Part shown: positions 1 through 36,672 of the stretch, piece by piece
Position numbering within the stretch: position 1 is the first letter of the stretch
Layout: the number at the start of each line of letters is the position of its first letter
Virus record (IMG/VR): IMGVR_UViG_3300010354_000240
Span: 1 to 36,672 of that record
Source: a virus
DNA length: 36,672 bases
Reading direction: 5' to 3' (one strand)
Made by a program: the position numbers and the translations under genes
The notes under the pieces: generated by a model
What the model saw: the letters and a program-made list of their open reading frames with translations, nothing else
Databases searched by the model: none
Told to the model about the DNA's origin: nothing

Positions 1-1314
1 CGTGTTAGTTCTTTGGGTTTGTCATTTGAAGATCGGGTTAATCCATCTGACTATATTAGATCTCTGGCTATGAGAAAAGTCCCCAAGGGGAACTTAGTTA
101 AAACTGCTAGGGAATTAAAAAAATTTACAATTAGAAGAGAGATCTTTGAATCCGCTCAAGAGATTGCCAAGCGCATGAAAAGCATTGGCTCTGAATCTTC
201 TTATACAGATATTATTGAATCTGCAGATTCTGCTTATAACTCAAAAATTAATCTATATGAAATTGGCAATGATATGCCAGAAAACATATATGATGAAATG
301 GAGTTTATCGTTGAAGATCGTGGCAACAATCCTGTTGTTGAATTTGGCATGATGGGGCCACATAAGAAGGTTAATGAAATCTATGGTTCACTTCTTAGAC
401 CAGGAAATATTACAGTTGTTGTCGCTCGATCTGGCGTTGGTAAAACTCAATTTTGTATGGATTACAGCACCAAAGTTGCCATTAAGTATGGTATTCCAGT
501 ACTTCACTTTGATAATGGTGAAATGAGTAAGGAGGAGCTTATTATGCGTCAGTGTGCCGCTCTATCTGGTGTTCCTATGCACTTGATTGAAACTGGTGAA
601 TGGAGACGTGCTGGTAAAGAAGTTGTAGATCGCATTAGGGCTGTTTGGCCAAAGATCAAACAAATGAAGTTTTATTACTATAATGTTGGTGGCATGGATG
701 TTGATTCTATGATTAAAACATTAAAAAGATTTTATTATGGTAAAGTTGGTAGAGGTAATCAAATGATCTTTTCATTTGACTATATTAAAACAACATCAGA
801 ATCTGGCGGCGGTAAAAATGAATGGCAGGTTGTTGGAGAGATGGTTGACAAGTTTAAAAAATGTGTGCAAAAAGAAATCTTGCACGAAGGTAATCCAATT
901 ATCCCAATGATTACTTCTGTTCAATCTAACCGAAGTGGTATTACTAATAACAGAAACTCTCAGAATATTATTGACGATGAAAGTATTGTATCGCTTTCTG
1001 ATAGGATTACCCAATTCTGCTCCCACATGTTTATTCTTAGAAATAAAACTGCAGATGAAATTGAAACTGAGGGTAGAGCATTTGGCACTCATAAACTGAT
1101 TAATGTTAAAGCTCGACATCTTGGTAAAGATATTGCTGGAGCAGTTGAGCCAGTAAGAATTGGTGATACTCTTAGAAAGAATTTTATTAATTTAGATTTC
1201 AAAAATTTTGCAATTACTGAGAAAGGTGATCTCAGAGATATTTCAAGGTTTATGGATGGAAACGCAGATTTAGAAGATGATAATGAAGACGATGACCTCC
1301 CAGACTTCAATTGA
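1..1314 (+). CDS. DnaB-type replicative helicase, 5' end outside window
   Basis: Hexameric SF4 helicase that would unwind DNA at the phage fork and recruit the primase encoded next. The frame is open to base 1, so the N-terminal primase-interaction domain is at least partly missing. Counting residues from base 13, the RecA-like core shows Walker A (ARSGVGKT) at about 138-145, the DnaB-type catalytic-glutamate stretch (NGEMSKEELIMR) just after it, and a Walker B-like strand ending FSFDYIK near 251-258. The C-terminal region keeps the DnaB pattern (ARHLGKDIAGAVEPVRI) and ends in a very acidic tail rich in Asp and Glu. The 3' end overlaps the primase gene by 38 bp, which suggests one operon and translational coupling. 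Helicase identity is secure. I cannot judge the total length or the true start. Confidence 0.92.
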   Translation, partial: RVSSLGLSFEDRVNPSDYIRSLAMRKVPKGNLVKTARELKKFTIRREIFESAQEIAKRMKSIGSESSYTDIIESADSAYNSKINLYEIGNDMPENIYDEMEFIVEDRGNNPVVEFGMMGPHKKVNEIYGSLLRPGNITVVVARSGVGKTQFCMDYSTKVAIKYGIPVLHFDNGEMSKEELIMRQCAALSGVPMHLIETGEWRRAGKEVVDRIRAVWPKIKQMKFYYYNVGGMDVDSMIKTLKRFYYGKVGRGNQMIFSFDYIKTTSESGGGKNEWQVVGEMVDKFKKCVQKEILHEGNPIIPMITSVQSNRSGITNNRNSQNIIDDESIVSLSDRITQFCSHMFILRNKTADEIETEGRAFGTHKLINVKARHLGKDIAGAVEPVRIGDTLRKNFINLDFKNFAITEKGDLRDISRFMDGNADLEDDNEDDDLPDFN

Positions 1315-2359
1315 TCCAACGCAGATACAATCAACACTAGAGAGTATTGGTTATAAACTATTAGATTTTGGGAATCATTGGAGAACTAATGCCCTTTATC
1401 GAGGAGGTGATAATCAAACATCAGTAAGAATTTATAAAAATACTGGAGTATGGACAGATTTTGTTAACGGTTCGAAATCTTTGCCATTCGAAAAACTATT
1501 ACAATTATCACTTAATTCAGATCCTAAAAAACTAAAAGATATACTCAGCTCTCTTAAAAAATCTGATGAGTTTGTATATACACAGAAAGAAACTATAGAA
1601 ATGGAAGAAATATATCCAGAATCAATGTTGGAAAAGCTTTTCCCAAATTATCTTTTTTATACTAAAAAGGGTTATAGCGAAGATACTTTAAAGTTTTATA
1701 AAACTGGTCTTGCTGGCGCTGGTAAGATGTATCGTCGTATGGTATTTCCTATCTATAATGAACATGGTCAAATTATAGGTTTTAGTGGAAGAAGAATTGA
1801 TGATGATGCAGTACAACTTCCAAAATGGAAGCATCTTGGCAAAAGGAGAAATTGGGTATATCCAGCGATGATACCACAGGAAGAATCTATTGATTCAATT
1901 ATTAAAGAAAAACAAGAAGTTGTTCTGGTTGAAAGCATTGGTGATAGTATGGCACTTTATGAAAGCGGTATTAAAAATAATTTAGTGACCTTTGGTATTG
2001 GTTGTAGTCCATCAATTATTAATTACTTAAATTCATTTCCAATTAAAAAAATAATTATTGCTACTAACAATGATTTCCAATCTGCCGCCAATCATGGATA
2101 CAATGGTGCTGTTAAAATTTTAATGTCATTGCGTAAATATTTTGATTTTGATATGCTTGAAATTAGACTGCCGCCAGAACCATTTAATGATTTTTCTGAT
2201 GCATATCAAAATGGATTTAATCTTAAAAATTGGTATAATCAAACTATAGACAAAGACCAATACATCGACAATTTAAAAAGTTATGTTAAAAGATATCTTA
2301 ACTTTTTTAGTCAAAAGGATGTCGCGGGTTTAATCAAAATACTAGAACATCATGAGTGA
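1277..2359 (+). CDS. DnaG-type primase with degenerate zinc-binding domain
   Basis: Makes RNA primers for the phage polymerase, presumably on the helicase encoded just upstream. Residues ~20-80 follow the spacing of the DnaG CHC2 domain (HWRTNALYRG, then WTDFVNGSKSLPFEKLL) but carry none of its zinc-ligand cysteines. The next part matches the RNA-polymerase basic domain (RRMVFPIYNEHGQIIGFSGRR). The Toprim domain begins at LVESIGDSMAL with the metal-binding glutamate at E219. The later DxD motif reads N-N-D (IATNNDF), so its first aspartate is an asparagine. Three in-frame ATGs (1277, 1283, 1292) are possible starts and none has a ribosome-binding site. The protein is shorter than cellular DnaG because it lacks the C-terminal helicase-binding domain. 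The stop overlaps the next gene by 8 bp. Confidence 0.85.
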   Translation: MIMKTMTSQTSIDPTQIQSTLESIGYKLLDFGNHWRTNALYRGGDNQTSVRIYKNTGVWTDFVNGSKSLPFEKLLQLSLNSDPKKLKDILSSLKKSDEFVYTQKETIEMEEIYPESMLEKLFPNYLFYTKKGYSEDTLKFYKTGLAGAGKMYRRMVFPIYNEHGQIIGFSGRRIDDDAVQLPKWKHLGKRRNWVYPAMIPQEESIDSIIKEKQEVVLVESIGDSMALYESGIKNNLVTFGIGCSPSIINYLNSFPIKKIIIATNNDFQSAANHGYNGAVKILMSLRKYFDFDMLEIRLPPEPFNDFSDAYQNGFNLKNWYNQTIDKDQYIDNLKSYVKRYLNFFSQKDVAGLIKILEHHE

Positions 2360-3395
2360 ACCTAAGACACCTCTTTCAGCAAGTAGAATTAAAACAGTAC
2401 AATCGTGTAGTTGGTTGTATTGGGCTAAATATCATTTGAATCTTCCAGATCCATCTAATGATGGTGCAAAGAGAGGTTCCATTTGCCATTTAATTTTTGA
2501 ATTGCTTGGCGAGAAAAATCGTCGTGATATATATAAATCAATTTTAAAAAGTAAAGATGTTTTTTCACATAGCGGAATCAAACGTTTGATTTTGAAACAT
2601 GCAAAAAAACTTCAAGTTGATGATAAAGAAAATATTGAGTCTATTAAAGAAATGATTCTCAATGGACTTAATTATGATTTTTATGGAGATACAGGTTCAA
2701 AACCAACAGAAGCATTATCTGAAAAAGATTTTGAAATTACCGTTAACGATGAAGAGCGTGATGTAAAATATAAAATTAAAGGATTCATTGATAAACTCTT
2801 TTTATATAAGAAAAATAAATACGCTTTAATTAGAGACTTTAAAACAAGTAAGAAAAAATTTATCGGTAAAGAGGTGACTGATAATCTGCAAGATTATATG
2901 TATAGTCTTGCTGTTAAACATTTGTATCCAGAATATAAGAAGCGCGAAAGTGAATTTTTATTTCTTAAATTTGATCTTGATAAAGATCTGTTAGAGAAAT
3001 CTGATGGTGCGATTCGTATGGAATCAATTAGTGATGATGATATTGAAGGTTTTGAATATCAACTGACAGCAATTCAAGATTACATTGACAATTTTTCCGA
3101 AAATGATGCAATGGGTAATTTTGCGGCAAGTCAACCTTATCCAACTGACAAATCTTTTAGTGGACCACTTCAGTGTGGTTTTGCAAAAGAAAAAGGTCAA
3201 TTAAAAGTTGATGGCACTTTAATGTGGCATTGTCCAGCTAAGTTTGCTTTTGATTATTATGTTATTTTAAATCAAGATGGGCAAGCAATTAAATCTTATT
3301 CTGAAGAAGAATTTTCAGAATCTCTTGTGCCAGATGGGTTTACTTTTGAGAAAAGGTTTTATGCTGGATGCCCAAAGCATCAAAAAACATATTGA
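2352..3395 (+). CDS. Cas4/RecB-like PD-(D/E)XK exonuclease, possible iron-sulfur protein
   Basis: Nuclease of the RecB/AddB/Cas4 superfamily, expected to process DNA ends during replication or recombination. Visible motifs are the N-terminal SASRI...CSWLYW region, H46 in RGSICH, the metal aspartate D147 in KGFIDK, the D162-F-K164 pair in RDFKTSKK, and the Q180xxY motif (LQDYMYS). Four cysteines lie as in Fe-S members of the family: C19 at the N-terminus and C275, C294 and C340 at the C-terminus. A 4Fe-4S cluster is therefore plausible. The gene sits inside the replication operon, overlapping the primase by 8 bp, and is followed by an intergenic sigma-70 promoter. I see no CRISPR array or other cas gene, so a replication/recombination role is more likely than spacer acquisition. 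Confidence 0.85.
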   Translation: MSEPKTPLSASRIKTVQSCSWLYWAKYHLNLPDPSNDGAKRGSICHLIFELLGEKNRRDIYKSILKSKDVFSHSGIKRLILKHAKKLQVDDKENIESIKEMILNGLNYDFYGDTGSKPTEALSEKDFEITVNDEERDVKYKIKGFIDKLFLYKKNKYALIRDFKTSKKKFIGKEVTDNLQDYMYSLAVKHLYPEYKKRESEFLFLKFDLDKDLLEKSDGAIRMESISDDDIEGFEYQLTAIQDYIDNFSENDAMGNFAASQPYPTDKSFSGPLQCGFAKEKGQLKVDGTLMWHCPAKFAFDYYVILNQDGQAIKSYSEEEFSESLVPDGFTFEKRFYAGCPKHQKTY

Positions 3396-3420
3396 CCTTT
3401 ATGTTTATATGCGCTATGAT
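3392..3420 (+). promoter_or_regulatory. Sigma-70 promoter before the polymerase gene set
   Basis: TTGACC at 3392-3397, a 17-nt spacer, then TATGAT at 3415-3420. The expected transcription start (about 7 nt downstream) falls at about 3427, next to the ATG at 3428, so the polymerase message would be leaderless or nearly so. The promoter would let PHP, exonuclease, polymerase and perhaps the Clp gene be expressed separately from helicase and primase. Confidence 0.7.
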
Positions 3421-3427
3421 TTAGTGC

Positions 3428-4189
3428 ATGATCCCACTTTTTAAATCTACTCTTTCAATTGGTAAGAGTATTCTGACATTAGAAGATCCGTCTGATCAAA
3501 GAGATGATGGTCCAGATAGTATTTTTTCAATCGCTTTAGAAAATGATTTAAAGCAGGTTGTTCTTGTAGAAGATTCAATGGTTGGATTTCTTGAGGCATT
3601 TAAGAAATGTAAAGATAATAATTTGCAGCTTGTTTTTGGATACAGATTTATCTGCTGCAATTGTTTTGAGAATAATGACTCATGTCATAAATTAATAGCA
3701 TTTGCTAAAAACGATGATGGCTGTAAAGATTTGAATAAATTTTATAGCGCTATCAATACTCAATTTAATGGAAGAATTGATGCTGAGAATTTACAAAAAC
3801 TTTGGACAGATAACCTCTTGTTAGTTGTTCCTTTTTACGATTCTTTTATCTATAACAATCAATTATATTTAGGTAACTGTATTCCAGATTTTGGATCAAT
3901 TAAACCAATATTTTTTATTGAACGTAATAACCTTCCTTTTGATCATGTTATAGAGAGGGCTGTTTTAAACTTTACTGAAAATGGCAACAAGTATGAAACT
4001 AAACTTGCGAAGTCAATTTATTATAAAAATAAGTGTGATGTTGAGGCTTTGCAGACTTATAAAATTCTTTGTAACCGTTCTTTCGGTAAACAAGCTACAC
4101 TATCTTCTCCTAATTTAAATCATTTTGGGAGTGATGAATTTTGTTGGGAATCATTTAAAGAATATGAAGGAGAACTTACTACGATTTAA
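3428..4189 (+). CDS. Stand-alone PHP domain of DNA polymerase III alpha (split DnaE, N-terminal part)
   Basis: Corresponds to the N-terminal PHP domain that normally begins bacterial DnaE. The opening LFKSTLSIGKSILTLEDP matches where DnaE has its HxHSxYS start, and is followed by the DnaE-like pattern SIFSIALENDLKQVVLVED...FLEAFKKCKDNNLQLVFGYRF. The metal-binding histidines of an active PHP phosphoesterase are absent (Lys-Ser-Thr in place of HxH), so the domain is probably structural, as in many DnaE proteins. The end (DVEALQTYKILCNR) resembles the DnaE segment before the palm domain. With its 253 residues and the 852-residue core gene it adds up to about the length of a full DnaE. It overlaps the exonuclease gene that separates it from the core. 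No Shine-Dalgarno precedes the ATG. The assignment rests on pattern and context. Confidence 0.72.
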   Translation: MIPLFKSTLSIGKSILTLEDPSDQRDDGPDSIFSIALENDLKQVVLVEDSMVGFLEAFKKCKDNNLQLVFGYRFICCNCFENNDSCHKLIAFAKNDDGCKDLNKFYSAINTQFNGRIDAENLQKLWTDNLLLVVPFYDSFIYNNQLYLGNCIPDFGSIKPIFFIERNNLPFDHVIERAVLNFTENGNKYETKLAKSIYYKNKCDVEALQTYKILCNRSFGKQATLSSPNLNHFGSDEFCWESFKEYEGELTTI

Positions 4190-4796
4190 AAATAAACAAA
4201 AGTATCTTATCTTTGATACTGAGACTGAAGGCTTGAATCTTATTAATTCAAGACCTTGGCAGATTGCTTGGATTACTGCTGAAGGTAAAAATATCAAATC
4301 TAAAAATGATAGATTTATCAAATGGGATAATCTACAAGTATCAGAAGGTGCAGCAAAGATAACAGGATTCTCCGAAAGAATTTATGAAGATCGTGCTGAA
4401 GACCCTAAAAAGGTTTGGGCTGATTTTTCAAAATATCTTTATGATCCAGAGTATTTGATTATTGGTCAAAATCTTCTTGGATTTGATGTTTACATGATTA
4501 ATATTTGGAGAAAGCTGATTGGACTTAATAGCGACTATTCTTATGTAGATAGAATTATTGATACTAAATCTCTTGCAACGGCTATTTTCAAAAACATCTT
4601 ACATGATGAACAGAATAAAACTTCTTGGCAGTATAAATTACTAAACCATAAAGAAAAAGGTCTTAAAACATCTCAAGGAACACTATTAAAACATTATAAT
4701 ATTCCTCACGATCCTAAAAAGCTTCATGATGCTCTCTATGATATTGAGATGAATTTCCAAATTTTCCAAAAACAAATTTACGATATCGAAATATGA
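4164..4796 (+). CDS. DnaQ-type 3'-5' proofreading exonuclease (DEDDh)
   Basis: Proofreading exonuclease expected to act with the polymerase core encoded next. The three exonuclease motifs are clear: LIFDTETEG near the N-terminus (Exo I, DxE), IIGQNLLGFDVYMIN in the middle (Exo II Asp), and HDALYDIEM near the C-terminus (Exo III, HxxxxD, the DEDDh form). The frame is open further upstream to TTG 4125 and ATG 4134, but ATG 4164 gives a protein that starts just before the first conserved strand and overlaps the PHP gene by only 26 bp. The stop shares ATGA with the polymerase start, so the two are probably translated together. Its position between PHP and polymerase genes recalls the order of parts in PolC, where the exonuclease lies inside PHP. 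Confidence 0.88.
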   Translation: MKENLLRFKNKQKYLIFDTETEGLNLINSRPWQIAWITAEGKNIKSKNDRFIKWDNLQVSEGAAKITGFSERIYEDRAEDPKKVWADFSKYLYDPEYLIIGQNLLGFDVYMINIWRKLIGLNSDYSYVDRIIDTKSLATAIFKNILHDEQNKTSWQYKLLNHKEKGLKTSQGTLLKHYNIPHDPKKLHDALYDIEMNFQIFQKQIYDIEI

Positions 4797-7351
4797 ACAC
4801 TTTAATCGAACCTTATAAAACACCATGTCCAGTTGGAGTTAAACTTCCAAAAATTCATATTGAAAAAAAACATTATGATCTTTTGGGATGCTCTTCAGAC
4901 ACAAGCAATTTCAACTTTTTAAGAAAGCTTTGTTTTAAGGGGGTGCAAGAAAAAGGTATTGACCAACTTTCTAATAAACAAGTTTATTATGATAGATTAT
5001 CAATGGAGCTTTCAGTTCTTAATGATCTTGGCTTTATTGATTATATTCTTCTAAATTGGGATATTTTAAATTTCTGTCATGAAACTGGTATTCCTACTGG
5101 TGCTGGACGTGGTTCGGCGGCAGGATCTTTGGTTTTGTATGTAATTGGTGTTACTAATATTGATCCAATTAAATATGATCTGTTTTTTGAAAGATTTGTT
5201 TCTAAAAGTCGTGCCAGAAAAATTGAACATAATGGTGAAACGTTTCTTGATGGATCTCTACTAGCAGACGTTGATAATGATATTAGTTATGATCGCCGCC
5301 AAGAAGTTATTGATTATATCAATCGCAAGTATCAAGGTAGAACTTCAAAAATTCTTACTCTAAATACTCTTAGTAGCAAACTTTGTATTAAAGAGTGTGG
5401 TAAGATAGTTGGAGAAATGTCTGAATCTTCTGTTAATGAAATTAGCGATATGATCCCTAAAAAATTCGGTAAAGTTTTCAAGCTTGAGCAAGCTTATTCA
5501 GAAAACGAAAACTTTAAATCATTTGCAAATAAAAACAAAAAGATTTACCGTATTGCTAAAAAGATTGAGGGGCTTGCGAAAAATACAGGAGTTCATCCAT
5601 CTGGAATTGCAATTAGTTTCTATGAACTAGATGAAATTATGCCAGTTCAAACTACTGGCGAAGATGCTATTGTTTCTGGATATGATATGAATAATGTAGC
5701 AGAATTGACTGTTAAGTTTGATATTCTAGGACTCCGCACTCTTTCTGTTATTCACGATGTTTGCTCTCGTATTGGAGTCAAAGTAAATGATATTGATTGC
5801 GATCATGAATCAATTTATGCTGCTTTGCAAACCCTGCAAGCTCCACAAGGATTATTCCAAATTGAAGCTGATACTAACTTTAGAGTTTGTCAAAAAATTG
5901 CTCCTAAAAATCTAGAACAATTATCTGCTGTTGTTGCAATTGCAAGACCTGGTGCATTGGACTTCATGGATAGGTATGCAGACTATGCTAGAAATGGTCA
6001 GTTCCAATCTGTTCATCCATTTTTTGATGATATCTTGAGTTATACTGGTGGTATTCCTCTTTATCAAGAGCAGTTGATGAAAATGGCTGTTAAGGTTGGC
6101 TTTAGTCTTGATGAATCTGAACAATTGCGCCGAATTGTTGGTAAGAAAAAGGTTGATCAAATGGGCGCTTGGAAACAAAAGATTGAAGATAAAATTAAAG
6201 AGAATAATCTAGATTCTGCTGTTGGAGATGTGCTTTGGAAAGTCGCTGAAGACTCAGCAAACTATTCATTCAATAAATCTCACAGTATTTCTTATGCCTA
6301 TCTTGCGGCTATCACTGTATATCTTAAATTTAATTATCCACAACAATTCTTTTTGAGTCTGCTTAAATACGCTCAATATGAGCCAAACCCTCATGAAGAA
6401 ATCAATAAAATTGTCCAAGAGCTTCCTTATTTTGATATTAAACTACTTCCACCAGATCTGTCAAAATCAGATATTGATTTTAAAATTGAAGATAAAAACA
6501 TTAGATACGGTCTTAATTCAATTAAAGGAGTATCAACAAAGGTTTTAGAATCATTATTAGAGTTTAGAGAACAGAGCTTTGTAAACAAATATGAAGTCTT
6601 CCTAGCTGCAAAGCAAGCTGGATTGAATATTGGCGTTCTATCAGCACTAATACAGGCTGGTGTTCTTGATTCCTTTGTTTCCAAAGATCGTTGCAGGTTA
6701 GTTTTAGAGGCTCAAACATTCAACATACTAACTGATAGAGAAAAACGAAATATGGTTTCGTTGGGGGAAAAATATAATTATGATATTTTGAATACTATAG
6801 CAGACTGTTCAAAACAAGAACTTGTTGGTGATGATAATAAAAGAATCTTCTCCGAAAAGAGATTTAATACATTTAAAACTAAATATCAACCATACAAAGA
6901 AATTTATGAGAAAAATCATAAGCATTTAAAATTTGCCAATTGGTTCTTTGAAACTAAATTGCTTGGTTACAGCTATTCTTATAATGTCAGAGAAATTTTT
7001 AAAAATGAGGTTGAGGGCAGCTTGATTTCTTCAAACGATATCTCTAAGATTGAAGAAAACCAAACAGTTAAATTTGTTGGCACTGTTTCCGATATTATGA
7101 CCAGAACCAGCGCTAATGGCAATAAATATGCAAGAATGGATGTTTATGATGATCTTGGCAAGTTGACCATCTTATTAATGGACTCTGAGCGAGAAGGTAG
7201 ATTGACAAATTACCTAAACTCTGGTAAGATCCTGCCTAAGAAAGACTCGATTGTGATCATTTCTGGCAAAAAGAATAGAGATATCGTTTTCGCTGATAAA
7301 CTCTCTCTTTTAGAAGAAAAGATTTACATGAAGCTCTCAGAAATTAAATAA
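4793..7351 (+). CDS. DNA polymerase III alpha catalytic core (DnaE without PHP)
   Basis: C-family replicative polymerase. The palm is clear: TGAGRGSAAGSLVLYVIG at ~102-119, NIDPIKYDLFFERF, then ADVDNDISYDRR, whose D161 and D163 align with the two DnaE catalytic aspartates. The third is D310 in TVKFDILGLRT. Further DnaE landmarks are TGVHPSGIAI, GLFQIEAD, IARPGALDF, YQEQLMKMA, RRIVGKKKVDQM and SFNKSHSISYAYLA. A helix-hairpin-helix stretch (YGLNSIKGV) and a C-terminal OB-fold (KFVGTVSDIMTRTSANGNKY) follow. No PHP domain precedes the palm; it is encoded two genes upstream. Catalytic residues are intact, so it should be active. The start overlaps the exonuclease stop as ATGA. I did not find an obvious clamp-binding motif. 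Confidence 0.93.
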   Translation: MNTLIEPYKTPCPVGVKLPKIHIEKKHYDLLGCSSDTSNFNFLRKLCFKGVQEKGIDQLSNKQVYYDRLSMELSVLNDLGFIDYILLNWDILNFCHETGIPTGAGRGSAAGSLVLYVIGVTNIDPIKYDLFFERFVSKSRARKIEHNGETFLDGSLLADVDNDISYDRRQEVIDYINRKYQGRTSKILTLNTLSSKLCIKECGKIVGEMSESSVNEISDMIPKKFGKVFKLEQAYSENENFKSFANKNKKIYRIAKKIEGLAKNTGVHPSGIAISFYELDEIMPVQTTGEDAIVSGYDMNNVAELTVKFDILGLRTLSVIHDVCSRIGVKVNDIDCDHESIYAALQTLQAPQGLFQIEADTNFRVCQKIAPKNLEQLSAVVAIARPGALDFMDRYADYARNGQFQSVHPFFDDILSYTGGIPLYQEQLMKMAVKVGFSLDESEQLRRIVGKKKVDQMGAWKQKIEDKIKENNLDSAVGDVLWKVAEDSANYSFNKSHSISYAYLAAITVYLKFNYPQQFFLSLLKYAQYEPNPHEEINKIVQELPYFDIKLLPPDLSKSDIDFKIEDKNIRYGLNSIKGVSTKVLESLLEFREQSFVNKYEVFLAAKQAGLNIGVLSALIQAGVLDSFVSKDRCRLVLEAQTFNILTDREKRNMVSLGEKYNYDILNTIADCSKQELVGDDNKRIFSEKRFNTFKTKYQPYKEIYEKNHKHLKFANWFFETKLLGYSYSYNVREIFKNEVEGSLISSNDISKIEENQTVKFVGTVSDIMTRTSANGNKYARMDVYDDLGKLTILLMDSEREGRLTNYLNSGKILPKKDSIVIISGKKNRDIVFADKLSLLEEKIYMKLSEIK

Positions 7352-7352
7352 T
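7323..7352 (+). promoter_or_regulatory. Possible sigma-70 promoter before the Clp gene
   Basis: TTTACA at 7323-7328, an 18-nt spacer and AATAAT at 7347-7352 inside the end of the polymerase gene. A start near 7359 would leave a leader of about 10 nt before the ATG at 7369. In such AT-rich DNA a match of this quality can be chance. Confidence 0.3.
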
Positions 7353-7368
7353 AATTGTGTAAAAATAT

Positions 7369-9771
7369 ATGATGGAAATTGATAGTTTTAACTTGACTCC
7401 AAAAGCAAAATTAGCCCTTAAAGATGCTAAAGAATTTGCTAACCGCAATAATCATTCTTTGATTAATAATTGCCATGTTTTATATGGGTGTTGGAAGAAT
7501 ATAAACTCTTCTTTTATTAATTTTGCTGATTTAATGGGTGTCACTCTCAATACAGAAAAGTTGAGTGAAATTATCTTAAAATTCGCTAAAAAATATACAC
7601 TTTTATTTACGGCAAGCTCTCATAATGATGTTTGGGATAATGAAATTCAAAACGCTATTAAAAAAGCTAAAGAATTTGCAGACGATCATGAGAACTTTTA
7701 TATTGGAATTGAACATCTTTTGTTTGGTGTTTTAGAGTGTAACGAAAAATTTCTTGAATTCCTGCTTAAGAATGATGTTGATTATGAACACCTTAAAGAA
7801 GTTATTCACGAATTTATTGTCGGTAAAACCTCAGAACCACCGCCAGCAGAAAAGGAAGCTACCCAAGTTAAGAAAACTAAAACCAAAGCTATTGAAGCTT
7901 ATTGCACTCTTTTAAATGACTTGGTTCAAAAAGAAGATTATCAGATAATTTCTGGTAGAGATAAAGAAATTAATAATATTACTGAGATTCTTTGTAGGAA
8001 AACCAAAAGTAATTGCTTGCTTCTTGGTGAGCCAGGAACTGGTAAAACGGCAATTGTTGAAGGTCTTGCCCAAAAAATTAATTCAAATGAATGTTCAGAA
8101 GTATTAGCCAATAAAAAAATCTACGCTCTTGATCTTAGCTTAATGATTGCTGGTACTAAATATAGAGGACAGTTTGAAGAAAGGTTTAGCAATTTTCTTG
8201 AAGAAGTTAAAGAATTAAAAGATACTATTATCTTTATTGATGAAATTCATGTGATGGTTGGCGCTGGTAGCTCCGAAGGATCAATGGATGTTGCTAATAT
8301 GTTGAAGCCAGCATTGGCTCGTGGAGATATTCGTTGCATTGGTGCTACTACGTACTCAGAATATAAAAAATTCTTTGAGAAAGATGGTGCTTTGTCTAGG
8401 CGTTTTGATATTATAAAGGTTGAAGAGCCTAACAAAACTCAAGTTTTTGAAATGGTGAAAGCATCAATTGATTCATTTGAAAACTATCATAATGTTGAAT
8501 ACTCTGATGAGCTTATTGATTTAACTATAGATCTTTGCGGCAAGTATCTGCCTAATAAAAGATTTCCAGATAAAGCTTTCGATGTGATTGACCAAACATG
8601 TTCAAAAGTAAAAATTAAAAAAATTAAAAGACCCTCAAAGGCTTTAAAAACCGAAAAAGAATTAAAAGCAATCTTAGATTCTTCAGAAGAAGATTTTTCT
8701 CAAGAAGCTCAAATTCAATGTGCGTTATTGATGGATAAATATACGGCAATTATGCAAGATTGGATGTATAGGGTAGCTAAAACAAAATTCAAGATTACTA
8801 AAGATGATGTTTATGAAGTTATTGCGAATAAAAGCAATGTTAATGTTAATACGATTAAAGAGTCTGCCAACAATACTTTTGCTTCATTCAAAGATAATCT
8901 AAAATCAAAAATCTTTGGTCAGTCAGAAAATATTGATAAAATTTATGATACTTTAGCTTGTGCCAAAGCTGGATTTAATAAATCGAATAGACCTATTGCC
9001 AATTTCTTTTTTGTTGGACCAACAAGTGTTGGTAAGACATTTGCCGCAAAACAAATTGCAAAAGAATTTTTTGGTAATGAATCTAGCATATTGCAGATCA
9101 ATATGAGTGAATATCAAGAACAGAATTCAATTTCTAAACTAATTGGAACTAGCGCTGGTTATGTTGGATTTGAAGAAGGTGGTCTGTTAACGGAGTTTGT
9201 CAGACATAATCCTAACAGCGTTATCTTATTTGATGAAGCTGAAAAATGTCATAGAAGTATCTTAGATCTATTGCTTCAAATTTTAGATGAAGGTTGTATC
9301 AATGATAATCTTAATCGAAAGATTGATTTTACCAGCTGCGTTATAATTCTAACTAGTAATATTGGGGTTAAAGAGTCTGAAACAAAATCAATGGGCTTCA
9401 TTCAGCCAGAAATCAATCATACTAATTCTTATAAAGAGTCTGTAAGAAAACAACTACGCCCAGAACTTGTTGCTAGAATTGATGAAATTATTGTTTTCAA
9501 CTCTTTGGGTAATATGGAATTTGCAAAAATAGTCAATGAACGAATTGATCAAATTAAAAATAATTTAAAATCTAAAGAAATTAAAATATCAGTTTCTAAA
9601 GACTGTATTGACTATATTGTCAGCAAGTTGAGTAGTGATTTCAATGCTAGATCTTTAAATTCAATTATTCGCTCAGAGATTGAAGTTCCAATTGCAGATT
9701 TAATTATTAAAAAATCAGATTTGAAGAAAATTTCAATAAAAGTTGTTGACAAGTTAATTAAAGTGTGCTAA
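7369..9771 (+). CDS. ClpC/ClpA-like double-ring AAA+ unfoldase
   Basis: Hsp100 unfoldase that threads proteins into a partner protease. The N-terminus (~1-140) holds two Clp-N type repeats (LTPKAKLALKDAKEFA and EIQNAIKKAKEFADDHENFYIGIEHLL). AAA1 has Walker A GEPGTGKT at 220-227 and Walker B FIDE ending D291-E292. A short M-domain-like helical insert lies near 420-470. AAA2 has Walker A GPTSVGKT at 550-557 and Walker B FDEAEK at D622-E623. Residues M675-G676-F677, in ETKSMGFIQPE, align with the ClpP-docking loop (IGL in ClpA, VGF in ClpC), which ClpB lacks. No clpP lies in the window, so it may use the host protease. It follows the polymerase by 17 bp. The ATG at 7369 is followed by a second in-frame ATG and has no ribosome-binding site. 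Confidence 0.92.
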   Translation: MMEIDSFNLTPKAKLALKDAKEFANRNNHSLINNCHVLYGCWKNINSSFINFADLMGVTLNTEKLSEIILKFAKKYTLLFTASSHNDVWDNEIQNAIKKAKEFADDHENFYIGIEHLLFGVLECNEKFLEFLLKNDVDYEHLKEVIHEFIVGKTSEPPPAEKEATQVKKTKTKAIEAYCTLLNDLVQKEDYQIISGRDKEINNITEILCRKTKSNCLLLGEPGTGKTAIVEGLAQKINSNECSEVLANKKIYALDLSLMIAGTKYRGQFEERFSNFLEEVKELKDTIIFIDEIHVMVGAGSSEGSMDVANMLKPALARGDIRCIGATTYSEYKKFFEKDGALSRRFDIIKVEEPNKTQVFEMVKASIDSFENYHNVEYSDELIDLTIDLCGKYLPNKRFPDKAFDVIDQTCSKVKIKKIKRPSKALKTEKELKAILDSSEEDFSQEAQIQCALLMDKYTAIMQDWMYRVAKTKFKITKDDVYEVIANKSNVNVNTIKESANNTFASFKDNLKSKIFGQSENIDKIYDTLACAKAGFNKSNRPIANFFFVGPTSVGKTFAAKQIAKEFFGNESSILQINMSEYQEQNSISKLIGTSAGYVGFEEGGLLTEFVRHNPNSVILFDEAEKCHRSILDLLLQILDEGCINDNLNRKIDFTSCVIILTSNIGVKESETKSMGFIQPEINHTNSYKESVRKQLRPELVARIDEIIVFNSLGNMEFAKIVNERIDQIKNNLKSKEIKISVSKDCIDYIVSKLSSDFNARSLNSIIRSEIEVPIADLIIKKSDLKKISIKVVDKLIKVC

Positions 9772-9774
9772 TAT
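9746..9774 (+). promoter_or_regulatory. Near-consensus sigma-70 promoter
   Basis: Perfect TTGACA at 9746-9751, exactly 17 nt, then TATAAT-like TAATAT at 9769-9774. It is embedded in the last codons of the Clp gene. The predicted start at about 9781 leaves only about 5 nt before the ATG at 9786. It is the best promoter in the window and points to very strong expression of the small gene that follows. Confidence 0.85.
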
Positions 9775-9785
9775 CTATTCACAAT

Positions 9786-10001
9786 ATGAATACTACTAAT
9801 CAAAACAAGATTGTTAAGGCTATGCGTAATAGCCGTGGTCGTTTCTTCGGTCTTACTACTAAGACTGGTGATAGTATCAATGCTCAGTTCGTTTCTGAGT
9901 CTCCAAGCTACGTAACTGTATACGACAGAAATCGTTATACTAATCGTAAGCTCGCTAAGACAAGCTTGGCTGGACTTTCAATGGGTACAGTTCAAGTCTA
10001 A
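9786..10001 (+). CDS. Small basic protein (71 aa), probably very highly expressed, function unknown
   Basis: Not recognised as a known family. The protein is basic and starts MNTTNQNKIVKAMRNSRGRF, followed by a stretch that alternates like a small beta-barrel (GLTTKTGDSINAQFVSESPS, then YVTVYDRN) and ends KLAKTSLAGLSMGTVQV. An SH3-like or nucleic-acid-binding fold is possible but unproven. The gene has its own near-consensus promoter and a strong terminator 19 bp after its stop, so it forms a single-gene unit. Its codons are visibly richer in G and C (aag, cgt, ttc, tac, atc, ggt) than those of neighbours, as in genes selected for high expression. An upstream in-frame GTG at 9765 lies before the predicted transcription start, so ATG 9786 is preferred. 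The message would be essentially leaderless. Confidence 0.8.
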   Translation: MNTTNQNKIVKAMRNSRGRFFGLTTKTGDSINAQFVSESPSYVTVYDRNRYTNRKLAKTSLAGLSMGTVQV

Positions 10002-10020
10002 TATAAAAATCCAACAATGG

Positions 10021-10055
10021 AAAAACCCCAGCTGAAAAGCTGGGGTTTTTCTTTT
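10021..10055. terminator. Strong bidirectional intrinsic terminator
   Basis: AAAAACCCCAGCT, a GAAA tetraloop, then AGCTGGGGTTTTT form a perfect hairpin (10021-10050) followed by a T-run. The A-run on the left makes it work on both strands. It ends the 71-residue gene on the plus strand and the converging tail-fibre operon on the minus strand. Confidence 0.95.
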
Positions 10056-10303
10056 TATAGATATGTATGACTTTTTAATTGAGCGTTAGATGCTCTATCA
10101 TATGTGCCGTCACCCCAAAATATCATAGACTTATAATTGCTTTGAGAAAAAGTTAAAGTAATTGAAACTATTGATGGCATTTCATCAAATGTCCAAAAAC
10201 CTGTTGTTGGAATTGGTGGCCAAATATATTCATCCCCCAAATATACATATTTGGCAAATTCATTGCCAATTTTAATTTCATCTGCATTATTTAAAATACT
10301 CAT
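10055..10303 (-). CDS. Small tail-fibre-associated protein with PKD-like strand
   Basis: 82 residues, last gene of the minus-strand tail-fibre operon. The C-terminus contains MIFWGDGTYDRASNAQLKSH and then Thr-Tyr, recalling the WGDGT...HTY signature of PKD/immunoglobulin-like beta-sandwich repeats of surface proteins. In such domains more strands usually follow the HTY, whereas this protein stops two residues after it, next to the terminator. It may therefore be a truncated domain or a short tip or accessory protein. The ATG at 10303 overlaps the stop of the preceding gene as ATGA. No signal peptide or membrane segment is visible. Function is inferred only from position. Confidence 0.6.
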   Translation of the reverse strand: MSILNNADEIKIGNEFAKYVYLGDEYIWPPIPTTGFWTFDEMPSIVSITLTFSQSNYKSMIFWGDGTYDRASNAQLKSHTYL

Positions 10304-10512
10304 TCTACAATAATATAAAGCGTATCTGAATTTGGCGTTAATGCATCATATTCATTTTGAGTTACTTTTTGAATAGAATTTACTCCAGCATTATTATAAA
10401 TAAAATTTTTACCGCTAACTTGAGGGACTTTTTCAAAATCTACATCTCCTAAAATATTTTTTGTATAAATACTATCAGAAATTAATTCGTATACTGTAAA
10501 TCGGTTGCTCAT
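10300..10512 (-). CDS. Small tail-fibre-operon protein
   Basis: 70 residues. The C-terminus reads KVTQNEYDALTPNSDTLYII, a phrase common at domain ends in phage tail-fibre and baseplate proteins (VTQAEYDAL...P.TLYFI). This supports a structural or connector role at the distal tail. It is translationally coupled (ATGA) to the 82-residue gene downstream and separated from the 122-residue gene by 29 bp. No catalytic motif is visible. Confidence 0.6.
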   Translation of the reverse strand: MSNRFTVYELISDSIYTKNILGDVDFEKVPQVSGKNFIYNNAGVNSIQKVTQNEYDALTPNSDTLYIIVE

Positions 10513-10541
10513 ATTTAATATAAATTAATTTATTAATAATT

Positions 10542-10910
10542 CTACTCTATATCATTACCAACATATGATTCTGGTTCAGACAATGGTTCTAAAGCTACAA
10601 CGCCATCTGCAATAGTATATACTCTTGCTGCTCCTACCTTAGCTCTTACACCTGGTGCTTGTACTGCATCAAGTAGAGAATTGATTGATGTAGCTGCATT
10701 TTCATGTATACCAAATATCTGCTCAAACTTATTTGTGTTTACTAATTCTTGTAAACATTCAAGTAGTTGATCTTCTGGCAAACCCCAAACAGCATCATAG
10801 GCAACATTAAGAGTATTAGCAGTATTTTGTAATGCTAGTGTAGCTTTAGATACTCGCTTTTCGAGATTATCTAAGTTTATTTGTAGTTGTGTTTTATCTG
10901 TTATATTCAT
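10542..10910 (-). CDS. Hypothetical tail-operon protein (122 aa)
   Basis: Not recognised. The first half is predicted helical with heptad-like spacing (LQINLDNLEKRVSKATLALQ), which could form a short coiled coil. The second half (VRAKVGAARVYTIADGVVAL) is strand-like, and the C-terminus is acidic. It lies 6 bp after the large fibre gene, so it is in the same operon. A fibre-assembly or fibre-capping role is possible from position only. Confidence 0.6.
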   Translation of the reverse strand: MNITDKTQLQINLDNLEKRVSKATLALQNTANTLNVAYDAVWGLPEDQLLECLQELVNTNKFEQIFGIHENAATSINSLLDAVQAPGVRAKVGAARVYTIADGVVALEPLSEPESYVGNDIE

Positions 10911-10916
10911 AATGCT

Positions 10917-13900
10917 TTAAAATCTTAATGAGTTCCAATTTGAAGGTGGTGTCCATGATGAACTATGAGTTACTTTTTCATGTATATAGTCAAGATATAA
11001 TTCCTGTCTTGTAGAATATGTAAAATTGCCCCAAGCAAATCCTAATTTTTTTGAAGCTCCAAGAGTATGCAAAGTGTTTACATTTGTCCATGTATTATAT
11101 GGAGCTTGTGAAAGATTTATATCACCACTACTATATAATACAACATTGTCTCTTTTAATAATAATATTAATATAATTTGTGCCACTAATGTTTTGATATT
11201 TATATGTAATATTAATCCACTTATTTAAATATGGCGCAAAATCAAACCCAGTGTCTACATAATTTACATTGCTTAATGTAGTTGTAAATGTAAACGGAGT
11301 AGCGCCTGTACTTGAGTGTGCTGCAATATATAAATTAGTATTACCAAATAAACCTGGACTGTATAATAATCCTCCTCTTAGAGCTTGATCACCACCACCA
11401 GTTCCACCCCAAGGAACTGGACCAATTTTAAAATATTGTTGAGTGCCAGAGGCTGTGTTTAACATAAATCTAAATGTTATTTCAGTACCTGAGATAAGAT
11501 CTGAGTTTAAGCAACGGGCTAAACCGAAATGTAGCGCTTGGTTACTTGCAGTTGGACCTCTAACCAACAACGCTCCATTCCATGTATATCTATCATTGCC
11601 AGTAAATCCGCCACCAGGACTAATAGTATTTCCAAATAATTGTGATGGAGCTAAAGTAGGAGTCCCAGACGCTGTTCCAAAATTTAAAAGTCCTGCTGAA
11701 ACAGCATCAAGATACTTATCAAAATCTTCAAATTGTTCTGTTGTGTGTAAAAGCGTGTCAGTCGTAACTGGATTTTTTTCTAAATATCTAACATCACCAA
11801 TTACTTTTGTAATTATACTACCATCACCACCATTAAGTGTTTGGTTGGGTATAGTGTTTTGATCACCGTATAATATAGCGTCATCTTGAATTATAACTGT
11901 ACCGTTTACTTCAAGAGCAGCTATTGGTGTAACTGTTCCAATACCAACTCTATTACTACTGCTATCGACAAATAAAACATTTGTATCTACTGCAAGATTA
12001 CCAGTTGTATTTATATCACCTTGAATATTAACATTTCCAGTTACATTAATTCCAGTGGCAAATGTTTTAACTCCACTTATTACTTGAGAACTTGTCAGGC
12101 TTACATATCTCTCATCAGCTATACCAGTTGTTAAGAATGAGCCTGTTGATGAAGTAGTAACATAATTTGATAAATCTACGCCAGTTATATAACCGCTTGG
12201 ATTATTTGCTGCATAAAAATTACCAGTTTGTGAATTAGTAATAAAGTTACCAGTTTCTGATTTTAAAACATAATCTCCTGTCACACTGTTTAGTGTAGTA
12301 ATTTGTACTTGTAAACTTCCACTTATTCCAGTCACTTGTTCATAAGCGGCAATAGTATTCAAGATGCTTAAATCACTAGCTCTAGTTCCAATACCAAATT
12401 TAAATTTATCAGAATGATCAAATCCAATAATTGCGCCAGAATCATTTATTCCAGTAAGTCCAGAACCAGTAACAAAGAAAATACCACCATCAACTGCTCC
12501 ACCAGTTAAGTTGAGCATTATATAATTACTAGCAATATTTGTATTAGTTGTATTAACTATTGTTTCAAGACCTGTAACATATAAATTATTAATGTACACC
12601 CTATCATGGAAAGTTTTATCTCCAAGGATTGTTTCTGCGCCAGTTGTATTTACATATCTAGACTCAGATTCATCTTTTGTATAGTAATTGCCAGAAAATG
12701 ATAGATCAACTCCAGTAATATAGCCAGAAGGATTAGAGTTTAGATAAAAAGAACCTGTTTGATTATTAAGGGTAGTAATTTGGGTCTGTAATTCACCACT
12801 TATTCCTGTTACATAAGTTTGAGTAGCGTATGAAGAAAGATCTATGCCTGTTATAAATCCACTTGGATTTGAATTAGAGTAAAATTGACCAGTTTCATTT
12901 TTATTAACATAATCATTTAAAACTCCAGTGCTTAAAGATTCACCTTCTAATAAAACTCCCGTTCCACTTACAGTTGGGCGGGTAGTAAAATTTTTCACAC
13001 CACTAATAGTTTGTGGTCCAGATGTTAATACGAATGCGGCAGAAGAACCAACGTCTGGTATAGTATATGTGCGATTTGCATTAATTGACGGAACATGAAT
13101 AAATATTGAATTACCACCATCACCAGTTTTTAATGCAATTTGGTTTAAATCTAACCTTATAATTGGACCACTATCAAAAGTTTTTTGGCCACTAATTATT
13201 TGATTTCCAGTTATAAAAACAGCATTTCCAGTAATATAACCAGAAGGATTTGTTCTTGGATAAAATTGACCCGTCTCTGAAATTAAAACAACGCCAGTTG
13301 TACTTACTGTTGGACGAACATTAAAATTCTTGGTCCCACTTATAGTTTGATTCCCAGTTGTGAAAACAACATTGGTTAAATTACTACCAAATTGACCTGT
13401 TTCTGAAGTTAAAATGACACCAGTCCCATTGACTGTCGGACGAGTAGTAAAATTTTTAGTTCCATTTATTGTTTGATCTGCAATTGTATAAACAACATTA
13501 CTTAATCCAGTGATATAACCAGAAGGGTTACTTCTTGGATAAAATTGACCCGTCTCTGAAACTAAAACAACACCAATTGTGCTTACTGTTGGACGAACAT
13601 TAAAATTTTTAGTTCCACTTATTGTTTGGTTTCCAGTTGTGAAAACAACATTAGTTAAATTAACTCCCGTTATAAATCCAGAAGGATTTGAACTAGCATA
13701 AAATTGACCAGTTTGACTATTAGTAATAAACTCGCCAGTTTGATTATTAGTAACGAAATTGCCAGTTTGACTATTAGTAATAAAATTACCAGTTTCAGTT
13801 GGTCTGACAACATTACCAGTTATTAAATTTAAATATTCGCTAGAAGTAAGGTGATAAAATTGATTTTCAGATCCGCCTTGTAAACCAACTAATAAATTAT

Positions 13901-14171
13901 GATCAATTTGATCATTACCACCATTAATATGAGTGGCCGCATGTGGAACTAAATCTCCAGCACTTATATCAAAACTATTTTCATCAGTTCCAATATTAAC
14001 TATTGTTGAAGTTGATGAAACCTCAGATCCAATAAAATCACCATCATTAATTCCAATGTCAATATTTGTTGAAGTTGGAGAAACTATTGACTCAATAGAA
14101 GTACCATTATTAACCCCAATATCAATATTTGTCGAAGTTGATGTTGTTACAGATATACTTGTATCACTCAT
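10917..14171 (-). CDS. Long repetitive tail fibre / receptor-binding protein (1084 aa)
   Basis: Fibre protein presumed to bind the host surface. After an N-terminus with repeated NIDIG motifs, most of the protein is built from Thr/Gly/Asn-rich repeats such as TGNFITNSQ, SNPSGYITGV, QTISGTKNF and RPTVS.TGV, in units of about 10 and about 50 residues. This is typical of trimeric beta-helical fibre shafts. A stretch reading NRVGIGTVTPIAALEVNGT, common before the C-terminal domains of fibres, lies at about residue 740. The last ~240 residues form a separate globular region rich in aromatic beta strands (for example YFKIGPVPWGG, NKWINITYKYQN), probably a lectin-like jelly roll. I see no peptidase S74 chaperone motif. 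The stop lies 6 bp before the next gene and the start is ATGA-coupled to the upstream gene. Confidence 0.85.
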   Translation of the reverse strand: MSDTSISVTTSTSTNIDIGVNNGTSIESIVSPTSTNIDIGINDGDFIGSEVSSTSTIVNIGTDENSFDISAGDLVPHAATHINGGNDQIDHNLLVGLQGGSENQFYHLTSSEYLNLITGNVVRPTETGNFITNSQTGNFVTNNQTGEFITNSQTGQFYASSNPSGFITGVNLTNVVFTTGNQTISGTKNFNVRPTVSTIGVVLVSETGQFYPRSNPSGYITGLSNVVYTIADQTINGTKNFTTRPTVNGTGVILTSETGQFGSNLTNVVFTTGNQTISGTKNFNVRPTVSTTGVVLISETGQFYPRTNPSGYITGNAVFITGNQIISGQKTFDSGPIIRLDLNQIALKTGDGGNSIFIHVPSINANRTYTIPDVGSSAAFVLTSGPQTISGVKNFTTRPTVSGTGVLLEGESLSTGVLNDYVNKNETGQFYSNSNPSGFITGIDLSSYATQTYVTGISGELQTQITTLNNQTGSFYLNSNPSGYITGVDLSFSGNYYTKDESESRYVNTTGAETILGDKTFHDRVYINNLYVTGLETIVNTTNTNIASNYIMLNLTGGAVDGGIFFVTGSGLTGINDSGAIIGFDHSDKFKFGIGTRASDLSILNTIAAYEQVTGISGSLQVQITTLNSVTGDYVLKSETGNFITNSQTGNFYAANNPSGYITGVDLSNYVTTSSTGSFLTTGIADERYVSLTSSQVISGVKTFATGINVTGNVNIQGDINTTGNLAVDTNVLFVDSSSNRVGIGTVTPIAALEVNGTVIIQDDAILYGDQNTIPNQTLNGGDGSIITKVIGDVRYLEKNPVTTDTLLHTTEQFEDFDKYLDAVSAGLLNFGTASGTPTLAPSQLFGNTISPGGGFTGNDRYTWNGALLVRGPTASNQALHFGLARCLNSDLISGTEITFRFMLNTASGTQQYFKIGPVPWGGTGGGDQALRGGLLYSPGLFGNTNLYIAAHSSTGATPFTFTTTLSNVNYVDTGFDFAPYLNKWINITYKYQNISGTNYINIIIKRDNVVLYSSGDINLSQAPYNTWTNVNTLHTLGASKKLGFAWGNFTYSTRQELYLDYIHEKVTHSSSWTPPSNWNSLRF
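13231..13659 (-). repeat. Near-identical DNA repeat within the fibre gene (2 full copies, 279-bp offset)
   Basis: Bases 13231-13380 and 13510-13659 match almost base for base, including the segments GACCCGTCTCTGAAA and TTACTGTTGGACGAACATT. A diverged third unit lies between them (about 13382-13480). The offset is 93 codons, so the reading frame is kept and recombination here would lengthen or shorten the fibre in phase. Confidence 0.85.
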
Positions 14172-14500
14172 TTTGTAGAGTTTTTAATTATATAAACTGG
14201 ACCTTCCAATAATTTATCTGGACACTGCCCAGATTTATCTGCATATAAATCCCAATAAGATGGAGCTAAATCAAGATTTTGTGTTTGAGTTCCATTTAAA
14301 CTAATTTTTGCAATACCACCAGTTATATTTACAATTTCTGTATTAAAAACAGCTTGAAGTGCATCATCAAAATTTCTACGTATTTGCCCTGTAAGGGTAA
14401 CTCCACTTAAATTATATATTCCGCCATTTTGTCTAATGGTAAGGGTTAAGTCGTAACAAGCCCTTTGTTCAATAGTTATCCCAGTATATGCAGCACTCAT
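14168..14500 (-). CDS. Beta-rich tail/baseplate accessory protein (110 aa)
   Basis: Matches a common small phage structural type found beside fibre genes, with the order CYDLTLTIRQNGGIYNLSGV, TLTGQIRR, GGIAKISLNG, a strand ending SYWDLYADK and a closing LLEGPVYII. This resembles the N-terminal beta-domain that links fibres to the tail in many phages (BppU-like arrangement). I make that link from pattern only. ATG at 14500 is preferred to the TTG one codon upstream. The stop shares ATGA with the fibre start, which supports co-assembly with that fibre. Confidence 0.65.
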   Translation of the reverse strand: MSAAYTGITIEQRACYDLTLTIRQNGGIYNLSGVTLTGQIRRNFDDALQAVFNTEIVNITGGIAKISLNGTQTQNLDLAPSYWDLYADKSGQCPDKLLEGPVYIIKNSTK

Positions 14501-14509
14501 CAAAGATTA

Positions 14510-14917
14510 TTACACCCAATCCACCTCTTCTGGAAGATATTTACACGTGAGTTCTTCTCCTATTTTTATATTTCTTACAGCAAAATAGGTATCAGTATTT
14601 AAATCATGATATAAATTAGGCTCTTCTGAGTGATTTACATAGTAAGATGGATTAATTTTATTAATTGGGCAATCTATCCAAAAACCATGATCGTTATGAT
14701 TGCACATTTGTTTGATATAACCAATAATCTCCTCATCTATATTATCTACCTCAAGCCATTGGATAAATTGGTTTGTATTTGTTGCAAATACAATGTCTTC
14801 TTTTTCAATATTTGTAATCGCAAAAACCCCTACGCCAGCCCCATTAATTTTACTTGGAGCTAGTTTTACAATGGTTTTATCAAAGAGTTCCTGTAATATT
14901 TGTTTTTTGAGGTTCAT
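14510..14917 (-). CDS. SET-domain protein (putative protein-lysine methyltransferase)
   Basis: A minimal SET domain fills the whole 135-residue protein. Visible signatures are the N-terminal GAGVGVFAITNIEKEDIVF, the S-adenosylmethionine-binding NHSEEPN at 95-101, and GEELTCKY at 120-127 whose Y127 sits where SET enzymes keep the catalytic tyrosine. FAVRNIKIG precedes it, as in SET families. There is no pre-SET or cysteine-rich post-SET region, so the size resembles the compact vSET of chlorella viruses. It lies among tail-fibre genes (9 bp before the 110-residue gene, overlapping the upstream gene by 38 bp), which is unusual and suggests a virion or host protein substrate. The substrate is unknown. 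Confidence 0.82.
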   Translation of the reverse strand: MNLKKQILQELFDKTIVKLAPSKINGAGVGVFAITNIEKEDIVFATNTNQFIQWLEVDNIDEEIIGYIKQMCNHNDHGFWIDCPINKINPSYYVNHSEEPNLYHDLNTDTYFAVRNIKIGEELTCKYLPEEVDWV

Positions 14918-15533
14918 TGGTAAATTCTGTCATATAACTATAATCTGTATATTGTACTCTTTTATTTTCAACACTATATACAGTTAAATCTATTTTATAT
15001 CCTGGATTTTTATCAATTGAAGTGTCAACCCAAGCGTCATCATGCCATATAATTCTATTATTTGGGTAAGCATAAAAGTTGCCATTATCCATTTTAAATA
15101 GATGAGCGCATTTATGTTCTGGGGTTTCTGAGAAATTTGTATCAAGTATAGCTTTATTTTCCCAACCCCAATCTAAAGTAAACATATATTCACCCCATTC
15201 CTTTTGGCCCTTTGGATTGATGAGTTTAGCCTTTAATCCTTTCAACCTTGTTCTAACCTGAACATCAACATATGGGCTGAAACAATCCCAATACATTGCG
15301 TGTTCAAGTGGTACTGGATCACATTCTTTCCAGCAGAATGCTGTAATTGGGCGGCGAGTCCAATTTACGCCATTTGTTAAAAAAGCTTCAAAAAGTGGTA
15401 CTCTTTTTTCAATTGAGGCTACTGAATGAACATCGCAAGGAGTATATTCACCATGCCCCTTTTCATGATTAAAAAGATACTCGTTTCTTATTAAACAAGT
15501 AATAGTAGGAATATTGTGATTAAGATAGGACAC
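14880..15533 (-). CDS. Hypothetical protein, first gene of the tail-fibre operon (217 aa)
   Basis: Not recognised. A soluble protein rich in Trp, Tyr, His and Cys with no membrane segment. Notable stretches are NHEKGHGEYTPCDVHSVASI, GVNWTRRPITAFCWKECD, MYWDCFSPYVDVQVRTRLKG and FTLDWGWENKA. The even spread of aromatic residues and likely strands would fit a structural or glycan-active protein, but nothing decides this. The frame is open to a TTG at 15557. GTG at 15533 is preferred because it starts the recognisable protein (SYLNHNIPTITC) without overlapping the plus-strand promoter at 15541-15569. It is divergent from the 159-residue gene and overlaps the SET gene by 38 bp. Confidence 0.6.
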   Translation of the reverse strand: MSYLNHNIPTITCLIRNEYLFNHEKGHGEYTPCDVHSVASIEKRVPLFEAFLTNGVNWTRRPITAFCWKECDPVPLEHAMYWDCFSPYVDVQVRTRLKGLKAKLINPKGQKEWGEYMFTLDWGWENKAILDTNFSETPEHKCAHLFKMDNGNFYAYPNNRIIWHDDAWVDTSIDKNPGYKIDLTVYSVENKRVQYTDYSYMTEFTNEPQKTNITGTL

Positions 15534-15540
15534 TATTAAT

Positions 15541-15569
15541 TTTACACAAAAAAACAATAGAAATCTAAT
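15541..15569 (+). promoter_or_regulatory. Sigma-70 promoter for the plus-strand middle module
   Basis: TTTACA at 15541-15546, 17 nt, then TCTAAT at 15564-15569 (5 of 6 matches in each hexamer). The start would be about 15576, giving an 11-17 nt leader before ATG 15587 or 15593. It lies in the divergent gap between the minus-strand fibre operon and the plus-strand genes. Confidence 0.6.
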
Positions 15570-15586
15570 TTTTAGTTATTAGTATC

Positions 15587-16066
15587 ATGCATATGTTTAC
15601 GCTATATAAGCCAAATTCTAAAAATACTGGATGCGCCTTTTCATTTAAAATTGGAACTCATGGTAAAGATAAAGAACCCTGCATTTATGTAAATGCAATC
15701 CAACAACATTCTTGGAATGAAAAAACAAAAAATGGTTCATTCTCTGAAAATGCTAAAAATCCAGATAAAACAATTACTTTTAAATTAAATGAAGTCGAGG
15801 CTGCTGGTTTAATTTATGCTGTTTCTGAATATGTCGAATATAAGGCATTTCATTCCTATGAAGATAATAAAACAACTATTAGCTTCAAACCATATACAAA
15901 ACAAGATGGAACTAAAGCATTCTCTCTTAGTGTTGTAAAAAACTCAGCACTTAAATTTGGCATGGGATTTGAAATGTCTGAAGCTTATCTTCTCAAATCT
16001 TTTTGTGAAAAGATTCTTAATGAACTATTTGAATATCGTATTAGCAGTCAAAAACAAAACAACTAA
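15587..16066 (+). CDS. Possible ssDNA-binding protein (159 aa)
   Basis: Not firmly recognised. The middle reads as several beta strands (TITFKLNEVEAAGLIYAVSE, KTTISFKPYTKQDGTKAFSL) followed by an amphipathic C-terminal helix (EAYLLKSFCEKILNELFEYR). This order is reminiscent of Whirly/PC4-type single-stranded nucleic-acid-binding proteins that some phages use as SSB. No SSB gene was otherwise seen among the replication genes, and a recombination gene lies downstream in the same direction. The C-terminus (SSQKQNN) lacks the acidic tail of classic SSB. ATG 15587 is followed two codons later by another ATG. It is separated by 2 bp from the glycosyltransferase gene. Confidence 0.5.
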   Translation: MHMFTLYKPNSKNTGCAFSFKIGTHGKDKEPCIYVNAIQQHSWNEKTKNGSFSENAKNPDKTITFKLNEVEAAGLIYAVSEYVEYKAFHSYEDNKTTISFKPYTKQDGTKAFSLSVVKNSALKFGMGFEMSEAYLLKSFCEKILNELFEYRISSQKQNN

Positions 16067-16068
16067 TC

Positions 16069-17958
16069 ATGCGCAAAAAAACAATATTAATTCATAGCAA
16101 TTTTTGTCGAGCCTTTACTGGTTTTGGTAAAAATAAAAAAAATATTTTACGATATCTATTTAAAACAGGCAAGTATAATATTGTTGAATTAGCCAATGGA
16201 ATGCACTGGAATGATCCAGTTACACAATTTGTTCCTTGGAAATGTTATGGATCGTTACCCGATCAACAAAAGCTATCTCAAATTACAGATCCTACTCAAC
16301 AACGAGCGGCGGGTTATGGAGCTGAAATGATTGATCATGCAATCAAAGAAATTAAACCCGATATCTATCTAGGAATTGAAGATATTTGGGCGTTTCAAGG
16401 TTTTTATAATAAACCGTGGTGGAATAAAATTAATTCTATGGTTTGGACTACTCTTGATAGTCTTCCGATTCTAACTGAAGCAGTTGACTCCGCACCAAAG
16501 ATTAAACATTATTATGTTTGGGCTTCATTTGCAGAAAAAGCAATGAAAGAAATGGGTTATGATCATGTAAAAACTTTACGTGGCAGTTTAGAAACAGAAA
16601 CATTTTATAAGTTTGATGAAATTAAAAGAAAAGTTTTGAGGCAAAGTCATGGATTAAGTAATGAATTTATTATTGGTTTTGTTTTTAGAAATCAATTAAG
16701 AAAAAGTGTTCCAAATATTTTAGATGGATTTAAACTTTTTAAACAAGACGTACCTAACGCTAAACTTCTTTTACATACCCACTGGTCTGAAGGTTGGGAT
16801 ATTCCAAGACTTTTAGAAGAAAAAGAAATTAATCCAAATGATATTCTTACTACTTATTTTTGTAAAGCGTGTGAATCTTATGAAATTAGACCGTTCACTG
16901 GTCAAGAACAGAATTGTAGAAAATGTGGTTCTGAAAAAACAGTTAATACAACTAATATTGGACACGGAGTTTCAGAAGAGCAATTGAATGAAATTTACAA
17001 TTTAATGGATGTATATTGTCATCCATTTACCAGTGGTGGACAAGAAATCCCAATTCAAGAAGCCAAACTAACAGAATTGATTACGCTTGTAACAGATTAT
17101 TCTTGTGGCGAAGATTATTGTAATGAAGATAGTGGTGGCTTACCATTAAGTTGGGCTGAATATAGAGAACCTGGAACTCAATTCATTAAAGCTTCAACTT
17201 ATCCAGAAAGCATTCATCAACAACTTCTTAAAGTATATAATATGAACCAAGAAGAAAAAGAATCTTGGGGTAAAAAAGCAAGACAGTTTGTTATTGATAA
17301 TTGCTCTGTAGAAGTAATTGGTGGCGAGCTTGAAAAAATATTTGATTCAATGCCCGAAGTTGATTTTGATTTTGATTTTGATGGTCCATCTAGAAATCCA
17401 AATTACTCTCCACAGAAACAATTTAACGATCCATTTGAATTTGTTATTGATTTGTATGTAAATATTTTACATGAAAAAGCTGATAAGAATAATTCTGGCG
17501 TAAAACATTGGGTGAAAATGTTACAGGGTGGATTAAAGCCAGATGATCTTATTAAACATTTTCAAAATGTAGCAAAACAAACAATGTCTCAAAAGCCGAT
17601 TGACTTTGCTGATGTTTTAGATAAAGATGACGAAGGTAAAAGAATTGCTGTTGTAGTCCCACAGTCTGAAACTGATGTTCTTTTAATTAACGGATTAGTC
17701 AAGAACTTAAAAAAACTATACCCGCAACATAATATTTATATCATAACTCAACCGCAATATTTTGAATATATTGAAGATAATGTTAATATACATAAGTGTG
17801 TCGCTTATGCACAATCAATTGATAATCCAATGGTGCTAGAAGGTGCTGGACAACATAAAGGATATTTCGATCTAGCATTCTTCCCAACATACAATACTCA
17901 AAGACATTTAAATTACATTCATAACGGTAAAGATAAAACACAATTCACATTAGCATGA
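16069..17958 (+). CDS. GT4 glycosyltransferase fused to DUF4214-like domain and N-terminal half of a GT9 enzyme
   Basis: Multi-domain sugar transferase. Residues ~1-450 are a GT-B fold GT4 enzyme: an N-terminal TILIHSNFCRAFTGFGKNKK, an acceptor-domain stretch, a zinc ribbon with C265xxC268 and C283xxC286, and the donor-site helix pattern HPFTSGGQEIPIQEAKL. After a D/F repeat linker (FDFDFDG), residues ~455-500 (FVIDLYVNILHEKADKNNSG, HWVKMLQGG) match the DUF4214 pattern. Residues ~522-629 (KRIAVVVPQSETDVLLINGL, KKLYPQHNIYIIT) match the N-terminal Rossmann half of GT9 heptosyltransferases. The GT9 C-terminal half is the next gene, joined by an ATGA overlap. A role in modifying virion or host surface glycans is likely; the sugar is unknown. 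Confidence 0.82.
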   Translation: MRKKTILIHSNFCRAFTGFGKNKKNILRYLFKTGKYNIVELANGMHWNDPVTQFVPWKCYGSLPDQQKLSQITDPTQQRAAGYGAEMIDHAIKEIKPDIYLGIEDIWAFQGFYNKPWWNKINSMVWTTLDSLPILTEAVDSAPKIKHYYVWASFAEKAMKEMGYDHVKTLRGSLETETFYKFDEIKRKVLRQSHGLSNEFIIGFVFRNQLRKSVPNILDGFKLFKQDVPNAKLLLHTHWSEGWDIPRLLEEKEINPNDILTTYFCKACESYEIRPFTGQEQNCRKCGSEKTVNTTNIGHGVSEEQLNEIYNLMDVYCHPFTSGGQEIPIQEAKLTELITLVTDYSCGEDYCNEDSGGLPLSWAEYREPGTQFIKASTYPESIHQQLLKVYNMNQEEKESWGKKARQFVIDNCSVEVIGGELEKIFDSMPEVDFDFDFDGPSRNPNYSPQKQFNDPFEFVIDLYVNILHEKADKNNSGVKHWVKMLQGGLKPDDLIKHFQNVAKQTMSQKPIDFADVLDKDDEGKRIAVVVPQSETDVLLINGLVKNLKKLYPQHNIYIITQPQYFEYIEDNVNIHKCVAYAQSIDNPMVLEGAGQHKGYFDLAFFPTYNTQRHLNYIHNGKDKTQFTLA

Positions 17959-19121
17959 GTCATTTAGTAGAAGAATACGCAAAAAATCTTGGTGTTAAAA
18001 TTGCAAAACCAACTGTAGCAAAACACTTTTATCCATTATTAGCTGATAAATATATTACTATTTATTGTGAATCCACCATTGAATCTAAAAAATATTATTA
18101 TTTTAATATTGTTATTGATTTAATTAAAAACTCTTTAAATAAATTTGGTATTAAAATTGTACAGCTTGGGGCTAAAGAAAATGGAATTATACCCAATGTT
18201 GATGTTTGTTACGGTGATTTAACTTTTAAGCAAAATGCTTATATTTTATCAAAGTCTTTATTGCATATTGGTGTAGATAATGTTTTTTCCCATTATGTTA
18301 GTAGTTTAAATATTCCATTAATTTCTATTTTTGGTAATATATACCCAGAAGTTTCAGATGGGTTCTGGTCCTCAAAAGATAGAAAAGTTAATATTAAATC
18401 TCCTTGGTCTGAAAAACCATGTTTAAATTTAGTTGATCCAGAGAATTCAATAAATAAAATTAAACCAGAACTTATTGCTCAATCAATTTTAGATCAATTA
18501 AAAATAAATGGTAAAGTAAATATCAAAACAAGACATATCGGAAATTCTTTTAAAGATAAAATAATGGAAGTTGTTCCGAACTTTTTTCAACCATATCAAG
18601 AACTTAAAGACCAAATAATTTATTTAAGACTTGATTATGGTTTTGATGCTAATTATTTTATGCAATGGTGTCAATGGTGCAATGTATCAATTTTTACTGA
18701 TAAAATTATTCCATTAGAAATTATAAATAAAATTTACCCCAAAATTAAAAATCTATCTTTTATTTTAAATAAAGAAAATAATTTAGATGATTTCTATATT
18801 AGAAATTTAAAGTCTAAAAAAATAAATTTTCAAATTTTAGTTAAAGAAGAAGATCAAGTAGCTGAAATTCAAGAAAAATATTTTGAAGTTCAAGTCCGTC
18901 CATATAAAACTCTTAAAAAAGAAGATATGAATGACGAATTTTTGAATATTAAAAATACTTTTTTCACATCTGGTAAAACTATTTTATCCAATGGTAAGAG
19001 ATACCCAAGTAAGCATCATTGGCAAAAAGATGAAAATATTATTGACAAAAATCTAAATATAGTGGAAGATGATGTCTTCTACGAAGAATTAAACCATTAT
19101 TTTATTTATGAGCGAATCTAA
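17955..19121 (+). CDS. C-terminal half of GT9-type glycosyltransferase plus extension
   Basis: Residues 1-~190 continue the GT9 fold begun at the end of the upstream gene. The opening SHLVEEYAKNLGV corresponds to the inter-domain stretch of heptosyltransferases. The later ILSKSLLHIGVDNVFSHYVS and SLNIPLISIFGN match the GT9 donor-site pattern in which a Gly-x-Asp precedes a His and a ..P.i.iFG strand. Residues ~195-388 are a separate region rich in Lys, Ile and Asn with no recognised motif. Translation is probably coupled through the ATGA overlap, so the two products may reassemble into one GT9 unit. The sequence also fits an originally fused gene that was split by a stop. It overlaps the next gene by 14 bp. 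Confidence 0.72.
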   Translation: MSHLVEEYAKNLGVKIAKPTVAKHFYPLLADKYITIYCESTIESKKYYYFNIVIDLIKNSLNKFGIKIVQLGAKENGIIPNVDVCYGDLTFKQNAYILSKSLLHIGVDNVFSHYVSSLNIPLISIFGNIYPEVSDGFWSSKDRKVNIKSPWSEKPCLNLVDPENSINKIKPELIAQSILDQLKINGKVNIKTRHIGNSFKDKIMEVVPNFFQPYQELKDQIIYLRLDYGFDANYFMQWCQWCNVSIFTDKIIPLEIINKIYPKIKNLSFILNKENNLDDFYIRNLKSKKINFQILVKEEDQVAEIQEKYFEVQVRPYKTLKKEDMNDEFLNIKNTFFTSGKTILSNGKRYPSKHHWQKDENIIDKNLNIVEDDVFYEELNHYFIYERI

Positions 19122-19869
19122 AAAAACAACTCCATTTGGGAAATATAAGCGTAATCAACACGGACTTCTCGATGGAGTTAATTATGAATTTAATGAAGAT
19201 GGCTCAATTAATTGGAGGGCTATGATTAAGCCTGAATTCCTTTATCCAAATAAAGATTGGTTTGAGGGTAGGAGGCAGCAAGTTCCAACTTCTATTGAAG
19301 GCTTAAATGATAAGCAGTTGCTTATTATGTTGGGCGGTATTAAAGAGCTTGCGAAATTACGTGGATTTAACAATGTATCATATACGATTTCTCACATTAG
19401 CGAAGATTATGTTGTAGCAAAATGCCAAATCTCTTGGATTGGAAATTATGAAACAGATGATAGAGTTATTATTTTTGAGGATGTAGCTAATGCAACCGCT
19501 GATAATACTGATGATTTCTGTATTAAATTCCTAGAGACAATTGCATGTAATCGTGCATTTGTCCGTTGTGTGCGTAACTTTTTGAATATTCATATTGTTG
19601 GTGCAGATGAGATTGATAAATCAAAGAATAGGGTTATTGATCTTGGAGACGTGCTTGTGTCTACAGCAATTCCAGTTACTCCACAAGGAGCTTTAGAAAA
19701 AGCTGTAAATGAAAAACTTAAAATTAATTCTTTCGAAGATTTTAAAGAATATCTTAGAACTTTATGGATTTCTGAAAAATATAGAAATGAAGAAGCTAAA
19801 AATTGGAATTCATTTAAAGACGTTCCAGCTAAAGAATCTAGAATATTATTAAAGATTATTAATTCATAA
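19108..19869 (+). CDS. Candidate Rad52-like single-strand annealing protein
   Basis: 253 residues. The central part has a strand-strand-helix order (NNVSYTISHISEDYVVAKCQ, then VIIFEDVANAT, then FLETIACNRAFVRCVRNFL) that resembles Rad52/Erf-type annealing proteins. In those, beta strands lead into a helix with a conserved Ala/Arg-rich pattern near an (A)DA..RA motif. The N-terminus (GKYKRNQHGLLDG) is basic and the C-terminal ~70 residues look like a separate helical domain. A recombination function would fit a phage with its own replisome and RecB-like nuclease. The call is by pattern only; it could be an unrelated replication accessory. It overlaps the GT gene by 14 bp and ends 1 bp before the next start. 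Confidence 0.45.
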   Translation: MSESKKTTPFGKYKRNQHGLLDGVNYEFNEDGSINWRAMIKPEFLYPNKDWFEGRRQQVPTSIEGLNDKQLLIMLGGIKELAKLRGFNNVSYTISHISEDYVVAKCQISWIGNYETDDRVIIFEDVANATADNTDDFCIKFLETIACNRAFVRCVRNFLNIHIVGADEIDKSKNRVIDLGDVLVSTAIPVTPQGALEKAVNEKLKINSFEDFKEYLRTLWISEKYRNEEAKNWNSFKDVPAKESRILLKIINS

Positions 19870-19870
19870 A

Positions 19871-20950
19871 ATGAATTTTAAAAATTTATTAAAAAATAGA
19901 TTTTATATTTACCCCGCAAAAGAATTTATTATTGAGGGTGAGAGCTTTAATATTGTTGAAAATATTTTAAAAAACGCTGAATTTTCTTGTGATTTGGAAA
20001 ATAATATTGAGTTTTTAGATTCAAACTATGATTATGATGTTTTTAAATTTTCAATTTCCGAAAGAAGCTTTATTTTAAAATATTCATTAAATGATCCCAG
20101 TGATTTATTGAAAAATGAATTTAACTTAATTTCAGATATTGAAAGTGACTTAATTCAAAAACCATATAAAAATAATACTTTTAAATATGGTGATTATATT
20201 TCTTATTCAATTTACTCATTTGAAGAGGAGCCTTCTTTTAAAGAAACTGGGTATTCAAATTTTCTAAAAAATTTAGATGTATTTTATAACTGTTTTTCAA
20301 CTTATAATAAAAAATCAATTTCGAAACTTAATATAGATGATTATATAATTAATTTTTTGAATAATCATAAAATAGAAAATTTAACAATCCACGAAATAGA
20401 AACTATTAAAAATACACTAGATTTAGATTTAATAAATTCTTTTTTAAATAATATAAAAGCCGAAATAAAGTATTATTTATCTCAAGTAAAAAATAACAAT
20501 AAGTCATTATGTCACGGCAACTTAATTGCTTCTAATATTTTAGATGGCGGTGAATATTTTAAATTTATTAATTTTATTAATGCTTTTAATTCACATGAGT
20601 ATTATGATCTTTGTGATGCATTTTTTAATTTTAAACTCCCTATCTCTTTTGAAAGAGATTATTTTTTCAACTTCTTAAAATTTAAAGGAAGTAAATTTGA
20701 ATTGGAGGAGTGGGAATTATATAAAAACTATTATAATATAATAATAAGAAAAAAATTAATTGAATATATATTTGCTTTAATTTATGAAAAATATGTATTA
20801 TTTTTTAATAGACCAATTAAAATATATTCCACAGTAAATGATTTTAGTTTAAGTTTAGATCATTTTCTCAAAGTACCAGAATTTAAGAAAAATTATAAAT
20901 ATATTGCTGACCTATTCTCTTCGTTAATTTTAGAAAATGAATCAAATTAA
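19871..20950 (+). CDS. APH/choline-kinase-fold protein with altered catalytic residues (pseudokinase candidate)
   Basis: A 359-residue protein with the outline of an aminoglycoside/choline kinase. K70 in SFILKYS and E83 in KNEF stand where the N-lobe lysine and glutamate pair. LCHGNLIASNIL at ~213-224 is the catalytic-loop HGDxxxxN motif, but the catalytic aspartate is Asn (N217), while N222 is kept. The following metal-binding DFE/DxG strand reads INFINAF, so that Asp is also Asn (N234). D246 (YYDLCDAF) is conserved. Two essential acidic residues are thus missing, which suggests a binding or scaffold role rather than phosphotransfer. The gene is extremely AT-rich (runs of aaa, att, tta), distinct from its neighbours to the left. 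It overlaps the GNAT gene by 14 bp. Confidence 0.65.
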   Translation: MNFKNLLKNRFYIYPAKEFIIEGESFNIVENILKNAEFSCDLENNIEFLDSNYDYDVFKFSISERSFILKYSLNDPSDLLKNEFNLISDIESDLIQKPYKNNTFKYGDYISYSIYSFEEEPSFKETGYSNFLKNLDVFYNCFSTYNKKSISKLNIDDYIINFLNNHKIENLTIHEIETIKNTLDLDLINSFLNNIKAEIKYYLSQVKNNNKSLCHGNLIASNILDGGEYFKFINFINAFNSHEYYDLCDAFFNFKLPISFERDYFFNFLKFKGSKFELEEWELYKNYYNIIIRKKLIEYIFALIYEKYVLFFNRPIKIYSTVNDFSLSLDHFLKVPEFKKNYKYIADLFSSLILENESN

Positions 20951-21389
20951 AAGAATTACAAATCCAGAAGAATTTAATTTAATGATTAATGATTTAAATG
21001 ATCTTTTTTCAGAAGAAAAGGGGCATATATTTTTAGAGCATGATGCAGAATCAATTAAAAGATTTTTTTCTAATCAACTTATTTTAAATTGGGATTTTTT
21101 TGTTTGGGCTAATTTTAATGGTGAAAGTTATGATGCAATGATAGCTTTTACTAATGAAAAAAGTATTAAATTTAATTGTAAATTGTTTAATGAATATCTT
21201 TGGTTATCTAAAAATCCAAAAGTTGGATATCGCTTATTCAGAGAAGCCATTAAGTTTGCTAGGGAAAAAGATTTTAAATATATACTAATGTCTACAGTCA
21301 CAAATAATCCTAAACATGAAAAAATCAAAAATTTTTACAAGAGAATGGGATTTCTTAAAGATACAGAAACATATATAGCAAGATTATGA
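20937..21389 (+). CDS. GNAT-family N-acetyltransferase-like protein
   Basis: 150 residues with the C-terminal half of the GNAT fold: an acetyl-CoA-site region PKVGYRLFREAIKFAREKDF, a strand YILMSTVTNN, then the family-typical KIKNFYKRMGFLKD. The N-terminal half is less clear. Acetylation of a small molecule or a host or phage protein is possible; the substrate is unknown. It sits between the pseudokinase and a small basic-protein gene, coupled to the latter by ATGA. It shares the unusually low GC of this block. Confidence 0.72.
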   Translation: MNQIKRITNPEEFNLMINDLNDLFSEEKGHIFLEHDAESIKRFFSNQLILNWDFFVWANFNGESYDAMIAFTNEKSIKFNCKLFNEYLWLSKNPKVGYRLFREAIKFAREKDFKYILMSTVTNNPKHEKIKNFYKRMGFLKDTETYIARL

Positions 21390-21589
21390 ATAATAAAAAA
21401 GCAAAACAAATTAGAAAAATTATTTCTCCAACCGACGAAATAAGTAGAAGAAATTATCGTAGAGCGAAAAAAAAATATAATAAGCTATCGCAAGATGCTA
21501 GACCTATTTTTTTAGAAAAGTTATCTGAATTATTTAATTCAAATAGCAGTTCTTTGAATTCTAAAGAATCCAGTGGGTTCAACATTTGA
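21386..21589 (+). CDS. Small basic protein (67 aa), unknown
   Basis: Lys/Arg-rich N-terminal two thirds (KKAKQIRKIISPTD, RRNYRRAKKKYNKLS) that are probably helical and could bind nucleic acid. The C-terminus is Ser/Asn-rich (NSNSSSLNSKESS). No recognised family. It is coupled to the GNAT gene by ATGA, and its last 51 bp overlap the end of the converging minus-strand gene, so the Ser/Asn-rich tail may simply be forced by that overlap. Confidence 0.55.
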   Translation: MNNKKAKQIRKIISPTDEISRRNYRRAKKKYNKLSQDARPIFLEKLSELFNSNSSSLNSKESSGFNI

Positions 21590-22672
21590 AACGCTTAAAT
21601 AAATATAGGAATTGGTATTTTCAAATAAATATTCAATTCCTATATTATTATTAATAGCATACTCACTTACAAATATTCCAGATTTTCCTTCATTAGCTGA
21701 TTCACTAATTGTTACTTTTAAATCAGATGATGTAACTGATCCATAAGCGTCTACTATTTGAGTTAGATAAGATACTGTTTTATAGTTATTTTTTTCAAAA
21801 ATATCAATTATATACTTATCTTTTGTCGGTATTTCCCCACTAATTGATTCTGTTTTTGTTATTTCAACAACATTAATAGGTTGGGATATAATAGTTGATT
21901 GATCAGTTATTGGAGTTTGAGCTAAACTTATATTTTCTATATAAAATGGCTTGCCAGATCCTAATGTAGAATATGGAACAATAGCAAAATTATAATTTGT
22001 ATCATATTCAATATTTGGGGGTTTACTTAAAGTAATATTATTTAAATCTGCAAATTCAAAAACATTATTTGATTGTATTAAATTATTAAAATTAAATTCT
22101 GGCAAGCTCGCAGTTTCTGATTTAACAGCATAAAATGCTACTTTTTCTAATTTAATATATCTAGCATCATTCTGTAATGAAATATTAAAATTTATACTTT
22201 CTTCAATTCTATTTATAGTATCATCAGTTTCTATAGAGCCTGTTATAGAATAGTTTCTGTAGCCAGATCCATCAATTACTTTAACTCCAGAAATTTCAGG
22301 AACATTTCCATATACATAATATTCGGAAACATATATTTCTGGATTAAAATTATTACTTATTTTAGCTCTTATTCCAAAATCTTTTTGATATTCACCAAAT
22401 ATAGATTTATTTTCAGCTTCATCAAAAGTTATTGAAATGTTAGCTGATGTTGCATATTCTGGTAATACTGTATTTCCGTTAATATCTAATACATCAAAAG
22501 TTACATCTTTTACAAATGCATTACTTCTAAAAGATTGTGTGTTTTCTATTAAATTACTTTTATTATCTAATATTGAAAAGTAAAAAGTTACATCTTTATT
22601 TAAATGAACTCCACTCCCTATAGCTATGCCATCTAGAGTACCAGTATCATAATTTGCATCAAATTCAAACAT
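21539..22672 (-). CDS. Tail-tip protein downstream of J (377 aa), beta-rich
   Basis: A strand-rich protein 13 bp after the J-like gene and last in the tail-tip operon. It begins FEFDANYDTGTLDGIAIGSG and contains Gly/Asn-rich turns throughout. A stretch near residues 230-260 (SKPPNIEYDTNYNFAIVPYS) resembles fibronectin type III or Ig-like repeats seen at the end of J proteins. It is probably a fibre or cap attached to the J tip. No enzyme motif is visible. The 3' end overlaps the converging plus-strand gene by 51 bp, leaving no room for a terminator between them. Confidence 0.65.
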   Translation of the reverse strand: MFEFDANYDTGTLDGIAIGSGVHLNKDVTFYFSILDNKSNLIENTQSFRSNAFVKDVTFDVLDINGNTVLPEYATSANISITFDEAENKSIFGEYQKDFGIRAKISNNFNPEIYVSEYYVYGNVPEISGVKVIDGSGYRNYSITGSIETDDTINRIEESINFNISLQNDARYIKLEKVAFYAVKSETASLPEFNFNNLIQSNNVFEFADLNNITLSKPPNIEYDTNYNFAIVPYSTLGSGKPFYIENISLAQTPITDQSTIISQPINVVEITKTESISGEIPTKDKYIIDIFEKNNYKTVSYLTQIVDAYGSVTSSDLKVTISESANEGKSGIFVSEYAINNNIGIEYLFENTNSYIYLSVSNVEPTGFFRIQRTAI

Positions 22673-22685
22673 ATTATTTTTTATA

Positions 22686-25600
22686 TTAAATTGCTTTAAC
22701 CATTGCTACTATAGGTGAAGACAAATCATCTGGATTTGAATTTTCTAATCCTATAAATTTCCTAGCTGTTGAGAAAAATGAATTGTATTTTAATGGATTT
22801 TTGGAAACTACCTGTGCTTTAAATGTCCATAACCCTTGATCATTTAATCCAGAATAATATATTTTATATGGACCAGTATCAGTACTTGATGTTTGAATAA
22901 TTTGTTCATTAAAAAATCCTATATTTGGATTTTCTAAAGAAATAGAATATGTTAATCCAGCTTCTTTTAATGGTGCATACCATTCTCCAACTAAAGAAAA
23001 ATCTGTTTCATTTCTACTTGAGAAATCTAATGTTACATTTTCTGGAGAAGAGTACGCATCAACAACTTTAAACAATGTAGAATTATATTGTTGTTGTGAA
23101 CCTTCTATATAAACATCATTTTCTATAACAGCCCATTTACCACTATCATATTTAGTAGCCACCAAACTATATTCATTGGAACTATTTTCTCTAATTGATA
23201 TGACTTTATATATTTGGTCTTGTGTATTTTTAACTTGTAGTCTATATGTAGATCCAGGTTCAATAATATTTAATAAATTTAAATTAAAATTGGATGAATT
23301 TAAATATACAATTGATCCATTACTTATTTCAGTGTCAGAAGATAATGGAGAAACACCACTAACAGAATATGTTGTTATTTGTCTATTATTTTGAGTTCTA
23401 ATTTCATCATCATGAATTCCAGCAACGCTATTTTGTCCACTTAAAACACCAGTCCAATTTGTGCCTCTAAAGACATAGGATGGAGAAGCTTGTTGTAAAG
23501 CTCCTCTTCTATCTGGGGTTGTTGGTAAATATGCATAAAGATTATTTATATCTTGTACCCCGTCATCAGTTATTTCTGAAATATATTTTTCTCCACCAGT
23601 TATAAACGGTCCAGACATTGACATTACCCATCCACTTAAACTAAGATCATAATACCAACAGCGATTTGATTCATATCTATCTACATAAATAGCATGTTGA
23701 TAACCTGTTGTTTTATAAATATCTTCTGGTAGATATTGTTTTGAATATTTAGAAAATTGGAAAACCCTATCTTTTGTCCACCCCAAATTAGCATTTGAAA
23801 TTTGAAATTTATCAATCCTTCTTCTTTTTTCATCACCAAGTCTTTCTAATTCAGCAGCTGTTTTATATCCAGTAGGAGTATAAACTGTTATTTTATTCTC
23901 AACCGAAAGTAAACTTACTGGATTATCTAAAGTTAAAGCTCTATTCACTGGGTCAATATCAAGTATTCTACCATAATTAGTAGTTCTACTTTTCATTTCA
24001 TCTTCAACAATAATTAAATCTCCTGGCCTACATAATAATGCTTCTGGTCCAGTTGTGAATTCAACGCCTTGATTTTCTTTGGTTGTTTGCCATATAACGT
24101 GTTGGCCTATTCTTCTAGCCATCGATTTAGATGTTACACCAAATGTATTAACTACAGTTTTTGCATAACCTCTATATCTTATATCATCCTCATCTTTTAC
24201 TACTTCTATTTTTGTTTTAAAGTTATCTAATTTATCTACATAAGCAACTTCAACAACATTAAAAGATTCGTCTTTTTTATTGTTTGTGTAGTTAAAAAAT
24301 CCATTTTTAACATTTGAGTTAGTAAATAATGCTATAGGTTCACGGGGTCTATCATCACTAAAATGTAATTCTGAGTTAGAGAAGAAAACATTTCCTCTAA
24401 ATAAACTTGTAATAGTATTAATTGCATCAAAGATTTTAGTCGTTTCATTAAACATAATGTTGCAAGAAAATCTTGGTTCAAGTCCACCATAAAGATCTTT
24501 AACTCCAATAAATAAACCATCATCATTAACTGCATCGCAGTATCTTCCTATTTTATAAATTTCCCAAATATTAATAGATGAATCTTCTAAATATTCACCT
24601 AAACCATATCTAATATTTGTTAATATATCGTATAAAATCCAAGCTGGATTATCTGTCCAACCTAATTTTAAATCGCCATTCCAATCTCCCTTGTAAACAA
24701 GTTTATCTTCAATTTCAGTTGCATTATATGCAGCAATTGATTGGTAATATCTTTTATCCTTATTAGGAAATCTTTCTCTTAATGGAAAATAATTAGATGG
24801 TATTAATATTTTTTTCAATCTGCAATCAAAACTTCTATTAGGTATTGAAGTAAAATTTCTAGCATCTATTTTACTTCCAACTATCGCTGAAAATGGATAT
24901 GAGAAATTAAATGGGACTATTTCTGTTATTTTATTTACATGAAGCTCTCTTCTTATTAATACTGAATTAGTTTCTGCAGATACTTTATATACTTTAACAT
25001 ATCTTTTTGCGCCTTTTAATATTAAATCATTAGTTAAAGCTGGTAATGTTATTTTTTTAGATGGATTATTATCACCAGCATTAGTTGGATTTCCAACATA
25101 TGGGCCTTTACCACGGAATGTACCATCGACTGTGTAGTTAGCTTTATATGCGCCTTTTTCTTCAAAATATTTATTTTCTTGATTACCCAAATCAATTAAA
25201 ACTGGAGATTCAATTAGTCCAACTATTTTAAAATCTCTAATAATGGTTGAATTAAAATTTCTATCTACTACATATCCAGTTTCAACTCTCATTTGAAGAA
25301 TTGCTGGTATTTTCGTACCAGGTTGATCTTTTATTTTTTCATCGCTTTGTTCAGAAAGAACCATTGGAGTCGAAAGCATGTCACTTAATTGTTTTATTTC
25401 TATTGTGACAATGATTTCTTCAACATCTGGATTTTCAACATAATAAGTATAAGGAACTGGATCTTCATTAAAAGCCTCTAAGGTATTATGAAATTTCGTA
25501 TTTCCAGCAATACTACCATCTCCTTTTTTATAACTTCTTATGTCTTGTCCACCTTCTCCATTAACTTTAAGAGTTAAACTTGGAGTGCCACCAACCTCAG

Positions 25601-27875
25601 TATCACCAAGATTAGAACTATAATGAGAAGATGGCGATACATCTAGCATTAAATTTTTAGCTGGATTAAATTTTCTTACTGTACCATCTTTTCTAAATGG
25701 TCCAGTTAATTTATAATTTGCTTCAGTATCAATTGGAGTACTATTAAAAAATGCGAGTGGTTTTTGATCTTCTTCGCCGTTTCTAAATTCATTTAATATA
25801 TTATTAAAATTATACTTATTAAGAACAAATCTAATAAATGATCTATCAAACTTTAAATTAAAAGCAGTTGTTAATGATTTAGCAATACCCTGTCTATTTA
25901 AATACGTTTTATATATTTTCATTTCATGCCGAACATCATATTTAGATTTTTTAGCATTCTTTTGAAATATTTCTGCAGAAGCAGCTGCAGCAGCCAATCT
26001 TCCAATAAAATTATCCATATTTATGGATACATCTATATTAGCATATGATACCGCGTTTGATACCCAACTAATTAAACCATCATCTTTTAAACAATCATCG
26101 AAAGAAATAGCAATAAATCCATATACATGACCCGTATAAAGAGGATTTGTTGGATCTAAATTTGTTTCCCATTTTGTTCTAGGTATTAAACATGTATAAA
26201 CATTCATACCTTCTAAACTTCTGACATTATCAATATAGAAACTAGCTTCTTTATCATCTATTTCTACTTTTCTATCAGCAATAGTAGCCGTGCTTTTTAA
26301 AAAACTAATTGGATTACCATCGCCCCTAGCACCAATTGTATATATCAAGAGGGGTTCTTCATATCTTGTGTAATCAGTATATGTTTTATTTATATTTGAA
26401 GATTTTTTTACTACATTTATAATATTTTGTTGTTCAATTTTTTTTATGTTTAATAAAACTTTATTAACATATTCTTTTTCAAAAAGTAAATTTTCATTTT
26501 GAAGTTGAGTTAGCAAATTAGTTAATTCATTTTTCCACCAATATATATTATAAGGTTCATTGGGGCCATATGCTGTTGCATTTCTAAAATGAAGTTGGAA
26601 TCTATTATTAGTTCCAGCCCATACATAAGATGGTGGACCTCCATCTGGATATTCATTTTTTCTCATTTGTCCTTTCGCAAGTAATGCGGCTAATACAAGA
26701 TCTTGTCTATCAAGTTTTTGAGCATTATCTATTGGTGTCCAATCAAATTTTATACCTTCTAATACTTCCTCTTGTTGATCAATTTGTTTTTCATATTTTG
26801 CAATTTCATTAAAAGCTCCAAGTTTTTCTAATTGCTTTTCTAATGATTGAATTCTTGCGGTAAAATCTTTTATTATTTTTTGAGACGCAGCAATTTCTTT
26901 ATTTTTATTTTTAATATTTTGTTTTTGTCCTTTGGGTATTGCTTTTAGTTCTTCGTTTAATCGATTTAATGTTAATTGTTCTGTTTGTCTTTTTTGAACT
27001 AAAATTTCTTGACTATCTTCTTTACCATCAATATCTAAAGCAGCAACTTCTTTATCTAATTTAGCAATTTTGCCATTTAATTCCTTTATTTTTGCTTTAA
27101 TTTTATCTATTTCATTTTGTTTATTGGTACGAGCTTTTTTATTAGCTTTGTTATTTGGCAGTGCATCAAGTTCTGATTGTTTAGCTCCTAAAGCAACCTG
27201 TTGAATATCCCTATCTTCTATTAAAACATTTCTATCAATAAGCTTTTGAACGAATTTTTTTCTAGTTTCATTTTCTTTATTATCAACTTTATCTATCTTT
27301 TTCTTTAATTCGTTTATGGTTTTTTGTGTTTTTTTGTATTTTTCATCTAATCCATCTGCTCTTATATATGAAATTGTTTCAGTTACTGATGTTAAAATGC
27401 CAATATTTTCTTTTGCTGATGTATGTGGAATCGCTTTCTGACCATTAACATTATCCCATAAATTTTTAGCTTTTGCAGGATTAATTACTTGAGCATTATT
27501 TTCATCATATACTGCTTGGAAAAAATTAAGTAGTGGAAGAAATGTTGCATCTGAAGATGGAATATCTCTAAATGGATTTGCTGTTGCTGTTGATGAACCA
27601 TCATTGTTAACAGAGCTTATTGGTGTATCGTCTAAATATATAGCTTGTAATATATTGTCATTAATTACTTTTTCACCTTGTTGATTAACTAAACCTTCAA
27701 TTGGTCCATCACAAATCAAATCAACTATTTCAGCAGAAGAATAAGATGGATAACTTTTATATTTTCCATATACAGGTGGGTCTAATCTTGGTGGATCTGG
27801 TGGTGGACCAGAAGAAGAAGATTTGGGTTTTTTACCCGCACCCATTAATGATATTTTTTTAATAAAGTGTTTCAT
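22686..27875 (-). CDS. Lambda J-like tail-tip / host-specificity protein with coiled-coil insertion (1729 aa)
   Basis: Central tail-tip protein of siphophages, which contacts the receptor. The N-terminus (AGKKPKSSSSGPPPDPP, then SAEIVDLICDGPIEGLVNQQ and AIYLDDTPI) matches the start of lambda J. Residues ~175-372 form a highly charged, Lys/Glu-rich long coiled coil (for example KTINELKKKIDKV, IQSLEKQLEKLG), absent from lambda J. The core shows family landmarks: SYPFSAIVGSKIDARNF, WTDNPAWILYDILTNIRYG, IYKIGRYCDAVNDDG and PRFSCNIMF. A domain reading LLCRPGDLIIVEDE follows, and a beta-rich C-terminal third holds FN3-like strands. A short C-terminal stretch ends before the 377-residue gene. The start overlaps the I-like stop by 1 base. 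It is larger than lambda J (about 1130 residues), mainly through the coiled coil and extra C-terminal domains. Confidence 0.9.
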   Translation of the reverse strand: MKHFIKKISLMGAGKKPKSSSSGPPPDPPRLDPPVYGKYKSYPSYSSAEIVDLICDGPIEGLVNQQGEKVINDNILQAIYLDDTPISSVNNDGSSTATANPFRDIPSSDATFLPLLNFFQAVYDENNAQVINPAKAKNLWDNVNGQKAIPHTSAKENIGILTSVTETISYIRADGLDEKYKKTQKTINELKKKIDKVDNKENETRKKFVQKLIDRNVLIEDRDIQQVALGAKQSELDALPNNKANKKARTNKQNEIDKIKAKIKELNGKIAKLDKEVAALDIDGKEDSQEILVQKRQTEQLTLNRLNEELKAIPKGQKQNIKNKNKEIAASQKIIKDFTARIQSLEKQLEKLGAFNEIAKYEKQIDQQEEVLEGIKFDWTPIDNAQKLDRQDLVLAALLAKGQMRKNEYPDGGPPSYVWAGTNNRFQLHFRNATAYGPNEPYNIYWWKNELTNLLTQLQNENLLFEKEYVNKVLLNIKKIEQQNIINVVKKSSNINKTYTDYTRYEEPLLIYTIGARGDGNPISFLKSTATIADRKVEIDDKEASFYIDNVRSLEGMNVYTCLIPRTKWETNLDPTNPLYTGHVYGFIAISFDDCLKDDGLISWVSNAVSYANIDVSINMDNFIGRLAAAAASAEIFQKNAKKSKYDVRHEMKIYKTYLNRQGIAKSLTTAFNLKFDRSFIRFVLNKYNFNNILNEFRNGEEDQKPLAFFNSTPIDTEANYKLTGPFRKDGTVRKFNPAKNLMLDVSPSSHYSSNLGDTEVGGTPSLTLKVNGEGGQDIRSYKKGDGSIAGNTKFHNTLEAFNEDPVPYTYYVENPDVEEIIVTIEIKQLSDMLSTPMVLSEQSDEKIKDQPGTKIPAILQMRVETGYVVDRNFNSTIIRDFKIVGLIESPVLIDLGNQENKYFEEKGAYKANYTVDGTFRGKGPYVGNPTNAGDNNPSKKITLPALTNDLILKGAKRYVKVYKVSAETNSVLIRRELHVNKITEIVPFNFSYPFSAIVGSKIDARNFTSIPNRSFDCRLKKILIPSNYFPLRERFPNKDKRYYQSIAAYNATEIEDKLVYKGDWNGDLKLGWTDNPAWILYDILTNIRYGLGEYLEDSSINIWEIYKIGRYCDAVNDDGLFIGVKDLYGGLEPRFSCNIMFNETTKIFDAINTITSLFRGNVFFSNSELHFSDDRPREPIALFTNSNVKNGFFNYTNNKKDESFNVVEVAYVDKLDNFKTKIEVVKDEDDIRYRGYAKTVVNTFGVTSKSMARRIGQHVIWQTTKENQGVEFTTGPEALLCRPGDLIIVEDEMKSRTTNYGRILDIDPVNRALTLDNPVSLLSVENKITVYTPTGYKTAAELERLGDEKRRRIDKFQISNANLGWTKDRVFQFSKYSKQYLPEDIYKTTGYQHAIYVDRYESNRCWYYDLSLSGWVMSMSGPFITGGEKYISEITDDGVQDINNLYAYLPTTPDRRGALQQASPSYVFRGTNWTGVLSGQNSVAGIHDDEIRTQNNRQITTYSVSGVSPLSSDTEISNGSIVYLNSSNFNLNLLNIIEPGSTYRLQVKNTQDQIYKVISIRENSSNEYSLVATKYDSGKWAVIENDVYIEGSQQQYNSTLFKVVDAYSSPENVTLDFSSRNETDFSLVGEWYAPLKEAGLTYSISLENPNIGFFNEQIIQTSSTDTGPYKIYYSGLNDQGLWTFKAQVVSKNPLKYNSFFSTARKFIGLENSNPDDLSSPIVAMVKAI

Positions 27876-28612
27876 TATTCGTTTAAAAGTTGATTAATTC
27901 TACTATCTATAACAGATCTGCCTTGTGACCAATTGTCTTTAAGATCAGCAACTGATGAAGCACCTTGACTCATTATATCTGCTCTTATAGAGTCATCTGC
28001 TTTAACATTATTAAATCTGATGTTCATTGGATAGGAATTTACTGTCGATTGTATAATTAAAGACCCAACTCTTAACCTACCATATCCAACTGGTACAGCG
28101 CTTCCTTGTGAAGCTAAATTAGTTCGCGTATTGAATGCAAAAGATTGATCCATACCTGATGCTGTTCCAACTACTGATTCAGGTTTAGCAACAGATGGCC
28201 CACCTGCTTTTTTTGCTATCATAGCTTGTACACCAGCACTTATTAATCCAACTCCGATTCCAACAAATATACTAGCCGCAGTTGCACCAATAGCCGATGC
28301 GCCCAAAACACCAACGCCTAATGCCACAGCTCCGACAGCTACAGCAGCCACACCCTGCCCTACAATAACTGGCACTACATCAATTTGTTTTGGCGGTCTT
28401 TCTAATTCTTCTGCACTTAAATTTTTGATATTTTTATTATTTACAATAATTGCAAAATTTAAACCTTCATTTAATAATTCAGATAACCTATTACGAAAAC
28501 TTTTTTTATTACAACTCAATGCGTCAACAAGTTCTTTTGGTTTCCTAAGTTTCATTTCAAAACTTTCACCAAATTCAAATTTTAAAATACCATGTAAATT
28601 AATTGTTGTCAT
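27875..28612 (-). CDS. Lambda I-like tail assembly protein (TipI)
   Basis: 245 residues in the position of lambda gpI between K and J. The N-terminal half is a ubiquitin-like beta domain (INLHGILKFEFGESFEMKL, then FAIIVNNKNI). A Gly/Ala/Val-rich hydrophobic stretch follows (AVAVGAVALGVGVLGASAIG, GVGLISAGVQAMI), and the conserved C-terminal phrase SAVPVGYGRLRVGSLIIQS is diagnostic for the family. It is needed for tail-tip assembly with J and probably is not in the mature virion. The hydrophobic stretch could insert in a membrane. It is ATGA-coupled to the K-like gene upstream and shares one base with J. Confidence 0.85.
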   Translation of the reverse strand: MTTINLHGILKFEFGESFEMKLRKPKELVDALSCNKKSFRNRLSELLNEGLNFAIIVNNKNIKNLSAEELERPPKQIDVVPVIVGQGVAAVAVGAVALGVGVLGASAIGATAASIFVGIGVGLISAGVQAMIAKKAGGPSVAKPESVVGTASGMDQSFAFNTRTNLASQGSAVPVGYGRLRVGSLIIQSTVNSYPMNIRFNNVKADDSIRADIMSQGASSVADLKDNWSQGRSVIDSRINQLLNE

Positions 28613-29022
28613 ATTGTTTTCTTAAACCTTGTAATTCTTTTTACATTATAATCCTTGTTTTGTGGCTCGTAATAGTTAAATTTTCTACTATTTATCGAAA
28701 AAACTAAAAATGGAACACAAGTAAGTTCCGACATTTTAATATCAAATTCTGAAAAAGTCTCATCTCCAACAATATGACTATGAAAAATTGCTATTATATC
28801 ATAATCATTTTTAAATTTTAAATAATTATTTGGATCTATTAAAAAGTAGCTACTTACATCTTTAGCAAGATTTTTTTCAATATGAGCTACATAAGCTTTA
28901 TCAAAAATATCATATCCCAAAAATCCACATATTTCAGAATTTAAATTTAAATCTGAATGTTTGATTATAAATTCTTTTACTTTATCTAAAGATTTATTCT
29001 TAATTTCCGTATCCATATCCAT
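28609..29022 (-). CDS. Lambda K-like tail-tip protein: JAMM/Mov34 peptidase domain only
   Basis: JAMM-type metal-dependent isopeptidase fold found at the start of lambda gpK. Visible ligands, counted from ATG 29022, are E30 (SEICGFLG), the HSH pair H81 and H83 (IFHSHIV) and D94 in the SEFD motif, which is the complete JAMM set. The C-terminal NlpC/P60 cell-wall peptidase domain of lambda K is absent, so the protein has only 137 residues. A GTG at 29040 is an alternative start; ATG 29022 reduces overlap with the L-like gene to 23 bp. The role is probably processing or assembling tail-tip proteins. It is coupled to the I-like gene by ATGA. Confidence 0.85.
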   Translation of the reverse strand: MDMDTEIKNKSLDKVKEFIIKHSDLNLNSEICGFLGYDIFDKAYVAHIEKNLAKDVSSYFLIDPNNYLKFKNDYDIIAIFHSHIVGDETFSEFDIKMSELTCVPFLVFSINSRKFNYYEPQNKDYNVKRITRFKKTI

Positions 29023-32000
29023 ATGTTCCTGGGAATCCACCGAAAGGTAAATAATAGTTTGGTTGTTTTGTGTATGTATAATTTCTATTAATAGAAGTGC
29101 TGTATGTATTTATTAAATTAGTGTTACCTATTCCAGTTATAGAAATCTCTCTTTTTAAATCTCCATTTGGCCATTGACCACTTTCATTTATCCATTTGTA
29201 TGTTCCTCCTCTTTCTGGCAAAATTCCAGTATAATAATCTTGCCACCATCCGATGAGATTTCCAGTAATATTTAATCCAGCTCTACCATCTGTTGGTAAT
29301 TCAATAAATTTTCTTGGTAATTTAGCATTTGGTGCTGAGAAAATATCATTTGATAAATCTCTTCTTAACCATTGTTTTTCAGTATCTGTTAAAGCTCTAT
29401 CCCAAATAGCTAATCCATGATAATTTATTGGTGATGTATAACTATTACCTCTAGTATCAGCAGTAGTAATATTCGTATATACTTTTACTTTTACAGGTCT
29501 TTCTAATATGTAAGATTTAATAGTTGCTATATTTAGATGTGCATCATCCCAAGCGCCTTTACCATTTGGTCCAACAAAAGATGAATTGAATGCTACTGAA
29601 TAAGCATAATGCTGCCCCCCTACAGTTATGGCATTATTTGGTTCACCAATTGACCAATTATTAAATAAACCACTAACAGCACCACCACGTGTAGCGACAC
29701 CTGTATAAAATAATGTTTCATCTATCCACCTCCAATCTCCCTCTTTTCCTGTATCAGTTCCACCAATCCAACATGGATTTATATTCATTAAAGCTTGATT
29801 AGCATAATATACATTATCCCAATCTTCTTTAATTTTCGGACAGAATAATCTTCCTCCTCTTAATTCCGCATCTGCTTTAGCTTGAGGCCATGTTAAAGCT
29901 GTTGATTTAACTACTACTTCTGATGTTGGAGTAGTGTTTGTAACGTTAGTGCTTCTATAAATTATTTTTAATGTAATAAAAACATTATCACCACTAATAC
30001 TAATATTAGTAATTTCTCCACCTAATTTAATATTATCATGAGTATATTCATACTCTATATAATCTCCAACTTTCCATGAATTAAAATTTATACTTGGATG
30101 GTGTGATTTTCTAAATGCTGGTGATTCAATTGACCAACCATCTTCACCAACATTTAAATTTGTAAAACTTACAGAGTTTAAAAATTCATCAAATTGACTT
30201 ATTATTTGCTTGCCTCTTGGACCGTTAAAACCATTTCTATTGACACCATTGTTATCACTAGTTAAAGTGCTTGTATAATACCAATCAGTTACTCCTAATC
30301 TAAATTTTGTTGAATAATCTGGATCTCCAGGATTTTTATCATGATTTTTTTGATGTAAAAAATGTGAAAATGTGAATTTTTGATTAGCTGGTAATGTGTA
30401 TATTGCTGATCCTTCCCCAGCTGTATTAATTAATGAGATTTTAATATAACCACCATCTTTTTGTGTATCTTTACCCTCCATTAAAAGAAGGTTATAAGTA
30501 TTAACACCAGTTACAATATTATTAGGTGTTGATATCCATTGCAAATCACTAACTTTTATATCAGCTTGGTTTTCAAACATCCAAGGGTATTCAATAATAT
30601 AACCATTAGCAAAATTACCTTCTTGCACATCATCCCATTTTTTATAAGCATGAATTCCAGGCACAGGATATGAATCATTACCATATATCTGCATATAGTC
30701 TTGACCAGGTTGGGGGATTTGTCTAACCCCAGCTGTATTAACACCATCATTTGGTTCTTGGAAAAGAGAGCTTAAATTACTAGCAATAAAATTCCAATTT
30801 TGATAACCTTGTTTTACATATTCACCATTAATCCACCTAAAATTACCTTCCTTAGCTACATCATGACCACCAATCCATTTACTACCATTAAAGATTGGAA
30901 CAATATTATTTTTTTGTTCAGTATTCAAGACCGCCAACCTACCACCAAGTGATTGCGCTTCAGTAGATGCTGCAGCCCAAGATATAAGCGCTGGCTTTTC
31001 TACCACTGCAAATCTAGGAGTAGTATCTATGGTAGGACTTGAGTTTGCAGTTACTCTTATTTTTACTTTTATTAAAGTATTATCTACTGTTTCATAATCG
31101 GGAAAAAGTGGTCGATGTTTAGCTTGAAAATTGGTTGTATCTATTTGTTTAGTAATGCTATTTTTATTAATTATACCAACTCCAGCTTGAATATTAGCGA
31201 TGCTAGTACCTTCAAATTTTATTGAATAATTTTGACTACTATTAATTTCAGTTATTATACCTTCTATACTATGATTTTTATAATATCCTTTAATAAAATC
31301 TCCAACCTTCCAAGATCCAGCTTCTTGATTAAAAAATAGTAATTCTTTTATTTGTCCAATACTTATTTGAGATAAGTTAATTGAATTAGTTGATCCTTCG
31401 TAAACGCCATAAGCGCCATTAAGATAATAACCGTTACTATCATAACCAACTCGATTGAGTGATCCAATTTCTTCGAATCTTGGGTTAGATGAATTTCCTT
31501 GATTTATAGTGCTGAAAACTTGCACAAATTTTTCATTATGAAGATAATATAATAAACTTCCTCCCCAATAACTACCTGTTTTTATAGTTGAGAAAACCGT
31601 TTGAACATTATTAGGTAAGCCCGTTGTACTAATCCATGCTGCTATAGTAAAATCTTTATCTATAAATGATGTTAAAGAATCTTCTTGTTGTAAATATTTC
31701 AATCCGTTAGTGGATGGGCTTGCGCTTGATGAAGCTAAAACTTGTGTATTTAAATATTTTTCCTCTATAGAATAGACATCTGATACAGTTTTACTAATGG
31801 TAGTTTTATTAAATCTTTTTTTACATGCTGTAATATTTTTTGCGCATTCGTCTTTTTTCCAATATAGTGGACCAGAACTTGACCACGGTGCTGTATTTTG
31901 ATTTGCAGTATGATCTTGAGAACATACATAATAGGTTTCTTGAAATTTTGCAGTTTTCTTTAAATAGTTTTCAGTTAAATTAACTCTTCTATTAACACTC

Positions 32001-32704
32001 CAAACCATGTCTCCTTTTTTATAAAAAGTGCCATTTGTCCATTCTAAAAGATTATATTGATCTTGAATCAAATAATTAATTAAACTAGTATTACTTATGG
32101 CTAATTGATTATTATCCTTATCAAATAATTCAGCGCCCTCATATCTACAACCGTATCCTCTATAATTAAAACTACAATAATTTGATAGAATTATTCTATT
32201 GTTTAAATGCGCACCATCTATATCTAAAGCGGTTGTTAATTCTAATTCTACAAATAATCTATTTTCCGCTGTCTTTTGAGCAACTATATAAGTGTCGTTA
32301 CTAATTTCGGCTGAAGAGTCTGCTTCTCCCCAAGGATTTCCACCATCAAAATTATCATCATCTAAAAATTTTGCAAAAGTTCTTTTTCTAACTATTCTAG
32401 CATGTTGCAAATCTTTATTATTAGCTAGAATATCAGTCATAATAAAGTCTTTATTAGATATTCTAATTTTTGGTCTTACTAATCTATTGCTAGTAGATAA
32501 TTCAAACCCTTCGGTTTCAACTGGCATTGGCAAATATTCAGTACCTTGCCATATAATAGGTTGTTGAAAATTAGAGCCAGGGTGAAAAGCTAAAAATAAA
32601 TTTTCTTTATCAACAATATTGAAATATAATAGATAAAAATCTAATATAGCAGAAGGTTGAAATTCAACCAAACTTCTAGCTACTTTATCTTGACCTTTCC
32701 CCAT
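29000..32704 (-). CDS. Lambda L-like minor tail protein extended by carbohydrate-binding and C-type lectin-like domains (1234 aa)
   Basis: Residues 1-~195 match gpL: LVEFQPSAILDFYLLYF, AFHPGS, a WQGTEYLPMPVE stretch, LVRPKIRISN, KRTFAKFLD, and C177-S-F-N-Y-R-G-Y-G-C186. The next cysteine pair of the gpL iron-sulfur site, C287xxxxxxC294 (ECAKNITACKKRF), comes about 100 residues later because a CBM5/12-like module (GTFYKKGDMVW, YYVCSQDHTA, GPLYWKKDEC) is inserted between them. A LamG-like beta domain follows (KDFTIAAWIST). Two C-type lectin-like domains lie at ~570-707 (GGRLAVL, WIGGHD, WDDVQEG, YIIEYP) and ~930-1070 (GGRLFCP, CWIGGTDTGKEGDWRWI, GAWDDAH, SYILERP). Each is preceded by a WKVGD beta module. 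The C-terminus holds another LamG-type end (AIWDRALTDTEKQWLRRDL). It is the first gene of the tail-tip operon and likely binds host glycans. Confidence 0.88.
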   Translation of the reverse strand: MGKGQDKVARSLVEFQPSAILDFYLLYFNIVDKENLFLAFHPGSNFQQPIIWQGTEYLPMPVETEGFELSTSNRLVRPKIRISNKDFIMTDILANNKDLQHARIVRKRTFAKFLDDDNFDGGNPWGEADSSAEISNDTYIVAQKTAENRLFVELELTTALDIDGAHLNNRIILSNYCSFNYRGYGCRYEGAELFDKDNNQLAISNTSLINYLIQDQYNLLEWTNGTFYKKGDMVWSVNRRVNLTENYLKKTAKFQETYYVCSQDHTANQNTAPWSSSGPLYWKKDECAKNITACKKRFNKTTISKTVSDVYSIEEKYLNTQVLASSSASPSTNGLKYLQQEDSLTSFIDKDFTIAAWISTTGLPNNVQTVFSTIKTGSYWGGSLLYYLHNEKFVQVFSTINQGNSSNPRFEEIGSLNRVGYDSNGYYLNGAYGVYEGSTNSINLSQISIGQIKELLFFNQEAGSWKVGDFIKGYYKNHSIEGIITEINSSQNYSIKFEGTSIANIQAGVGIINKNSITKQIDTTNFQAKHRPLFPDYETVDNTLIKVKIRVTANSSPTIDTTPRFAVVEKPALISWAAASTEAQSLGGRLAVLNTEQKNNIVPIFNGSKWIGGHDVAKEGNFRWINGEYVKQGYQNWNFIASNLSSLFQEPNDGVNTAGVRQIPQPGQDYMQIYGNDSYPVPGIHAYKKWDDVQEGNFANGYIIEYPWMFENQADIKVSDLQWISTPNNIVTGVNTYNLLLMEGKDTQKDGGYIKISLINTAGEGSAIYTLPANQKFTFSHFLHQKNHDKNPGDPDYSTKFRLGVTDWYYTSTLTSDNNGVNRNGFNGPRGKQIISQFDEFLNSVSFTNLNVGEDGWSIESPAFRKSHHPSINFNSWKVGDYIEYEYTHDNIKLGGEITNISISGDNVFITLKIIYRSTNVTNTTPTSEVVVKSTALTWPQAKADAELRGGRLFCPKIKEDWDNVYYANQALMNINPCWIGGTDTGKEGDWRWIDETLFYTGVATRGGAVSGLFNNWSIGEPNNAITVGGQHYAYSVAFNSSFVGPNGKGAWDDAHLNIATIKSYILERPVKVKVYTNITTADTRGNSYTSPINYHGLAIWDRALTDTEKQWLRRDLSNDIFSAPNAKLPRKFIELPTDGRAGLNITGNLIGWWQDYYTGILPERGGTYKWINESGQWPNGDLKREISITGIGNTNLINTYSTSINRNYTYTKQPNYYLPFGGFPGTYGYGYGN

Positions 32705-32741
32705 ATCTTATGTTACACTTTTTTTATAATAAAAACTGGAA

Positions 32742-33203
32742 ATGAAATTTAAATTAATAAAAGAACCAACTGAAGAATTATTTAATATTTTTAAGCTTTA
32801 TTGCTTAAAATCAAAACCTTTTGATTTTTGCGAATTACCTTCAATGCAAATGAGAATTTTTAAAATAAGAGAATATTTTGATAATTTATTTAAAAATTGT
32901 GAAGTTTACACCGCTGAAGAAGATGAAAAAATTTTAGGTTTTGGTGGATTTAGACCCATAGGAGATAATGTTAATGCAGATTTTGCGGTTGGTCTTAATA
33001 ATATTTTAACATTTAAGGAAATATCTAAGGTTTTTGCTGATTTTAGAGAATTTTACAAAAAACAAAACCCTCAAATAAAAACATTTAGTGGCGAAATTTA
33101 CCGCACTTACAAAGCAGACTCTTATTTAAAATTTATTAAAAGATACATGAAACCCTCAAAAATAGATCTTGACGGGGAAAGAATTATGGTGTATTTTGAC
33201 TGA
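32742..33203 (+). CDS. Possible GNAT-like protein (153 aa)
   Basis: Soluble mixed alpha/beta protein. The middle stretch AEEDEKILGFGGFRPIGDN and the strand/helix ending ADSYLKFIKRYMKP recall small GNAT-fold phage proteins, but no clear acetyl-CoA loop is seen. A TATAAT hexamer at 32725-32730 lies 11 nt before the ATG, the same spacing as for the 71-residue gene, although no -35 element is visible. It is the first gene of the right-hand plus-strand group and diverges from the L-like gene. Confidence 0.5.
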   Translation: MKFKLIKEPTEELFNIFKLYCLKSKPFDFCELPSMQMRIFKIREYFDNLFKNCEVYTAEEDEKILGFGGFRPIGDNVNADFAVGLNNILTFKEISKVFADFREFYKKQNPQIKTFSGEIYRTYKADSYLKFIKRYMKPSKIDLDGERIMVYFD

Positions 33204-33204
33204 G

Positions 33205-33723
33205 ATGTTTTACAGAAATAAATACGATGTAACTGGTGAATGCTCAAATATGGGTGGTTCTGCCGAAGAACAATTCAAAGAAATTGCGGAAAGACTTGGT
33301 AATCAAGTAACTAAATCAACTTTTAGAGAACAGATTAGCCATATTGATTTCCACGTCCTTAATCAAAAGGGTGAAAAATACACAGTCGATGTAAAATCAA
33401 GAAAAAAAGTCAAAAGAAAAGACGACAATATCAACGATGAGCTAATTTGGATTGAATTTAAAAATGTTCAAGGGAAAAATGGTTGGCTTTATGGGGCGGC
33501 AAATTTCATCGCCTTTGAAAGAGAAAATTCTTTTTTAATCGTTAGTCGTCCAGCATTGGCAAAATTGTGTGAAAAAATTGTTGACTTGACCGAAATTAAT
33601 GTTAAGATTAGATATCCTCTTTACAAAGGATACCAGAGATACGGTCGCAAAGACCTTCTTTCTTTGATTAAAGTCGAAGACATTACAGATAACTTAAAAC
33701 ATATTATATGGGAGAAAAAATAA
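33205..33723 (+). CDS. PD-(D/E)XK nuclease-like protein (172 aa)
   Basis: Probable endonuclease or resolvase. The core reads HIDFHVLNQKGEKYTVDVKS, giving D and (D)xK in the spacing of a PD-(D/E)XK site (Asp in HIDF; Asp and Lys in VDVKSRKK). A helix before it contains a conserved-looking Glu (EEQFKEIAERLGN), and YGAANFIAFE follows. Similar stand-alone phage proteins are common and their substrate is usually unknown. ATG 33205 is preferred; it follows the previous stop by 1 bp, while the more upstream TTG at 33169 lies inside that gene. It overlaps the next gene by 16 bp. Confidence 0.65.
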   Translation: MFYRNKYDVTGECSNMGGSAEEQFKEIAERLGNQVTKSTFREQISHIDFHVLNQKGEKYTVDVKSRKKVKRKDDNINDELIWIEFKNVQGKNGWLYGAANFIAFERENSFLIVSRPALAKLCEKIVDLTEINVKIRYPLYKGYQRYGRKDLLSLIKVEDITDNLKHIIWEKK

Positions 33724-33965
33724 CAAAAAATTGCAGGGTCATCGGTACAAACGATGCCTTTAAAAATCTACAAAGTCAAAGCGATGAAAATTTTACGCTA
33801 GTTAATTTGGCAGATTCTGTACACGAATTGATCTTTCAAGATCAAAAATATCTTTTTGACATTAAAGGAGTGATCTTTACTAAAGAAAACACAATTATTT
33901 TGACAGGTTTTCTTAGTGACGATACTCAACAAGTAGGTAAAATAGCGGTCGAGCTTTTTAATTAA
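33708..33965 (+). CDS. Hypothetical protein (85 aa)
   Basis: Not recognised. Short, predicted mostly beta-strand (FTLVNLADSVHELIF, YLFDIKGVIF, TIILTGFLSDD), slightly acidic, no cysteine pairs or membrane segment. It overlaps the PD-(D/E)XK gene by 16 bp. A partner or inhibitor of that nuclease is possible from position only. Confidence 0.55.
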   Translation: MGEKITKNCRVIGTNDAFKNLQSQSDENFTLVNLADSVHELIFQDQKYLFDIKGVIFTKENTIILTGFLSDDTQQVGKIAVELFN

Positions 33966-33966
33966 A

Positions 33967-34035
33967 ATGAATTGGAACTTATTTATTTATTCTGTGATTT
34001 ATTTAATTCTGCAAATTTTCGTTTATAATAATTAA
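33967..34035 (+). CDS. Tiny hydrophobic peptide (22 aa), tentative
   Basis: ATG one base after the previous stop encodes MNWNLFIYSVIYLILQIFVY and ends Asn-Asn. It is almost entirely hydrophobic and could form one membrane helix. It starts directly in the operon and is followed 3 bp later by a second small membrane ORF. AT-rich DNA often makes such frames by chance. Confidence 0.25.
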   Translation: MNWNLFIYSVIYLILQIFVYNN

Positions 34036-34038
34036 AAT

Positions 34039-34188
34039 ATGATTTTTTATTTTATCATAATTTTATGCTTGACCTTTTTTCTTATAGAATCTATTGTAGA
34101 AACAATTCAAAAGCAGAAACAGCATGAGTACAAAATTAGAAAAAACTACTACCAATACTCAAGTTCATTCAATCAAAAAAGCGATTGA
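34039..34188 (+). CDS. Small single-pass membrane protein (49 aa), tentative
   Basis: MIFYFIIILCLTFFLIESIV forms a plausible membrane helix at the N-terminus, followed by a charged tail (KQKQHEYKIRKNYY). The frame overlaps the start of the next gene by 65 bp, and the promoter at 34069-34097 lies inside it. Both facts lower confidence. It could act with the preceding 22-residue peptide if either is real. Confidence 0.3.
   Translation: MIFYFIIILCLTFFLIESIVETIQKQKQHEYKIRKNYYQYSSSFNQKSD
34069..34097 (+). promoter_or_regulatory. Sigma-70 promoter before small-gene/ThyX group
   Basis: TTGACC at 34069-34074, 17 nt, TATTGT at 34092-34097. The start would be about 34104, about 20 nt before ATG 34124. 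No Shine-Dalgarno sequence is present in that leader. Confidence 0.55.
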
Positions 34189-34402
34189 AAAAACTAGTAG
34201 CGCCCAACTTGACGCTTTGTGGGCAATCTTAAAATATAAAGAAATTGGTATTTACCGAAAAGTTCAGTGTATTAGTGATATTCTTAATATCTCTCTCGAT
34301 GATATGATGAATGAGCTTCCTCAAAGTGAGGGTCGTCTTTTAGATAAGCAAACTCGCAAGATTATTCACAATGCTCTGATTGAAAGATCTAACAATAAAT
34401 AA
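34124..34402 (+). CDS. Hypothetical protein (92 aa), helical
   Basis: Not recognised. Mostly helical and charged (HSIKKAIEKTSSAQLDALWA, QTRKIIHNALIER) with no membrane segment or zinc ligands. It is first gene after the promoter at 34069 and 8 bp before the next gene. Such small soluble proteins in early phage operons often bind host proteins, but nothing here shows that. Confidence 0.6.
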   Translation: MSTKLEKTTTNTQVHSIKKAIEKTSSAQLDALWAILKYKEIGIYRKVQCISDILNISLDDMMNELPQSEGRLLDKQTRKIIHNALIERSNNK

Positions 34403-34410
34403 TAACACAA

Positions 34411-34611
34411 ATGACACAAAATAAAGAAGTGGTGTATCGCGTATACGATAATAAAAACAATTATCAACAATCATATAGCGCAAAGCTTGACAAAGCTTTT
34501 AATTGGGCTAGAGATTGCGCGAATAGAACCAACGGCAAAGTTCATGAGGTAACTCTTGAAGATGGCAAGGAAGTATCGTCAAAGATTATTTACGATAAGT
34601 CTGAAAAATGA
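34411..34611 (+). CDS. Hypothetical protein (66 aa)
   Basis: Small alpha/beta protein: strand (VVYRVYDNKNNYQQSYS), helix (KLDKAFNWARDCANRTNGKV), strands. The pattern resembles many short phage proteins that carry a single dsRBD-like or DUF fold, but no family is recognised. The stop overlaps the next start (ATGA). Confidence 0.55.
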   Translation: MTQNKEVVYRVYDNKNNYQQSYSAKLDKAFNWARDCANRTNGKVHEVTLEDGKEVSSKIIYDKSEK

Positions 34612-34832
34612 AAATAACTGCAGAGTTTGATTTAAAACTATCTGAGGAATCTAAAAAACAAGTTTTTTATTCTTTGATGTATGAAAAATTTGGCTTCCAT
34701 AAAGATTTTTTTATACAAGGTGCTTCTATCTATGAGATGAGGGAGAATGGCGTTTCTCAAGAACCTTATCTTATAAAGAAGGCTAGTCCGCTCGACATGT
34801 GTATTTTCGAAATTTTTAAAAAATTAAAATGA
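34608..34832 (+). CDS. Hypothetical protein (74 aa)
   Basis: Not recognised. Begins with strands (MKITAEFDLKLSEESKKQ), ends with a helix (SPLDMCIFEIFKKLK). It is coupled by ATGA overlaps to both neighbours, including thyX, which supports it as a real gene in that operon. Confidence 0.55.
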   Translation: MKITAEFDLKLSEESKKQVFYSLMYEKFGFHKDFFIQGASIYEMRENGVSQEPYLIKKASPLDMCIFEIFKKLK

Positions 34833-35479
34833 TTAAGGTTGAATTTATTGACAAAATGGGGTCAGATCTTTCTGTCGTTAATGCGGCGAGAGTATCTTTC
34901 AATAAGAAGTCTGGCTACAACGAAGATGGAACATTCAAAGAAGGTGATGAAAGACTTATTGCTTTCTTAGCAAGAGAAAATCATTGGACTCCATTTGGTC
35001 ATGCTTCACTTTCATTTCATATCAAAGCTCCAATTTTTGTTGCTAGACAACTAGTAAAACATACAGTTGGACTTGTATGGAACGAGGTAAGTCGCCGCTA
35101 TGTAGATTCAGAACCAGAAATTTTTTATCCAGATAATTGGCGTAAAAAGAATGAAGATAAAAAACAAGGATCTCATGAAGATCAATTTGTTGATGTATCT
35201 TTTGCTGATGATTGTAGTATTTATGCGAGTTGTGAAATTGCAGTAGCAACATACAAAAGTCTTCTTGCTGCTGGTGTTTGTGCCGAACAAGCTAGAATGG
35301 TTTTACCGCAAAATATTATGACAGAATGGTATTGGTCTGGATCTCTTCATGCTTTCGCTCGTGTTTGTAACTTGCGTTGCAAAAAAGATACACAAAAAGA
35401 AACTAGAGATGTTGCAGATCAAATTGATCAAATCGCAAAAGAACATTTTCCTGTTAGTTGGAAATATTTGAGACAATGA
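34829..35479 (+). CDS. thyX: Flavin-dependent thymidylate synthase ThyX
   Basis: Converts dUMP to dTMP with FAD and methylene-tetrahydrofolate, supplying thymidine for an AT-rich genome. The family outline is clear: NAARVSFNKKSG, an active-site approach HWTPFGHASLSFHIKAPIFV, and the signature region ARQLVKHTVGLVWNEVSRRY with S88. The usual RHR(x7)S motif reads K77-H78-T79 and has one extra residue, a variant also seen in cyanobacterial-type ThyX. The later QARMVLPQNIMTEWYWSG is the conserved substrate-binding stretch and contains the typical ARxxLP pattern. The length (216 residues) is normal. ATGA overlap with the gene before, and the stop is shared with the start of the HNH gene. Confidence 0.93.
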   Translation: MIKVEFIDKMGSDLSVVNAARVSFNKKSGYNEDGTFKEGDERLIAFLARENHWTPFGHASLSFHIKAPIFVARQLVKHTVGLVWNEVSRRYVDSEPEIFYPDNWRKKNEDKKQGSHEDQFVDVSFADDCSIYASCEIAVATYKSLLAAGVCAEQARMVLPQNIMTEWYWSGSLHAFARVCNLRCKKDTQKETRDVADQIDQIAKEHFPVSWKYLRQ

Positions 35480-36048
35480 AAGTAGTTACCTCGCAGTGTA
35501 AAACAACACTCTTGCTTAATAATGCTTGGCAACCAATTAATGCTATTACAGCGAGAGCCGCATTCTCACATTTATTGAAGGGACACATTACTGCTCTTGA
35601 TAAAAATAATAATGTGTTTCATTCTTTAGATAGATGGAATAAAGACGCTGAGTTTTATGAAGATCAACCTGTATTAAGAAGTGCCAAAGGTGTTTGGCCT
35701 ATTCCAACTGTTATTATTGTAACGAGTAAGTTTTTTCGCCGCCCAAAGAAAAAGAAATTGACTACTTTGGAGATGGCAAAGATTTATAACTTTACTTGTC
35801 AGTATTGTTTAAATAAATTTAAAATTGCTGATTTAACAATTGATCACATCAACCCCAAAAGTAAAGGTGGTACAGATGATCATGAAAATAGAACTTTAGC
35901 TTGCAAACCTTGTAACACAAGAAAGGCTAGTAAGTTTCCATTTTTTAATGTTAAAAATGAACCAGTAGCCGCACCAGAAATTCCTGCTTTGATGTTGAAT
36001 ACGAGTAAAGTTAGAAGAGAGTGGGAGTATTTTTTGGGTTCTGTGTAA
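35476..36048 (+). CDS. HNH endonuclease with zinc-binding CxxC pairs
   Basis: 190-residue nuclease of the common phage/bacterial HNH type with an N-terminal LLLNNAWQPINAITARAAFS domain and a C-terminal zinc-stabilised HNH site. C108xxC111 and C143xxC146 would bind structural zinc. D123-H124 in LTIDHINP, N138 in DDHENRT and the final basic stretch (NTRKASK) make the ββα-metal active site. ATG 35476 overlaps the ThyX stop as ATGA; the frame is open to a TTG at 35458 but that start lies inside thyX. It could be a homing or packaging-associated nuclease. No intron is visible in thyX. It is the last protein gene before the RNA region. Confidence 0.87.
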   Translation: MKVVTSQCKTTLLLNNAWQPINAITARAAFSHLLKGHITALDKNNNVFHSLDRWNKDAEFYEDQPVLRSAKGVWPIPTVIIVTSKFFRRPKKKKLTTLEMAKIYNFTCQYCLNKFKIADLTIDHINPKSKGGTDDHENRTLACKPCNTRKASKFPFFNVKNEPVAAPEIPALMLNTSKVRREWEYFLGSV

Positions 36049-36055
36049 ATCTCTG

Positions 36056-36083
36056 TTGACAAAAACACAAATTTGATTAAAAT
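36056..36083 (+). promoter_or_regulatory. Sigma-70 promoter for the structured RNA / tRNA region
   Basis: Perfect TTGACA at 36056-36061, 16 nt, then TAAAAT (5 of 6) at 36078-36083. The predicted start, about 36090, falls directly before the first stem of the structured region. No reading frame follows, so the transcript is non-coding. Confidence 0.7.
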
Positions 36084-36089
36084 AAAAAT

Positions 36090-36303
36090 TGAAGGTAGTA
36101 AACGCCAGAAGTTACTAAGGTCCGAAAGGGAGATTGGGTTGAGATAAACCCACTAATTAGAAAGTTTTATATACTTTTCCTTTAGAGGGGTTAAAGGGCT
36201 TCATGCCCTGTATCAATATGTAAATGATTTGCAAAAAACCTGCATGTGCGGGTGAGTAATGAAATGTATATTGATCGCCTCTCTAATAGGCATCAATTTT
36301 CAT
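36090..36303 (+). ncRNA. Highly structured non-coding RNA, 5' part, upstream of tRNAs
   Basis: No plausible reading frame. Perfect or near-perfect helices are visible: TAGTAA 36096-36101 with TTACTA 36112-36117; a GAAA-capped stem at 36121-36130; TGGGTT 36135-36140 with AACCCA 36147-36152; GAAAGT 36160-36165 with ACTTTT 36173-36178; an outer 9-bp stem TTAGAGGGG 36182-36190 with CCTCTCTAA 36278-36286. The outer stem encloses hairpin AGGGC/GCCCT (36195-36209) and an 8-bp stem ATCAATAT 36212-36219 with ATATTGAT 36268-36275, which itself holds hairpin CCTGC/GCGGG (36239-36252). This is a nested multi-branch fold behind its own promoter. It is not rRNA, tmRNA or RNase P as far as I can tell. Large phage RNAs of the GOLLD/ROOL kind lie next to tRNAs, so it may be related to them. 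Confidence 0.65.
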
Positions 36304-36389
36304 GGGTAGATACCCAAGTGGCTAAAGGGGGCAGACTGTAAATCTGCTGATGTATGTCTACGTTGGTTCGAATCCAACTCTGCCCACCA
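36304..36389 (+). tRNA. tRNA-Tyr (GUA anticodon)
   Basis: 86-nt class II tRNA with 7-bp acceptor stem GGGTAGA/TCTGCCC (one G-T pair), anticodon stem GCAGA/TCTGC around loop CTGTAAA (anticodon GTA), a long variable arm typical of bacterial tRNA-Tyr, T-loop TTCGAAT, discriminator A and encoded CCA. It lies immediately after the structured RNA domain. Confidence 0.95.
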
Positions 36390-36394
36390 TTTTC

Positions 36395-36468
36395 GCGGGA
36401 TTTGTATAATGGTAATACGCCATCCTTCCAAGTTGGAGTCATCAGTTCGATTCTGATATCCCGCACCA
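36395..36468 (+). tRNA. tRNA-Gly (UCC anticodon)
   Basis: 74-nt cloverleaf with acceptor GCGGGAT/ATCCCGC, D-stem GTAT/ATAC, anticodon loop CTTCCAA (anticodon TCC), T-arm ATCAG/CTGAT around TTCGATT, discriminator A and encoded CCA. The anticodon stem CCATC/GTTGG contains one T-T mismatch. It begins 5 bp after tRNA-Tyr. It reads GGA/GGG glycine codons, which the fibre and lectin genes use. Confidence 0.93.
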
Positions 36469-36672
36469 ATTTTTCCCTGCCATTGTAGGCTGAGATCCTG
36501 CAATGAGCGAGTTGACAGAGAGCGGGTTAGCAACCCGATGATGTCAAACGTAATCCGACACAAATTAAAGTAGGCTTGGAGTCGCTACCAAGATGAAATA
36601 GTCACTGTGTTTCTTCAAATTGATCAAAGCTGCGCTTGGTTAATTAATCGGTAGTGGGGAATATTCGTATCA
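36469..36672 (+). ncRNA. Structured non-coding region continuing past the tRNAs and off the window
   Basis: No reading frame is supported. Helices include the 9-bp stem CATTGTAGG 36481-36489 with CCTGCAATG 36497-36505; an outer stem TTGACA 36512-36517 with TGTCAA 36542-36547 that encloses CGGGTT 36523-36528 with AACCCG 36532-36537; and CTTGG 36575-36579 with CCAAG 36588-36592. The density of long, mostly Watson-Crick stems in otherwise AT-rich DNA argues for a functional RNA. It may be the 3' continuation of the RNA that begins at 36090, with the two tRNAs embedded, or a separate RNA. The right edge cuts it. No terminator is visible before the end. Confidence 0.55.

What the first reader, a model, noticed from the sequence alone, without database searches (positions are those of the whole stretch)
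36056..36672. Large structured non-coding RNA with its own promoter, enclosing two tRNAs
A TTGACA-16-TAAAAT promoter points at a ~600-nt region with no reading frame but many long helices on both sides of tRNA-Tyr and tRNA-Gly, including a nested three-way junction closed by a 9-bp stem (36182-36190 with 36278-36286). The start falls exactly before the first helix. Known large ornate phage RNAs (GOLLD, ROOL) are often found next to tRNA genes, and some are reported to contain tRNAs. I saw no signature that assigns this RNA to either class, so it may be a diverged member or a new class. It runs off the right edge.
Basis: partly seen in the sequence, partly recalled or inferred. Interest (0 to 1): 0.82.

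Follow-up and report, generated by a model that had tools for sequence, protein, structure and literature searches.

The report
New RNA cassettes in phage tRNA array
What looked like one giant phage RNA wrapped around two tRNAs is instead the start of a phage tRNA gene array that carries three separate structured RNAs of unknown function, none matching a known RNA family, and one of them turns up in many uncultured phages.

Summary
The "one large RNA enclosing the tRNAs" reading is not supported. Related uncultured phage contigs show three independent cassettes: (1) a 75-nt leader (36090-36164; pseudoknot plus two hairpins) always between the promoter and the first tRNA; (2) a three-way-junction RNA (36174-36297, "M2"); (3) a ~195-nt multibranched RNA (36469-36663, "C-RNA") directly behind a tRNA. 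Relatives carry them in different subsets, orders and distances; in one contig leader and C-RNA are 3.8 kb apart with 21 tRNAs between. All three are supported by paired substitutions (C-RNA 29 of 48 pairs, M2 11 of 38, leader 5 of 15). None matches Rfam 15, including GOLLD and ROOL, and no cultured phage matched by blastn. A pattern scan plus covariance model extends M2 to about 33 divergent variants, many near phage tRNAs. Best mechanism: a tRNA-operon transcript whose leader acts in cis on RNA polymerase (put-like antitermination, inferred) and from which M2 and C-RNA are processed as stable trans-acting RNAs. That they are conserved RNA cassettes is shown; function is inferred.

The parts
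36056..36083 (+). sigma-70-like promoter TTGACA-16-TAAAAT of the array
   Evidence: a similar promoter lies 9-13 nt in front of the leader in L007, L010, L024, L028, L034
36090..36164 (+). Leader RNA element (model R2): pseudoknot S1 36094-36096/36104-36106 with S2 36097-36101/36112-36116, hairpin 36121-36123/36129-36131 with conserved flanks, hairpin 36135-36138/36149-36152, then conserved ACTAA
   Evidence: 75 nt, found in the window and 10 further viral contigs, always before the first tRNA of the array; 5 of 15 pairs with two-sided changes
36174..36297 (+). M2 RNA (model R3): three-way-junction RNA; P1 encloses hairpin GGGCUUCAUGCCC and a long third arm
   Evidence: covariation in 7 close relatives and a wider family of about 33 variants; not in Rfam
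36304..36389 (+). tRNA-Tyr (GTA)
36395..36468 (+). tRNA-Gly (TCC)
36469..36663 (+). C-RNA (model R1): multibranched RNA; P1 UUUCCC/GGGGAA, P2 hairpin, P3 two-part arm, P4 CCGACACA/UGUG..UCGG enclosing P5, optional hairpin P6
   Evidence: one copy in 22 of 26 related contigs; 29 of 48 pairs with two-sided changes; starts 0-3 nt behind a tRNA in window, L005, L008, L011

Best explanation
The region is the promoter-proximal end of a tRNA operon of a large uncultured tailed phage. The operon is an array of RNA genes in which, beside tRNAs, there are three independent structured RNA cassettes. Shown: the leader is a conserved RNA element at the very 5' end of the predicted transcript; M2 and C-RNA are conserved structured RNAs that come and go between tRNAs like any other gene of the array. 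Inferred: the array is transcribed from the leader promoter as a long untranslated precursor; the leader folds on the nascent RNA and modifies RNA polymerase in cis so that it reads through the hairpin-rich, untranslated array (put-like processive antitermination; about 0.35 for this step); M2 and C-RNA are cut out by the enzymes that release the tRNAs and persist as stable RNAs that act in trans, probably by binding a protein, the ribosome or the tRNA machinery through their conserved junctions and loops (about 0.6 for trans action, target unknown).
For: Independence of modules: (leader only in L010; leader and C-RNA 3.8 kb and 21 tRNAs apart in L007/L033; C-RNA only in L005; M2 only in L015; leader + C-RNA without M2 in L028; M2 + C-RNA without detected leader in L016, L017). 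Covariation: C-RNA 29/48 pairs, 75 cells against 18.2 in shuffles, none of 500 shuffles as high, slid controls 8-12 pairs; M2 26 cells against 8.9 and slid controls 1-4 or 0; leader 11 cells against 4.2. Wide M2 family: P1 pairs in 25-33 of 33 variants at each of 12 positions and falls to 17, 14, 10 beyond. Packing: C-RNA begins 0-3 nt behind tRNA-Gly in window, L008, L011 and behind tRNA-Lys in L005; in L030 a tRNA-Ala follows within 2 nt. Several M2 copies lie behind the same CCAATTT spacer that follows tRNAs. Leader: predicted +1 lies 2-6 nt before its first helix in all types; one true copy per contig, extra hits AT-rich and spurious; a terminator-like site just upstream of the promoter in L007.
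Against: No expression data: transcript ends, processing and abundance are unknown. Array-internal promoter-like sites in L007 (16 found against 7.9 in shuffles) argue against one sole transcript, and intrinsic terminators inside the arrays are not enriched, so a need for antitermination is not shown. Leader covariation rests on 7 sequences and few pairs, and the number of pairs with two-sided change is weak against shuffles (37 of 500 reach it). Model R2 gives nothing significant in HK022 (best E 0.22).
Confidence: 0.8

Rival explanations
1. One large ornate RNA, a diverged GOLLD/ROOL or a new giant class, with tRNAs held in a linker.
For: Long structured stretch next to and around tRNAs; GOLLD linkers sometimes contain tRNAs (PMC12286853); in the window and L003 the modules are close together.
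Against: Modules occur alone, reordered, or kilobases apart; no Rfam match other than tRNA-related ones at E up to 5 in the window, and no GOLLD or ROOL match at E up to 1 in L003; each module closes its own helix; no conserved pairing across the tRNAs was seen.
Confidence: 0.06
2. M2 is a small self-cleaving ribozyme that helps cut the array precursor.
For: Three-way junction with a conserved unpaired core and variable arms, often beside tRNAs; junction letters change together in two subtypes (G.A and A-U inside P1 in one, G-C and U.G in the other).
Against: No match to ribozyme models in Rfam; flanks that M2 shares with tRNAs suggest ordinary processing; cleavage cannot be tested here.
Confidence: 0.12
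3. Leader, M2 and C-RNA are only passive processing or stability elements (5' pseudoknot and spacers) without own function in trans.
For: Leader is at the extreme 5' end; modules tile the untranslated array.
Against: M2 and C-RNA conserve letters in loops and junctions (C-RNA AAUCCGAC and CACU; M2 UYCAU loop and junction) beyond what a passive stem needs, and M2 also lies in contigs without tRNAs nearby. The M2 loop was partly fixed by the search pattern, so its invariance is shown only within the pattern.
Confidence: 0.2
4. The stretch is intron or decayed gene sequence.
For: Group I introns do occur in other M2-bearing arrays, and HNH genes lie in and beside arrays.
Against: No intron match in window or L003, intact tRNAs, compensatory changes.
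Confidence: 0.01

Closest known systems
GOLLD and ROOL large ornate RNAs
   Same: Structured non-coding RNAs of phages near tRNA genes; GOLLD linkers may hold tRNAs (PMC12286853)
   Different: Much smaller, three independent modules, no match to their covariance models
T4 stable RNAs rnaC and rnaD in the tRNA cluster
   Same: Small stable RNAs of 119-139 nt inside a phage tRNA cluster, next to tRNAs
   Different: No match of models R1, R2 or R3 in the T4 region; T4 rnaC ends in a tRNA-like T arm, these do not
HK022 putL RNA (processive antitermination)
   Same: About 70 nt, just downstream of the promoter, two stem-loops plus an extra strand interaction at the 5' end (PMC9378689)
   Different: No significant sequence/structure match in HK022; here it precedes a tRNA array, not early protein genes
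~430-nt structured RNA and tmRNA in mycobacterial and mycobacteriophage tRNA arrays
   Same: Other non-coding RNAs within tRNA arrays (PMC5966550)
   Different: Different size; no Rfam match here

Membership tests
GOLLD (Rfam) | Match to the family covariance model | tested here: not met
   only tRNA matches plus sub-threshold noise
[quoted passage not shown]
   modules are independent and reordered in relatives
ROOL (Rfam) | Match to the family covariance model | tested here: not met
tmRNA / OLE / group I intron | Match to covariance model or ARAGORN tmRNA | tested here: not met
T4 rnaC / rnaD | Sequence-structure relationship | tested here: not met
   R1, R2 and R3 give no significant match in L037
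T4 rnaC / rnaD | Stable RNA processed from the tRNA precursor | not testable with these tools
   needs RNA data
HK022 put antiterminator | ~70-nt structured RNA immediately downstream of a promoter (as putL) | tested here: met
HK022 put antiterminator | Sequence-structure similarity to put | tested here: inconclusive
   model R2 best E 0.22 in HK022; small model of 7 sequences, and put sites are not annotated in the record
HK022 put antiterminator | Suppresses termination in cis through the RNA polymerase zinc-binding domain | not testable with these tools
   needs a transcription assay

The most novel reading that the evidence does not exclude
M2 is a new, widespread class of phage RNA (62-124 nt; three-way junction with a GGCUYCAUGCC hairpin) that acts in trans on the host's translation or RNA machinery, carried by many uncultured phages, often among their tRNA genes; together with C-RNA and the leader it shows that phage tRNA arrays are general RNA-gene operons with their own polymerase-modifying leader.
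Probability: 0.3. Interest if true: 0.85.

Novelty: new variant of a known kind. Interest (0 to 1): 0.64.

Why it matters
Phage tRNA arrays are usually read as tRNA stores. Here they carry at least three further RNA families that are under structural selection, absent from Rfam, and not found in cultured phages by the searches made. M2 in particular is conserved across very different phages, which points to a common target. The leader makes a testable link between RNA-based antitermination and tRNA operons in phages.

Tried and rejected
One giant RNA: rejected by module independence. GOLLD/ROOL/OLE/tmRNA/intron: no model match. Homology to T4 rnaC/rnaD: the shared GGGUCGCUACC hairpin in T4 rnaD and C-RNA P5 looked suggestive, but model R1 gives no match in T4; treated as chance. 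Searches of cultured phages with window, L003 and L007 DNA and three M2 members gave nothing beyond tRNAs. Extra R2 hits in L055-L058 inspected and rejected as chance matches. R3 in 198 genomes of the phylum of MAG contig L149: none, but no positive control, so uninformative. L141 passes the M2 pattern but lies inside a 763-aa frame of high GC and was left out. Genome scan hits L150 and L151 for C-RNA are not supported by R1. The M2 loop resembles an initiator-tRNA anticodon arm (GGG stem, CAU); no test was found, so it is not claimed.

Full report
What is there. The window is a whole 36.7-kb IMG/VR contig. The finding covers its right end, behind a thymidylate synthase gene and an HNH endonuclease gene. 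A promoter with 11 of 12 consensus letters lies at 36056-36083, tRNA-Tyr and tRNA-Gly at 36304-36389 and 36395-36468. No reading frame of note is present. The stretch folds better than shuffled sequence.

Relatives. The HNH protein brought in 14 related contigs, nearly all with tRNA arrays behind it. Blast of the region showed that its parts are conserved piecewise. Exact patterns from the conserved letters found further contigs, up to 174 kb long in the C-RNA set. Cultured phages have no close relative: the DNA polymerase is below 30% identity to its best listed matches and the HNH protein about 30%.

Three modules. (1) Leader, 36090-36164: seven types align almost without gaps. S1 and S2 form an H-type pseudoknot: S1 is GGU-GCC in the window, GGU-ACC in L003, GGC-GCC in L007; S2 and the last hairpin also change on both sides (UGGG/CCCA, UAGG/CCUA, UGAG/CUCA). 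In all cases a promoter precedes it by a few bases and the first tRNA of the array follows. (3) C-RNA, 36469-36663: covariance model R1 gives one copy in each of 22 of 26 contigs, with E-values from 6e-53 to 2.5e-16; 29 of 48 pairs have changes on both sides and none of 500 shuffles reaches any of the five measures. Arm P3 keeps pairing although its letters are wholly different between groups (TTGACA/TGTCAA, GCTATATTA/TAATATAGT, TCTTTGG/CCAAGGA). P6 is present or absent.

One RNA or several. The modules behave like separate genes. L010 has the leader only. L007/L033 has the leader before the first tRNA and C-RNA 3.8 kb further on, behind 21 tRNAs. L005 has C-RNA only, L015 M2 only, L028 leader and C-RNA without M2; L016, L017, L026 and L031 have M2 between tRNA-Glu or tRNA-Gln and tRNA-Met. 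C-RNA directly abuts tRNA-Gly in the window, L008 and L011, but follows tRNA-Lys, Trp, Phe or Asp elsewhere. This argues strongly against one folded RNA that encloses the tRNAs. Contigs are fragments, so a single absence is weak; the reorderings and distances are the stronger evidence.

M2 beyond this group. A pattern made from the M2 hairpin found 78 stretches; R3 matches 53 entries at E up to 1, and the weaker ones are not safe by score alone because the search pattern itself contributes. A further test was therefore made: for each, the best partner for the 12 letters in front of the junction was sought downstream. 17 of 48 distinct variants had all 12 pairs, against 0.14% in a null of random downstream sequence of the same composition. 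About 33 variants pass; P1 pairs at 12 positions with several pair types each and stops there. The choice of best partner favours pairing, which the null allows for; the last two P1 letters and most of the hairpin were set by the pattern. The letters just inside P1 change together (G.A with A-U in one subtype, G-C with U.G in the other), a sign of a structured junction. About half of the further contigs have tRNAs within 1.5 kb, some directly abutting; others have M2 between protein genes. No Rfam match at E up to 1 was found at M2 in eight of the contigs that carry the wide family, and blastn found none in 50,697 phage records, although blastn is weak for such short divergent RNAs.

Mechanism. 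Shown: conserved structures, their order and their setting. Inferred: transcription from the leader promoter, release of M2 and C-RNA with the tRNAs, and trans action. For the leader the best analogue is HK022 putL: about 70 nt, immediately downstream of a promoter, two stem-loops with an extra strand interaction at the 5' end, acting on RNA polymerase over at least 10 kb (PMC9378689). A long untranslated array is a natural client, but terminators inside arrays are not enriched and internal promoter-like sites exist, so this step is held at about 0.35. For M2 and C-RNA, trans action as stable RNAs is held at about 0.6, with no target named.

Limits. No RNA data exist here. E-values of the models are rough because calibration was shortened. 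R3 and R2 rest on seven sequences each. Relatedness of sequences inflates covariation counts, which is why slid controls and the wide-family test were used. Absence from cultured phages rests on blastn only.

Noticed in passing
L004:7052-7816: A ~760-nt stretch sits between tRNA-Gly and C-RNA, carrying a short M2-type RNA and coding-like sequence; bases around the tRNA-Gly 3' end (window 36459-36476) match on both sides of it, as at an insertion behind a tRNA 3' end.
   Followed up: partly
L003:5716-5784 and 5790-5890: Directly behind C-RNA lie a degenerate tRNA-like element (Rfam tRNA 25.6 bits, below threshold) and a further conserved module ending in GCTATGGGCAAAT or similar, in several relatives such as L005, L016, L022, L028.
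   Followed up: partly
L008 about 10030-10200, L011 about 8290-8460: Behind a tRNA-Phe-like sequence a further small conserved element, TTCGGGAAAGACCCGAA then CATCAGG-loop-CCTGATG whose loop CGGTC could pair with a downstream GACCG, looks like another pseudoknotted array RNA.
   Followed up: no
L149:1064-1223: C-RNA behind tRNA-Gly in a 4.7-kb contig binned as an uncultured Cytophagaceae bacterium, with a ribonucleotide-reductase-like gene; probably a binned phage contig, a weak hint at a Bacteroidota host.
   Followed up: partly
L002:3300-3950: A stretch of other sequence with coding-like antisense content interrupts what looks like the start of a tRNA behind the array's conserved tail, where L003 has tRNA-Asn.
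   Followed up: no
L121:1225-1440, L117:605-810, L118:1-412: Two M2-bearing arrays carry group I intron matches (one just under the gathering score) and one a tmRNA match.
   Followed up: no
L100, L119, L120, L148 upstream of M2: M2 follows within 8-16 nt an ORF in contigs without a tRNA next to it; in L119 and L120 it is a small acidic protein (about 55 aa, with GEDPEEIL..EFGLEPD).
   Followed up: no
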